Origin: Candidatus Methanoperedens sp.
Lineage (GTDB): Archaea; Halobacteriota; Methanosarcinia; Methanosarcinales; Methanoperedenaceae
Direction: 5' to 3'
NCBI GenBank assembly: GCA_028715885.1
Contig: JAQUQX010000010.1
Location: 1-51,054 of the forward strand
Length of the DNA: 51,054 bases
This document shows, piece after piece, positions 1-51,054 of this stretch. The position numbers were made by a program, and so were the translations under genes. The notes beneath the pieces are model-generated. The model searched no databases. It worked only from the letters and a program-made list of their open reading frames with translations, and was not told where the DNA came from. Positions within the stretch are counted from its first letter, which is position 1; the number at the start of each line of letters is the position of its first letter.

Positions 1-2615
1 GTTTTGTCCTTATCAGGCTTCCTGACAATCTTAATCTCCTCTTCCTCCCATGGTTTAAGCGCCGCAATCAGCCTGCTGCTGCACAGGGGACATTCGGGAA
101 CCGAAGGGACATTGTTGACAATCCTGTTTACTTTCCATTTCTTGCAGTTCAGGCAGAAAAGTATCACATGGTCGTTCATAATCCTGCTCTTAAGCGCCAT
201 GATTATCGAGCTGTCAGCCCTCTCAGGCGCCATCAGTTCCCTTCCGCCCATGAAACCTGCCTCCCCGATTGGACTTGTCGGCTGCACAACAAGCTTCACG
301 CTGCCGTTCTGGAGCTTGCCCAGAACCTCTCTTGCGCGCGCTATATCAAGCTTGTCGTGGAAAATCTCGCGCACTGCTTCATCATACATCGGGGTATGCT
401 CGAAAACATCAAGCAGTTTCTTCATGCTTATGCGCTCGTAATCCATATCCCGGCTCAGCGCCCCGAACTTTCGCGCCACATGCACCATCTTCCATTTAAG
501 TAGCATCGTATTCTTCAACGTCATCTCAATAATCGGCTCGATGTGTTCCGGGCTTGTGGTAAGGAGCAACTCTTTTATCCTCTCTGCGTTAAGCATCCTC
601 GGAAGCTCAAGCTTAATCCTGTACGGGTCTATCTCCATAGCCACACTTGCGCCGAACCGTGCCGCAAGCAGCGATGTCAGGGCGCGCCCCAGCGTCTCAT
701 TCACCTTATGCCCGGCGCATATATTGAGCACGATTGTTTTTCCTTCCTGCTCTACTACTGCAGTATCATCAGCCGGCACAGCAAGACCGGCTTTAACCTG
801 CTTTCGGATTAGTTCCAGAATTTCATTTGCGGCTTCAATGTCCGCAGGATACTGGTTTCTGTAATCCTCAATAATTTTATCGGCGCTCTCACCGCCTGTC
901 AGCTTTGTAAGGAAATGCTTTCTTATGGCTCCCACTTCCTGCGCCACTTCATAGGGCACAGGTATCTCCTCGCCCACCCAGTTGGGAATGTCCGCTCCCG
1001 GATCGCTTATGGGTTCCACTTTAATCTTGCTTTTTTCTGTTATTATCTCGATGATGCGCCACATCTCACCTTTTGCAATGAATACAGCGCCTGCCTGTGC
1101 AAAATCCACAACGAAAACCTCATCAAGCGCCCCGACAGTTCTGCCGCTTACGATATCGAATATCTCGAAACGTTTTTCATCGGGTATCATGGAGAGATTT
1201 TCATAAAAATACTGCCAGGTCTTCCTCTTCCTGCTAATTATATCATTCTCAAGCCGTATAAGCCTGTTATCGTTTAGTTGTTTTATAACCTCGCGCAGCA
1301 TCACGATGTTAAGATTCCGATACGGATAAGCCCTTTTAACTATGGAATATATTGCATCCGTGGAAATCTCATTGAAATCCAGCGCCATCCCACATATCTG
1401 GTTTGCAAGCGTGTCTGTGCTGTTCTCATGGATATCAATCGTTTCAATTTCACCTGTCTTTGCCCTGCGTGTGATTGCCGAAGATTCTGCTGCATCATCC
1501 GCGCTTATGGTTATTATTGTCCCGCTTGAGCGCTGCCCTACCCAGTGCCCCGAACGTCCTACCCTCTGTATGACCCGGATAACCTCACGGGGCGACATAT
1601 ACTGGATTACATGCTCCACATCCCCGATGTCTATACCAAGTTCCATGGATGACGTGCATACAAGCCCGGAAATAGAGCCGCTCTTGAAATTATTCTCCGC
1701 TTCGATACGGGCTTCCCGCGAGAGTGAGCCGTGATGCACCCCTATAGGGATTCCAAGCATCCTGAACCTCGAGCCCAGCATCTCAGCCGCCTCTCTTGTA
1801 TTCACGAATATGAGCGTGGATTTATATTTAGCAACAATACCGGAAATCACACGGATATGAGAGGCAGTTTCAGGCGTGCACATAAGTTTTCTTGATGAGC
1901 CTGCGTCTTCCGGTGTTGGTCTGGGGCACACCACATTAAAATCAAGCTGCTTTACAAGGGATACTTCAATCACGCGGGCAGTCCTGTTCGTTCCTGCAAG
2001 GAAATGCGCTATCTCATCGGGTTTTCCAACCGTTGCTGACAATCCCAGCCTCTGGAACTCCCCGCAGACCTCAACCAGTCTTTCGAGGGCGATGGACAGC
2101 TGCGCCCCCCTTTTTGAAGATGCAAGCTCATGCACTTCATCGATAATCACATGCGTAACCGTCTTGAGGTTATTGCGAAGCCTTTTGCCTGTAAGCATTA
2201 CCTGGAGCGTCTCAGGCGTCGTGACCAGAAAATCAGGAGGTTTTAAGGATTGTTTTTGCCTTTCGTAAGATGTTGTGTCCCCGTGCCTCACAGCCACTTT
2301 TATGCCAAGCTCTTTCCCCCACCATTCAAGGCGCGAGAGCATATCGCGGTTCAGGGCGCGAAGCGGGGTAATGTACAGGACGGATATCCCGCGCCTGTCC
2401 TCTTCATTTTTCCCGGCTTTTTTTTGCATGATGCTCTCGAATACGGGAAGCACCACGGACTCGGTTTTACCCGAACCTGTTGGCGCGATGAGCAGCACGT
2501 GTTCATGTGCAAGCACTGCGGGAATTGTTTTTACCTGCGGCTCGGTCGGGGCAGTAAATCCCTGTTTATTCAGGGCGTCCTGTATTCCGGGGTTAAGCAA
2601 ACCGAACACGCTCAT
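1..2615 (-). CDS. lhr: Lhr-type superfamily 2 helicase, C-terminus cut by window edge
   Basis: ATP-dependent nucleic-acid helicase of the archaeal Lhr family, thought to act in DNA repair and RNA/DNA hybrid unwinding. Reading the minus strand from ATG 2615 gives about 871 codons before the left edge. Walker A APTGSGKT lies near residues 44-51, the DEVH box near 159-162, an SAT motif (LGLSATVG) follows, and motif VI QRVGRSGHW is near 350. A CxxC pair near residue 821 and a second near 842 could form a zinc site in the C-terminal part, as in aLhr1-type proteins. A GTG two codons upstream (2621) is an alternative start. A TATA-like TTATATA centred near 2642 puts transcription close to the ATG, so the message is probably leaderless. 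The stop codon lies outside the window. Confidence 0.93.
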   Translation of the reverse strand, partial: MSVFGLLNPGIQDALNKQGFTAPTEPQVKTIPAVLAHEHVLLIAPTGSGKTESVVLPVFESIMQKKAGKNEEDRRGISVLYITPLRALNRDMLSRLEWWGKELGIKVAVRHGDTTSYERQKQSLKPPDFLVTTPETLQVMLTGKRLRNNLKTVTHVIIDEVHELASSKRGAQLSIALERLVEVCGEFQRLGLSATVGKPDEIAHFLAGTNRTARVIEVSLVKQLDFNVVCPRPTPEDAGSSRKLMCTPETASHIRVISGIVAKYKSTLIFVNTREAAEMLGSRFRMLGIPIGVHHGSLSREARIEAENNFKSGSISGLVCTSSMELGIDIGDVEHVIQYMSPREVIRVIQRVGRSGHWVGQRSSGTIITISADDAAESSAITRRAKTGEIETIDIHENSTDTLANQICGMALDFNEISTDAIYSIVKRAYPYRNLNIVMLREVIKQLNDNRLIRLENDIISRKRKTWQYFYENLSMIPDEKRFEIFDIVSGRTVGALDEVFVVDFAQAGAVFIAKGEMWRIIEIITEKSKIKVEPISDPGADIPNWVGEEIPVPYEVAQEVGAIRKHFLTKLTGGESADKIIEDYRNQYPADIEAANEILELIRKQVKAGLAVPADDTAVVEQEGKTIVLNICAGHKVNETLGRALTSLLAARFGASVAMEIDPYRIKLELPRMLNAERIKELLLTTSPEHIEPIIEMTLKNTMLLKWKMVHVARKFGALSRDMDYERISMKKLLDVFEHTPMYDEAVREIFHDKLDIARAREVLGKLQNGSVKLVVQPTSPIGEAGFMGGRELMAPERADSSIIMALKSRIMNDHVILFCLNCKKWKVNRIVNNVPSVPECPLCSSRLIAALKPWEEEEIKIVRKPDKDK

Positions 2616-2703
2616 GGGCACGAAAAAGATGTTTGCAGTATATAACTTTATTCTATTACAGGCGAACAATTATTGTTTAAATTTTTTATCAAAGTACAGG
2701 AAA

Positions 2704-2712
2704 CTATAAATC
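2704..2712 (+). promoter_or_regulatory. BoxA/TATA for the 42-aa ORF
   Basis: CTATAAATC lies about 27 bp upstream of the ATG at 2735, the spacing expected for a leaderless archaeal transcript. The same CTATAAATCTAAT stretch occurs before the membrane-protein gene starting at 7415. Confidence 0.5.
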
Positions 2713-2734
2713 TAATTTCTTATATTGAAAGGTT

Positions 2735-2863
2735 ATGGTAAAAATAAAAAGTTTTAACGAAGTGTTTTTAAAAGCAGATGGCTCTCCGAACTGGCTGCAA
2801 ATTGGCATTGCTGTATTTCTGGTGCTGTTCATAATATATAATGTACTTCAGCTAACCGGTTAA
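2735..2863 (+). CDS. Small single-span membrane protein, 42 aa, unknown
   Basis: A 42-codon ORF from ATG 2735 to TAA 2863 encodes a short polar N-terminus (about 20 residues, starting MVKIKSFNEVFLK) and one hydrophobic segment at about residues 22-38 ending in LQLTG. This is the layout of a tail-anchored membrane protein. A TATA-like box sits at leaderless spacing upstream, which supports it as a gene. Its last 12 nt overlap the 3' end of the convergent CYTH gene. Size and topology resemble archaeal Sec61beta, but I see no sequence match to that family, so no function is assigned. Confidence 0.5.
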   Translation: MVKIKSFNEVFLKADGSPNWLQIGIAVFLVLFIIYNVLQLTG

Positions 2864-3394
2864 TTTTTTTTCAAGCACCATTTCAAGGTATGAGCTGCGG
2901 ATAGTTGATTCCCTGCTTATGCCCAGTTTTTCGATTAATTTAAAAACGCTTTCGACTTTTTCTTCATAATTATATGAATCTTTTACCGACATCTCGATCT
3001 CAATGAAATCCCCGAGATTTCGTACTTCATCAAGAGAGATAAAAAAATCCCCGAGCCTGAAATTTTTTCTTTTCTTGGTTACGGTCGCCACAGGGAAAAA
3101 ACCGAGAGAGGATAAAATGTTTCCCATGGTATTGGCATCGTTTATACCTGCCTGGAATTCTTTTCTTGTTTTAGAAACCCTGTCCATTTTGGGGCCTTTA
3201 TAGGTCAGAAAGGATACGCCATTCTGGACTCTTATTCTCAAAGCCTCGTCGGTTTCTCCAAAATCACGATACGGCGTGTTATAATAAGTATCAACCTGGC
3301 TCTCTATCCCTATAGGCGACGCGCCCAGAGCGATTACCGCCCTCTCCATCTGCTTTGGTTCATCTACGTGTGCTTTCACTTCTATCTCAATCAT
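2852..3394 (-). CDS. CYTH-domain protein (class IV adenylate cyclase / CyaB-like)
   Basis: 180-residue protein of the CYTH (CyaB-thiamine triphosphatase) superfamily, which binds triphosphate compounds and divalent metal in a beta-barrel tunnel. The N-terminal MIEIEVK carries the family's ExExK signature at E3, E5 and K7. Charged strands typical of the tunnel follow, such as ALRIRV near residue 50, YKGPK near 64-68 and FIEIEM near 131. The length matches single-domain archaeal CYTH proteins. The substrate (cAMP formation, ThTP or another triphosphate) cannot be read from sequence. It has its own promoter region and is convergent with the small membrane ORF. Confidence 0.85.
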   Translation of the reverse strand: MIEIEVKAHVDEPKQMERAVIALGASPIGIESQVDTYYNTPYRDFGETDEALRIRVQNGVSFLTYKGPKMDRVSKTRKEFQAGINDANTMGNILSSLGFFPVATVTKKRKNFRLGDFFISLDEVRNLGDFIEIEMSVKDSYNYEEKVESVFKLIEKLGISRESTIRSSYLEMVLEKKLTG

Positions 3395-3725
3395 ATTTCC
3401 ATCTCTATCCTTAATGTTTGTTTGTCATGCCGGTATATGAAATTGCTTATTTGTCCTGCTTAGTCGGTATAAAAAAAGTATTTGTTTAGCTGCTCACTAT
3501 TTTCAATGTTATTACTTAAAACTTGAAGGGATGTTTTGTGGTTTCCTATGAAATACTTAAATTGCAATGCATAAACACGTGGTTTTTCATGTTTCATACA
3601 TGAGCGTATTCCGTTCAAGGGGGTTTTACACCCGCAAAAGGCAAAAACCTTTAAATACCCATAAGCAGATAATATACTGCTAATTTTCTCATTTTTTGTG
3701 ATGAGGTATTTGAGAGGTATTTAAA
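3395..3725. other. 331-bp intergenic region between divergent CYTH gene and psmB
   Basis: No convincing gene. The left part holds a possible TATA (CATATA near 3434) for the CYTH gene. The right part holds the psmB promoter. A second TTAAA-containing stretch near 3556-3563 is unexplained. Confidence 0.5.
3648..3660 (+). promoter_or_regulatory. psmB BoxA
   Basis: CCTTTAAATACCC is a good archaeal TATA element about 70 bp before the psmB ATG. It implies a 5' UTR of roughly 45-50 nt that includes the AGAGGT Shine-Dalgarno site at 3713-3718. Confidence 0.55.
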
Positions 3726-4355
3726 ATGGATAATACGGAATACAAAGGAACCACTACCATAGGGTTAGTTTGCGATACGGGTGTAGTCTTTGCCACCGAG
3801 AGAAGAGCGACAATGGGGCACTTTATTGCCAGTAAAGACGCTAAAAAGGTCTATCAGATAGATGACCTAATAGCAATGACCACCGCAGGCTCTGTCGGCG
3901 ATGCGCAGAGGCTTGTAAAATGGATGCAGGTGGAGGCAAAACTTTATAAGATGCGCAGGGAAGAGCCCATGACCGTGAAAGGAATAGTAAGCCTGCTTGC
4001 TAATATTTTAAGCGGTAATAGATATTACCCTTATTTTGTACAGCTTCTTGTTGGCGGGGTTGACAAAAACGGACCTGGTATATATTCACTTGACGCAGTA
4101 GGTGGAATAATCGAAGAGAAAAAAGCAGTGTCAACAGGCTCGGGTTCACCAATGGCTTACGGCGTGCTTGAAGATAGGTATGTTGACGGAATGCCGATTG
4201 ATGAAGGGGTTGAGCTGGCAGTACGCGCCCTGCATAATGCCATGAAACGGGATTCCGCATCAGGCGATGGCATCAATGTGGTAAAAATCACATCCGATGG
4301 TTATATTCAGATTGATGATGCCGAAATAAAGAAAATGCGCGATACTTTTACATAA
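3726..4355 (+). CDS. psmB: Proteasome beta subunit (20S core peptidase)
   Basis: Catalytic beta subunit of the archaeal 20S proteasome, a cytoplasmic threonine protease fed by PAN/Cdc48-type ATPases. The 209-residue precursor has an 8-residue propeptide ending in Gly8. Cleavage would expose Thr9 (KG|TTTIGL) as the N-terminal nucleophile. Counting from Thr9 as 1, Glu17 (residue 25) and Lys33 (residue 41) are in the expected places, and the SGSGSP and DSASGDG stretches supply the conserved Ser/Asp of the active site. The AGAGGT Shine-Dalgarno site and length support this start. A U-rich tract separates it from the downstream termination-factor gene. Confidence 0.97.
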
Positions 4356-4357
4356 AT

Positions 4358-4380
4358 ATTTATTTTTATTTTTTTTGTAC
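4358..4380 (+). terminator. U-rich tract after psmB
   Basis: The RNA is dominated by U runs (TATTTTTATTTTTTTTG) directly after the psmB stop. Archaeal termination depends on such U-tracts, and FttA enhances termination at them. The tract also lies about 20-40 nt before the fttA start codon. Confidence 0.5.
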
Positions 4381-4398
4381 TGAAGAAGGAAAACGACG

Positions 4399-6312
4399 AT
4401 GACAGTTGAAGACGTATTAAACGAACTAAAACAAAAAATAAGAGCACATCTTCCCAAAGATATCACGATATCCAATGTAGATTTCGAGGGACCTGAACTC
4501 GTTATTTATACAGAAGAGCCCAGGAAATTTGCAGATAACGGCGATCTTATAAAAACTCTTGCCAAGGACTTGAGAAAACGACTTGTGGTCAGACCTGACC
4601 CAAAGGTGCTGGCACAACCCGATGAAGCAATTACTGCGATATCAAAAATTGTTCCCACCGAATCGGGAATTTCTAACCATTATTTTGATGTGGACACTGG
4701 CGAAGTCGTAATAGAAGCTGAAAAGCCGGGATTGGTTATAGGCAGACACGGCGAAACTTTGAGGGATATTACAAAAGAAATCGGCTGGACTCCGAAAGTT
4801 GTTCGCACTCCCCCCATGAAATCAACGACCGTAAACAATATACGCCAGTTCATGCGTACCAATAAAGAAGAGAGAAAAAACCTGCTAAAAACAATAGGCA
4901 GGAAGATACACCGCGGCATTTCTTCCAAGGATAAATGGGTACGAATGACAACCCTCGGTGCCTGTCGTGAAGTGGGACGCAGTTGTTTTTTACTCTCAAC
5001 CCCTGAAACCAGGATATTGATTGACTGCGGGGTTAATGTGGCAGGAGAAGATAATGGGACGCCCTATCTTTACGTACCAGAGGTACACCCCATAAGCCAG
5101 ATAGACGCCGTTATCCTGACGCATGCGCATCTTGACCATATCGGGCTTGTGCCTTTGCTATACAAATACGGATTCGAAGGACCTGTTTATTGTACGCCGC
5201 CAACGCGCGACTTAATGGCATTATTGCAATTAGACTATCTCGATGTCGCTGCCCGCGAGGGACGGAAAATCCCCTACGAATCGGCAATGATCCGCGAAGT
5301 CCTGAAACACACTATAACATTGAACTACGGCGATGTCACGGATATCGGTCCTGATATGAAATTGACTTTCCATAACGCCGGGCATATACTGGGCTCATCG
5401 ATTGCGCACTTTCATGTAGGAGACGGTCTGTACAATATCGCTTTTACAGGTGATTTCAAGTATGAAAAGACACGGCTGTTCGACCCTGCTACCACTGATT
5501 TCCCGCGCGTAGAAACACTTGTGATGGAAGCTACTTACGGCGGCTCGCGGGATATGCAGCCCTCAAGAAGAGATGCAGAGCGGCATTTGCAGCAGATAGC
5601 CAAGGAAACGCTTGATAACGGGGGAAGTTTACTTATCCCTACATTTGCAGTGGGACGAAGCCAGGAAGTCATGATTGTGCTTGAGGAAGCCATACGGAAA
5701 GGATTTTTGAGCGATGTTCCTGTTTACCTTGACGGCATGATTTACGAAGCAACTGCAATCCATACCACGCATCCCGAATATCTGAATAATGAACTGAGAA
5801 ACCAGATTTTCCATAAAGGAATGAACCCCTTTCTTTCAAAATGTTTTGTTCAGGTGGACTCAAAGGAGAAACGCCAGAAAATTATCGATGACCGTGAACC
5901 TTGCATCGTTCTTGCAACCTCAGGAATGATGAACGGAGGACCGGTCATGGAATACCTGAAACATTTTGGTCCAGAGGAAAAGAATACGCTGGTCTTCGTT
6001 GGCTACCAGGCAGAAGGCACACTTGGCAGGCGCATCCAGAAAGGCTGGAAGGAAATTCCCATGCACGCTGGCGGAGGTAGGACTGAAACCATTAAAATCA
6101 ACATGCATATAGATACTGTTGACGGGTTCTCCGGTCACTCGGACAGGATGCAGCTAATGGAATATGTAAGGAAAATGAGACCGAGACCCGAGCATGTCAT
6201 AACCCAGCACGGGGACGATAAGAACTGTATGGACCTTGCAAGCTCGATATACCGGAAATTCAAGATAGAAACGCGTGCACCGATGAACCTTGAGACCATA
6301 AGGCTGGCTTAG
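4399..6312 (+). CDS. fttA: aCPSF1 / FttA, KH-MBL-beta-CASP ribonuclease and transcription termination factor
   Basis: Archaeal CPSF73 homologue that cuts nascent RNA after U-rich sites and drives termination. The 637 residues follow the family order. The N-terminal KH-like region carries a GxxG loop (GRHG) at 115-118. The metallo-beta-lactamase core has HAHLDH at 242-247, His329 (AGHILGSS) and Asp352 (TGDFKYE). The beta-CASP part and the C-terminal SGHSDR and QHGDD histidine motifs complete the metal site. The start follows an AAGGA Shine-Dalgarno site. The U-tract between psmB and this gene could be a target of its own product (inference). Confidence 0.97.
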
Positions 6313-6345
6313 GGTTTTTGGGATTTTTTTATTTTAAAAGATGTT
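6313..6345 (+). terminator. U-tract terminator of fttA
   Basis: GTTTTTGGGATTTTTTTATTTT directly follows the fttA stop: two to three T runs without a stable hairpin, the usual archaeal terminator form. Confidence 0.55.
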
Positions 6346-6408
6346 AAAATAGTCTTAATGACATATTTTTGGGAAAACTATGTGTCTGATAACAGCAAGC
6401 TTTGAAAA

Positions 6409-6480
6409 TGGACCCGGCGGGATTCGAACCCGCGGCCTTTGCGTTGCGAACGCAACGATCTACCCCTGATCTACAGGCCC
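6409..6480 (-). tRNA. tRNA-Ala (anticodon CGC)
   Basis: Read on the minus strand: acceptor GGGCCTG pairs with CGGGTCC, including the G3-U70 wobble that specifies alanine, with A73. The anticodon stem TTGCG/CGCAA closes the 7-nt loop TTCGCAA, giving anticodon CGC (codon GCG). The T-arm contains GGTTCGAATCC. CCA is not encoded. It lies 31 nt downstream of ef1b on the same strand, so it may be cotranscribed with it. Confidence 0.95.
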
Positions 6481-6511
6481 TTATAAAAATTGAAAAAATA
6501 ATTAATACTTA

Positions 6512-6778
6512 TTACATCCTGCCAAGTTCTTCCACAGCGACGCTTTCCACGCCCTTCACTTTACTGAAGGCTTCTTCAACTTTCTCGGTACCGCCTTCAA
6601 TGTCGCCTACTTTTACCACGACGATAAGGGCTTTTAGACCGAAAGCCACTGGCGCTTCTGAGAAACCGTGTAACTGCGCACCTTTTGGAATTACCTTTGC
6701 AAGAGCATCTTTAAGTTTATTTAAATCAACATCCATGCCCGAAGGCATGATTCTTATCTTAGCTGCAACTTCTCCCAT
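6512..6778 (-). CDS. ef1b: Translation elongation factor aEF-1beta
   Basis: 88-residue guanine-nucleotide exchange factor for aEF-1alpha. It matches the C-terminal exchange domain found alone in archaea: [14 protein letters not shown] at the N-terminus, the [15 protein letters not shown] segment near residues 37-51, and a C-terminal VAVEELGRM. The length is normal for archaea. It starts 5 nt after the stop of the small zinc-finger gene, so the two form a tight operon, with tRNA-Ala downstream. Confidence 0.95.
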
Positions 6779-6783
6779 TTACT

Positions 6784-6957
6784 TCACGGTCCTTCGAACC
6801 CGCAGCCCTGACATTTATATGGATTGCTCTGGTGCCGGCACGCAACGCATCTTCCCAGTTCCGCCCCGCACTGCGGGCATGGAAATCGCACATAACCGCG
6901 CTCTATAATATTTACTCCGCATGAAATACATTTTTCTGCTTTTTCTTTTCTTGCCAT
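6784..6957 (-). CDS. Small zinc-finger protein, HVO_2753-like, 57 aa
   Basis: 57-residue protein with four CxxC knuckles: CISC at 10-13, CPQC at 27-30, CVAC at 37-40 and CQGC at 49-52, enough for two zinc ions. This is the pattern of the archaeal zinc-ribbon microproteins conserved next to aEF-1beta (HVO_2753 family, tied to motility and biofilm in Haloferax). The frame continues upstream to about 7074. I chose ATG 6957 because GGAG lies just upstream and because a start here gives the family length. A nucleic-acid or protein-interaction role is inference. Confidence 0.88.
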
Positions 6958-7094
6958 AATATTCTCCTGTGGGTCACCCATACAGAATCGAATGCTATTA
7001 AATTTAACGTAAAGAAACGTAGAGGTTAAATCCCCCCGCGCATCAACAAAAAACAGAAAGGGATACACAGCCAAAAGCCATGCATCCCTTTTAG

Positions 7095-7155
7095 TGACGG
7101 CAAAGCCGCCTTTTCAACCGGTCTTAAAACCAGTGGTTCTCATCCAAGGAGATAT
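7095..7155 (+). pseudogene. Degenerate copy of the adjacent class II tRNA
   Basis: Positions 7118-7146 repeat the anticodon-arm to variable-arm part of the tRNA at 7227-7315 (CCGGTCTTAAAA...GTGGTTCTCATCC) with few changes. Weaker similarity extends into the D-arm region (about 7099-7116). The copy lacks a T-arm and a pairable acceptor, and its anticodon stem is broken (CCGGT versus ACCAG). It is a tRNA remnant, from tandem duplication or from past integration of an element at the tRNA. No integrase is nearby. Confidence 0.6.
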
Positions 7156-7189
7156 ATGTTGTTTTGAAGTACTTAAAACATTCTATCGA

Positions 7190-7200
7190 AATGCATATAA
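7190..7200 (+). promoter_or_regulatory. TATA box of the class II tRNA
   Basis: GCATATAAAG lies about 30 bp upstream of the tRNA 5' end at 7227. Confidence 0.5.
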
Positions 7201-7226
7201 AGACTGATACATAATTCTATGCCTGT

Positions 7227-7315
7227 GCCGGGATGGTAGAGCGGCTTAATGCGCCGGTCTTAAAAACCGGTGGTTCTCATCCGAGACCACATGGGTTCGA
7301 ATCCCATTCCCGGCG
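7227..7315 (+). tRNA. Class II tRNA, anticodon UAA (tRNA-Leu by anticodon; G73)
   Basis: Acceptor GCCGGGA pairs with TCCCGGC. The anticodon stem CCGGT/ACCGG closes loop CTTAAAA, placing TAA at 34-36 (codon UUA, leucine). A long variable arm (GGTTCTC / GAGACC around ATCC) marks a class II tRNA, and the T-arm is ATGGG-TTCGAAT-CCCAT. The base after the acceptor is G. Archaeal tRNA-Leu normally carries A73, while G73 with a GCCG...CGGC acceptor is more like tRNA-Ser. The anticodon makes leucine the default call; the identity elements are mixed. CCA is not encoded. Confidence 0.85.
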
Positions 7316-7318
7316 CTC

Positions 7319-7358
7319 TCTCGGATGTGGTCAGGGGCACCATAACGCCCTATCTTCT
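7319..7358 (+). other. tRNA 3' trailer with complement to the variable arm and a GC hairpin
   Basis: TCTCGGAT (7319-7326) is complementary to ATCCGAGA at 7279-7286, and ATGTGGTC (7325-7332) to GACCACAT at 7285-7292, so the trailer could pair with the variable arm. A GGGC/GCCC hairpin (7335-7338 with 7347-7350) followed by a T-rich stretch could be the terminator. Confidence 0.4.
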
Positions 7359-7381
7359 TGTTTTCGAAATCGAAATCAGAA

Positions 7382-7390
7382 TCTATAAAT
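7382..7390 (+). promoter_or_regulatory. BoxA of the 171-aa membrane protein gene
   Basis: TCTATAAAT is centred about 29 bp before GTG 7415, consistent with a leaderless transcript. This decides the GTG start. Confidence 0.5.
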
Positions 7391-7414
7391 CTAATCTCTG
7401 ATTAAATACAAGCG

Positions 7415-7930
7415 GTGGAAAATATTAGAAACAAGATTGGTGGTTTTTTTAAAGCGTTGGGATACATTGCTTATCTTATTTTTGGGCTTTGGGGTCTCAT
7501 CATATCTGTACAGATTGTTGGCATTGTATTCGGTTCTCAGGCAGCCTTTTTGAGTCTATTTATATTTCCCATTACGTTTCTTGTCGCCCCTTTGTATGCT
7601 TTAATTGAGTGGGGAAATTGGTTCCCACTGTTAATTGGATACGGTGGAGGATTTATGGGAAATGTGTTTGTACACATCGGCGATTGGATGACAAGTCCCC
7701 GGCTCCTTACCACTGAAGAAATTGAGAGGGTAATCAGTGAAGCCCTTTCCGGCGATACACAGTTTGAGGTTGGCGACCGAATCATAGACCCCGTAGGACG
7801 CAAAGGAACTGTGGAGGACGTAGTTGAAAAAGATGATAAGATGAAAATCTGTGTGGTTTTTGATGAAATGTTTAATGGTATAGCTGTCCCCATGGATCCG
7901 ATAGTTAGCAAGATTCGAAAAATCCAGTAG
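7415..7930 (+). CDS. Membrane protein with a C-terminal soluble domain, unknown
   Basis: 171 residues from a GTG start. Three hydrophobic segments (about residues 13-40, 43-65 and 68-85) are followed by a soluble tail of about 80 residues. The tail contains a GDRIIDPVGRKGTVEDVVE stretch near 118-136 that reads like a small beta-barrel (SH3/KOW-like) motif: 'operate at D, G, R, then GTV'. That fold is only a suggestion. I do not recognise the family. It converges on the amino-acid kinase gene with a 6-nt gap. Confidence 0.75.
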   Translation: MENIRNKIGGFFKALGYIAYLIFGLWGLIISVQIVGIVFGSQAAFLSLFIFPITFLVAPLYALIEWGNWFPLLIGYGGGFMGNVFVHIGDWMTSPRLLTTEEIERVISEALSGDTQFEVGDRIIDPVGRKGTVEDVVEKDDKMKICVVFDEMFNGIAVPMDPIVSKIRKIQ

Positions 7931-7936
7931 GATGTT

Positions 7937-8533
7937 TTATCCTTTAACAAGCGTTCCTGTTACACTGCCGCGAAATGCACCGGTTAATCTTCCCGGGCAA
8001 TTACCATTGACAATCTCGCAATTCATTTTATTCTTAATGAGAAAACGGGGAAGCTCGGCATCCACACAGGTTTCTTTCCCTATGAGTTCCGATGCATTTA
8101 TTTCTTTTTCTAGAACCCCACCGATGTAAATTCCTTCCACATCGGTTGCTTTTATAAACCTGGCTCCAAGCTGGAACGCAACCCACGCAGCAATGGTGTC
8201 CGAGGTCACGTCCCATGTATGGGGAAGCTCATCTTTCTGTTTAAGGAGGTTATACGGCAGGAGAATGCAAACTCTTTCATCCATGTCCAAGTTGTCAAGC
8301 AGCTTCACACTGGTCCCATTACCAAGGTAATAACCATATTGTTCCATGGCAAGAATTGCCATCCAGTGAGAGGCTTCCTCCGAGGCGTTAACTTTTCGCA
8401 CCATGTCTGCAAAAACCGCCCCGCCCGGGACTATCAGGATTTTCTCGCCAGTATCTTTTGAGTATTCTACTATTTCATTCACAAGCTCCCTTGCCCTATG
8501 GATCAGGCTTCCGCCAAGCTTTACTACTATCAT
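7937..8533 (-). CDS. mfnE: Amino-acid kinase family protein, probable MfnE-type kinase
   Basis: 198-residue kinase of the aspartate/uridylate kinase fold. It has the N-terminal VVKLGGSL phosphate loop, a VPGGAVFADMVR stretch, and the DVTSDTIAAWVA / IKATDVEGIY segments typical of the family. The short single-domain form fits MfnE, which phosphorylates the aminomethylfuran-methyl phosphate intermediate in methanofuran synthesis. A related small kinase with another substrate cannot be excluded. I start at ATG 8533 because a TATAAAT-like palindrome is centred 25 bp upstream; longer in-frame starts would fall upstream of the expected transcription start. It is divergent from mtnA and shares that promoter region. 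Confidence 0.75.
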   Translation of the reverse strand: MIVVKLGGSLIHRARELVNEIVEYSKDTGEKILIVPGGAVFADMVRKVNASEEASHWMAILAMEQYGYYLGNGTSVKLLDNLDMDERVCILLPYNLLKQKDELPHTWDVTSDTIAAWVAFQLGARFIKATDVEGIYIGGVLEKEINASELIGKETCVDAELPRFLIKNKMNCEIVNGNCPGRLTGAFRGSVTGTLVKG

Positions 8534-8553
8534 GCTTTTTACTAAAACGGCAG

Positions 8554-8563
8554 TATTTAAATA
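8554..8563. promoter_or_regulatory. Palindromic TATA shared by divergent mfnE-type kinase and mtnA
   Basis: TATTTAAATA reads the same on both strands. Its centre is about 25 bp from the kinase ATG (8533) and about 31 bp from the mtnA ATG (8590). One symmetric TATA could therefore serve both leaderless genes, orientation being set by flanking BRE sequence. Confidence 0.5.
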
Positions 8564-8589
8564 TGTAATGGCATGATATAACGATTCCA

Positions 8590-9606
8590 ATGAGAACCAT
8601 CGACTGGGATTATGAAAAAAACAATATTATCATGATAGACCAGACACTTCTCCCAAAGGAATACAAGCTCATCGAATGCGCCACAGTCGATTCTTTGTGC
8701 GAAGCCATACAGTCGCTACGAGTAAGGGGCGCTCCGGCTCTGGGGGCTGCGGGGGGGTTCGGGGTAGCGCTTTCTGCGTTCAGGAGCAAGGCTTCTTCAC
8801 TTGGCGCTTTATTGGATGAGGTCGAAACGGCAGGAAAAAAAATAATTTTAACAAGACCCACCGCCGTGAATCTCTCATGGGGCGTTAAGCGCGTTATCAG
8901 GGCAGTAGAGGAGGCAAATAATACCAAAGAGGCAAGGATGTTTGCCCTCGATGAGGCAAAAGCCATCGCCGATGAAGACGTGAAAAAGAATATGGAACTG
9001 GGAGAACACGGTGCATCGCTGCTTGAGGACGGCGATACTGTGATGACGCACTGTAATGCAGGAAGACTTGCATGCGTGGACTGGGGAACCGCTCTCGGTG
9101 TTATCCGTTCCGCCCGGGCGCAGGGAAAAGACATAAAGGTTATTTCATGCGAGACGCGCCCGTTAAACCAGGGGAGCAGAATCACGACATGGGAGCTTCT
9201 TGAAGATAAGATTCCGGTGACGCTTATTACAGACAGCATGTCCGGCGCTGTTATGCGAAAAGGTATGGTGGACAAGGTGATAGTGGGAGCAGACAGGATT
9301 ACGCAGGACGCCGTGTTCAACAAGATAGGGACATATACGCATTCGGTTATCGCAAAAGAACACGAAATACCGTTTTATGTGGCTGCGCCTGTTTCTACAT
9401 TCGATTTTGAGAGGTTTGAGGATGAAATCGAAATAGAGTTGAGAAAACCTGAGGAGTTAAAGTTTTTCGGGACCCACCAGATAGCGCCTCTTGAAGTTGA
9501 AGTGTATAATCCCGCGTTCGATGCCACACCTATGGAAAATGTGACTGCTATAATCACGGAAAACGGTATTTTTTATCCGCCTTTCCTGATTGATGAAGTT
9601 AAATAA
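8590..9606 (+). CDS. mtnA: S-methyl-5-thioribose-1-phosphate isomerase
   Basis: 338 residues of the MtnA / eIF2B-related isomerase family. MtnA converts methylthioribose-1-phosphate to methylthioribulose-1-phosphate in methionine salvage. Visible motifs are RGAPA (46-50), THCNAG with the catalytic Cys155, SCETRP near 187, and GADRI with catalytic Asp235. The homologous archaeal ribose-1,5-bisphosphate isomerase is the main alternative, but the HCNAGRLACVDWGTALGV context and length are those of MtnA. In archaea lacking the rest of the salvage pathway, the enzyme can feed related routes from methylthioadenosine or 5'-deoxyadenosine. It converges on aIF5B with a 19-nt gap. Confidence 0.92.
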   Translation: MRTIDWDYEKNNIIMIDQTLLPKEYKLIECATVDSLCEAIQSLRVRGAPALGAAGGFGVALSAFRSKASSLGALLDEVETAGKKIILTRPTAVNLSWGVKRVIRAVEEANNTKEARMFALDEAKAIADEDVKKNMELGEHGASLLEDGDTVMTHCNAGRLACVDWGTALGVIRSARAQGKDIKVISCETRPLNQGSRITTWELLEDKIPVTLITDSMSGAVMRKGMVDKVIVGADRITQDAVFNKIGTYTHSVIAKEHEIPFYVAAPVSTFDFERFEDEIEIELRKPEELKFFGTHQIAPLEVEVYNPAFDATPMENVTAIITENGIFYPPFLIDEVK

Positions 9607-9625
9607 GGATCAACAAAATCCAAAT

Positions 9626-11389
9626 TCACTTTCCCCAGAAAGGATTTCCTCGTCTCTTTATCTCCATATATGCCATAAGAGTTTCCTTATCCTCGATTTT
9701 CATAGCCTCAAAAAGCTCCTGTTCGGTGATTTTCGCATGTTTCTCAGGCACATCTATGTAAAGCGTATCCCCTTCCTTTATCTGCCGCCCGACTGTGGGT
9801 CCATCGATAGCCACAGCAACCTCCTTGCCCGCTCCAGCCTCGCCTATATTCTCACTGTTCTCCTGGATTCCTTTTATTGTCCCCACAATCACGCCGTTGT
9901 CTTTCATCACATCAAGGTTGGTCTTAATTAAACCCCCCAAAATACGCACGCCCACGACAGCGGGTTTGCTCTGCCGGAACGTGCAGTCAGGCAGTATGAT
10001 AAACCTGCCCGGTTTGATAATAGTCTCATAACGCTTTTTCTCTATAAGCTGTTTTTGCTCTACAACCCATTTCTTATAATCCTCAATAAGCCGGTAGATG
10101 ACATTGTTTGTGAAAAGTTTGATAGACGAACCCGAAAGTTCTTCTTTAGCATCGGGAAGGACATCCACATCAAATCCAAGGATTGCGGAAAAAAGCGGGT
10201 CTTTCATGGTTTTTACTTCTGCGAGGTCGCGTTTTGAAATATCCCCTATGTCAGCCCTGCGTATCGGAATACTTTCTTTCCTCAACTCGTTCACCAGAGC
10301 TTCAAGCGAGCCGATGGTATCAGCTTTGATAAGTATCCCGTTTGATTCGGTTTCAATCCGCACGGCATCTATCTCGGATTTTATCGCCGCCGCAACTTCA
10401 TCAATATTGCCAGCCGCAACACGTATCTGCGAGCCGGAAAGCGCGCCGGAAAGGTCAGGAGCGGCGATTTTAACACCTGAAGCAGCCACTACTTTCTTTA
10501 CCTGCTTGAATTTTTCTTCCGAGCGTATCTCGGAAAGAGGGCGCGGTTTCAAAAGAGCGCGTATTTTCGTTGTAATGGGAGTCCCCCTGCTTCCCACCAC
10601 AATAGTATCCCCGATGTTTAACTCCCCATCGTAAAGTATCACGTCAAGCGTCGTGCCAAGACCAATCTCTTCCTTCACTTCAAGAACAGTCCCCGTTCCC
10701 GGTCCTACGGCCCTGTATTCCAGGTCTTTTTCAAGGAACTTCTGCGCGAGCCCCATCAATATCATAAGCAGGTCGGGTATTCCTTCTCCAGTCCTTGCGC
10801 TTACCGGCACCACGCCTACGTTTCTCTGGAAATCACGCACCCTGTCATACCTGTCAGAGCTGAAACCCATTTCATAGAGTTTGCCTATGATTACGTATAT
10901 CTTTTCATCGAGCACCACCTTCACATGCTCAGCCTGTTCAGGATAGGATAATATGAACGGCTGACCAGGATGCGGGTTCCAGCCATGGATTTTGTCCATC
11001 TTATTTGCAGCCACGATAAACGGGGTTTTAAATCTCTTAAGAATTTCGAGTGCTTCCACGGTTTGCGGCTGGAATCCTTCGTTCATATCCACAACAAGCA
11101 CCGCAAGGTCAGCAAGCGCGCCGCCCCGCGCCCGTAGCGTGGTAAACGCCCTGTGCCCCGGAGTGTCGATAAAAAGCAGACCCGGCACTTTCGTATCCCC
11201 TTTAAAAATTGCCCCGCATACGCGTCTTACAACATCGAGCGGCACTTCAGTCGCGCCGATATGCTGGGTTATGAGACCTGCCTCACCCTCTGCAATAGTG
11301 GTGCCCCTTATCCTGTCAAGGAGCGAAGTTTTTCCGTGGTCCACATGCCCCATCACGCACACGATGGGGGTGCGCAGATTCTGTGCCAT
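9626..11389 (-). CDS. infB: Translation initiation factor aIF5B (IF2 homologue)
   Basis: 587-residue GTPase that promotes subunit joining and initiator tRNA placement. G1 is GHVDHGKTS (14-22), G3 is DTPGH (75-79) and G4 is NKMD (129-132). Beta-barrel domain II, an alpha/beta domain and a C-terminal beta-barrel follow, at the length usual for archaea, with no intein in the G domain. A TTATATAG box near 11412-11419 lies about 25 bp before the ATG, so the transcript is probably leaderless. In many Euryarchaeota infB follows ndk directly; here a surface-protein gene lies between them. Confidence 0.97.
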   Translation of the reverse strand: MAQNLRTPIVCVMGHVDHGKTSLLDRIRGTTIAEGEAGLITQHIGATEVPLDVVRRVCGAIFKGDTKVPGLLFIDTPGHRAFTTLRARGGALADLAVLVVDMNEGFQPQTVEALEILKRFKTPFIVAANKMDKIHGWNPHPGQPFILSYPEQAEHVKVVLDEKIYVIIGKLYEMGFSSDRYDRVRDFQRNVGVVPVSARTGEGIPDLLMILMGLAQKFLEKDLEYRAVGPGTGTVLEVKEEIGLGTTLDVILYDGELNIGDTIVVGSRGTPITTKIRALLKPRPLSEIRSEEKFKQVKKVVAASGVKIAAPDLSGALSGSQIRVAAGNIDEVAAAIKSEIDAVRIETESNGILIKADTIGSLEALVNELRKESIPIRRADIGDISKRDLAEVKTMKDPLFSAILGFDVDVLPDAKEELSGSSIKLFTNNVIYRLIEDYKKWVVEQKQLIEKKRYETIIKPGRFIILPDCTFRQSKPAVVGVRILGGLIKTNLDVMKDNGVIVGTIKGIQENSENIGEAGAGKEVAVAIDGPTVGRQIKEGDTLYIDVPEKHAKITEQELFEAMKIEDKETLMAYMEIKRRGNPFWGK

Positions 11390-11515
11390 ACTGCTAAGAT
11401 TATATTAAAACTATATAATCCAATCAGGGACTTCCAGTTCGTCTTATCTATTAGATGCGTCTTTCCAGTATCCCGTCCTCTAAAAAGATTCAGAACTTAT
11501 TAATACCGTGCCCAA

Positions 11516-13507
11516 TTATCTCCTTTTTCTGAGCAATATCGCCATTCCTAATGCCCCGATTGCAAGCAATATCTCAAAGCCTGGAACATTCACTGTAACA
11601 GTGCCTGCATCGCGCTCAAGTCCTCCGCCTTTAGCGGTTACGTAGCCGGTTATTGTGGTTCCCTTGGGGATTTCACCTGGAACAGCACTCTCGAACACAT
11701 ATGGTTTATACGGAGGATTGATAATTTTGACACGCCCGAGATTTTTCTCTTGTCCGAGTGCATCAATCTTGACGTATATCTCAACAGGCTCGTTGAAATC
11801 GCCTTCAGGCACAACTGTTAAAGTGAATCGCATGGAGTCGCCGGGATTCACGGTCATTTCCATAGGCGAGATTTCAACAGTGAAATCTCCCGAGATTCTT
11901 TTCGGGGTAGGAGTGCGGGTGACAACACTGGTCTGATTTACTCCTTTAATCCATGCAATACCCTGATTGTTCGATTCGCTGTTCTGTGACCATGTTGAGG
12001 AGTCTGAATCTATTATCGTATATGTACCTGGGGCGAGAACGATGTCTGGTGTCACATCCCAGTATGCATTCGACACACCTCCCTGTCCTGCGCGCCCTGT
12101 GGCAGTCCACGTTCCCAGTTTATTTCCACGGCTATCTTTCAGACCAATCGTTCCCGGATATGCCCCACTGCCATCGTTCCAGTGATATGTGGTTATCGTG
12201 GTTATCTTGTAAGTATCGTCGAGGGTGAATGTGGTCGGACTTGTTGGGGAATTATAAACAGCCCCAATGTTGGTGTTGGTGAAAATCTCTTTTATTGCAC
12301 CTGTTGCTTGAGTGGATGTTATTTTTTCCATAAGCCTGCTTGAACCAGGAATTTCTTTCTCCAGTTCAGCCAGCTCGCTTTCCGCATCAAACCTCTGTAT
12401 TGAGCCAAAACCTCTCTTTCCTGCTGTTACCTTTTCTCCTGCATAGATAGTGAGGTTTTCACCTGTTATCTTATGAGTGATTTGCACAGAGCCGTCCGCT
12501 ACTTTCAGTGTTGAGGCAGAGCCAGTCTCTTCGAGAGCAAAAATCGTTCCCTTTATGCCTAAATCGGCTTGGGTCAGCTCTACTTCCATACCCTCCCTGT
12601 ATTTCCCCAGTTTCCTATACGTGTCGTCTTCGTTCCCGTATATATCCTCACCCCTGATTGTTTTCTTGAAATTTACCCATATTCGCCCGAATATAAGTTT
12701 CAATTTACTATCTTGCCCGGAAGGCGGGGATACTACGACCTCCGTATCCCGTTTCATAACAAAGGTGGACATATCCGCGAATCCGATAATAGCAGTGCTG
12801 TCTTCGTCTGTCTTTATGTGGTCATCAACGTAGATGATAGTTTCCGGTTTGGCGAGCCTCCATCCATTGGGGTCATTGTCAGGGCGTATTTCGACCTGCC
12901 CTGAAATTCCAGAGAATCTTGCTCCGCTGTCAATCCTGCTAACCGGCGTGGGTGGTACAGGAGTGGTCGTGACAACCGGTGTGGGTGGTACAGGAGTTCC
13001 ACCGAACGTCCCGCTTACATCAAGCCCCCGGTCTCCAAAACGCGGGTTCACATATGTTTCGGATATTATGAATCCCCCTTCATTAGCACCTGCTGGTATC
13101 GGAACAGAAAGCGAGAAAGAATACGATTCGCTTGCTGATTCGCACTTAACCGGATCTGGAGCGGTATATGTTTTTTTATTGCCATCCACCCAGACGCTGA
13201 CTGTGATATATGAATAGAAACCACCTCCGCAAGAAGGGGGGCTGGCTTTCGCACTTCCAGATACCATGAGATTACCAGTACCAAGGGTTCCTTTCAAAGT
13301 GCGGGACGTGGTAAAATCGACCTTATCTTCAGTTGATGTAATGGAAGCGCCGCTAACACTATATGTAATCTGCAGACCATTAAATTCAGCAGCAGGAAAT
13401 GTATCCCCGAGCACCGGTTGAATGGTAAGACTAAATGCCAGAGCGTACATTATGAACAGACAGCATACTTTCTGCACGTTTTTCATATTCCCATTTTTTA
13501 GTATCAT
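11516..13507 (-). CDS. FecR-domain surface protein with PGF-CTERM sorting signal
   Basis: 663 residues. A signal peptide (about residues 1-34, hydrophobic CCLFIMYALAFSL, ending PVLG) is followed by a beta-rich region with cysteines and then a Pro/Thr linker of TPVPPTPV repeats near 175-192. Next comes a FecR-like domain (about 200-375, GARFSGISGQVEIR ... FAD.STFVMKRDTEV ... IKGTIFALEE), then more beta domains with several N-glycosylation sequons. The C-terminus is V-PGF, a hydrophobic span and RKRR: the PGF-CTERM signal processed by archaeosortase A, which implies lipid anchoring in the cell envelope. I start at ATG 13507 because GGAGG lies just upstream. Its position between ndk and infB looks like an insertion. 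The function is unknown; adhesion or envelope sensing is a guess. Confidence 0.85.
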   Translation of the reverse strand: MILKNGNMKNVQKVCCLFIMYALAFSLTIQPVLGDTFPAAEFNGLQITYSVSGASITSTEDKVDFTTSRTLKGTLGTGNLMVSGSAKASPPSCGGGFYSYITVSVWVDGNKKTYTAPDPVKCESASESYSFSLSVPIPAGANEGGFIISETYVNPRFGDRGLDVSGTFGGTPVPPTPVVTTTPVPPTPVSRIDSGARFSGISGQVEIRPDNDPNGWRLAKPETIIYVDDHIKTDEDSTAIIGFADMSTFVMKRDTEVVVSPPSGQDSKLKLIFGRIWVNFKKTIRGEDIYGNEDDTYRKLGKYREGMEVELTQADLGIKGTIFALEETGSASTLKVADGSVQITHKITGENLTIYAGEKVTAGKRGFGSIQRFDAESELAELEKEIPGSSRLMEKITSTQATGAIKEIFTNTNIGAVYNSPTSPTTFTLDDTYKITTITTYHWNDGSGAYPGTIGLKDSRGNKLGTWTATGRAGQGGVSNAYWDVTPDIVLAPGTYTIIDSDSSTWSQNSESNNQGIAWIKGVNQTSVVTRTPTPKRISGDFTVEISPMEMTVNPGDSMRFTLTVVPEGDFNEPVEIYVKIDALGQEKNLGRVKIINPPYKPYVFESAVPGEIPKGTTITGYVTAKGGGLERDAGTVTVNVPGFEILLAIGALGMAILLRKRR
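12942..12997. repeat. Two 23-bp direct repeats encoding TPVPPTPV linker units
   Basis: ACCGG(C/T)GTGGGTGGTACAGGAGT occurs at 12942-12964 and 12975-12997, a 33-bp step, with one mismatch. It codes for the proline/threonine linker of the FecR-domain protein and could vary in copy number. Confidence 0.7.
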
Positions 13508-13561
13508 AGTCCCTCCAGTTTTTACGATATATCTAAGATAAGCCTGCGCAAACACTCGATT

Positions 13562-13630
13562 CCTTCATACCTACAATGAAGGTAGTCCAGCTATATCTTA
13601 TAGTATCATTAATAAATGTTACCATTTATT
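13562..13630. promoter_or_regulatory. Promoter region of the surface-protein gene with two inverted repeats
   Basis: A perfect 7-bp inverted repeat CCTTCAT-N7-ATGAAGG (13562-13582) and a perfect 8-bp inverted repeat AATAAATG-TTAC-CATTTATT (13611-13630) flank a TATA-like stretch (about 13594-13606 on the minus strand). They lie 55-125 bp before ATG 13507. This arrangement suggests repressor or activator sites on both sides of the promoter. Confidence 0.4.
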
Positions 13631-13726
13631 GATATTCAATCTTACCGAAAATATTTCTGGAAAAGATAAACTAATTTCTACAACAAAAAATCAAATCGCT
13701 GAGGCGCATCGCACACCATGCAGCGG

Positions 13727-14176
13727 TTATTCGTACACCCAGGTTTCGTCGATTCTCGAATATCCCACAATATCCGAGTCCTTAAAATGAATGGCTATTT
13801 CCCTTTTCGCAGATTCCACAGAATCACTTGCATGGACGATGTTGCGCCCCGTATCAAGAGCAAAATCACCGCGGATTGTTCCTGTGGCTGCATTCACAGG
13901 GTTCGTGGCGCCGTTTATTGCGCGCATCACAGAGACGGCATTTTTGCCTTCAACCACCATCGAAACCGACGGTCCCGAGGTTATAAAACTGATTAACGAA
14001 TTAAAAAAAGGTTTCTGGGTATGTTCAGCATAGTGTTTCTTTGCTATATCCGATGAAATCGTATTCATCCGCATAGCTACTATCTTGAGTCCGCGCCTCT
14101 CAATCCTGCGGATTACCTCGCCGACCAGCCCGCGCTGCACTCCGTCAGGTTTGACCATCACGTAGGTGCGTTCCAC
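13727..14176 (-). CDS. ndk: Nucleoside diphosphate kinase
   Basis: 149-residue enzyme that transfers the gamma-phosphate among nucleoside triphosphates through a phosphohistidine. It begins [19 protein letters not shown] and carries the active-site NIVHASDS near residue 117-124. The start is a GTG (14176) preceded by GGTGA, which overlaps the end of the L24e gene region. It is last in the L7Ae-S28e-L24e-Ndk operon found in many Euryarchaeota. Confidence 0.97.
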
Positions 14177-14185
14177 GTTCTCACC

Positions 14186-14377
14186 TTACGCTGCTTTCCC
14201 TCTTGCTTTGCGCCCCGCCTCTGTCCACCTGACCTTGCGGGGTATCCTGCCAAGGTCTAAATTCGCCTGGCATTTGGATGAACAAAAATAAAATATTGTC
14301 CCGTCTTTCCTGGCGTAAAGTTTGCCTGTACCCGGCTCTATAGCGCCTCCGCAGAAGGAACATTTCTTTTTTTCCAT
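14186..14377 (-). CDS. rpl24e: 50S ribosomal protein L24e
   Basis: 63-residue zinc protein of the large subunit. CSFC near residues 6-9 and FCSSKC near 31-36 give the CxxC/CxxxC zinc knuckle. Basic C-terminal residues contact rRNA. The start follows a GGTGA Shine-Dalgarno site. It lies between S28e and Ndk with gaps of less than 10 nt. Confidence 0.96.
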
Positions 14378-14383
14378 TGTTTT

Positions 14384-14599
14384 TCACCTTGACATTAATT
14401 TCTTTGCTTCCCTGGAGGTTTCAAGCAGCATCAGGATATCGCCGTTTTTTATCGGTCCGACTACATTGCGGGTGATAATCCTGCCTTTATCCCTGCCGTC
14501 CAGTATCCTGCACTGTATCTGCATGGCTTCCCCGTGCATTCCTGTCTTGCCAATTACTTCTATTACTTCAGCAGGATATCCGGTTTCTTCGTCCGCCAT
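14384..14599 (-). CDS. rps28e: 30S ribosomal protein S28e
   Basis: 71-residue small-subunit OB-fold protein. It shows [20 protein letters not shown] near residues 11-30 and the conserved [17 protein letters not shown] followed by an ESREAK-like C-terminus (TSREAKKL). It is second gene of the L7Ae operon, with its start 5 nt past the L7Ae stop and a GTGAG Shine-Dalgarno site shared with that stop. Confidence 0.96.
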
Positions 14600-14603
14600 G
14601 TTC

Positions 14604-14972
14604 TCACTTCTTGAGCGACTGAACTTTTTGCGCCACTTCTTCTACCAATTCCTTGCCCTTACCCGGTTCTATTATCGCCGCTGCACCGCTGCCCACGCTT
14701 AATCCGCAGGCTGCACCCAGTTCTACCTGTTTCTTGACATAGATATATGGCGTATTCTTTTCCTCGCACAGTGCGGGCATATGCATAACAATTTCAGGCG
14801 GATTGACATCCTCGCCAATAAGTACCAGTTTAGCAATTCCACGTTCAATCGCTTTTGTGGCTTCGTTTGTTCCTTTCTTAATCTTTCCAGTATCCCGTGC
14901 CATCTCAAGAGCTTCTAATGCTTTGTTGGATAACTCTGCGGGAACTTCAAATTTTATGTATGTTTGTGCCAT
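14604..14972 (-). CDS. rpl7ae: 50S ribosomal protein L7Ae, kink-turn binding protein
   Basis: 122-residue protein that binds kink-turns in 23S rRNA, box C/D and H/ACA guide RNAs and, in some archaea, RNase P RNA. Family signatures are [14 protein letters not shown] near 32-45, [23 protein letters not shown] near 50-72, and [15 protein letters not shown] near 86-100. It is first gene of the operon; AAGGAG is 8 nt upstream of the ATG. Its leader holds a sequence that can form a kink-turn-like hairpin ending at the Shine-Dalgarno site, consistent with the autoregulation reported for archaeal L7Ae mRNAs. Confidence 0.97.
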
Positions 14973-14980
14973 ATTAATTA

Positions 14981-15009
14981 CTCCTTCAGGATTTTAGTCC
15001 TTCATCATT
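14981..15009 (-). promoter_or_regulatory. Candidate kink-turn in the L7Ae mRNA leader
   Basis: On the minus strand, ATGATGA (15002-15008) is followed by AGGA, a short loop, TCCT and then GA, which runs into AAGGAG, the Shine-Dalgarno site (14981-14986). AGGA/TCCT forms a 4-bp stem flanked on both sides by GA, giving the tandem G-A pairs of a kink-turn; the C box-like ATGATGA supplies the bulge. The outer stem is weak, so a k-loop is as likely. L7Ae binding here would cover its own ribosome-binding site. Confidence 0.45.
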
Positions 15010-15064
15010 CACTTGATTAAAAGTATTGCGTTCTTAATAGCATAAGGTGGTATATATTTTGCGC

Positions 15065-15922
15065 TCATGAAATTTCTTCGGTCAATAACTTGGAAAGGTC
15101 AGGTCCTGATATTTTGACTTCGGTATAATTTCCACTCCGGGTTATGTTGTACTGTGCAAAACCTTTCTGCGTGCTGTTTGCTTTTAGCTGGTTGAGCTTT
15201 TTAAGGGTGCTTGAATTCAAATTCAGATATGCTGTTGTCCTCGCGTAGCTGCCGTTGCTTTCCCTCACCCCCATATAAAACTGCTTTGCAAAACTTACAT
15301 TCGAACTTATTGTCTGGAATGGCGCAGGTTCTACCTTGCTCAGCAGTATTTCATACAGGTCATAGGCAGTAGTTGTTTTATTTGTGCTGGAAATTATTCC
15401 CAGAACATTACTTGCTACTTTATCCGAGGTATAAATAGCAGGGTTTCCCAGTATATTTATGGCGCCGGTATCCTGCCTTCTGAGTATATAGTTCGTGCCG
15501 GGTAACACAATGTAATTAAAATCATTTTTTTCAGGGAACATCGTACTGAGCAGCAGGAACGAATTATTCTGCAATCCTGCAAAATAGATCTTTGTGGTAT
15601 TTGATTTGTAAAGTGAATCTACATCATCTACAGGCAACTGTGTTTTTGCCCATAGTACCATCTGAGGCGTCATGCTTTCAAGGTCAGCATAATCGGCAGT
15701 TAGAGCGCCATCAGGCGTCATTTTAAGGGCATCGGAAATGGAATAGAACGGCTGGTTCACAACCCAGAATTCAGGGTTATACTTGTCCCGCTGCGACTGC
15801 TGTTCGTTGGTCTGCGGCGCAGGTTGGTCTCTCGGGCTGGTTACCACATAAGCCACAGGCACGATTATCATAATTAAAATCATGAAAGCGGCGAGCAATT
15901 TGTAAGCGTCTTCCTGTCTCAT
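15065..15922 (-). CDS. Membrane-anchored extracytoplasmic protein, unknown
   Basis: 285 residues. A single N-terminal hydrophobic span (about residues 8-29, LLAAFMILIMIIVPVAYVV) is followed by a Gln/Pro-rich spacer and then a soluble domain of about 235 residues with nine or so N-x-S/T sequons. This is the look of a signal-anchored, glycosylated outside-facing protein. The domain has no cysteine and no motif I recognise. It is divergent from the trp operon, with about 100 bp of shared upstream DNA that contains the trp operator. Confidence 0.75.
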   Translation of the reverse strand: MRQEDAYKLLAAFMILIMIIVPVAYVVTSPRDQPAPQTNEQQSQRDKYNPEFWVVNQPFYSISDALKMTPDGALTADYADLESMTPQMVLWAKTQLPVDDVDSLYKSNTTKIYFAGLQNNSFLLLSTMFPEKNDFNYIVLPGTNYILRRQDTGAINILGNPAIYTSDKVASNVLGIISSTNKTTTAYDLYEILLSKVEPAPFQTISSNVSFAKQFYMGVRESNGSYARTTAYLNLNSSTLKKLNQLKANSTQKGFAQYNITRSGNYTEVKISGPDLSKLLTEEIS

Positions 15923-15964
15923 GCATCCCTTAATTACTTTTGTTGTATTAAAACATCACGTAAC

Positions 15965-15975
15965 TTTTATATACA
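15965..15975 (+). promoter_or_regulatory. trp operon BoxA
   Basis: TTTTATATACA is the TATA element. About 25 bp downstream lies near 15995, inside the operator repeats, so a bound repressor would block initiation. Confidence 0.6.
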
Positions 15976-15976
15976 A

Positions 15977-16016
15977 TGTACTCGTTTATACATTAATGTA
16001 CAAAATTGTACAGTGA
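15977..16016 (+). promoter_or_regulatory. trp operator: four 10-bp repeats containing TGTACA-type boxes
   Basis: TGTACT (15977), TATACA (15987), TGTACA (15997) and TGTACA (16007) start exactly 10 bp apart, all on one face of the helix. They lie between the TATA box and the trpD start. TGTACA is the TRP box bound by the TrpY repressor of Methanothermobacter, so a TrpY-like tryptophan-responsive repressor is the likely reader. The repressor gene is not in this window. Confidence 0.75.
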
Positions 16017-16021
16017 TAATT

Positions 16022-17050
16022 ATGAAAGAATATATCCAGAAACTCATCCAGAAGCAAAGCCTGACTACAGAAGAGGCACAGCTTGCAATATCCAAAATCT
16101 TTACAGAGGCGACCGATGCGCAGATAGCCGCTTTTTTAACGGCGCTGAAGCTGAAAGGCGAAACGCCCGCTGAGATTGCAGGACTTGCGCTCGGCATGAA
16201 GAAGGCTGCCAATATTATCAACCCCAAAGTTCTTGGAACTCTTGTCGATACCTGCGGGACAGGAGGCGACGCAACAGGCACGATTAATGTAAGCACGGGC
16301 GCAGCTATCGTAACCGCGGCAGCAGGCGTTCCCGTAGCCAAGCACGGAAACTATTCCATCACATCAAAATCAGGAAGCGCCGATGTGCTAAAAGAACTCG
16401 GGGTAAAGATAGATGCGCCTCCGCAGGATGTGGAAAAGACCATAGAGAAAGTGGGCATCGGGTTCATGCTTGCGCCGGTATTCCACCCCTCGATGAAACG
16501 GGTGGCTCAGATAAGGCGCGACCTGGGTTTCAGGACGGTGTTCAACATACTCGGACCGCTTACGAATCCTGCAAATGCAAAGGCGCAGGTGATAGGCGTT
16601 TTCGACAGTTCGCTTTGCGAAACCATGGCAAACGTCCTCTCTATTCTGGGCACGAAACGGGCGCTTGTGGTTCACGGAAGCGGATTGGATGAAATATCAA
16701 ACACAGGCGAAACCAGGATAGTAGAATTGAACGGCAGAAAGATTACAAAATATACAGTGACGCCTGAAAAACTGGGTATAAAACGCGCCCTGATTAGCGA
16801 AATTGCAGGCGGAACGCCGGAAGAAAATGCAAGGGATATAGTGGATGTGTTAAAAGGAAAACAGGGAGCAAAACGGGATATTATAACTATCAATGCAGGC
16901 GCCGCACTGCTTGTAAGCGGAAAAGCGGATACGCTTGCTTCCGGGATAACGATGGCTGCCCGGTCTATCGATAGCGGCGCAGCCCTGAAGAAGCTTGAGG
17001 ACTTTGTGAAAACGGCTGGTGACCCTGAAAAACTTGCGCGGTTTTTGTAA
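16022..17050 (+). CDS. trpD: Anthranilate phosphoribosyltransferase
   Basis: 342-residue enzyme that joins anthranilate to PRPP in tryptophan synthesis. The PRPP-binding CGTGGD motif is at about 78-83, followed by NVSTGAA near 90 and KHGNYSITSKSGSADVLKELG near 107-127. I start at ATG 16022; GTGAT just before it acts as the Shine-Dalgarno site, so the in-frame GTG at 16013 is rejected as a start. First gene of trpDFEG. Confidence 0.96.
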   Translation: MKEYIQKLIQKQSLTTEEAQLAISKIFTEATDAQIAAFLTALKLKGETPAEIAGLALGMKKAANIINPKVLGTLVDTCGTGGDATGTINVSTGAAIVTAAAGVPVAKHGNYSITSKSGSADVLKELGVKIDAPPQDVEKTIEKVGIGFMLAPVFHPSMKRVAQIRRDLGFRTVFNILGPLTNPANAKAQVIGVFDSSLCETMANVLSILGTKRALVVHGSGLDEISNTGETRIVELNGRKITKYTVTPEKLGIKRALISEIAGGTPEENARDIVDVLKGKQGAKRDIITINAGAALLVSGKADTLASGITMAARSIDSGAALKKLEDFVKTAGDPEKLARFL

Positions 17051-17112
17051 TTTAATAAACAGCAGATGAACGTAGATTCGATGCACGGGTTAATTATCAA
17101 ATAGTGACAATC

Positions 17113-17763
17113 ATGAAAGTAAAAATCTGTGGAATTAAGAGTGACCGCGACCTCGCAATGGCAGTAAATGCGGGAGCAAACGCAGTCGGGTTCATTACCG
17201 ATGTGCCTGTGGAATCTCCCAGGAAAATAAGCATCGAAGAGGCATCCAGATTAATCCAGAAGGTTCCCCTGTTTGTGACTTCGGTGCTTGTTATCATGCC
17301 GGAAAATGCCGAACATGCGATACAAATGATTCATAAAGCAAATCCGGGCGCGGTTCAGGTGCATAATGCCCTTTCGATTTCGGAATTAAAGAAGCTCAGG
17401 GAAACGGGTGTAAAACTTATAAAAACAATCCCGGTGTCGCAGGATGCCGAACCTGAAACGCTGATAAAACAGGTAAGTGAACTTAACGGGATAGCTGATG
17501 CTGTGCTTCTCGATACCGCGCTGGACGGAAAAGCCGGCGGAACCGGTGTGCCCCACAACTGGCATGTAAGCTCTGAAGTTGCTCTCCATGCAGGAATGCC
17601 TGTGATACTGGCTGGCGGGTTAAATCCCGGAAATGTTAAAGATGCAATAAAGAACGTGCGCCCGTATGCGGTGGATACAGCCTCAGGCGTTGAAACCGAT
17701 GGAAGAAAAGACGAAAAGAAAGTAATGGAATTTGTCAGGAATGCGAGGATGCATGAAATTTGA
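17113..17763 (+). CDS. trpF: Phosphoribosylanthranilate isomerase
   Basis: 216-residue TIM-barrel enzyme that performs the Amadori rearrangement of phosphoribosylanthranilate. MKVKICGIKSD at the N-terminus carries the catalytic Cys6, and the VLLDTALDGKAGGTG stretch holds the catalytic Asp and phosphate loop. A GTGACAATC leader before the ATG mirrors that of trpD. It overlaps trpE by 11 nt. Confidence 0.95.
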   Translation: MKVKICGIKSDRDLAMAVNAGANAVGFITDVPVESPRKISIEEASRLIQKVPLFVTSVLVIMPENAEHAIQMIHKANPGAVQVHNALSISELKKLRETGVKLIKTIPVSQDAEPETLIKQVSELNGIADAVLLDTALDGKAGGTGVPHNWHVSSEVALHAGMPVILAGGLNPGNVKDAIKNVRPYAVDTASGVETDGRKDEKKVMEFVRNARMHEI

Positions 17764-19276
17764 TATAAGCGAGAAGGAGTTTACCAGCCTTGCGAAAGAA
17801 AAACCTGTGGTAATCCAGTTAATGGCAAAGGTGAAAACGGCATGTTCACCTCTTGATTTATACGCTTCAATGGACAAGAAATGCGCATATCTCCTTGAAT
17901 CGGTTGAAAAAGAGAAAAAGCATGCGAGGTTCTCGTTCGTCGGGGCAGACCCTGATGCGGTGGTCACGGTCAGGAACCGCACATTAACGCTTGACTGCTC
18001 GCACAGGACAAGTTTGATAGGGTTTATCGAGTCATCCGTTTCAAAAGTATGTACCCTGAAAAATGGAACCTGGGAAATCAAAGCCGGTTTTGATACCATG
18101 GATGCCATCCGCTCCGCTTTTGCAGCCTCTGATGTGAAATTCATCGGCAGGGGTTTTGACAGGCAGACCTTCCTTGGAGGAGCGATTGGTTTTTGCGCAT
18201 ACGACTTGGTATATGACTGCTGGCTCGATATTCCGGCTAAAGAAAGCCGAACACCCGATGCGCAGTTTGCGCTCACCACAAAAACCGTGGTTTTCGACCA
18301 CCTGACCGATGAGACTTATATAGTCATGACACCTTTCGTACTGAGCGGTGATGCTCCTCTGGATATATACCAGAAGGCGCTATCGGATGCCGGGAAACTT
18401 GCAACTGTAATAAGCTCTGCGAAACCTCTGGCCGCACGGAAAAACAAACCTTCAAAAATCAGCTGCAATATGGAAAAAAACGATTACGAAGACGCTGTAA
18501 GGAAAGCCAAAAAATACATAATTGACGGCGATATCTTCCAGGTGGTACTTTCGCGAAGGTATGAAGTGACCACAGACCAGACGCCGCTAGAACTTTATAC
18601 CGCGCTTCGCAGCGTTAATCCAAGCCCATACATGTATCTCTTTGAGTTTAACGGCACAAGTATTATAGGCGCAAGCCCCGAGACGCTCCTCTCTGTCCAT
18701 AACCGCAAGGTGATAATCAACCCCATCGCTGGCACATGTCCCCGCGGCAAAACCCAGCAGGAGGACGAGGAATTTGCAAAAGAGATGCTGGGAAGCGAGA
18801 AAGAGCGGGCTGAGCATGTGATGCTTGTGGACCTGGGGCGCAACGATGTGAGGATGGTCTCAAAAGGCGGCACTGTAAAAGTGGATGATTTCATGTCCGT
18901 GCTTAAATATTCGCACGTGCAGCATATCGAAAGCACCGTATCCGGCATGCTTCGCGAGGAATGCGACCAGTTCGATGCCACGCGCGCCATTTTTCCCGCA
19001 GGCACGCTATCGGGCGCGCCCAAGATACGCGCCATGGAGATAATACACGAGCTTGAGAAAGACGCGCGCGGAATCTACGGCGGCGGCGTGGGTTACTACT
19101 CATGGAACGGGGATGCGGATTTTGCCATCGTTATAAGGACGATAATCAAGAACGGGAACAAAGCAATGGTGCAGGCGGGCGCAGGGATAGTTGCGGATTC
19201 TGACCCGGAATATGAGTATAACGAGACTGAGCGCAAGATGGCGGCGATGATTAAGGCGATTGGAGGAGTAGCATGA
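17753..19276 (+). CDS. trpE: Anthranilate synthase component I
   Basis: 507-residue chorismate-utilising subunit that makes anthranilate with ammonia from TrpG. LLES at residues 47-50 is the tryptophan-binding signature, so feedback inhibition is expected. The C-terminal catalytic half contains GDIFQVVLSRR, the NPSPYMY stretch, ASPETL, PIAGTCPRG, DLGRNDV and GTLSGAPKIRAMEII. I start at ATG 17753 behind GAGG. The gene begins inside the end of trpF and overlaps trpG by 4 nt (ATGA). Confidence 0.97.
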   Translation: MKFDISEKEFTSLAKEKPVVIQLMAKVKTACSPLDLYASMDKKCAYLLESVEKEKKHARFSFVGADPDAVVTVRNRTLTLDCSHRTSLIGFIESSVSKVCTLKNGTWEIKAGFDTMDAIRSAFAASDVKFIGRGFDRQTFLGGAIGFCAYDLVYDCWLDIPAKESRTPDAQFALTTKTVVFDHLTDETYIVMTPFVLSGDAPLDIYQKALSDAGKLATVISSAKPLAARKNKPSKISCNMEKNDYEDAVRKAKKYIIDGDIFQVVLSRRYEVTTDQTPLELYTALRSVNPSPYMYLFEFNGTSIIGASPETLLSVHNRKVIINPIAGTCPRGKTQQEDEEFAKEMLGSEKERAEHVMLVDLGRNDVRMVSKGGTVKVDDFMSVLKYSHVQHIESTVSGMLREECDQFDATRAIFPAGTLSGAPKIRAMEIIHELEKDARGIYGGGVGYYSWNGDADFAIVIRTIIKNGNKAMVQAGAGIVADSDPEYEYNETERKMAAMIKAIGGVA

Positions 19277-19857
19277 AAGTATTATTTGTAAATAACAAGG
19301 ACTCCTTTGTGTGGAATCTTGTGGATTACGTATCAATATTCGAGCCAGATACTGTTGTGGTTCCGAATACCATTTCTTTGAAAGAAGTGAAAAAAATTAA
19401 TCCCGATGCCATAGTTATCTCTCCCGGTCCCGGGCATCCCGCAAACCCGAAGGACATCGGAAGCTGCCTTGATATTATCCGGGAATCAAGCGTTCCACTG
19501 CTCGGCGTCTGCTTAGGTCATCAGGCGATAGCAGTTGCTTTCGGCGGCGTGGTGAACCATTCGCCCTCAGGACCGCTGCACGGCAAGACCTCGCTTATAT
19601 ACCACAACGGAAACAGCATCTATCAGGGGCTGCCCAATCCCGTTGTGGGAGGAAGGTATCATTCCCTTTCGATAACCAGGCTGCCTCAAGAGCTTGAAGT
19701 TACAGCGAGGACGCAGGATGGTATAATTATGGGAATAAAACATAAGCAAAGACCCATATTCGGCTTGCAGTTCCATCCAGAATCTGTGCTCACGCCGCAT
19801 GGGTTGAGGATAGTGGAGAATTTTTTGGGGATGGCGCGGGAGATGAAAATAATATAG
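19273..19857 (+). CDS. trpG: Anthranilate synthase component II (glutamine amidotransferase)
   Basis: 194-residue class I amidotransferase that delivers ammonia to TrpE. The catalytic triad is Cys80 (GVCLGHQ), His168 and Glu170 (FHPES). ISPGPGHP near 49-56 is the oxyanion-loop region. ATGA overlap with trpE implies coupled translation. Last gene of the operon; trpC, trpB and trpA are elsewhere. Confidence 0.96.
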   Translation: MKVLFVNNKDSFVWNLVDYVSIFEPDTVVVPNTISLKEVKKINPDAIVISPGPGHPANPKDIGSCLDIIRESSVPLLGVCLGHQAIAVAFGGVVNHSPSGPLHGKTSLIYHNGNSIYQGLPNPVVGGRYHSLSITRLPQELEVTARTQDGIIMGIKHKQRPIFGLQFHPESVLTPHGLRIVENFLGMAREMKII

Positions 19858-19900
19858 CCCTTATATAGTTGAACCATAAATTAATATAATGTGAGAAAAC

Positions 19901-20473
19901 ATGAACACTCCTGAAAAAATAGCTCAAGCATATCTTAGATTAAATGGCTTCTTCACAATACCACATTTTACACTTTTGAAAGATAATGGGACACATATTG
20001 ATTTTTTAGCAGTACGTTTAGGAAGGAGCGTTGAGAAAGTTGGAGTTACTCCAAATGTTTTCCCTCTTAGTATTGATGAACAGTTGTTATCAAAACTGGC
20101 TGTTACTAAAAACAAGACAATAGGGATTGTGGTTGAAGTCAAAGGTGGTGCATGCCGGAATAACGATACTGTAAACTTAGATGAAAAGTTTAAGTATGCT
20201 AAACCTTTTTTTGGAAATATTCGTAATATAAAGAAAGTAAAGTTCGAGAAGGATAACAATTCCGAGATTGAAGAACAGGATGACTACATTATTGTGTCTA
20301 TAAAGCATTGTGTTGGATTTATAAAAAATCGATTTGGTGAGTTAAAAAGAATAGAGGGACAACTTGAAAGAACTAGACAATTAAGTAAGGAAGGTTCGTG
20401 GCATTTATCTGAAGAATTTCTTTCCGATTTGATTTATCTGAATAAAATTGAGGATTCAACTAGAGGAAGTTAA
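19901..20473 (+). CDS. Predicted PD-(D/E)XK nuclease-like protein, unknown
   Basis: 190 residues, more AT-rich than its neighbours. The N-terminal pattern reads like a PD-(D/E)XK nuclease: Glu5 in a first helix, a GFFTIPHF strand, HIDFLAVR with Asp34, then IVVEVKGG with Glu79 and Lys81. The C-terminal half is charged and has no motif I recognise. A TTATATA box near 19860 gives it its own promoter. It ends 1 nt before the DUF433 gene, so it probably forms one transcript with the toxin-antitoxin pair. The nuclease call rests on this residue spacing only. Confidence 0.55.
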   Translation: MNTPEKIAQAYLRLNGFFTIPHFTLLKDNGTHIDFLAVRLGRSVEKVGVTPNVFPLSIDEQLLSKLAVTKNKTIGIVVEVKGGACRNNDTVNLDEKFKYAKPFFGNIRNIKKVKFEKDNNSEIEEQDDYIIVSIKHCVGFIKNRFGELKRIEGQLERTRQLSKEGSWHLSEEFLSDLIYLNKIEDSTRGS

Positions 20474-20474
20474 A

Positions 20475-20696
20475 ATGTTTGAGAAAAGAATAATCATCGA
20501 CCCTGAAATAAGGCATGGAAAACCAATCCTAAAAGGGACAAGAGTGCCTGTTGAAATAATTCTGGGCTCTCTGGCAGGAGGTATGGAAATACAGCAAATC
20601 GCAGACGAGTACGGGATTAAGAAAGAAGATGTGCAGGCTGCGATAGAATACGCCACTAAAATCATAGCCAAGGAAGAAATCGGCGTATATGCATAA
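20475..20696 (+). CDS. DUF433 antitoxin-like protein
   Basis: 73 residues of the DUF433 family (COG2442): RIIIDPEIRHGKPILKGTRVPVEIIL is the family signature near 4-29, followed by a helix-turn-helix-like IQQIADEYGIKKEDVQAAI. Such proteins are usually antitoxin partners of DUF5615 PIN-like proteins, as here. I start at ATG 20475 behind GAGGAAG, 1 nt after the previous stop. It overlaps the next gene by 8 nt. Confidence 0.88.
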   Translation: MFEKRIIIDPEIRHGKPILKGTRVPVEIILGSLAGGMEIQQIADEYGIKKEDVQAAIEYATKIIAKEEIGVYA

Positions 20697-21066
20697 TCTG
20701 AAATTTCTGTTAGATGCAGACATGCCTAGGTCGAGCGCTGAGGTGATGCGGATAATAGGTTTCGATATAGAAGACGTCAGGGATGTTGGGATGAGAGCAG
20801 CAAAAGATAAAGAGATAATCGAATATGCCCTTAAAAACAAGAGAATAATAATCACAAGAGATACCGATTTTGGAGAAGTGCTTAGATATCCAAACCATCC
20901 CGGCGCTATAATTTTCAGATTGCCTTACGCATTCACCTCAAAGGAAATAAACGAAAGGTTGGAGGACTTTTTCAAGTCAGTAAAAGAGGAGGAGCTAAAA
21001 GAAACGATAACGATTGTCGAATTATCAAGGTACAGAAGAAGAAGTTTAAGGGATGATAACAGTTAA
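20689..21066 (+). CDS. DUF5615 PIN-like toxin
   Basis: 125 residues of the DUF5615 family (COG4634). LLDADMPRS with Asp9 and Asp11, Asp40, and ITRDTDFG with Asp58 and Asp60 give the acidic cluster of a Mg-dependent PIN-type RNase. Length is typical. It follows DUF433 with an overlap, the standard order for this putative type II toxin-antitoxin pair. Toxicity is inferred from the family. Confidence 0.85.
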   Translation: MHNLKFLLDADMPRSSAEVMRIIGFDIEDVRDVGMRAAKDKEIIEYALKNKRIIITRDTDFGEVLRYPNHPGAIIFRLPYAFTSKEINERLEDFFKSVKEEELKETITIVELSRYRRRSLRDDNS

Positions 21067-21085
21067 AAAAGTTACAAGTTCCCGA

Positions 21086-22258
21086 TTACTTCACCGCCAC
21101 AATCTTCACAATCTCCCCGTTCTTCAACTCATGCTTCTCCCCGAGCCTCATCTTTGTGCGCGCATCCACGGCATACAGGAACCCCTTGCCGATATCGGTA
21201 TGCACCATAAAAGCCAAATCCCTCGGGGTGCTTCCCTTCTTCACAAGGAAAGCATCTGGAAGAATCCGCCCATGCTTGTCGCTGAACTTATTCTCATCCT
21301 CCACAGGATACACCACGACAAGGTCAAGCAAATTGAACACCGTGTCGTTAATACATTTCTGGATGCCTGTGCCGCCGTATTTCTTCATCAGGGCGCGTAT
21401 CTTGGAAAGCGCCTCTTTCTGCGCACCGGAAAGAGCCGGCGATTCCGTAAAGTCGGCATCCCCGGGTATGTATTTTATCGCCCCGCTTTTATCCGCAAGG
21501 CGTAGCGCCACTTCTGCCGCGGCGCTCACGGGTATGGCGCCGACCTTCACAAGCCGCTCAATATTCTCCGGTGATGCGGTATCAATTTTATTTGCAGCGA
21601 TGATAAGAGGTTTGCTTTCAGCCCTGAGCATGTCGGAAAGCAGGATGATTTGTTCATCCGTCCACATGTGCGGTTTGTCGCGGGGTAATTTTAATTTCGT
21701 CAGCGCTGATTTCACATGAGCGTCCGTAATCCCTGCGCCCTCAAGCTGCCCTGCTATGGTCTCTTCCAGTTTCAGCCCTTCTGCCTGCACCTTGCGCGCT
21801 AACTTCTCCCAGTTGCGCTTCAGGATTCCAAACATCCACATTGTTATTTCGTGTTCAAGGAATGCGATATCCTCAAGCGGGTCATGCGAACCCACAGGCA
21901 CGGGAGCGCCTTCTATGTCCGTGCCGCCCGAGGCGTCTATTACGTGAATTATCGCCTTTGCCTGCCTGAGATTGTCGAGAAAAGCATTGCCAAGTCCTCT
22001 TCCCTTATGGGCATCAGGCACGAGTCCTGCTACATCTATAATCCCGATCGGCACAAACCGAACGCCATCCCTGCAATTCCCGCAGTCGAGTTTTAATTCC
22101 CTGCACGGACAGGTTGTTCTTACATACGCCACGCCGTTGTTTGCATCGATGGTGGTGAAGGGGTAATTCGCAATCTCCACATTTGCAAGAGTTGCAGCTT
22201 TGAAAAACGTTGATTTCCCGCAGTTTGGTTTCCCTGCAAGTGCTACTGAAACAGCCAT
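21086..22258 (-). CDS. Obg/YchF-family GTPase with TGS domain
   Basis: 390-residue P-loop NTPase. G1 is GKPNCGKST (9-17), G3 is DVAG (75-78), G4 is NKID (223-226), and a C-terminal TGS domain ends in EIVKIVAVK. A cluster of four cysteines (50, 52, 59, 62) sits in the switch region and could bind metal. Archaeal proteins of this group are often labelled YchF/OLA1. NKID predicts GTP preference, unlike the altered G4 of true YchF ATPases. A ribosome-associated role is inferred from the family. Confidence 0.9.
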   Translation of the reverse strand: MAVSVALAGKPNCGKSTFFKAATLANVEIANYPFTTIDANNGVAYVRTTCPCRELKLDCGNCRDGVRFVPIGIIDVAGLVPDAHKGRGLGNAFLDNLRQAKAIIHVIDASGGTDIEGAPVPVGSHDPLEDIAFLEHEITMWMFGILKRNWEKLARKVQAEGLKLEETIAGQLEGAGITDAHVKSALTKLKLPRDKPHMWTDEQIILLSDMLRAESKPLIIAANKIDTASPENIERLVKVGAIPVSAAAEVALRLADKSGAIKYIPGDADFTESPALSGAQKEALSKIRALMKKYGGTGIQKCINDTVFNLLDLVVVYPVEDENKFSDKHGRILPDAFLVKKGSTPRDLAFMVHTDIGKGFLYAVDARTKMRLGEKHELKNGEIVKIVAVK

Positions 22259-22350
22259 GCTCTTAATACAGTTCTTGTGAACTTAACTTTTATCTACGGA
22301 TTGTATCTGTCATTGAATTCTTGGCTATTAAGTCCAGACGATTCTTTTTG

Positions 22351-22701
22351 TTATAGTATATCCTTTATTCTTCCTGATGTCCTCTCAAGCTCGCTAATAA
22401 TGGCGTCAATACTGGCATCCCCCGTAGCCATCACCGAAATCAACGCCTTTTGTCCGGCTGAAGCTGCGATAAGTTTTCCCCCGGTAAAATCCACAATCAC
22501 CCTGTTGGCGCTTACATTTTCAAGTTTACTGGTAACGTTCTCGGCTGCCCTTAACATAGTCGCCGCCATTGTTGTCAGCATCTCCGTATCCTCGTTGGCC
22601 TGTTCACTGATAAGAAAACCATCCCTGCTCCCAAGGGCAATCATTTTCACACCATCCGTTTTTTTTAAGTCATGAAGAATACGATTATATATTTTAGACA
22701 T
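22351..22701 (-). CDS. Roadblock/LC7-domain protein
   Basis: 116 residues with the alpha-beta-alpha layout of Roadblock/LC7 (MglB-like) domains: KTDGVKMIALGSRDGFLISEQ near 14-34, a helix with TMAATMLRAAENV, then NRVIVDFTGGKLIAASAG and ALISVMATGDASID. Such dimers act as scaffolds or regulators of small GTPases. I start at ATG 22701 behind GGGGG. It is divergent from the HEAT-like / coiled-coil genes. The nearest GTPase, on the same strand just downstream, is the Obg-family gene. No Mgl-type small GTPase is in the window. Confidence 0.85.
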   Translation of the reverse strand: MSKIYNRILHDLKKTDGVKMIALGSRDGFLISEQANEDTEMLTTMAATMLRAAENVTSKLENVSANRVIVDFTGGKLIAASAGQKALISVMATGDASIDAIISELERTSGRIKDIL

Positions 22702-22764
22702 ATTTCCCCCGTTCATAAAGATTCTCCAAATAAGTAATATACTTCCTGCTTAATAATTTTTTCG

Positions 22765-22790
22765 GGACTACACAGGACTAAACAGGACTA
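22765..22790. repeat. Three 10-bp-spaced GGACTA repeats upstream of the HEAT-like operon
   Basis: GGACTA occurs at 22765, 22775 and 22785 (GGACTANACA units), exactly one helical turn apart. They lie 24-50 bp upstream of the TATA-like AAATTTATATG (22814-22824) of the HEAT gene, between the divergent Roadblock gene and that promoter. They look like cooperative regulator sites. Confidence 0.55.
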
Positions 22791-22861
22791 TACACACCAC
22801 TGAACAATACAATAAATTTATATGTAGTAAAACTTAATTATGTGATTTGGAGGATTAATTT

Positions 22862-23359
22862 ATGGACAATTTTATCGAAAAACAATTTATTCCACTCTTG
22901 GGTAAGTATATGAATTCTTCGGATAATGAACTTGCACTTGAGGCTCTGAAAGCCGCCAGGGGCATTGTAAATTATTATCCAGTGGATGATTTAATCCAGC
23001 CACTCACCAATGCTTTACAGCATAAGAATAAGGATGTTGCGTATCTTGCACTTGATGTTCTAAGGATGAGAACCGGTGGGGAAAAGGCGGTTTCATTAGT
23101 TTCTTCTGAATATAAAAAACTGATGTCAGATGTGGTAACCCCATTCCTGTTTACCTGTCTTGAGTCAGTCTCAGACGATATTGTCCTGAATTCGATGAAT
23201 GCCATAAGTGGTATAAAAAAGGATGAAGTCGAAGAAGTGCTCTTTGACCCCATAGCAAAGCTTTTACAGCATAAGAATAAGCAAATTGCACATCTTGCGC
23301 TGGATATAATAAGAGGCATGGGTGTCAGAAAAGAAATTCACGTCTTCGAGGTTGTATGA
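22862..23359 (+). CDS. HEAT-like repeat protein A, unknown
   Basis: 165 residues made of all-helical repeats of about 40-70 residues. The unit L.QHKN.D.AYLALDVLR near 51-69 recurs as LLQHKNKQIAHLALDIIR near 137-154, and DNA runs of CAGCATAAGAATAAG are repeated in both. This is a HEAT/armadillo-like solenoid for protein binding. GGAGG at 22849-22853 supports the start. ATGA overlap with the next gene implies coupled translation. Confidence 0.75.
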   Translation: MDNFIEKQFIPLLGKYMNSSDNELALEALKAARGIVNYYPVDDLIQPLTNALQHKNKDVAYLALDVLRMRTGGEKAVSLVSSEYKKLMSDVVTPFLFTCLESVSDDIVLNSMNAISGIKKDEVEEVLFDPIAKLLQHKNKQIAHLALDIIRGMGVRKEIHVFEVV

Positions 23360-24012
23360 TTGTCAGTGGAAAAAGCCTGCAATCATTCGCCAGCGAGACA
23401 ATTAATCCTTTTTTGAACAGGCTGTTGCTGTCTGATGATGAGGCAGAGGTTAAAGAAACATTAGATACTATAAAAACTCTCATAGATAGTGGGGTAGATG
23501 GAAGTCCTTTCCTTGAGCTGAAAAAGATTTTGTATCATAATAATAGCAAGATTGCCCATAACACACTTGATATTCTCAGAAAAATCTCTCCGGATGATAG
23601 ATGGAGAAAAGTTGAAGTTCAGAAGGATGTTTGGAAATCCATGTATCCTTTTTTTTATGACCGTGCATTCGGCGCTCCCCAAGTAGCACTGAACTCTCTG
23701 AAAATCATTGAAGGTTTAATCGAATATAATATTATAGACGACTATACTAATCTGCAGAAAGTACTGCTGCACGAAAGTAATGATGTGGCGCATCTGGCAT
23801 TGGATATATTAAGAAAGGATTTAACACACGCTAAACAGAAACGTAAAGAACCTGAATACGTAGAAAGAGAACATATAGAACGTAAACCTGTCGAAAAACA
23901 ACCACGGCAAAAAAATGATGCGCTTGAGAATCGAATTAGAGATGTTCTTATGAAGAATCCCAAGTATGCCGAGGTGTTAGAGGAAGTTAAGTCCAAATAC
24001 AAAACGGAGTAG
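23356..24012 (+). CDS. HEAT-like repeat protein B with charged C-terminal tail
   Basis: 218 residues. Two to three helical repeats share the L.KIL.H.NSKIAHNTLDILRK / LQKVLLHESNDVAHLALDILRK unit with protein A, so the two genes are paralogues. From about residue 157 the tail is very basic and acidic (KQKRKEPEYVEREHIERKP) and ends in a helix (NRIRDVLMKNPKYAEVLEEV). A protein-interaction scaffold is the simplest reading. It lies between protein A and the coiled-coil gene, with a 5-nt gap to the latter. Confidence 0.72.
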   Translation: MIVSGKSLQSFASETINPFLNRLLLSDDEAEVKETLDTIKTLIDSGVDGSPFLELKKILYHNNSKIAHNTLDILRKISPDDRWRKVEVQKDVWKSMYPFFYDRAFGAPQVALNSLKIIEGLIEYNIIDDYTNLQKVLLHESNDVAHLALDILRKDLTHAKQKRKEPEYVEREHIERKPVEKQPRQKNDALENRIRDVLMKNPKYAEVLEEVKSKYKTE

Positions 24013-24017
24013 GATAC

Positions 24018-24527
24018 ATGTCTTTATGGAATTGGATAAAATCGGGCATTTTTCGAAGTAAAACCAAACTTGATGGAGAATCTCATCAAAAACAAACAGG
24101 TCTTTCTGATGATACTAAACAAGATAATAAACTGACATATAAAAAGGAAAAATTATATTGGCCTCACAATTTAAGGAGTGAGCTTGCCGAAATAAACAAC
24201 AGATATCAGGAAGCTAAGGACAAACTCGAAAAAGAACGAGAAATCACGTCTAATTTTGAGAGGGAAATTGAAGATGTGCGAAGGAGAAATAATGATTATA
24301 GAAAAGAAATTGAGGCTAATGAGGAATCCATACAGAATTTAAAGAGTGAGCTTGCCGAAATAAACAACAGATACCAGGAAACCATTGAAAAACTTGACAA
24401 AATTGATGATAAGGTTGTTACCCTCGAGATGCTAATTTTAGATCTTGATAAAGAATTGGGATTATTTGCTCTTTTGGAGGAAAATCAAGAAACAGAACTT
24501 CTGGAAGCTCCTATTAAATACAGGTAA
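24018..24527 (+). CDS. Coiled-coil protein with duplicated segment, unknown
   Basis: 169 residues. An aromatic N-terminus (MSLWNWIKSGIF, possibly membrane-touching amphipathic) is followed by a long coiled coil from about residue 52 to 150. The segment L-S-ELAEINNRYQE occurs twice, 56 residues apart. Third gene of the HEAT-like operon, so it may be the filament or tether of the same complex. No family recognised. Confidence 0.7.
   Translation: MSLWNWIKSGIFRSKTKLDGESHQKQTGLSDDTKQDNKLTYKKEKLYWPHNLRSELAEINNRYQEAKDKLEKEREITSNFEREIEDVRRRNNDYRKEIEANEESIQNLKSELAEINNRYQETIEKLDKIDDKVVTLEMLILDLDKELGLFALLEENQETELLEAPIKYR
24177..24380 (+). repeat. 36-bp in-frame direct repeats in the coiled-coil gene
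   Basis: Positions 24177-24212 and 24345-24380 are 35/36 identical and 168 bp (56 codons) apart. Near-identity at the DNA level points to recent duplication or gene conversion. Confidence 0.8.
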
Positions 24528-24580
24528 ATAAGAGGCGATTGTTTTAATCCGTATAGTTAGACAACATCGACCGCCCAAAG

Positions 24581-24592
24581 CATTTAAATACT
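24581..24592 (+). promoter_or_regulatory. BoxA of the L3-SecY ribosomal operon
   Basis: CATTTAAATACT is the strongest TATA element before rpl3. With about 25-30 bp to the transcription start, the mRNA would begin near 24610, leaving a leader of about 200 nt before ATG 24810. Confidence 0.55.
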
Positions 24593-24609
24593 TCTTCTTC
24601 GTTTAAAGC

Positions 24610-24809
24610 AAAAAAATACGATGCGTATATACTACGCAAGTTGAAGTCGATCAAAGTCGGATTTGATGAATCGCGAGGGCCAATGCGGATATCGTATGCC
24701 CGGAAGCGCATGTAAATCAGAATCTATTTGTGAAGACCTATCTGCACATGTTTGCAGCTTGCAGTAAAAAATCCACGTATTAGTATCATATATCGCCAAG
24801 GAGGAACAA
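24610..24809 (+). promoter_or_regulatory. Long structured leader of the ribosomal operon
   Basis: About 200 nt without a credible gene. Possible hairpins are GCGTA-TATAC-TACGC at 24623-24637, ATGCG (24683-24687) with CGCAT (24707-24711), and CTGCA (24742-24746) with TGCAG (24753-24757), beside a second TTGCAG. AAGGAGG precedes the L3 ATG. A seven-codon ORF from 24621 could be translated. Autogenous control by an operon protein is possible; no known leader motif is recognised. Confidence 0.4.
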
Positions 24810-25823
24810 ATGTCACACCCCCACAGACCAAGGCGCGGGTCTATTGCATACAGCCCGCGGGTAAGAGCAAGAAGTGAAATACCCCGTGTAAGAGCGTGGC
24901 CGCTGTCAAAAGAGACCAAGCTGTTAGGATTCGCCGGTTATAAAGCCGGCATGACTCATATTATAATGAAAGATGAAGTGCCCAACAGCCTTACTTCCGG
25001 GATGGAAATTTCAGTACCAGTAACCATTATGGAAGCCCCGGTAATGAAGGTTGCAGCTATACGGGTTTATAAAAATACCACTTACGGGGCAACTGCGGTC
25101 GCCGAAGCATGGACAACAGAGCTTGATAAAGAACTCAACCGCGCGCTTACAGTCCCGAAGAAACACGACCTTCCGGCAGCGCTTGCAAAAATCGAGCAGC
25201 TTATCAAGGACGGCGTTGCAAAAGATTTGAGAGTTATCATGTACACACTGCCTGAAAAAGTAACAGGCATTCCCAAGAAAAAACCTGAAATTATGGAAAA
25301 CAATATCGGAGGCAACGACGTAAAGGCGCGTTTTGAATATGCAAAGACCCTTCTTGGCAAGACAGTCGGCGTAGGAGAGGTATTCAAGAACGGCGACATT
25401 ATCGACCTTCTTGCCATAACTACAGGCAAAGGATTGCAGGGACCGGTAAAGCGCTGGGGGATACAGCTCCAGAAAGCCAAACATTCAAGAGCCGGCAGCG
25501 TTCGGGAAATCGGCACACTCGGACCGTGGCATCCATCGCATGTGAGCTGGAGGGTACCGCAGCTGGGGCAGACAGGATACCACCAGAGAACAGAATTCAA
25601 TAAAAGAATCATGCAAATCGGTAAGGACGGAAAAACCGTGACACCCGATGGCGGATTCTTGAACTACGGTATTATCGGAAATGATTATATTATTATCAAG
25701 GGAAGCGTACCCGGTCCGGCTAAAAGGCTTGTCCGCATGCGACCCGCTATCAGACCGAAGAAACAAGTACAGGCACCGGCTCCAGAGATAACGTATATAA
25801 GCCTTGAATCAAAACAAGGGTGA
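24810..25823 (+). CDS. rpl3: 50S ribosomal protein L3
   Basis: 337-residue early-assembly protein next to the peptidyl transferase centre. It begins [17 protein letters not shown], has GYKAGMTHI near 46-54, and the central [22 protein letters not shown] and [21 protein letters not shown] stretches of archaeal L3. AAGGAGG lies 5 nt before the ATG. Its TGA stop lies inside the GGGTGAT Shine-Dalgarno site of rpl4. Confidence 0.98.
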
Positions 25824-25828
25824 TTTTC

Positions 25829-26581
25829 ATGGATTTAAACATAATCGATTTATCAGGAAATGCTGCAAAAAAGCTCACCACGAATTTATTCGATGAGCCG
25901 TACCGCCCTGACCTTATTAAGAAAGCGGTACTTGCATCCCAGGCAAACCGCCAGCAGCCATACGGTCCGCACATGTATGCGGGCCTGAGAACCTCAGCCG
26001 AAGGCTGGGGACCGGGACGCGGCGTGTCAAGAGTGGCAAGACTTAAGAACGGGAGCAAGGCAGCCAGGATACCCCAGGCTGTCAAAGGAAGACAGGCGCA
26101 TCCCCCGAAACCCGAGACCGACAGGACTGAAAAAATCAATGACAAAGAGCGCAAAAAAGCCATAAGATCAGCACTTGCTGCGACTGGCAATCTGGAACTC
26201 GTCAGGAAAAGAGGACACAAATTCCAGGCTCAGTTGCCTCTGGTTGCAGTGGATGAACTTTCCGCTCTTACAAAAACAAAAGATGTTAAATCTTTCATGG
26301 AAGCCGCTCATGTATGGGATGATATCGAAAGAGCAAAAGATACAACCATCAGGGCAGGAAGAGGAAAACTCAGGGGCAGGAGATATAAAAATACAAAAAG
26401 CATCCTGATTGTCACAGCCGAGGATAAGGGAATAGTTAAGGCAGCCCGCAATCTTGCCGGCGTGGATATTGTTAATTTTGACCAGCTCAATGCTGAAGTT
26501 TTAGCGCCGGGCACCCATGCAGGGCGTTTGACTATATTTACCGAATCTGCAATAGCAAAACTTCAGGAGGCAATGCTATGA
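25829..26581 (+). CDS. rpl4: 50S ribosomal protein L4
   Basis: 250 residues of the archaeal L4 (L1e) family. The long exit-tunnel loop lies near residues 45-95 ([23 protein letters not shown]). The globular C-terminal part includes [21 protein letters not shown]. The Shine-Dalgarno site GGTGAT overlaps the L3 stop. ATG 25829 is preferred over the in-frame GTG at 25820. ATGA overlap with rpl23. Confidence 0.97.
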
Positions 26582-26823
26582 TCCAGCACCCATACGTGAC
26601 TGAAAAAGCAACGCTGATGGCTGAAAAGAACAATGTTCTCCAGTTTATCGTTGATGTCAATGATACTAAAGGTAAAGTGAAAAAAGAGATCGAGGCACTC
26701 TATAATGTGAAGGTGGCACGCGTCAATATGATGCTCACATCCAAAGGAAAAAAGAAAGCCATAGTAGCATTCGAGGAACCGAACGCTGCAACGGGACTTG
26801 CCTCAAGATTAGGACTATTTTAA
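26578..26823 (+). CDS. rpl23: 50S ribosomal protein L23
   Basis: 81-residue protein at the exit-tunnel rim where SRP and the translocon dock. It begins [16 protein letters not shown] and contains [22 protein letters not shown], as usual for the family. It overlaps rpl4 by 4 nt and is followed 9 nt later by rpl2. Confidence 0.97.
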
Positions 26824-26832
26824 GGTGATAAT

Positions 26833-27546
26833 ATGGGACATAGAATTATTGCTCAAAGCAGGGGAAAAGGTTCTCCGACCTACAAGGCACCATCTCATAA
26901 ATTCAAAGCTAACCTTGAACATCTGAAGGTGCACGAGGGAATAATCACCGGGAAAATACTTGAAATCATTCATGATACTGCAAGGTCAGCCCCAATTGCA
27001 CGTATATCTTTCAGCAACGGGGAAGAAAGACTGATGCTTATCCCGGAAGGCATTGAAGTAAACCAGACAATAGAGTGCGGAATATCCGCTCCTGTTGAGC
27101 CCGGAAATACATTGACGCTTGCTGAAATACCGGAAGGTATTCCCATATGCAATATTGAATTGCAACCCGGCGACGGCGGACAATTCGCAAGAGCTTCTGG
27201 CGTGTATGGAATCCTGGTAGCGCATGATGCGGGAAAGACCATCGTCCAGCTCCCGAGTGGAGAGATGAAATGGCTCAATCCTGCATGCAGGGCTACTATT
27301 GGAGTGGTGGCAGGTGGCGGCAGGACAGAAAAACCATTTGTCAAAGCAGGCAAAAAATACCATAAAATGAAAGTGAGAGCAACCAAATGGCCAAGAAGCC
27401 GTGGCGTGGCGATGAACGTTGTTGACCATCCCTTCGGAGGCGGCGGCAGGCAGCATCCCGGCAGACCCAAGACCGTGGCACGCGGCACACCGCCGGGGCG
27501 TAAAGTCGGTTCTATTGCAGCGCGAAGGACAGGAAAGAGGCGATAA
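26833..27546 (+). CDS. rpl2: 50S ribosomal protein L2
   Basis: 237-residue core protein of the peptidyl transferase region. MGHRIIAQSRGKGSPTYK opens the archaeal form. The C-terminal VAMNVVDHPFGGGGRQHPGRP carries the conserved His of the catalytic-centre loop. The minus-strand frame here is open for a long stretch but is a shadow. Three nt separate it from rps19. Confidence 0.98.
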   Translation: MGHRIIAQSRGKGSPTYKAPSHKFKANLEHLKVHEGIITGKILEIIHDTARSAPIARISFSNGEERLMLIPEGIEVNQTIECGISAPVEPGNTLTLAEIPEGIPICNIELQPGDGGQFARASGVYGILVAHDAGKTIVQLPSGEMKWLNPACRATIGVVAGGGRTEKPFVKAGKKYHKMKVRATKWPRSRGVAMNVVDHPFGGGGRQHPGRPKTVARGTPPGRKVGSIAARRTGKRR

Positions 27547-27549
27547 TAC

Positions 27550-27963
27550 ATGGCAAGAAAAGAATCATCGAAAATACCTAAAAGGAAGGGAGAATTCACA
27601 TACCGTGGAAAGTCAGTGGAAGAACTCAGGAAGCTGTATCCTGACGAGTTCGCACTGCTTGTTCCTTCAAGACAGCGCCGCGCTATACAGCGCGGGTTTT
27701 CAGAAGACCATAAGAAATTGCTGCACAAAGTCAAGATTAAAGACCAGAATATCAGGACGCATTTGCGGGATATGATAGTCATTCCTGAAATGGTTGGTTT
27801 GAAAATCGCCATCCATAGCGGCAAGGAGTTTGTACCTGTAGAGATAATTCCTGAGATGCTGGGTCATTATTTAGGAGAGTTCGTGCTGACGCGCAAGAAA
27901 GTTTCTCACGGCGCAGCAGGTATAGGAGCAACAAGGTCAAGCAAATTCATTCCATTGAAGTGA
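27550..27963 (+). CDS. rps19: 30S ribosomal protein S19
   Basis: 137-residue small-subunit head protein. It has [12 protein letters not shown]-type N-terminus ([16 protein letters not shown]) and the uS19 core with [30 protein letters not shown] and [29 protein letters not shown]. The stop TGA lies inside the GTGAT Shine-Dalgarno site of rpl22. Confidence 0.98.
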
Positions 27964-27968
27964 TGCAC

Positions 27969-28415
27969 ATGAAATTAAATTATTCAATCGAACCCGAACC
28001 TGAAAAAACCTCAAAGGCTATGGGCAAGGAACTTCATATCTCAAAAAAACACGCGCATGAGATAGCATCGACATTAACAGGTATGAAACTGAATGCTGCA
28101 AGAGGGTTTCTTGAAAATGTCGTTGAGTTAAAGCAGGCTGTTCCTTACAAGAGATACACAAGAAACGTACCTCACAGAAAAGGTATGTGCACAGGCAGGT
28201 ACCCGCAGAAAGCCGCGAAAGAATTCCTCAAGGTATTAAAAAATGCCGAGAGCAATGCCACATATAAAGGGCTTGATTCTGAGAATCTGAAGATTACCCA
28301 CATTGCTACCAAAACAGGGCATACATTCATGGGGCAGTTTCCGAGAGCGCAGGGACGGGCTACGCCAAAGAGACATGAAACGGTTAGCATTGAAATGATA
28401 GTGGAGGCGCAATAA
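27969..28415 (+). CDS. rpl22: 50S ribosomal protein L22
   Basis: 148-residue exit-tunnel protein. It has KELHISKKHAHEIASTLTGM, VPYKRYTRNVPHRKG and the beta-hairpin near THIATKTGHTFMG...RGRATPKR-type end (RAQGRATPKRHETVSIEMI). I start at ATG 27969, with GTGAT 5 nt before it; ATG 27963 and GTG 27960 are less likely. It abuts rps3, sharing one base with its ATG. Confidence 0.96.
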   Translation: MKLNYSIEPEPEKTSKAMGKELHISKKHAHEIASTLTGMKLNAARGFLENVVELKQAVPYKRYTRNVPHRKGMCTGRYPQKAAKEFLKVLKNAESNATYKGLDSENLKITHIATKTGHTFMGQFPRAQGRATPKRHETVSIEMIVEAQ

Positions 28416-29251
28416 TGGGAGTAGAACGGAAATTCGTAAAGAACGGTCTTGACAAGGCTCAGATGGCAGAATACTTCTCCAAGCAATTGGAAAGAGCTGG
28501 TTACGGCGGCATGAACATTAATAGAACCCCTATGGGAACGCAGGTCACAATATTCGCCGAAAAACCCGGTATGATAATCGGGAAAGGCGGCAGGACCATA
28601 CATAAGCTTACCCATGACCTTGAATCAGTTTTCCGTGTTGACAATCCGCAGATAGACGTCCAGGAAGTAAAAGTGCCCGAACTGAATGCACAGATGATGG
28701 CGTCCAGGCTTGCAGGAGCCATAGAACGCGGGCTTTATTTCAGGAAAGCGGGTCATAACATGCTTCGGAGAATAATGGAATCCGGGGCGCTTGGATGTGA
28801 AATTGATATTGCGGGCAAGCTGACAGGACCCAGAAAAAAGACCGAAAAATTCGTTGCGGGCAATATGATTCATGCAGGAAATCCCGCCATGGAAATAGTG
28901 GATAAAGGGTTTGCTATTGCGATTAAAAAACTTGGAATAATCGGATGCCGTGTGCGGATAGTTCCTCCCACGGTTAAACTTCCGGGCAGGTTCAAAACCA
29001 TACAGGTCGCAGCTCCACAGGGAGCCATCGAAAAGAAACCTGCTGGCATTGAAGAAATTGTGAAAGCTGCCCCCGTAGAAGCGAAGCCGGCAGTTGCAGA
29101 ACATGTGCCCGAAATACCAAAGGAAACGGTACAGGAAATACATGCAACTAATCTTGAAGAGAGAATGCACGGGGATGTCATGGAACACAAACATGCGGAG
29201 TATGATTACTGGCATCCTGCATCGCGCGTCCACAAGAAGGAGGATAAGTAA
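28415..29251 (+). CDS. rps3: 30S ribosomal protein S3
   Basis: 278-residue mRNA-entry protein. The KH domain carries [14 protein letters not shown] near 52-65. The C-terminal domain includes [24 protein letters not shown] and [12 protein letters not shown]. Beyond about residue 200 an acidic/alanine-rich tail ends in a His/Tyr/Trp-rich [17 protein letters not shown] stretch, longer than bacterial S3. One base overlaps with rpl29. Confidence 0.97.
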
Positions 29252-29448
29252 TGGCAATACTGCGAGTGGATGAAGTCAGGAACATGAATCCAACCGAGCG
29301 GCAGGAAGAACTTGATAAACTCAAGCTTGAACTAATCCGTGAACGGGCAATTGCCTCAGCGGGCGGCGCCCCTGAAAATCCGGGCAAGATTAAAGAAATC
29401 AGGAGAACAATCGCAAGGATAAATACAATACAAAAGGAGCCGAAATGA
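29251..29448 (+). CDS. rpl29: 50S ribosomal protein L29
   Basis: 65-residue two-helix protein near the tunnel exit. It contains [30 protein letters not shown]-type helices and the IRRTIARI C-terminal helix of the family. It overlaps rnp1 by 4 nt (ATGA). Confidence 0.95.
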
Positions 29449-29828
29449 AGCTGACACCCTGGAATATCATATACCATGAACTCATTGGCATTGATACAAA
29501 GGTAGTGGACAGCACAAATAGTTCCCTCATCGGGATAGAGGGACGGATAGTAGATGAAACAAGAAATATGGTTACAATAGAAACCGATGTTCAGGAGATA
29601 AATGTCCCGAAATCCTGTTCATCATTCGTATTCACAATTCCATCTTTGATAAGCCCGTCTAAAAAGGATGAATATCCTGCGGCTCATCAAGCTTTTGGCG
29701 GTAAACGTTACTTACCTCTGAGAGTAAAAGTGGATGGAAGATTATTGCTCTCGCAACCCGAAAATAGAATCCAGACAAAATTCAAGAAAAAATTCAGGAA
29801 AAACCCCGTATTTAAATACGGAGTATAA
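29445..29828 (+). CDS. rnp1: RNase P protein component 1 (Rpp29/Pop4)
   Basis: 127-residue OB-fold subunit of archaeal RNase P, which matures tRNA 5' ends; it pairs with Rpp21. [31 protein letters not shown] and [13 protein letters not shown] are characteristic. It sits between L29 and S17, its usual place in archaeal ribosomal operons. Its last codons lie within a CCGTATTTAAATACGG palindrome. Confidence 0.93.
29804..29823. repeat. Palindrome CCGTATTTAAATACGG at the rnp1-rps17 junction
   Basis: A perfect 16-bp palindrome (29806-29821) overlaps the last rnp1 codons. A related 22-bp palindrome lies before the RNase J gene (46374-46395). The stems differ by paired changes (T-A versus C-G next to the core). 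It could be a hairpin or an internal TATA. Confidence 0.6.
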
Positions 29829-29839
29829 GAGGTATAATA

Positions 29840-30172
29840 ATGACACGCGATATCGGGCTGGATGTTCAACCGCCAGCAAAAGAATGCACTGATCCAAATT
29901 GTCCGTTCCACGGCATACTCCCCGTAAGGGGACAGGTTTTAAGCGGGGTCGTGGTGAGCGACAAGATGGATAAAACAGTTGTTGTGCAGAGGACATTTGT
30001 GAAAAAGATTGCAAAATACGAGCGATACGAGAAGAGAAAAACAAAAGTACACGCTCATAACCCCTCATGCATCAGCGCAAAACAGGGCGATAATGTAACG
30101 ATTGCAGAATGCCGCCCCCTGAGCAAGACGAAATCCTATGTAATTATTGAGGTGGCAAATGAAAAACTTTAG
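29840..30172 (+). CDS. rps17: 30S ribosomal protein S17
   Basis: 110-residue OB-fold protein. It begins with the archaeal extension carrying [11 protein letters not shown], then [23 protein letters not shown] and the basic [17 protein letters not shown] stretch. The final codons and TAG stop come from the first base pairs of the repeat element that follows, so the end of S17 was set by that element. Confidence 0.96.
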
Positions 30173-30236
30173 GAAAGTTTTATCAAAAGAAGGGTATGCG
30201 AAGCATACCCTATACCGCATAAAGCGAGGTGTCGCT
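30163..30236 (+). repeat. Three-hairpin intergenic element, copy 1 (before rpl14)
   Basis: 74 nt. Hairpin 1: AAAACTTT-AGG-AAAGTTTT (8 bp). Hairpin 2: GGGTATGC-GAA-GCATACCC (8 bp). Hairpin 3: AGCGA-GGTG-TCGCT, whose loop is the GAGGTG Shine-Dalgarno core. The rps17 stop lies in hairpin 1. Copy 2 follows with no spacer. Confidence 0.85.
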
Positions 30237-30313
30237 AAAACTTTAGGAAAGTTTTATCAAACGACAGGTATGCGAAGCATACCTGAACACCGGCTAAAGC
30301 GAGGTGTCGCTTT
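30237..30313 (+). repeat. Three-hairpin intergenic element, copy 2 (abuts rpl14 ATG)
   Basis: Same layout as copy 1. In hairpin 2 the outermost pair is A-T (AGGTATGC-GAA-GCATACCT) instead of G-C, a compensatory change. Hairpin 3, TAAAGCGA-GGTG-TCGCTTTA, runs into the A of the rpl14 start codon, so the only Shine-Dalgarno site of rpl14 sits in a hairpin loop. Confidence 0.85.
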
Positions 30314-30712
30314 ATGAGAGGAATGAAGGCAAAAATCCCGAGAGCTATAAATACGGCAAGTCGTATGGAAGTAGCCGATAACACGGGCGCGCGCGTTGTT
30401 GAAGTAATTTCAGTATTAAAATATCGCGGCGTCAGGAATAGATATCCTCGCGCAGGTATTGGAGATACTCTTATTGTAAGCGTTAAGAAAGGAACCCCGG
30501 AAATGAGAAAACAGATGTTCAAAGCGGTTATAATCCGCCAGAAAAAGGAATTCAGGCGACCCGATGGATTGAGGGTTTCATTCGAGGATAACGCATGCGT
30601 GATAGTGGATGATGAAGGTGTGCCAAAAGGCACGGAAATAAAAGGCCCTGTGGCAAGGGAAGCAGCGGAACGTTACTCTAAAATATCGTCCGCAGCCTCG
30701 ATTATAGTGTAG
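30314..30712 (+). CDS. rpl14: 50S ribosomal protein L14
   Basis: 132-residue subunit-interface protein. [34 protein letters not shown] and [15 protein letters not shown]...ASIIV match archaeal L14. The ATG at 30314 fits the family N-terminus, in spite of another ATG at 30323. Its ribosome-binding site (GAGGTG) is in the loop of a hairpin from an upstream repeat element. The 141-nt gap to S17 is the longest within this operon. Confidence 0.97.
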
Positions 30713-30720
30713 GTGAGAAT

Positions 30721-31062
30721 ATGGTATCATCACAACCAAGAAAACAGAGAAAATCCAGGTACCAGGCGCCGCTCCATATCAGGCATAAACTCATGGGCGC
30801 AATGCTAAGCCCCGGACTTACCGAAAAGCATGGAATTAAAAGCATACCGGTCCGGATGGGCGATACTGTAAAAGTATTACGCGGAGACAATAAAGGCAAA
30901 GAGGGTAAAGTAGCGGCGGTAAATCTCAATAAAATGACCATTACAATCGATGGCGTGAGTGTTACCAAATCAGACGGCACTGAAGTGCCAAGACCGGTAC
31001 AACCCTCAAATGTAATGATAACTAAATTAGAGACTAAAGATGAAAAGCGCTTAGGTGATTAA
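30721..31062 (+). CDS. rpl24: 50S ribosomal protein L24
   Basis: 113-residue KOW-domain protein. [26 protein letters not shown] is the archaeal N-terminus, and [25 protein letters not shown] is the KOW motif near 44-68. The GGTGAT in its last codons acts as the Shine-Dalgarno site of rps4e, which starts right after the stop. Confidence 0.97.
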
Positions 31063-31752
31063 ATGGGCAGACATCAGAAGAGAGTAGCAGCTCCAACATC
31101 GTGGCCGATTACAAGAAAGACCCACCACTGGGTAGTCGGAGCCAATGCAGGACCCCATTCAAAGGAAACAGGGATTCCATTGCTAGTGGTTGTCAGGGAC
31201 TTGCTAAAAATGGCGAACAACAGCAAAGAAGCTAAAAGCATAATCAACGAAGGTAACATTTACGTTGACGGGGTGAAAAGACCTGATTATAAACACATGG
31301 TCGGGCTTTTCGATATAGTATCCATACCTGCAACTAATGACTATTATCGTGTTCTTCTGGACTCAAAAAATCGGTTCAAATTATATAAAGATGATGCAAG
31401 CGCCCAGAAGCTGTGCAGGATTAACAACAAAACCATTGTGAAAAAAGGAGCAGTACAGCTTAACCTGCATGATGGCAGCAATATCATAGCGTCCAATGAT
31501 TACATGACATTTGATACGGTTATACTGGGACAGGACAGAAAGATTGTAAAACACATATCTTATAAACCGGGGAACCTTGCATTGATTGTCGGTGGCGAAC
31601 ATTCCGGGGAAATCGGAAAGATAAAACAAATCCGGAAAGTCCGCGGTTCCGGGACAAATATGGTAGCTATAAGCAATGAACAGGAATTTGAAACCATTGA
31701 AAATTATGTGTTTGTAATCGGTGAATCAACACCTGAAATCAGGGTGATTTAA
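31063..31752 (+). CDS. rps4e: 30S ribosomal protein S4e
   Basis: 229-residue archaeal/eukaryotic protein. An S4-like RNA-binding part ([32 protein letters not shown] near 44-75) is followed by a KOW-like segment ([19 protein letters not shown]). The C-terminal GTGATT codons double as the Shine-Dalgarno site of rpl5. Confidence 0.97.
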
Positions 31753-31753
31753 A

Positions 31754-32260
31754 ATGAATCCCATGAGAAACCCATCCATCGATAAAGTTACGGTTCATAT
31801 AGGTACCGGGGAAAGCGGCGAGCGATTGACGACAGCGGAAAAATTACTTCAAACGATTGTCAAGCAAAAACCCGTTCGTACAATTGCAAAGAAGACCTTG
31901 CCGACATTTTCCATCAAGAAAAGAGAACCTATTGGATGCAAGGTGACATTGCGGGGAAAGAGCGCACGGGAATTCCTGAAGATCGCTTTGCAGATAATCG
32001 ATAATAAATTGAATGCATCCCAGTTTGATGAAAACGGCAATTTTTCATTCGGGGTTGAGGAACATACCGATTTCCCGGGGATGAAATATGATCCGTCCAT
32101 AGGCATTTTCGGGATGGATATTAATGTTGCCATGAAAAGACCTGGATACAGGATACGCACACGAAAAATCTGTAAACAAACAATACCGCAAAACCACAGG
32201 TTAAAAAAAGAAGACGCAATTTCTTTTTTAAAAGAGAAGTACGGTGCGGAGGTAATTTAA
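31754..32260 (+). CDS. rpl5: 50S ribosomal protein L5
   Basis: 168-residue 5S rRNA-binding protein. It has [24 protein letters not shown] near 9-32, [19 protein letters not shown], and [23 protein letters not shown]. One base separates it from S4e and none from rps14. Confidence 0.97.
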
Positions 32261-32413
32261 ATGGAACGAAGTAAGAAGAGATTCGGAAGAGGCGCCAATG
32301 TTTGCAAACGCTGTGGCAGAAAACAGGGACTTGTCAGGAAATATGACATATACCTCTGCAGGCAGTGCTTCAGGGAAATTGCTTATGACATGGGCTTCGA
32401 GAAATACACGTAG
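32261..32413 (+). CDS. rps14: 30S ribosomal protein S14 (zinc form)
   Basis: 50-residue protein from ATG 32261 to TAG 32413. [20 protein letters not shown] and [19 protein letters not shown] give a CxxC-CxxC zinc site (CKRC at 15-18, CRQC at 33-36). GGAGG upstream and the operon position between L5 and S8 confirm it. Its stop TAG is followed at once by the GTGATT Shine-Dalgarno site of rps8. Confidence 0.97.
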
Positions 32414-32422
32414 GTGATTTTA

Positions 32423-32812
32423 ATGTTATTAGATCCATTAGCAGACGCATTATCAATAATAAAAAATGCAGAAAGTATAGGTAAACCGGAATGTACAATC
32501 CGCCCGGCTTCAAAACTTATAGGAAATGTGCTTAAGGTAATGAAAGATAAAGGATACATCGGCGAATTTGAATTTATCGACGATGGGAAATCCGGGTTAT
32601 TTAAAGTGCAGCTTAAAGGAAAAATCAACAAATGTGGAGTAATCAGACCGCGGCATGCTGTCAAGAACACCGAATTTGAAATGTGGGAGAAACGCTTCCT
32701 GCCAGCCAGGGGCTTTGGCTCCATAATCCTGACCACGCCAGACGGCGTAATGACGCATAATGAAGCCATGGAGAGCGGACTTGGCGGGCAGTTGCTTGCG
32801 TATGTTTATTAG
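32423..32812 (+). CDS. rps8: 30S ribosomal protein S8
   Basis: 129 residues: [39 protein letters not shown] and the C-terminal [20 protein letters not shown] typical of archaeal S8. ATG 32423 is chosen because the in-frame GTG at 32414 is part of the Shine-Dalgarno site. Confidence 0.97.
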
Positions 32813-32821
32813 GTGAATGTT

Positions 32822-33346
32822 ATGGAAACAAAGAGAACAATAGGAATTCCCGAGGGTGTGAACGTCACTGTCGATAAAATGGACGTTTCAGTCTCTGGCC
32901 CCCAGGGACAGCTTAAAAGAGAGCTCTGGTACCCCGGAATTACAATCAAGAAAGTTGATTCGGAAGTTGTTGTGGAAACCGATATGTCCAGGCGGGAACA
33001 GCTTGCTATGCTGGGTACGTTTGAGTCACATTTAAAAAATATGATTACAGGTGTAAGTCAGGGATATGAGTATATAATGAAAGTGGTTTATTCGCACTTC
33101 CCGATACAGTTAAAAGCAGAAGGAAAACAGGTTTTGATTGGCAATTTCCTGGGTGAAAAGAAAGCCAGAAAAGCCAATATCATGGGTAATGCCAAGGTCG
33201 CGATAAAAGGAGACCAGGTTGTTATTACAGGTATAAACAAGGAAGAGGTAGGACAGACCGCGGCGAATATACGGACGGCTACAAAAATCAAAAGATTCGA
33301 TCCCAGGGTGTTCCAGGATGGAGTTTATCTCGTTGAGAGGCGGTGA
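32822..33346 (+). CDS. rpl6: 50S ribosomal protein L6
   Basis: 174-residue two-domain protein near the factor-binding site. It has the VSGPQGQLKRELW, MITGVSQGYEYIMKVVYSHFPI and VVITGINKEEVGQTAANIR segments of the family. GGTGAATGTT precedes the ATG; the GTG at 32813 belongs to that site. Confidence 0.97.
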   Translation: METKRTIGIPEGVNVTVDKMDVSVSGPQGQLKRELWYPGITIKKVDSEVVVETDMSRREQLAMLGTFESHLKNMITGVSQGYEYIMKVVYSHFPIQLKAEGKQVLIGNFLGEKKARKANIMGNAKVAIKGDQVVITGINKEEVGQTAANIRTATKIKRFDPRVFQDGVYLVERR

Positions 33347-33352
33347 GGAAAC

Positions 33353-33988
33353 ATGGAAGATGATGCAATCAAACAGCTCACAACCCTTGACGGGGTTGGA
33401 AAAGCAAAGGCAAAATTACTTTTTGATGCCGGATATACGGATATTAATTCGATAAAAAAAGCAAGCATAGATGAAATTGCAGGTATCAAAGGAATAGGCG
33501 AGAAACTTGCAAACAAGATTAAAGCTTCTGCCAGTGAATTTGTTACGGAAGAAGAGAAGCCATCTGAACAAATAGAGGCGCCGCATGTTACTATTACCCT
33601 CGATGCTGAAACCAAGAGGCTTCTTGGTGTAAGGAAACTGCAAAAAAGCAAAAAACCGCAGTTCAAACAGACGGATTCCCACAAGAAAAAGAAGCTTGCT
33701 GATTACTGGAGAAGACCTGACGGCATTCATAACAAGACGCGGTATGCTCTTCATGGAAAAACCCCTCTTGTAGAAGCAGGTTACGGCAGTCCCGCGCTTG
33801 TCAGGGGGCTTCACCCATCCGGATTTGAGGAAGTCGTGGTGAATAACACTAAAGAGGTTGAATCCCTTGGCAAAGGGCAGGCAGCCAGAATCGCACATAC
33901 TGTGGGAGCAAGAAAGCGTGTTCTCATAGAAAAAAGGGCTTCTGAATTAGGATTGAAAATTTTAAACCCCACAAGGAGGGAAGAATAA
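33353..33988 (+). CDS. rpl32e: 50S ribosomal protein L32e with N-terminal helix-hairpin-helix domain
   Basis: 211 residues. The first 65 or so form two helix-hairpin-helix motifs ([17 protein letters not shown] and [15 protein letters not shown]), followed by a linker and the L32e domain ([29 protein letters not shown]...). Such an extended L32e is known from haloarchaea and some methanogens. The extension probably contacts RNA. Confidence 0.95.
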
Positions 33989-33989
33989 C

Positions 33990-34445
33990 ATGTCTGACCT
34001 GGCAAACCAGAGACGATTGGCTGCTGAAGTAATGGACATCGGAGTGAACAGAGTATGGCTTGACCCTGAAGCCTTCAAGGACATAGCGGCTGCATTAACA
34101 CGTGAGGATATACGTAAATTGATTGAAGAAGGAAAGGTTGTTAAAAGAGAAATCAAAGGAATCAGCCGTGGAAGAGCGCGTAAAGTCGATGAAGCCCGTG
34201 CGTATGGACACAGGAAAGGGCACGGTTCAAGAAACGGGGCAAAAGGCGCGCGAAGACCAAAGAAGGAACAGTGGATGAAGAAAATCAGGGCGCTTAGAAA
34301 AATGCTAACGGAAATGAAGGAAAATAAAACCATTGACACATCCATGTACAGGAAATTATACTCCAAAGCAAAAGGCGGAGAATACCGAAGCCGTGCGCAC
34401 CTGAAGGCTCATATAGAGCAGCAGCTCAAAGGCAAGGAGGCTTAA
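33990..34445 (+). CDS. rpl19e: 50S ribosomal protein L19e
   Basis: 151-residue helical protein. [45 protein letters not shown], then the basic [31 protein letters not shown] linker, are family hallmarks. It starts 1 nt after the L32e stop. Confidence 0.97.
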
Positions 34446-34446
34446 T

Positions 34447-34962
34447 ATGGCGACTGGCGCAAGATACAGGGTCAAATTCAGACGGGTAAGAAGCGGTAAG
34501 ACTGATTACCGGGCAAGGAAACAACTGCTAATATCAAGAAAACCCCGCCTTGTAATAAGGAAAAGTTTAAAAAACACAAATGTACAGATAATCGTACCTG
34601 CGGAAACGGGCGATGTTACCATCATATCAGCGAATACAAACGACTTAAAGAAATACGGATACACCGGCGGAACCGGGAATATCACATCAGCATACCTGAC
34701 TGGGTTATTGCTGGGATGTCGTGCAAAAAAAACCGGTCAGACCGAGGCAATATTTGATGCCGGATTATATCATACAACACGCGGCGGACGGCTGTATGCA
34801 GCTTTGAAAGGAGCTGTGGACGCAGGTCTTGATGTGCCCCATGACCCGGAAATATTCCCATCTGAAGACAGGATTACGGGCAAGCATATTGACAAATACA
34901 GAAAAACCAATATATCGGAGCAATTCGCTGCAGTGAAGCAAAAAATCCAGGCAGAGGCGTGA
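34447..34962 (+). CDS. rpl18: 50S ribosomal protein L18
   Basis: 171-residue 5S rRNA-binding protein. It has [24 protein letters not shown] near 4-27, [15 protein letters not shown], and [27 protein letters not shown]. It overlaps the Shine-Dalgarno region of rps5. Confidence 0.97.
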
Positions 34963-34967
34963 ATAAC

Positions 34968-35588
34968 ATGAGAGAAACAGGGTTCGTAGAAGAAAAAGCT
35001 GAATGGGTTCCCCAAACAAGACTGGGCAAACTGGTCAAGGAGGGACAGGTAACCACCATGGGTGAAGCGCTTGCTTCAGGTCTGCCCATACGAGAGCACC
35101 AGATAGTGGATGCATTAATTCCTGAGATTCGCGATGAAGTCCTGGATATTAACATGGTGCAAAGAATGACCGACTCCGGCAGGAGGGTAAAGTTCAGAGC
35201 CACGGTAATAGTAGGCAATGGCGATGGTTTTATTGGCATCGGGGAAGGAAAGGACGTACAGGTGGGAGTAGCTATCCGGAAGGCGATAGATACTGCCAAG
35301 ATGAATATAATCTCTATTAAAAGAGGCTGCGGTTCGTGGGAATGCGGTTGCGGTCTCGGGCATACCGTGCCCTTTGAGGTAAGAGGCAAAGCAGGAAGCG
35401 TGGAAGTGGAACTCAAACCCGCTCCGCGCGGGCTTGGTCTGGCTTCAGGCGGAACTGCAAAAAAGGTGCTTGAAATCGCAGGTATAAAAGATGTCTGGAC
35501 AAAAGTCTATGGTGAGACCAGAACCACCATAAATTTTGCGAAAGCAACGTTTGATGCTCTTATGAAAACTACTACAATGAAGGTGTGA
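34968..35588 (+). CDS. rps5: 30S ribosomal protein S5
   Basis: 206-residue protein. The double-stranded RNA-binding segment has [31 protein letters not shown] near 65-95, and [23 protein letters not shown] follows. ATG 34968 is chosen; the GTG at 34959 overlaps the end of L18 and is Shine-Dalgarno sequence. Confidence 0.97.
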
Positions 35589-35591
35589 AAA

Positions 35592-36053
35592 ATGTACGCA
35601 GCAGTCAGACTTCGCGGAGGCGTAAAAACAAGGCAGGATATCAGGGATACATTGAGCATGATTCGCCTTGACAGGATAAACCACTGTGTGCTCCTCCCAG
35701 AGACGCCAAATTATATGGGCATGATTCATAAAGCAAAGGATTACATCGCATGGGGAGTCATAGCTCCCGAAACCCTCGCGCAGATGCTGGAAAATAGGGG
35801 GAGGCTTGAAGGCGGGGACCCCCTGACACAGGAATACCTGAGCAAAAACACTAAATTCAAATCTTTTGATGAACTGGCAAAAGCAATTTGTGAAGGAAAA
35901 ATCTCACTTGCTGACGTTCCCAAACTAAAGCCGGTTTTCAGGATGCACCCTGCAAGAAAAGGTCTTAAAGGTACCAAGAGGACTTTCCAGGAAGGAGGAG
36001 ACCTGGGGAATCATGGAACTGAAATAAACGCTTTGTTAAAAAAGATGAGGTAA
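35592..36053 (+). CDS. rpl30: 50S ribosomal protein L30
   Basis: 153-residue archaeal long form of L30: [51 protein letters not shown] at the N-terminus and the extra C-terminal region [29 protein letters not shown]-rich spacing of 3 nt from S5. Confidence 0.97.
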
Positions 36054-36057
36054 AAAC

Positions 36058-36513
36058 ATGAGCAAGCAGAAAACAAAGAAATTCAGGGGATCAAGAACCT
36101 GCGGCGGCGGCACGCATAAGAACCGAAGAGGCGGAGGAAGCCGCGGCGGGCGCGGGAATGCAGGCACATGCAAGCATCATTTTGTCAGGTCGATGCAGCG
36201 AGGTTTGAGTTTTGGAAAGCACGGGTTCAAGAGACCTTTATCCACTGTGAATGATACAACCATCGTAAACGTGGGCGAGCTTGATGAAGCCATCGAGCAG
36301 CTTGTTACGGACGGATTTGCACAAAAGAAAGGCGATGCATTCCACATAGACCTTGCAAATATCGGTATTGAAAAAGTGCTGGGCAGCGGAAAAGTGACAA
36401 AACCCATGTTTATCGCAGCCGGTGAGTTTTCGGCGGCGGCAAAACAGAAAATAGAAGATGCAAAAGGAAAGATAATATCGTCGGCTGAGAACACAGAGGC
36501 AAAACCTGAGTAA
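36058..36513 (+). CDS. rpl15: 50S ribosomal protein L15
   Basis: 151 residues. The Gly/Arg-rich N-terminus ([28 protein letters not shown]) and the central GKHGFKRP stretch match archaeal L15. It lies directly before secY with a 5-nt gap, the usual arrangement. Confidence 0.96.
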
Positions 36514-36518
36514 ACACT

Positions 36519-38003
36519 ATGGCTTTTGAAAGTCTTGCCCCAATATTGAACCGCTTACCTTCGGTAAAGCGTCCGGAAGGTCATGTTCATTTCAAGAAAA
36601 AGCTTGGATGGACGCTGGGAATTCTCGTCCTCTATTTCGTCCTTGCAAACATACCTTTGTTCGGACTGGATAAAAGTTCGATAGACCTTTTTGAGCTATA
36701 CCGCGCATTCTTTGCCGGCGCGTCTGGTTCACTCATGGTTCTGGGGATAGGACCGATAGTAACGGCTTCTATAGTGTTGCAATTGCTTGTGGGAGCTAAT
36801 GTCATCAAGATGGATCTTAGCGACCCCCACCAGCAGGCTATTTTCCAGGGGTTGCAGAAGCTTCTTGTCTTTGTAATGGTGGCTCTGGAGGCGCTTCCTC
36901 AAATCCTTGGCGGGTACATGCGCCCGGATGCAGGATTGGCTGCGCAGCTTGGCGTGGACGTAAGTATGATAACCCTCTTCCTGTTCATCCAGATATGCAT
37001 CGGCGGCATACTGATTCTTTACATGGATGAAATTGTCTCCAAGTGGGGCATAGGCTCAGGCGTAGGTATGTTCATCATCGCAGGGGTATCGCAACAGATT
37101 GTCCAAGGCATATTCAACTGGAAAAGCGATGAGACCGGATTCCCCATAGGACTCATCCCGAAATGGATTTACATAGCAAGCCCCTCATCGAATATCGGAC
37201 TGGATTACATCCTGAGCGGAGACGGGATGTTATTTTTACTTGTGAAGGGGGGGATACTTGCATTGCTCAGCACGGTTATAATTTACCTGATGGTTGTTTA
37301 CGTTGAGAGCACACGCATCGAAATCCCACTGGCTCACGCTGCCGTGAGAGGAGCGCGCGGCAGATTTCCTGTTAAGCTCATTTACGCCAGCGTTCTGCCC
37401 ATGATTCTCGTAAGGGCGCTCCAGGCAAATATCCAGATGATAGGACTCATTCTTTCAAGCAGGGGCGTTACTATATTCGGGGAATACAAGCAGTCAACGC
37501 CTGTAAACGGTCTTATGTATTATCTTGCCCCGATTAACAGTCCCAATGACTGGATACCTTCCCTTGTTTCATCAAAGTTCACAAGCCTCGGAGTCGCTGC
37601 ACCGGCTATCTGGCAGATAGTGCTTCATGTTGTAACAGACGCTTTTATGCTCATCATCGGCGGTATTGTATTCGCACTGTTCTGGATAGAAACAACGGGC
37701 ATGGGTGCAAAGAACGTAGCTGAAAAAATCCAGAAGTCGGGGATGCAGATACCCGGATACCGCAGAAGCAGTGGAACGCTTGAGCGCGTGATGCAGCGGT
37801 ATATTCCTAAAGTAACGGTAATAGGCGGCGCGTTTATTGGCGTGCTCACACTCATTGCAAGCCTTCTCGGGACACTTGGAGGCGCAGGGGGAACGGGATT
37901 GTTGCTGACTGTAAGCATCATGTACAGGCTGTACGAGGATATCGCCAACCAGCAGATGATGGAAATGCATCCCATGATGAGAAGCTTTTTCGGTAAGGAT
38001 TGA
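36519..38003 (+). CDS. secY: Preprotein translocase subunit SecY (Sec61alpha)
   Basis: 494-residue channel protein of the membrane. About ten hydrophobic spans are visible. The first cytoplasmic segment is RPEGHVHFKKKLGWTLGIL, the periplasmic plug region includes LYRAFFAGASGSLMVLGIGPIVTASIVLQLL, and the ribosome-binding loops contain YVESTRIEIPLAHAAVRGARGRFPVKLIYASVLP and KNVAEKIQKSGMQIPGYRRS. Last gene of the operon; an AT-rich stretch follows. Confidence 0.98.
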   Translation: MAFESLAPILNRLPSVKRPEGHVHFKKKLGWTLGILVLYFVLANIPLFGLDKSSIDLFELYRAFFAGASGSLMVLGIGPIVTASIVLQLLVGANVIKMDLSDPHQQAIFQGLQKLLVFVMVALEALPQILGGYMRPDAGLAAQLGVDVSMITLFLFIQICIGGILILYMDEIVSKWGIGSGVGMFIIAGVSQQIVQGIFNWKSDETGFPIGLIPKWIYIASPSSNIGLDYILSGDGMLFLLVKGGILALLSTVIIYLMVVYVESTRIEIPLAHAAVRGARGRFPVKLIYASVLPMILVRALQANIQMIGLILSSRGVTIFGEYKQSTPVNGLMYYLAPINSPNDWIPSLVSSKFTSLGVAAPAIWQIVLHVVTDAFMLIIGGIVFALFWIETTGMGAKNVAEKIQKSGMQIPGYRRSSGTLERVMQRYIPKVTVIGGAFIGVLTLIASLLGTLGGAGGTGLLLTVSIMYRLYEDIANQQMMEMHPMMRSFFGKD

Positions 38004-38042
38004 AAAATAGTATTATAAATATAAACAAGTTATACGATTGAA

Positions 38043-38092
38043 TTAATATTATATCATTGAACTAAAATTATACAGCAGTACTAATATTAGTA
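38043..38092 (+). promoter_or_regulatory. UbiA-gene promoter with shared motif and 14-bp palindrome
   Basis: TTAATATTATATCAT (38043-38057) recurs with one change directly before the FilR1 start. The perfect palindrome TACTAATATTAGTA (38079-38092) lies about 28 bp before ATG 38115, so it probably overlaps the TATA box of a leaderless gene. Confidence 0.45.
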
Positions 38093-38114
38093 TGTGTAGT
38101 TTAGTTCATTATAC

Positions 38115-38969
38115 ATGGGGCATGCAGCCACACTAAGAGTTCTGGGCAGCTCAACTATAAATTCGATTTCTGGCGGGTTCAGGCTGTATACAGCTTTTAT
38201 TCTTGCCGGAGATGTTCCGGATTTAATTCTATGTTTTGCCTTCTCTTTTGTCGTATATTCAGTTTATACTTTAGACCGTGCTTTGAAATCAAAAGAAGAT
38301 GAGGTGAACCGACCCGAAGAGAGAAATGCTGATAAGAATTTTGTTCTTATCATCGTATTTGCTTTTTTAGTTACAGCGCTTTTGATTCTTATCGTAAAAA
38401 AAATATCCCCATTTGCAGCGCTACTTCCATTTGTAATTGGTTTTCTATATACAAAAGGAATTAAAATTGGCGATATCTCTATTAAATTTAAACAGGGTTT
38501 GGGTGTGAAGAATTTCGTGGTAGCATTGACATGGGCTTTTACAATCGTATCATTTATATATAATTTAATTGAAAATTACTTGCTGGGTTTTTTGATATTC
38601 TGTTTTTTCTTCTTCAAGAGTTTCATAAATACAGTGTTATTTGATTGCAAAGACATAGATGGTGACTCGATAGCAGGATTGACTACCATCCCGGTTTATT
38701 TTGGAGAGAAAAGAACCAGAATAATCCTCCAGCTTATCAATTCTTTATTCCACTTTACTGTTGCGGCTTTGGTTCTTTCTGGCATGGTTGCATTCGATGC
38801 TATTATTTTAGCTTATAGCTGGGTGGCTGGTTTAATTTACATTTCTCTATACGCCAACAGCAAAAAGACAATTTTTAGAAGTGTAATAGTTCACGGGGAG
38901 TGGATACACATGCTCGCATTCAGAAACTTTGCAATCCAATTTTTTGGGAACGCTTTTCATAGTAGCTGA
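38115..38969 (+). CDS. UbiA-family prenyltransferase, divergent first Asp motif
   Basis: 284-residue integral membrane protein with about eight hydrophobic spans. Loop 1 reads YTLDRALKSKEDEVNRPEER near 53-72 where most UbiA enzymes have NDxxDxxxD. Loop 2 has the usual DCKDIDGD near 181-188 followed by GLTTIPVYFGEKR. UbiA enzymes move prenyl groups onto lipid or quinone-type acceptors in the membrane. The substrate is unclear; the archaeal digeranylgeranylglyceryl phosphate synthase has a more canonical first motif. The final 50 bp overlap the convergent FilR1 regulator gene. Confidence 0.82.
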   Translation: MGHAATLRVLGSSTINSISGGFRLYTAFILAGDVPDLILCFAFSFVVYSVYTLDRALKSKEDEVNRPEERNADKNFVLIIVFAFLVTALLILIVKKISPFAALLPFVIGFLYTKGIKIGDISIKFKQGLGVKNFVVALTWAFTIVSFIYNLIENYLLGFLIFCFFFFKSFINTVLFDCKDIDGDSIAGLTTIPVYFGEKRTRIILQLINSLFHFTVAALVLSGMVAFDAIILAYSWVAGLIYISLYANSKKTIFRSVIVHGEWIHMLAFRNFAIQFFGNAFHSS

Positions 38970-39714
38970 ACAAATCCTCACCCCATTTCAAAGCGGATTT
39001 TTCATAGTTTATTACGTTTTTATAGAAGTCGTAATTGCCATCGTTTAAGAAAAGTCGCATTGAGAGAAATTTGTCCGAGGTGGTGAATGCTACTTTAATT
39101 TTTTCTTCACACATCCAGAGAGAGGCATTTTCAAAGTCCAGGTATTTCTGCACCTCTTTTCTATACTTTGTTTGTAACTTTTCAAAAACATCTCTTGTTA
39201 CCACAATCGATATATCAACTCCTTTTTCTGCCAGCATGGTAACACTCTCCGGGTATTCGGGATGTAACGCCGGGGAAACACCCCTTATCCTTTTAGATTT
39301 TAAAAGATTTTTAATGTACTCGTCATGGGGCTTAAAAATCTCTGTTGGGGTACTTTCAAAAATTTTGTAATCTTCTAATTCATAAAGCCGCATCTGGAAT
39401 TCTTCCGGGATTCCTCTGATGTTGTGTTCTTTCCAGAAGTCCATGTTATTTTCAAAAATTTTTAATGTTTTGAAAAACTGACCAAATGATTTGGTTGCTA
39501 TTTCTCCAACTTCTGTCAAAACATATTTCTTGTCTTTCTGGATAATGAGGTTTTCTTTTTCCAGCTTTCTTATTTGTGGAATTATCTCTGGAGATGTTAC
39601 CTTGAAATTGTCTCTTATATCTTTTAACGTCTTTGGTTCTTCTTGCAGCATAAAAAGAATATCTCTCCTTTTTTCAGATAATGCCAGAAGACTCAGTAAT
39701 CCTTTAGCTTTCAT
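38920..39714 (-). CDS. Winged-helix transcription regulator with FilR1 domain
   Basis: 264 residues. The N-terminal winged helix (LLALSEKRRDILFMLQEEPKTLKDIRDNFKVTSPEIIPQIRKLEKENLI near 8-57) is followed by a middle and C-terminal part typical of the FilR1/DUF1724 regulators common in Methanosarcinales. Its ATG is only 2 bp from the TTAATATTATATTAT motif, which also occurs in the UbiA promoter, so autoregulation and control of UbiA are plausible. 3' ends of the two genes overlap by 50 bp. Confidence 0.88.
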   Translation of the reverse strand: MKAKGLLSLLALSEKRRDILFMLQEEPKTLKDIRDNFKVTSPEIIPQIRKLEKENLIIQKDKKYVLTEVGEIATKSFGQFFKTLKIFENNMDFWKEHNIRGIPEEFQMRLYELEDYKIFESTPTEIFKPHDEYIKNLLKSKRIRGVSPALHPEYPESVTMLAEKGVDISIVVTRDVFEKLQTKYRKEVQKYLDFENASLWMCEEKIKVAFTTSDKFLSMRLFLNDGNYDFYKNVINYEKSALKWGEDLFSYYEKRSQKIGLQSF

Positions 39715-39715
39715 T

Positions 39716-39730
39716 TTAATATTATATTAT
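39716..39730 (-). promoter_or_regulatory. Candidate FilR1-regulator site before its own start codon
   Basis: TTAATATTATATTAT (written on the plus strand) matches 14 of 15 bases of the site at 38043-38057. A looser match, ATAATATTATAACA, lies at 39796-39809 before the receiver gene. Confidence 0.4.
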
Positions 39731-39850
39731 CAGCTAACTATTTAATTTTTGGGGGAAGTTTTTTATGAAAAAATATAAGTTGTTGTAACACTACTATAAT
39801 ATTATAACACAAATATAACATTATGAAACAGGGCGGGGTGTAAGCACAAA

Positions 39851-40216
39851 ATGAGGAGCATGAATAAACCGAAAATCCTTGTGGTGGGTGAGGATTCGTT
39901 GGGTGTTGAACTGATTGAGGTAATATTATTGAAAGATTACGAAGTAGAGACCGCACAAGACATTGAAGAGATAGTACTCAAAGTAGAAAAAGCAACACCC
40001 GACCTGATAATTCTTGATAAAATTATATCTTCCATGAACGGTTTCGGCATGTGCAGGCAGCTTAAAAGCGATGAAAGAACAAGGTCTATACCCCTTTTGA
40101 TAGCTGCGGAAAAAGAGGAGATGAAAGAGGCTAAAGATGCTGGTGCTGATTATTTTGTGGGCAAGCCTATCGATGTACGTGAATTAAACGCCGGAGTGAA
40201 ATCACTGCTCAAATAG
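39851..40216 (+). CDS. CheY-like receiver-domain protein with degenerate active site
   Basis: 121-residue stand-alone receiver domain. The phospho-acceptor Asp is kept (DLIILDKI near 50) and so is the Lys (VGKPID). The N-terminal acidic pair is altered to Gly-Glu (VVGEDS), and the conserved Thr/Ser after strand 4 is Ala (LIAAEK). It may be phosphorylated weakly or act as a phosphorylation-independent binding module. No kinase is adjacent. GGGGTG lies about 10 nt upstream of the ATG. Confidence 0.85.
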   Translation: MRSMNKPKILVVGEDSLGVELIEVILLKDYEVETAQDIEEIVLKVEKATPDLIILDKIISSMNGFGMCRQLKSDERTRSIPLLIAAEKEEMKEAKDAGADYFVGKPIDVRELNAGVKSLLK

Positions 40217-40220
40217 TATT

Positions 40221-41399
40221 TTACACAAACAGCGTCCTGAGTTCCCACAATATCCTGGGATTTTTCTTGAACAAAATTGGCAACACTTTTTGCAATGCCA
40301 TCTTGCTGGTGTCAACTCCCTCAAGCGAATGTGCAAGCTGGTTTAACTGTTCATCCGAGAGTTTAAGGAGCATATTCTTGACAAGCAGGGACTTGCTCAA
40401 CTCTTTCCCGATAGTTGCACGCCATTTATCCTCATATTCTTTTAAAGTTTTTGCAGAATAATCCCCTTTTTCTTTTGCTTTGATACAAACTTCCCCCGCC
40501 ATCTTCCCCGCATCCATTGCATTGATAATGCCCCCGCCTGTCAGGGGGTCTGACTGCCTGGCTGCATCTCCCACAAGCATGAGCCCATCGGTTACCGTCT
40601 TTTTTATCGGACCGCTCACAGGGACGCCGCCGACTACCATTTCCAGGATTTTAGCATGAGGCAAATAGGTTTCTATGAATTTATGAAGAAGTGAAATCGG
40701 TCTGGTGTTTCCTGCTTTGCTTCCGAGGATGCCCAGTCCCACATTCGCTGTGTTCTTGCCTTTGGGGAATACCCACACATATCCACCCGGAGTATATATT
40801 TCTCCCAGATAGAACTTACTATAATCACCTGCGTCGATATTGGTAACCAGAAACTGCGCGCAGGTATCAATATCGCCGGGCTTTAATGACGTGTCTATGC
40901 CGCCCCATCTTCCCACTTTGGATTCTACGCCGTCTGCCCCGATAACGATATTAGCCCTGATCTCATGCGTTTCACCCATATACATGGCATTGATTCCCCT
41001 GACCATGCCATTATTTCGTAATAGTCCTATCGCCCTTGTCTTAACCATCACTTCAGTGCCAGCCATGGCTGCCTGCTGCGCCAGCGCACGGTCAAAAACC
41101 TTTCTTTCAAGAGTGTAACCAGCCTTTCCGCTTGACGCTTCTTCCGACATCTTAATCTCAGTCCCGTCAGGCGCAAGTATCTTGGAACCTTTCACTTCGG
41201 CTGCTATCCATCTATTATCGGGCTCTATATGCCTTTTTAATCCTTCTTTTCCAACACCTTCGGCGCATCTCACAGGGTCGCCTATCTCCTGCCTTTTTTC
41301 AATAAGAAGAACATCCAGTCCTGCCTCGGCGCAGGTTTTTGCGGTAATGGAACCGCCAGGTCCTGCCCCCACAACGATTACATCATAGCTGTTTTTCAT
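40221..41399 (-). CDS. Geranylgeranyl reductase family protein (archaeal lipid saturation)
   Basis: 392-residue FAD enzyme that reduces the double bonds of geranylgeranyl chains of archaeal lipids. GxGxxG is VVGAGPGGS near 9-17. The motif near [13 protein letters not shown], the [10 protein letters not shown] segment and the [22 protein letters not shown]-binding C-terminal motif mark the family. Its ATG overlaps the ferredoxin stop (ATGA). That pairing fits the ferredoxin-dependent GGR shown for Methanosarcina acetivorans. Confidence 0.93.
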
Positions 41400-41569
41400 T
41401 TAACAACCACCAGCGCGCCCACAGGACAGATTTTCGCGCATACGCCGCAGCTCGTGCAGGTATTATCCACTTCTATCCATGTTTCCACAAGCTCAAGCGC
41501 GCCGACCGGGCACACGCCCACGCACGCCCCGCAATATCCGCATTTATAACGATTTACATTTACACTCAT
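41396..41569 (-). CDS. 2[4Fe-4S] ferredoxin, partner of GGR
   Basis: 57 residues with two CxxCxxCxxxCP clusters ([12 protein letters not shown] and [12 protein letters not shown]). The start at ATG 41569 leaves a short N-terminus; a longer frame to 41596 has no better site. An AATTTATATG box about 38 bp upstream gives a promoter. Overlap with the GGR gene suggests it feeds electrons to that reductase. Confidence 0.93.
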
Positions 41570-41640
41570 AGGCTTGCTTGCTAACGCAGTTAGCACATAT
41601 AAATTTTATTAAGTCATGCTTTGATGCAGCAATACGCATA

Positions 41641-41660
41641 GTGTTCAGAGCTCAAACACT
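41641..41660. terminator. Hairpin at the end of the 53-aa ORF
   Basis: AGTGTT and AACACT flank a 9-nt GAGCTC-containing loop around the stop of the small ORF. It may be a transcription or RNA-stability hairpin. Confidence 0.3.
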
Positions 41661-41813
41661 TACGCTTGCTCCTTCATCAACTACAAAAAGTTCGAGAGAG
41701 GTGGGATAACGTACCATTTTGATATGATTGCAGTCTATGTAGAGTTTTTCGATTCGATCGCCAGTAACACCTGCTTTTAATAATTTTACTCTCTCTTCAG
41801 GAGTTTCTAACAT
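41652..41813 (-). CDS. Small conserved-looking protein, 53 aa, unknown
   Basis: ATG 41813 to TGA 41652 gives 53 residues starting MLETPEERVKLLKAGVTGDR. Two amphipathic helices of the type PEERVKLLKAG and DRIEKLYI are followed by two predicted strands (HIKMVRYP, SLELFVVD). GGAG lies 7 nt before the ATG. The composition is that of a real folded protein. I do not know its function. It is not linked to an operon: ferredoxin lies downstream on the same strand 80 bp away. Confidence 0.6.
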   Translation of the reverse strand: MLETPEERVKLLKAGVTGDRIEKLYIDCNHIKMVRYPTSLELFVVDEGASVSV

Positions 41814-41965
41814 TACAGTCTCCAATAATATATTGACTTCAATATCACCCGTTTTTCCTTAAGAGAACTTGTATATAACAAACTGCTAATAAACATTGCG
41901 GTTCAACTGCGTAAAATTTTTCTATGTTAACCATTTTTGAAATGCGCAAGTCTATCAAAAGACTA

Positions 41966-41975
41966 TATATCCCCG
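41966..41975 (+). promoter_or_regulatory. BoxA of the YkgJ-type gene
   Basis: GACTATATAT lies about 24-28 bp before ATG 41994: a leaderless transcript. The rest of the 180-bp gap (41814-41993) shows no gene. Confidence 0.5.
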
Positions 41976-41993
41976 TCGTGACGATGTTTATTC

Positions 41994-42638
41994 ATGGACA
42001 CTGCCTCTCTCAGACGCAGGATAGAGCGCCTAATCCACACACATTCGAAAGCATACGCCCCATCCATGCTTAAATCGGGTTTTTCATGCGTGCGCTGCGG
42101 CTGGTGTTGCCGGGAGAATTTCAAAATCAGGATAACGCAGGATATTTCACGCCCATCCAATGCGATTTCGGTTTTTCCCGATGACATAAGGCGCATAACC
42201 AGAGGCACAGGATTGCAGTGGGATGATGTTGCGCAACCCGATATTTATTCGTGTTTATCCGATGGGGAGAAAATACTTGCAATAGGCTGGCTCCTGCGGC
42301 GCAGTGGCAAGAATGAATGCATCTTTTACAGGAAAAACGAATGCAGCATATACGAATGGCGCCCGATGATTTGCAGGTGTTATCCTTTTTTTATGGGCGA
42401 GCGGGGCGTTGAGGTCATGCACTGTGAGGGGCTGGGGAAGGAGATGGCGAGTGAGAGCGCGGAGGGGATGGCAAGGGTGCTGAAACGGTATGAGATGAAG
42501 AAGTTGAGGAGTTATATTGGCATCATGGCGCAGCTTGGGGATAAGCTGAATTTTGCGAACTTGCGGATGCTGCCGTGCGGATATGAAGGGGAGGTTTTTG
42601 TGTGCGATGGGGAGATGATATCGGTTCGAAGGTTATAA
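41994..42638 (+). CDS. YkgJ-family cysteine-cluster protein
   Basis: 214 residues with FSCVRCGWCCRENFKIRIT near 30-48, an N-terminal CxxCxxCC-like cluster (C32, C35, C38, C39), then ECSIYEWRPMICRCYPFF near 118-135 with further cysteines and CEGLGKE. These are the metal-ligand sites of the YkgJ (PF03692) family, thought to bind zinc or an iron-sulfur cluster. The role is unknown. Its last 6 nt overlap the convergent antitoxin gene. Confidence 0.85.
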   Translation: MDTASLRRRIERLIHTHSKAYAPSMLKSGFSCVRCGWCCRENFKIRITQDISRPSNAISVFPDDIRRITRGTGLQWDDVAQPDIYSCLSDGEKILAIGWLLRRSGKNECIFYRKNECSIYEWRPMICRCYPFFMGERGVEVMHCEGLGKEMASESAEGMARVLKRYEMKKLRSYIGIMAQLGDKLNFANLRMLPCGYEGEVFVCDGEMISVRRL

Positions 42639-42917
42639 ATTCATTCTTGCATATTCCAGCGCTTTCTTAGCGTCGTCAACATCGATATTAATATGCACTT
42701 TATACTCTTTCAACAAGTCTATATATTCCGATATTGAAAGTCTTGCAATCTTTGCTCCAAGACCCAGGCTGACCTTGCCCTGTTTATATAGCTCAATGGA
42801 TTTCATTTTCCTGCCTTCGTCAATTAGCTCCCGCAACATTTCAGACCTGTTCAGACCCATAAATTCAGTCATGAACTTAAGGTCATTTGCATGTTCATAT
42901 CGTACTGATATTGTCAT
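42633..42917 (-). CDS. UPF0175-family antitoxin-like protein
   Basis: 94 residues. The N-terminal part resembles a ribbon-helix-helix (MTISVRYEHANDLKFM...GLNRSEMLRELI), followed by the UPF0175 core (YKQGKVSLGLGAKIARLSISEYIDLLKEY). ATG 42917 is preferred over TTG 42923 because GGAGGTGA is 7 nt before it and gives an ATGA overlap with the upstream toxin gene. It is the likely antitoxin partner of the DUF3368 protein. Confidence 0.85.
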   Translation of the reverse strand: MTISVRYEHANDLKFMTEFMGLNRSEMLRELIDEGRKMKSIELYKQGKVSLGLGAKIARLSISEYIDLLKEYKVHINIDVDDAKKALEYARMNL

Positions 42918-43402
42918 GGACAATTCACCTCCTGTTTAAAATAATTATATACTTCTTTTGAGTATCTTCCATAATCATTCAATTTTTGTAAATATTCACA
43001 GGCTTCTGCATGTGTTAATATACCTTTTTCAAACATTCGTGTGATGATGGCTAAAGCATTGATAAACGGAATCTCAAACAGTTTACATAATTTAATTAAT
43101 TCCCCATCGTCAGTCAAAATTGCCTTTGCATGACATTCATTATACAAGATATAGGCTTCAGCTTCGCCTTTATGCATTCTGAATTCTTTTAGAATTTTTG
43201 ATGTGTTTGATTTTATTGCTTTCACTGTAATACGCTCATCTTCAATTTCGTTTTTTAATATTTTAGAGTCAAAAGTGTTTCCTTCTGTTATTTCTTTTTC
43301 TACCTCCTTAGGAATGATTATTTCTCCAAATTCATTGAGAAATTTACGAGTTACCCCAATTTTTGCTAGAAGAATTAAAGTTGAAGCATTAGAAACTAGC
43401 AT
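42914..43402 (-). CDS. DUF3368 PIN-like toxin
   Basis: 162 residues. LVSNASTLILLAKIG opens the DUF3368 family, HKGEAEAYIL gives the conserved Glu, and AILTDDGELIKL the acidic pair; these form the metal site of PIN-type RNases. It lies directly upstream of the UPF0175 gene with ATGA overlap, so toxin precedes antitoxin. AT-rich composition suggests acquisition. Confidence 0.85.
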   Translation of the reverse strand: MLVSNASTLILLAKIGVTRKFLNEFGEIIIPKEVEKEITEGNTFDSKILKNEIEDERITVKAIKSNTSKILKEFRMHKGEAEAYILYNECHAKAILTDDGELIKLCKLFEIPFINALAIITRMFEKGILTHAEACEYLQKLNDYGRYSKEVYNYFKQEVNCP

Positions 43403-43507
43403 ATTACATTTGTATACTTTTGTAATAGCATAAACTTTTCCATTCGACTTTTCTTTGCACCTTTGCGGTGAATCATCTTAACTTCTCTTGAGTTCCCGCA
43501 AAATCGC

Positions 43508-43520
43508 CATCCTTATATTT
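43508..43520 (+). promoter_or_regulatory. BoxA of the mevalonate operon
   Basis: CATCCTTATATTTA lies about 35 bp before the mvk ATG; a GCATC-TTT-GATGC hairpin (about 43527-43539) falls between them, near the expected transcription start. Confidence 0.5.
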
Positions 43521-43550
43521 ATTCATCGCATCTTTGATGCTTAGACACGA

Positions 43551-44450
43551 ATGACCACCACCTGTTCAGCCCCCGGCAAAATATACCTCTTCGGCGAGCA
43601 TGCCGTGGTGTATGGCGAACCTGCCATCGCATGCGCTGTGGAACTCCGAACCAGCGTCAGCGCAAAAAGCGCAGATGCAATAACAATATCATCTGATATC
43701 GGGACTACGGGGCTTGATTTCGAGGTACATCCTTATGTTTCATTTGCAATAAAAAAAATGGATTCGCCCAATGTCTCAATAGAAATAAACTCCGACATCC
43801 CCGTGGGGTCGGGACTCGGTTCATCCGCCGCCGTCACTGTCGCGACGCTTGCCGCCATCAATATCGAATGCAGGCTCGGGTATGAAAAAGAAGACATTGC
43901 AAGAATGGGACACGAAATAGAAAAAGAGGTGCAGGGTGCCGCAAGTCCCACGGATACCTTTGTCTCAACCTTCGGAGGCGTGGTCGAGATACCTTCAAGG
44001 AAGAGGCTGAACCTCTTGGACTGCGGTATCGTTATCGGCAATACGAATAAAGGCGCATCTCCCAAAAAAACCGCAAAACTCGTAAAACAGGTCGCACAGC
44101 TCAAAGAAGAATATCCTGAAACGATAAACCCGATAATCAAAACCATCGGTTCATTTGCAAGGCAAGGTGAAGTCCTGGTTTCAGAGAAAGATTACAATTC
44201 GCTTGGAAAACTTATGAACGTGAACCACGGGCTGCTCGATGCCCTTGGCGTGTGCACAATGGAATTATCCGTGCTTGTGTATGCAGCAAGGAACGCAGGC
44301 GCATACGGCGCAAAGCTCACGGGCGCGGGCGGGGACGGATGCATGGTGGCGCTTACAGATTCTCCCCGCGATGTGGCGGCTGCGATAGAAAAATCCGGGG
44401 GGCAGGCGATAATTACCCGATTTACTTCCGAGGGGGTAAAACAGGTTTGA
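43551..44450 (+). CDS. mvk: Mevalonate kinase
   Basis: 299-residue GHMP kinase that makes mevalonate 5-phosphate. APGKIYLFGEHAVVYG is at 7-22, the ATP loop PVGSGLGSSA at 84-93, and the C-terminal KLTGAGGDGC motif near 262-271. It is first gene of mvk-ipk-fni-rnj-idsA and overlaps ipk by one base. Confidence 0.97.
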   Translation: MTTTCSAPGKIYLFGEHAVVYGEPAIACAVELRTSVSAKSADAITISSDIGTTGLDFEVHPYVSFAIKKMDSPNVSIEINSDIPVGSGLGSSAAVTVATLAAINIECRLGYEKEDIARMGHEIEKEVQGAASPTDTFVSTFGGVVEIPSRKRLNLLDCGIVIGNTNKGASPKKTAKLVKQVAQLKEEYPETINPIIKTIGSFARQGEVLVSEKDYNSLGKLMNVNHGLLDALGVCTMELSVLVYAARNAGAYGAKLTGAGGDGCMVALTDSPRDVAAAIEKSGGQAIITRFTSEGVKQV

Positions 44451-45223
44451 TGAACCCCGTGATTTTAAAGATTGGCGGAAGCGTGATAACGGAAAAGAAT
44501 TCCGATATTCCCGAGCGTGCAAAAATGGGCGATATCGACAGGCTCTCGCATGAGATTGCTGAATTTAAATCAGGCTCCGATTCAAGCATAATTCTGGTTC
44601 ACGGCGCGGGGTCGTTCGGTCACCCGCAGGCAATGAAATACAAACTGAACCTGGAATTCAACGCACGGGGCGCCTATCTGACACACGTTTCGGTAAAAAA
44701 ATTAAATTCGATAGTTCTGGAATCATTAAATAACGCAGGCGTCACATCGCTGCCTGTCCACCCCTTAAATTCCTGCCTTCTTGATAACGGAAAGCTCGTT
44801 CATTTCCAGCTTGAGCAGATTAAAGTCATGCTGGAGCGAGGTATAATGCCTGTGCTTCACGGGGATGTGGTGATGGACAGAAGCAAAGGGGCAGCAGTCC
44901 TTTCGGGCGACCGCATAATCCCGCGTCTTGCGCTTGAACTGAAAGCATCAAAAATAGGCGCTGGCAGCAATGTTGACGGCGTGCTGGATGAGAACGGAAA
45001 CGTTATTAGAAAAATCACACCCAGCAGCTTTGCGGATATGAAAAAGCACATCAAAGGTTCAACATCCACAGACGTTACCGGCGGAATGCTCGGGAAAGTG
45101 TCCGAGCTACTGGAACTGGCAAACGCAGGGATAAGCTCGCGCATCTTTAACGCATCCAGGAAGGGTATGGTATCGAAATTTTTATATGGAGAGAATGTAG
45201 GAACATTAATAGCGGACAAATGA
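44450..45223 (+). CDS. ipk: Isopentenyl phosphate kinase
   Basis: 257-residue amino-acid-kinase-fold enzyme that phosphorylates isopentenyl phosphate to isopentenyl diphosphate, the last step of the archaeal mevalonate route. ILKIGGSVITEKN is at 5-17, and HGAGSFGHPQA with the conserved His58 at 51-61. GDVVMDRSKGAAVLSGDRI follows, as does TGGMLGKV near 206-213. The frame extends upstream inside mvk; ATG 44450 gives the family N-terminus. Confidence 0.95.
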   Translation: MNPVILKIGGSVITEKNSDIPERAKMGDIDRLSHEIAEFKSGSDSSIILVHGAGSFGHPQAMKYKLNLEFNARGAYLTHVSVKKLNSIVLESLNNAGVTSLPVHPLNSCLLDNGKLVHFQLEQIKVMLERGIMPVLHGDVVMDRSKGAAVLSGDRIIPRLALELKASKIGAGSNVDGVLDENGNVIRKITPSSFADMKKHIKGSTSTDVTGGMLGKVSELLELANAGISSRIFNASRKGMVSKFLYGENVGTLIADK

Positions 45224-45257
45224 GTTTTATATAAAAGGTCAACCGTAGAGGTACTGA

Positions 45258-46364
45258 ATGACGACATCGGACAGGAAGATAGAACATTTATTGTTATGCG
45301 TTGAAAAGGACGTTGAAGCGCATCGAAACCGTACAGGACTTCGAGCCAGCGGTTTTGACGACGTTGACCTTGTGCATAACTGTCTTCCCGAGATTAACAA
45401 GAAAGCATTTGACTTAGAGACAGAATTTTTAGGTAAGAAATTGCGGGCACCCTTCCTGATAGCCTCGATGACAGGCGGTCATCCCGATACAAAAGCTGTG
45501 AATGCAACACTTGCAGGCGCGGCTGAAGAACTCGGCATAGGCATAGGCGTGGGCAGCCAGAGGGCGGCAATCGAAGATCCGAGCATGGAGGAATCCTTCA
45601 GGATAGTGAGGGACAAAGCCCCCAATGCATTCATATACGGAAATGTGGGTGCAGCGCAGTTGAACGAGTTCGGGATTGAAGGGCTTGAGCGGGCTGTGGA
45701 GATGATAGGCGCTAACGCCATGGCGATTCACCTGAATTTTCTCCAGGAAGCAATACAGCCGGAAGGCAATGTGGATGCCACCGGATGCCTTGCCGCAATC
45801 AAAAAAGTCTGCACCGAACTTTCAGTGCCTGTAATAGTAAAAGAGACAGGCGCGGGCATATCTCATTCCCAGGCAGTTGCTATCTGCGAGGCAGGCGCTG
45901 CTGCTATTGATGTTGGCGGTCTTGGCGGGACAAGCTGGGCCGGGGTTGAAACCTACAGGGCGCAAAAACGCGGTGATTTATTATCCGAACATCTGGGCAA
46001 GCAGTTCTGGAACTGGGGCATACCCACAGCAGCCAGTATCGTAGAATCTGTTATTTCAGTTCCGGTCGTTGCAACTGGAGGGATACGTTCGGGCATAGAT
46101 GCTGCGAAATCTATTGCTCTCGGCGCCTCCCTTTGCGGTATTGCGCTGCCCCTTGTTGCGCCTGCCTTGAAAGGGCAGAAAGATGTGGCAGACAAGCTGA
46201 CCCTTATTATCGAAGAACTCAGGGTAGCAATGTTCTTATGTGGATGCAGGACTATTGAAGAACTCGGCAACGCTCCTGTGGTTATTACAGGCAGAACAAG
46301 AGAGTTTTTAGAGCAGAGAGGATTTGAGACTGCTAAATTTGCAAGAAAAAGATATAAATTATGA
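45258..46364 (+). CDS. fni: Type 2 isopentenyl-diphosphate delta-isomerase
   Basis: 368-residue FMN enzyme that interconverts IPP and DMAPP. RKIEHLLLC at the N-terminus, SMTGGHPDT, the GVGSQRAAIEDP stretch and the C-terminal VATGGIRSGIDAAKSIALGA flavin-phosphate site match the family. It lies 34 nt after ipk. Confidence 0.97.
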   Translation: MTTSDRKIEHLLLCVEKDVEAHRNRTGLRASGFDDVDLVHNCLPEINKKAFDLETEFLGKKLRAPFLIASMTGGHPDTKAVNATLAGAAEELGIGIGVGSQRAAIEDPSMEESFRIVRDKAPNAFIYGNVGAAQLNEFGIEGLERAVEMIGANAMAIHLNFLQEAIQPEGNVDATGCLAAIKKVCTELSVPVIVKETGAGISHSQAVAICEAGAAAIDVGGLGGTSWAGVETYRAQKRGDLLSEHLGKQFWNWGIPTAASIVESVISVPVVATGGIRSGIDAAKSIALGASLCGIALPLVAPALKGQKDVADKLTLIIEELRVAMFLCGCRTIEELGNAPVVITGRTREFLEQRGFETAKFARKRYKL

Positions 46365-46373
46365 TGATGATAA

Positions 46374-46395
46374 ACCCCGCATTTAAATGCGGGGT
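46374..46395. repeat. 22-bp palindrome between fni and the RNase J gene
   Basis: CCCCGCATTTAAATGCGGGG (46375-46394) is a perfect palindrome, extended by one A-T pair on each side. It matches the layout of the shorter palindrome at 29804-29823. The core holds ATTTAAAT, so it may be an internal TATA, an RNA hairpin or both. Confidence 0.65.
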
Positions 46396-46412
46396 GTTAC
46401 GGAGTGAATAAA

Positions 46413-47750
46413 ATGACAGAAATAGGAATTATTGCAGTCGGCGGCTACAATGAAATGGGTCGTAACATGACTGGAATAAGAATAGACAACGATATTATCG
46501 TACTGGATATGGGACTGCAACTGGACAGGGTGCAGATACACGAAGATGTGGAAATAGACAAAATGCACTCAATGGACCTTATAAAGATGGGGGCTATTCC
46601 GGATGATACGATAATGAAAGAAGTAAGCGGAAGTGTCAAAGCTATCGTATGCACTCACGGTCATCTTGACCACATTGGAGCCATATCGAAACTTGCGCAC
46701 AGGTACAAAGCGCCTATAATAGCAACCCCTTATACCGCGGAACTGGTCAGGCATGAGATATCGGATGAAAAGAAATTTAAGGTGACTAATGAAGTGATAC
46801 CACTGAAAATTGGAGGAATATATAATCTCACACCCGATATACAGATCGAATTCGTCCGCATACAGCACAGCATTGTGGATTCGGCGTTTGCGGCTATCCA
46901 TACGCCGGATGGCGTAGTCTTGTATGCCAGCGACTTTAAATTAGACCGCACGCCCACCCTTGGCGAACCCCCGGACTTCCAGAGGCTGCGGAAACTCGGA
47001 AAAGAAGGGGTAAAAGCCATGATTACCGAGAGCACGAATTCAGGACTATCCGGGAAGACGCCGTCTGAACAAATAGCAAAAGACCTTGTACGCGATGTGC
47101 TTCTGGGAACTGAAGAGACCGAATCCGGCGTTATAATTACCACTTTCTCATCCCATGTTGCGCGTATTAACGCAATTATTGAGGCGGCAGAGGAGATGAA
47201 CAGGATTCCGGTTTTGCTCGGGCGTTCCATGGAACGCTATCTTTCAATAGCCCAGAAGATGAAATATATAAAATTCCCAAAAAATCTTGAAATACACGGG
47301 AACAGGAATGCTGTTGATAAAGCCTTAAAACGAATATCACAGGATGGAAAAAAGAAATATCTCCCGATAGTCACTGGTCACCAGGGCGAGCCGGATTCGA
47401 TTCTTACACGGATAGCGAATGGCGAAACGCAGTTCAGGATAGAGCCCGGGGATAAGATAGTCTTTTCAGCGAACACTATTCCAAGCCCCATGACAATGGC
47501 GAACAGACATGCGCTTGAGATTAAGCTGAAAATGGCGGGTGCAAGGATTTATGAAAATGTGCATGTATCGGGGCACGCGAGCAGGGAAGATCACTGGGAA
47601 CTCCTCAGAATGATAAATCCTGAGCAGGTGATACCGTCGCACGGGACTATGGTCATGCATGCAAATTATGTGGAAATGGCTGAGGACGCCGGGTACCATT
47701 TCGGGGATACAGTGCATATCATGAGAAATGGAGAGGAGATGGTCTTATAA
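46413..47750 (+). CDS. rnj: Archaeal RNase J
   Basis: 445-residue beta-CASP nuclease (5'-3' exonuclease on RNA). HGHLDH is at 82-87. ITTFSSHVARI near 237 and the C-terminal VSGHASREDHWELL and PSHGTMVMHANY histidine motifs follow. It lacks the KH part of FttA. I start at ATG 46413 behind GGAGTGA; GTG 46404 is part of that site. Its place among the isoprenoid genes is common in Euryarchaeota. The stop codon abuts the repeat element before idsA. Confidence 0.95.
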   Translation: MTEIGIIAVGGYNEMGRNMTGIRIDNDIIVLDMGLQLDRVQIHEDVEIDKMHSMDLIKMGAIPDDTIMKEVSGSVKAIVCTHGHLDHIGAISKLAHRYKAPIIATPYTAELVRHEISDEKKFKVTNEVIPLKIGGIYNLTPDIQIEFVRIQHSIVDSAFAAIHTPDGVVLYASDFKLDRTPTLGEPPDFQRLRKLGKEGVKAMITESTNSGLSGKTPSEQIAKDLVRDVLLGTEETESGVIITTFSSHVARINAIIEAAEEMNRIPVLLGRSMERYLSIAQKMKYIKFPKNLEIHGNRNAVDKALKRISQDGKKKYLPIVTGHQGEPDSILTRIANGETQFRIEPGDKIVFSANTIPSPMTMANRHALEIKLKMAGARIYENVHVSGHASREDHWELLRMINPEQVIPSHGTMVMHANYVEMAEDAGYHFGDTVHIMRNGEEMVL

Positions 47751-47853
47751 AAAACTTTAGGATAGTTTTATCAAAAACTGTTGCGTCAGTTTACACCGCA
47801 CACACGCATGACAAAGCCATGCGTGGATACCTCATAAAGCGAGGTATCGCTTT
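47751..47853 (+). repeat. Three-hairpin intergenic element, copy 3 (abuts idsA ATG)
   Basis: 103 nt. Hairpin 1: AAAACTTT-AGG-ATAGTTTT, with one mismatch. The middle region is longer and unrelated in sequence, but again has an 8-bp hairpin, CACGCATG (47803-47810) with CATGCGTG (47818-47825). Hairpin 3: ATAAAGCGA-GGTA-TCGCTTTAT, 9 bp, takes in the AT of the idsA ATG and puts GAGGTA in its loop. Confidence 0.85.
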
Positions 47854-48816
47854 ATGATTGAAGAAATCCTCCAGCAAAAGGCTAAACTGGTGGATGAGGC
47901 TATACCTAAATTTCTCCCCATAACCCCCCCGGATGAAATGTATAAAGCCATGCGCCATCTGCTGGATGCAGGCGGGAAAAGGCTCCGTCCAAGTGCATTA
48001 TTGCTGGCAGCCGAGGCTGTAGGCGGCAAGCCGGAAAACGTGCTACCTGCGGCGGTAGCTGTGGAACTGGTGCATAATTTCACATTGATACATGATGACA
48101 TAATGGATGAGGCTGACCTCAGAAGGGGACTCACGACGGTGCATAAAAAATGGGGCGTATCGAGTGCGATAGTTGCAGGGGATGCCCTTTACTCAAAAGC
48201 ATTTGAGATTCTTTCGTGCACAAAAAGCGAGCCGCAGATGCTTGTTGAAAGTCTTGAACTTTTATCAAAAACATGCACGGACATATGCGAGGGGCAGTGG
48301 ATGGACATGAATTTTGAAACCAGGAAAGACGTAAAAGAAGAGGAATACATGCGCATGGTGGAGAAAAAGACTGCTGTGCTTTTCGCGACTGCCGTGAAAA
48401 TGGGAGCTGTGCTGTCAGGCGCAAACAGGGAAATAGTACGTGCCCTGTGGGATTTTGGCAGACATACAGGTGTGGGATTCCAGATATACGATGATGTAAT
48501 AGACCTTATAACGCCTGAGGAGATACTCGGGAAAGCGCAGGGCGGGGATATTATTGAGGGCAAGCGAACGCTTATTGTGATACACGCGCTTTCAAAAGGA
48601 GTTACTATCGACGCACTCGGGAAAAGCAATGCCACACGAAGCGAGATTTCTGCTGCTATTACGGCTTTGAGGGAATCGGGTTCGATTGATTATGCCATGA
48701 ATAAGGCGGTCGGTTTTGTGGAGGAAGGTAAGGCTGCGCTCAAGGTGCTGCCTGATTCCGAAGCGAAGAAGATACTTATCGGGCTTGCGGATTATATGAT
48801 TGAGAGGAAGTATTAG
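47854..48816 (+). CDS. idsA: Geranylgeranyl diphosphate synthase
   Basis: 320-residue trans-prenyltransferase. The first DDxxD is DDIMD at 81-85 and the second DDVID at 213-217; GGKRLRP lies near 47. The residue five before the first DDxxD is Phe76, the position that sets C20 length in archaeal type I GGPP synthases. The Shine-Dalgarno site sits in the loop of the repeat hairpin immediately before the ATG. Confidence 0.96.
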   Translation: MIEEILQQKAKLVDEAIPKFLPITPPDEMYKAMRHLLDAGGKRLRPSALLLAAEAVGGKPENVLPAAVAVELVHNFTLIHDDIMDEADLRRGLTTVHKKWGVSSAIVAGDALYSKAFEILSCTKSEPQMLVESLELLSKTCTDICEGQWMDMNFETRKDVKEEEYMRMVEKKTAVLFATAVKMGAVLSGANREIVRALWDFGRHTGVGFQIYDDVIDLITPEEILGKAQGGDIIEGKRTLIVIHALSKGVTIDALGKSNATRSEISAAITALRESGSIDYAMNKAVGFVEEGKAALKVLPDSEAKKILIGLADYMIERKY

Positions 48817-48860
48817 ATTATCTTCCTTTTCACCATATTATTGGGCGATGAAGCGATATT

Positions 48861-49316
48861 TTAAGTTATTTCACGAATCTCACAATACATTTTTTGATTT
48901 GCAATTCCATGTTTTGCAAAATCCGGATGCTCAAGATATTCTCCTGTAGGAATAAATCCCAATTTGGAGAAAAAACCTGCAGAGGTATTTCTTGCATAAG
49001 TATGAATTGTTATCGGAACATTCAACTCTACAAGTTCTATTAATTTCCCCACCAGGCGTCTGCCTACTGAGCGCCCCTGATAGTCAAAAGATACAGCAAT
49101 ATGTCGAATCTCAATCTCGTCATCCGAAAGCCAATTTGCCACAAGGCATCCTACCACATTGCCACTATCAACAGCTATAAGCTCTATCTGGGGATAGTTC
49201 AACTTGAATGATTGCCGTATATCGCGTGGAAGTCCAAGCGGTTTCCAGAGGACATTCCAGAGTAACTGATCTAATTCATTCTTTTCTTTTTCCGTGACGG
49301 CATGTTTAATATTCAT
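48861..49316 (-). CDS. GNAT-family acetyltransferase
   Basis: 151 residues. The acetyl-CoA loop is YQGRSVGRRLVGKLI near 83-97, preceded by EIEIRHIAVSF and followed by ARNTSAGFFSKLGFIPTGEYLEH, the usual GNAT C-terminal motif. Substrate unknown. The frame is open into ilvD; ATG 49316 gives the family length. It follows ilvD on the same strand with a 22-nt gap. Confidence 0.88.
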   Translation of the reverse strand: MNIKHAVTEKEKNELDQLLWNVLWKPLGLPRDIRQSFKLNYPQIELIAVDSGNVVGCLVANWLSDDEIEIRHIAVSFDYQGRSVGRRLVGKLIELVELNVPITIHTYARNTSAGFFSKLGFIPTGEYLEHPDFAKHGIANQKMYCEIREIT

Positions 49317-49338
49317 TGACCATGACTTCTGAAAACAG

Positions 49339-51003
49339 TCATGATATGACTGCGCCCTTATCCGCCGAGCTAACCATTCTCTGATACCGCGCCAGATAAC
49401 CTCTTGTAACCTTGGGCGCAGGAGGCTTCCACGCTTTCCTTCTTTTCTCAAGTTCTTCCCGCGCGACTTTCAAATCCAATACGCGTCTGGGAATATCTAT
49501 CTCAATAATATCGCCATTCCTGACAAGAGCTATGGGTCCACCATCTGCCGCCTCCGGCGCTACATGACCGATACACGGACCTCTTGTGCCTCCGGAGAAC
49601 CTGCCGTCCGTGATGAGCGCGACTGAATCGATAAGCCCCATGCCTGCTATTGCTGCCGTGGGTGAGAGCATCTCCCTCATTCCCGGACCTCCCTTCGGAC
49701 CTTCGTACCTGATGACAAGGCAGTCGCCTGACTTGATTTTTTTAGCCATGATAGCTTTCATGGCTTCCTCCTCGCCGTCAAAAACGAGCGCATGTCCTGA
49801 GAATCTCTGCATTTTCTGGTTTACTGCCGTCTGCTTTACCACAGAGCCATTGGGAGCAAGACTTCCCCGCAGCACAGCTATTCCGCCTTCTGCATGCACG
49901 GGTGAATCCATGCTTGCGATTATCTCCTTACTTGCGCGCGGATTTATGATTATGTACTCCTTCAGGTTTTCATCCAGGGTTTTTCCGGTAACGGTCAGGG
50001 TATCCATGGCAAGCTTCTCCTGCAGACGCTTCTGGATTACAGGCACTCCTCCGGCGCGTTCAAAATCAACCAGATAGCGGTCTCCTCCGGGTCTTAAGTT
50101 TATGAGATGCGGCGTCTCCCTGCTTATCTCATCAAACCTTGAAAGCGAAAGCGTAAGCCCGAATTCCTGCGCTATGGCTGGAAGATGGAGCGCGGTATTC
50201 GTGCTGCCCCCGATTGCCATGTCCACGCGTATCGCATTGTCAAGCGATGCCTGAGTGACTATCTGACTTGGTCTTATGCCTTTTTTCACAAGTTCAAGTA
50301 TTTTCATGCCTGAATGCTTTGCAATCCTTGTCTTTTTAGCGTCCACGGCATGCGCTGTTCCGCATCCGGGCAGGCTCATGCCCAGCGCCTCGGTCACGCA
50401 CGCCATCGTGTTCGCGGTAAAGAGCCCGGCGCATGAGCCAGCGCCGCAGCATGAGCAGTCCTCAAGGTTCTTTAGTTCCTTATCTGTGAGCTTATTGTTC
50501 TGGCGCGCTCCCACAGCCTCGAATAAAGATATTAAATCCCTGGGTTCATCCCCGACTATCCCGGGCATCATGGGTCCGCCTGTCACTACTATGGCGGGGA
50601 TGTCAAGCCTTCCCGCAGCCATGAGATGTCCGGGGACGATTTTGTCGCATGTGGGTATCATCACCATGCCGTCGAACTGGTGCGCTTCGACCATGAGTTC
50701 GATGCTGTCTGCTATCAATTCCCTGCTGGGCAGCGAGTTCTTCATGCCCGTGTGCCCCATTGCTATGCCGTCGCATATCCCGATGGTGTTGAATTCAAAC
50801 GGCACGCCTCCTGCCATCCGTATCCCCGCTTTTACCGCTTCGGCGAGCTTATCAAGATGAATGTGTCCGGGAATTATCTCGTTCCAGGAGTTCACCACTC
50901 CTATGAAGGGAAGAGCCATTTCTTCATCGGTCAGCCCGACTGCTTTTAATAAAGACCTGTGCGGGGCGCGTTCAAGTCCTTTTTTGATGTTATCGCTTCT
51001 CAT
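49339..51003 (-). CDS. ilvD: Dihydroxy-acid dehydratase
   Basis: 554-residue iron-sulfur enzyme of branched-chain amino-acid synthesis. Cluster cysteines are seen in [19 protein letters not shown] and [18 protein letters not shown]; the C-terminal [18 protein letters not shown] is conserved. A TTATTTTAAAG box (51028-51038) lies about 31 bp before the ATG, so the transcript is close to leaderless. Confidence 0.97.
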
Positions 51004-51054
51004 GATACCCGTGTTTAGACGACCTCGGTTATTTTAAAGATTACGTTTGTGCGG

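Follow-up and report, generated by a model that had tools for sequence, protein, structure and literature searches.

The mycobacterial MIRUs are mobile elements whose insertion sites are start codons and which contain an open reading frame (ORF) coupled at -4 spacing (PMC12548453, a review describing Supply et al. 1997), a design believed to keep the effect on the target gene small (PMC12548453). Rickettsia palindromic elements (RPEs) are palindromic and open in frame, and are tolerated inside coding sequence (PMC10969869). Termination-reinitiation at ATGA overlaps has been the subject of experiments in Haloferax volcanii and E. coli (PMC6728339). In the genus considered here, the Borg repeats are perfect and in tandem, and some of them fall within ORFs and have a length that is a multiple of three; such repeats have been reported as virtually absent from the host Methanoperedens genomes (PMC9879509). 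Here we analyse a repeat of Candidatus Methanoperedens that appears to work like a MIRU, by which we mean a likeness of function and claim no common ancestry. Open-licence papers on Methanoperedens, searched for palindromic and start-codon repeats, do not describe it, and the open-licence literature searched yielded no archaeal case of a MIRU-like start-codon repeat.

The window, the whole stretch of 51,054 nucleotides that was analysed, is contig C10 of a 2.09 Mb genome. The element under study lies between an RNase J-like gene and idsA in the archaeal mevalonate-pathway operon, and two further copies precede rpl14:

46404..47750, plus strand: RNase J-like gene, upstream of the element (RNase_J_b_CASP and RMMBL domains)
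47748..47750, plus strand: TAA stop of the RNase J-like gene, overlapping the first codon of the leader
47747..47857, plus strand: candidate relay frame IKNFRIVLSKTVASVYTAHTHDKAMRGYLIKRGIAL with its stop, covering the whole element (from the sequence, the frame compared with other copies)
47751..47775, plus strand: module A, left hairpin AAAACTTT-AGG-ATAGTTTT followed by ATCAAA, with one mismatched pair
47776..47831, plus strand: core of type C, hairpin CACGCATG/CATGCGTG (47803-47810/47818-47825), from the sequence
47833..47856, plus strand: module D, right hairpin CATAAAGCGA-GGTA-TCGCTTTATG (arms 47833-47842/47847-47856)
47854..48816, plus strand: idsA, polyprenyl (GGPP) synthase, the downstream gene (PF00348, E 1.7e-75)
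30159..30317, plus strand: two tandem copies before rpl14 sharing one candidate relay frame (peptide of 55 letters), its TGA overlapping the rpl14 ATG (30314)
30163..30187, plus strand: module A of the first copy before rpl14, entered by the rps17 frame, which stops at TAG 30170-30172
30237..30261, plus strand: module A of the second rpl14 copy, in tandem and 75 nt (3n) longer

All strings quoted in the initial annotation were found in place, with the left string AAAACTTTAGGATAGTTTTATCAAA at 47751-47775 and the idsA ATG at 47854. That the element is real is borne out by the left motif, matched 3 times in the window against 0 expected from shuffles, and by an idsA element region that folds better than dinucleotide shuffles (z -3.4; -4.6 for the rpl14 pair). 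The idsA element and the two rpl14 copies belong to one repeat family, as had been proposed. The mismatch in the left hairpin of the idsA copy comes from ATAG replacing AAAG. The middle hairpin exists as first described, but it is not unrelated to the rest of the family: it is the second common core type, C (AACTGTTGCGTCAGTTTACACCGCACACACGTATGG...CCATACGTGGA), found in many copies, and the idsA copy carries the compensatory pair change GTATG/CATAC to GCATG/CATGC. The module D stem includes the idsA start codon as paired bases, and a Shine-Dalgarno-like GAGGTA lies within the module at 47841-47846, 7 nt ahead of the ATG. Because the element doubles as a reading frame, the functional unit was taken as 47747-47857. 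An Rfam scan of the window returned two tRNAs only and no match at the element, and a known RNA family was rejected on this ground.

Copies at start codons have the order ATG-A-core-D-ATGA. Module A follows the consensus AAA(A/C)CTTT-NNG-AAAG(T/G)TTT-ATCAAA, while module D, the right end of the element, comes as D1 (CATAAAGCGAGGTNTCGCTTTATG) or D2 (CATAAAGGGGYGTAACCCTTTATG) and ends on the start codon. The B core is an 8-bp hairpin whose sequence varies, the C core is longer, and composite arrays contain nested or chained modules; the proposed arrangement of conserved outer hairpins around an exchangeable core (B, C or composites) is thus found across copies. In 25 distinct simple units, 97% of the stem cells are paired and 69 cells show double changes; not one of the 500 shuffles did as well, and slid controls were 37-64% paired. 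The core varies by compensatory changes with the frame kept, and is therefore a structured spacer and not a conserved sensor. Between the two roles initially suggested for it, the data favour the spacer, the constant parts being the reading frame and the junction stop, and disfavour the variable sensor, since the stems vary by compensatory change and have no conserved loop or aptamer-like sequence.

The repeat family is specific to Ca. Methanoperedens. Exact matches to module A occur in 18 of the 31 Ca. Methanoperedens genomes (1 to about 34 copies each) and in one of 294 other genomes of the phylum, as a single copy; stray matches aside, the A-module pattern was found in Methanoperedens alone. 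Records matched elsewhere by the left motif are nearly all Candidatus Methanoperedens (ANME-2d) or uncultured-archaeon assemblies. The source genome holds about 25 A-type copies, counted once weak matches were dropped, and about 25 D-type copies (0 D matches in the reversed control). All genomes are drafts with genes called by an ORF heuristic. The sole match in another genus (L091 / L248, genome G328) is one A module on a small contig, and could reflect chance or contamination. Viral spread was rejected, as a search for the repeat among the viral contigs of IMG/VR gave no match.

Placement relative to start codons, tested genome-wide, is not random. Of 136 non-redundant copies of module D, 89 are followed immediately by an ATG, and an ORF of 60 codons or more begins at 77 of these 89 ATGs. 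The suggestion that copies end at start codons holds for these and not for all, since others are intergenic or lie in other repeats, a tRNA intron and one protein gene. An ATG comes next in 53 of 98 D1 cases (50 being ATGA) and in 36 of 38 D2 cases (all ATGA), with ATGA after D at 86 of the 89 ATG-following ends. Against the background of ATGA in the same DNA (387 at start codons versus 1473 intergenic), the start-codon excess of 77/89 has a nominal P of 5e-40, the copies sharing ancestry. On the other side of the insert, 35 of 77 arrays show an ATGA in which the stop of the upstream gene and the leader ATG overlap. In the source genome the downstream genes are unrelated housekeeping genes with no pathway specificity; they include rpl14, idsA, an RNA polymerase Rpb1-domain-5 subunit and an argininosuccinate lyase-like gene, together with a class III aminotransferase, cobS, TfuA, OapB, and PUA and ABC proteins. 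This range, from rpl14 and idsA to many unrelated genes, upholds the earlier argument against a pathway-specific riboswitch, and the marks of a riboswitch, namely a conserved aptamer sequence and targets restricted to one pathway, were not seen (no Rfam match, variable cores, unrelated targets).

Empty and filled sites were compared at several loci. At rpl14, 19 of 23 orthologues lack the element and show a clean ATGA overlap with rps17, and the filled versions consist of one copy (G009), two in tandem (G000), C-D without A (G004) and a minimal A-D remnant (G014). After the loss of one A, the rps17 frame of the window ends at the TAG within the first copy. At idsA, four genomes have a bare and exact ATGA overlap and the others carry full, composite or decayed copies; more empty/filled pairs are L090 versus L133/L149 and L123/L125 versus L019. 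At rpl14, idsA and two further loci ATG(A) is present on both sides of the insert, with the exception of the idsA copies of the window and of G022, where the left side reads ATAA. Such pairs point to insertion exactly at the start codon, with duplication of ATG(A). In three genomes the decayed idsA copies keep a hairpin ending at the start codon, its sequence altered on both sides, and short leaders such as MKNFREIMFRRGRAL (then a stop) retain the overlap. The element-free loci L193, L195, L196, L198, L200 and L202 have another short leader, MK.L....KRR and a stop, which ends 9-10 nt before the idsA ATG. The repeat has presumably spread by transposition. Neither a transposase nor an autonomous partner was found at the Y1 loci and the examined element loci, the latter being inspected for A and D ends far apart around an ORF; the IS200/IS605 Y1 transposase was rejected as mobiliser, none of the three Y1 loci in the genome having modules nearby.

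Most copies encode a tiny ORF that ends on the start codon of the next gene, and ribosomes could probably reach that gene by passing through it. The frame usually begins at the original ATG and ends at a TGA overlapping the downstream ATG. In arrays chosen for an ATG at both ends, ahead of A and following D, the frame from the first ATG meets its stop at +1 (TTATGA) in 58 of 77 and at -9 (the TAA in D2) in 8 of 77. When one array was taken per downstream gene, the ATG frame was open to the junction in 37 of 40, versus 1 and 0 for the other two frames, and leaders of at least 120 nt were open in 15 of 17. Unit length depends on context: 30 of 40 ATG-led units have a length phase of 1 and 53 of 60 other units a phase of 2, the simple ATG-led units being mostly 73 nt long and the other units 74 or 80 nt (nominal P 1e-13). 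ATG-led copies with one extra base (A) before module A show a compensating length, and leaders of phase 0, whose frame misses the TGA, have a near stop only with D2, which carries its TAA at -9. Arrays away from start codons are open in frame in 24 of 41 cases. Given the selection of arrays, their shared ancestry and these open non-start arrays, the P values are nominal, and the stronger evidence for the frame is phase compensation together with the composite arrays. A few leaders are broken, such as the idsA copy of G014, and the amino acids of the leaders are not conserved as such.

The idsA copies of the window and of G022 have leaders without ATG. In both, the upstream stop is TAA and the leader codon is therefore ATA, where most copies have ATG; relatives carry, at the position of the window's TAA (47748-47750), a TGA inside ATGA. 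The ATA-led frame stays open, for 36 codons in the window copy and for about 100 in G022 (the latter read by eye), and in the window its TGA (47855-47857) overlaps the idsA ATG. An ATG, GTG or TTG start was sought in frame close upstream of the window leader and none was seen. Given the ATA, the idsA relay of the window may be either weak or dependent on a non-standard start.

Copies were also observed within proteins. At L018 (G000:C43:214-1833, minus strand), Kae1 and Bud32 are joined into one fused ORF by modules A and B, which are in frame, with the junction near codon 333 and both domains named by eye from the sequence. The same element fusion occurs in G005; in G009 and G015 two separate genes overlap there by ATGA, and in G001-G003 the two are fused through unrelated linkers. 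At L070:1495-3021 (plus strand), the reading frame leads from three tandem copies of module A into the N-terminus of the protein encoded downstream; the same holds for module A at L116:2806-3354 (plus strand), where the downstream product resembles, by eye, ketol-acid reductoisomerase.

Other contexts were found as well. An A-B-D or A-C-D insert occupies one shared position in many copies of a second palindromic repeat (AACTCGTACGAACTG...ACGAACTCACGCCGCCGGAGTTCGTACGAGTT; L059, L063, L135, L140, L157, L171, L180, L187 and L188), which is empty in L088; the comparison of empty and filled sites shows no clear target duplication there. In G022:C24:93801-94110, A modules form a tandem array with a spacing of 35-36 nt. 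A tRNA gene at L190:2977-3113 (minus strand; Rfam 46.7 bits) has a large intron containing an A module and was reported by Rfam and missed by ARAGORN, and L184, lying at a contig edge, appears to be a similar case. In the window, a 51-nt direct repeat in four imperfect copies (23014-23813, spacing 234-266 nt) is probably an internal protein repeat. The initial annotation had overlooked the leader ORF, the start-codon duplication at empty/filled sites and the mobile character of the element, as well as the copies that lie within other repeats, a tRNA intron and a protein gene.

The repeat family, its covarying hairpins, its placement at start codons, the empty sites and the conserved frame with its junction stop are, we consider it quite likely, best explained by a mobile modular palindromic repeat that would insert at start codons, preferably at ATGA overlaps, duplicate ATG(A), and supply a relay ORF with reinitiation. 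Mechanistically, insertion would favour the ATGA stop/start overlaps of operons, and with ATG(A) duplicated the leader would now start from the old ribosome-binding site and ATG of the target gene. Ribosomes that complete translation of the preceding gene or enter at the old ribosome-binding site would translate the relay peptide, reading the hairpins without a stop and ending at the TGA that overlaps the duplicated ATG (or at the TAA 9 nt before it). Module D sets GAGGT 7 nt before the new ATG and pairs this ATG with CAT at the base of its stem; in turn, the ribosome translating the leader would open the D stem, terminate on the TGA and re-initiate on the overlapping ATG. Through relay and re-initiation, the expression of essential genes would thus remain largely intact after insertion. 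We take GAGGT in module D to be a Shine-Dalgarno motif from general knowledge of archaeal 16S rRNA; the pattern of the 16S 3' end (anti-Shine-Dalgarno), sought in the source assembly, was absent. Leader translation, coupling to the downstream gene and near-neutrality are what we infer from this arrangement.

The stable hairpins with their covariation could instead belong to a domesticated cis-regulator, a translation switch sensing a ligand, a protein or temperature with the core as its sensor, and the pairing of the start codon in the D stem, retained via compensating changes in the decayed idsA copies, would agree with it. However, the cores have no loop or motif in common, the targets come from unrelated pathways, presence at a given gene is patchy among close relatives, and many copies lie away from start codons, which makes such a switch unlikely. 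Plain noise of the REP/MITE type is distinctly unlikely: start codons are over-represented with respect to intergenic ATGA, the ATG is duplicated at several empty/filled pairs, and length phase depends on context, with extra bases compensated. That reading supposes insertion anywhere, the start-codon pattern and open frame resulting from purifying selection on the survivors and from shared ancestry, and it would accommodate the copies in intergenic DNA, other repeats, a tRNA intron and one protein gene, as well as the non-start arrays that can also be open.

The leader ORFs might also be selected as a family of functional peptides, considering that long frames open from ATG and that a MKNF(R/K)KVLSK start recurs. 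The third codon position, however, shows no bias (entropy 15.6/11.4/11.4 at positions 1/2/3), for which peptide selection was rejected; moreover, covariation is seen in the stems and not in the amino acids, and the leader peptides vary in length between about 23 and 132 residues and read the modules in differing frames. We regard selected small proteins as highly improbable.

Returning to the mobile relay repeat, its likeness to MIRUs lies in being a short, apparently mobile start-codon repeat with an ORF coupled to the target gene at -4 nt (ATGA). The traits of that type are found here as start-codon location (77 of 89 ATG-following D ends opening ORFs), as an internal ORF overlapping both neighbours by -4 nt (the +1 stop in 58/77 and the upstream ATGA in 35/77), and as duplication of the start-codon tetranucleotide with respect to empty sites at rpl14, idsA and the two further loci. 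In contrast to MIRUs, the Methanoperedens repeat belongs to a different domain of life, has palindromic modules with swappable cores, forms nested arrays, and uses TAA at -9 in its D2 ends. On a narrower reading, which we put forward tentatively, it may be a first archaeal MIRU-like class, independently evolved, of frame-constrained combinatorial palindromic modules, which would target coupling junctions (perhaps by ATGA-specific recombination) and make coupling obligate in essential operons via a start codon buried in a hairpin that only the relay ribosome opens.

The remaining systems resemble the repeat in part. Like RPEs, one copy lies in frame inside a gene, that of Kae1-Bud32; many RPEs, however, sit in ORFs and become part of the protein, whereas most Methanoperedens copies are a separate leader ending at the next start, with in-gene insertion seen in one clear internal case (L018) and two N-terminal ones (L070, L116). 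MITE and REP sequences are likewise small, multicopy, hairpin-forming, devoid of an encoded transposase and patchy in presence, but the Methanoperedens repeat differs in having no terminal inverted repeat pair, its A and D ends being different hairpins, in the lack of a partner transposase or autonomous copy among the loci examined, and in its strong start-codon placement. Coupling at ATGA overlaps has the same stop/start architecture; there both partners are host genes, whereas here the repeat supplies the middle ORF. Borg repeats are also tied to Methanoperedens and some are in ORFs, but the modules described here are interspersed palindromic sequences on Methanoperedens-binned contigs, adjoining core genes.

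Taken globally, a relay reading frame would allow an archaeal repeat to spread into the start codons of essential genes without shutting these genes down. The repeat also generates new N-terminal extensions and a gene fusion, and its leader ORFs are a hazard for annotation, since they could pass for genes or N-termini. For the study of termination-reinitiation and of start-codon hairpins, a single genus provides dozens of natural cases: insertions, empty sites and decayed copies.
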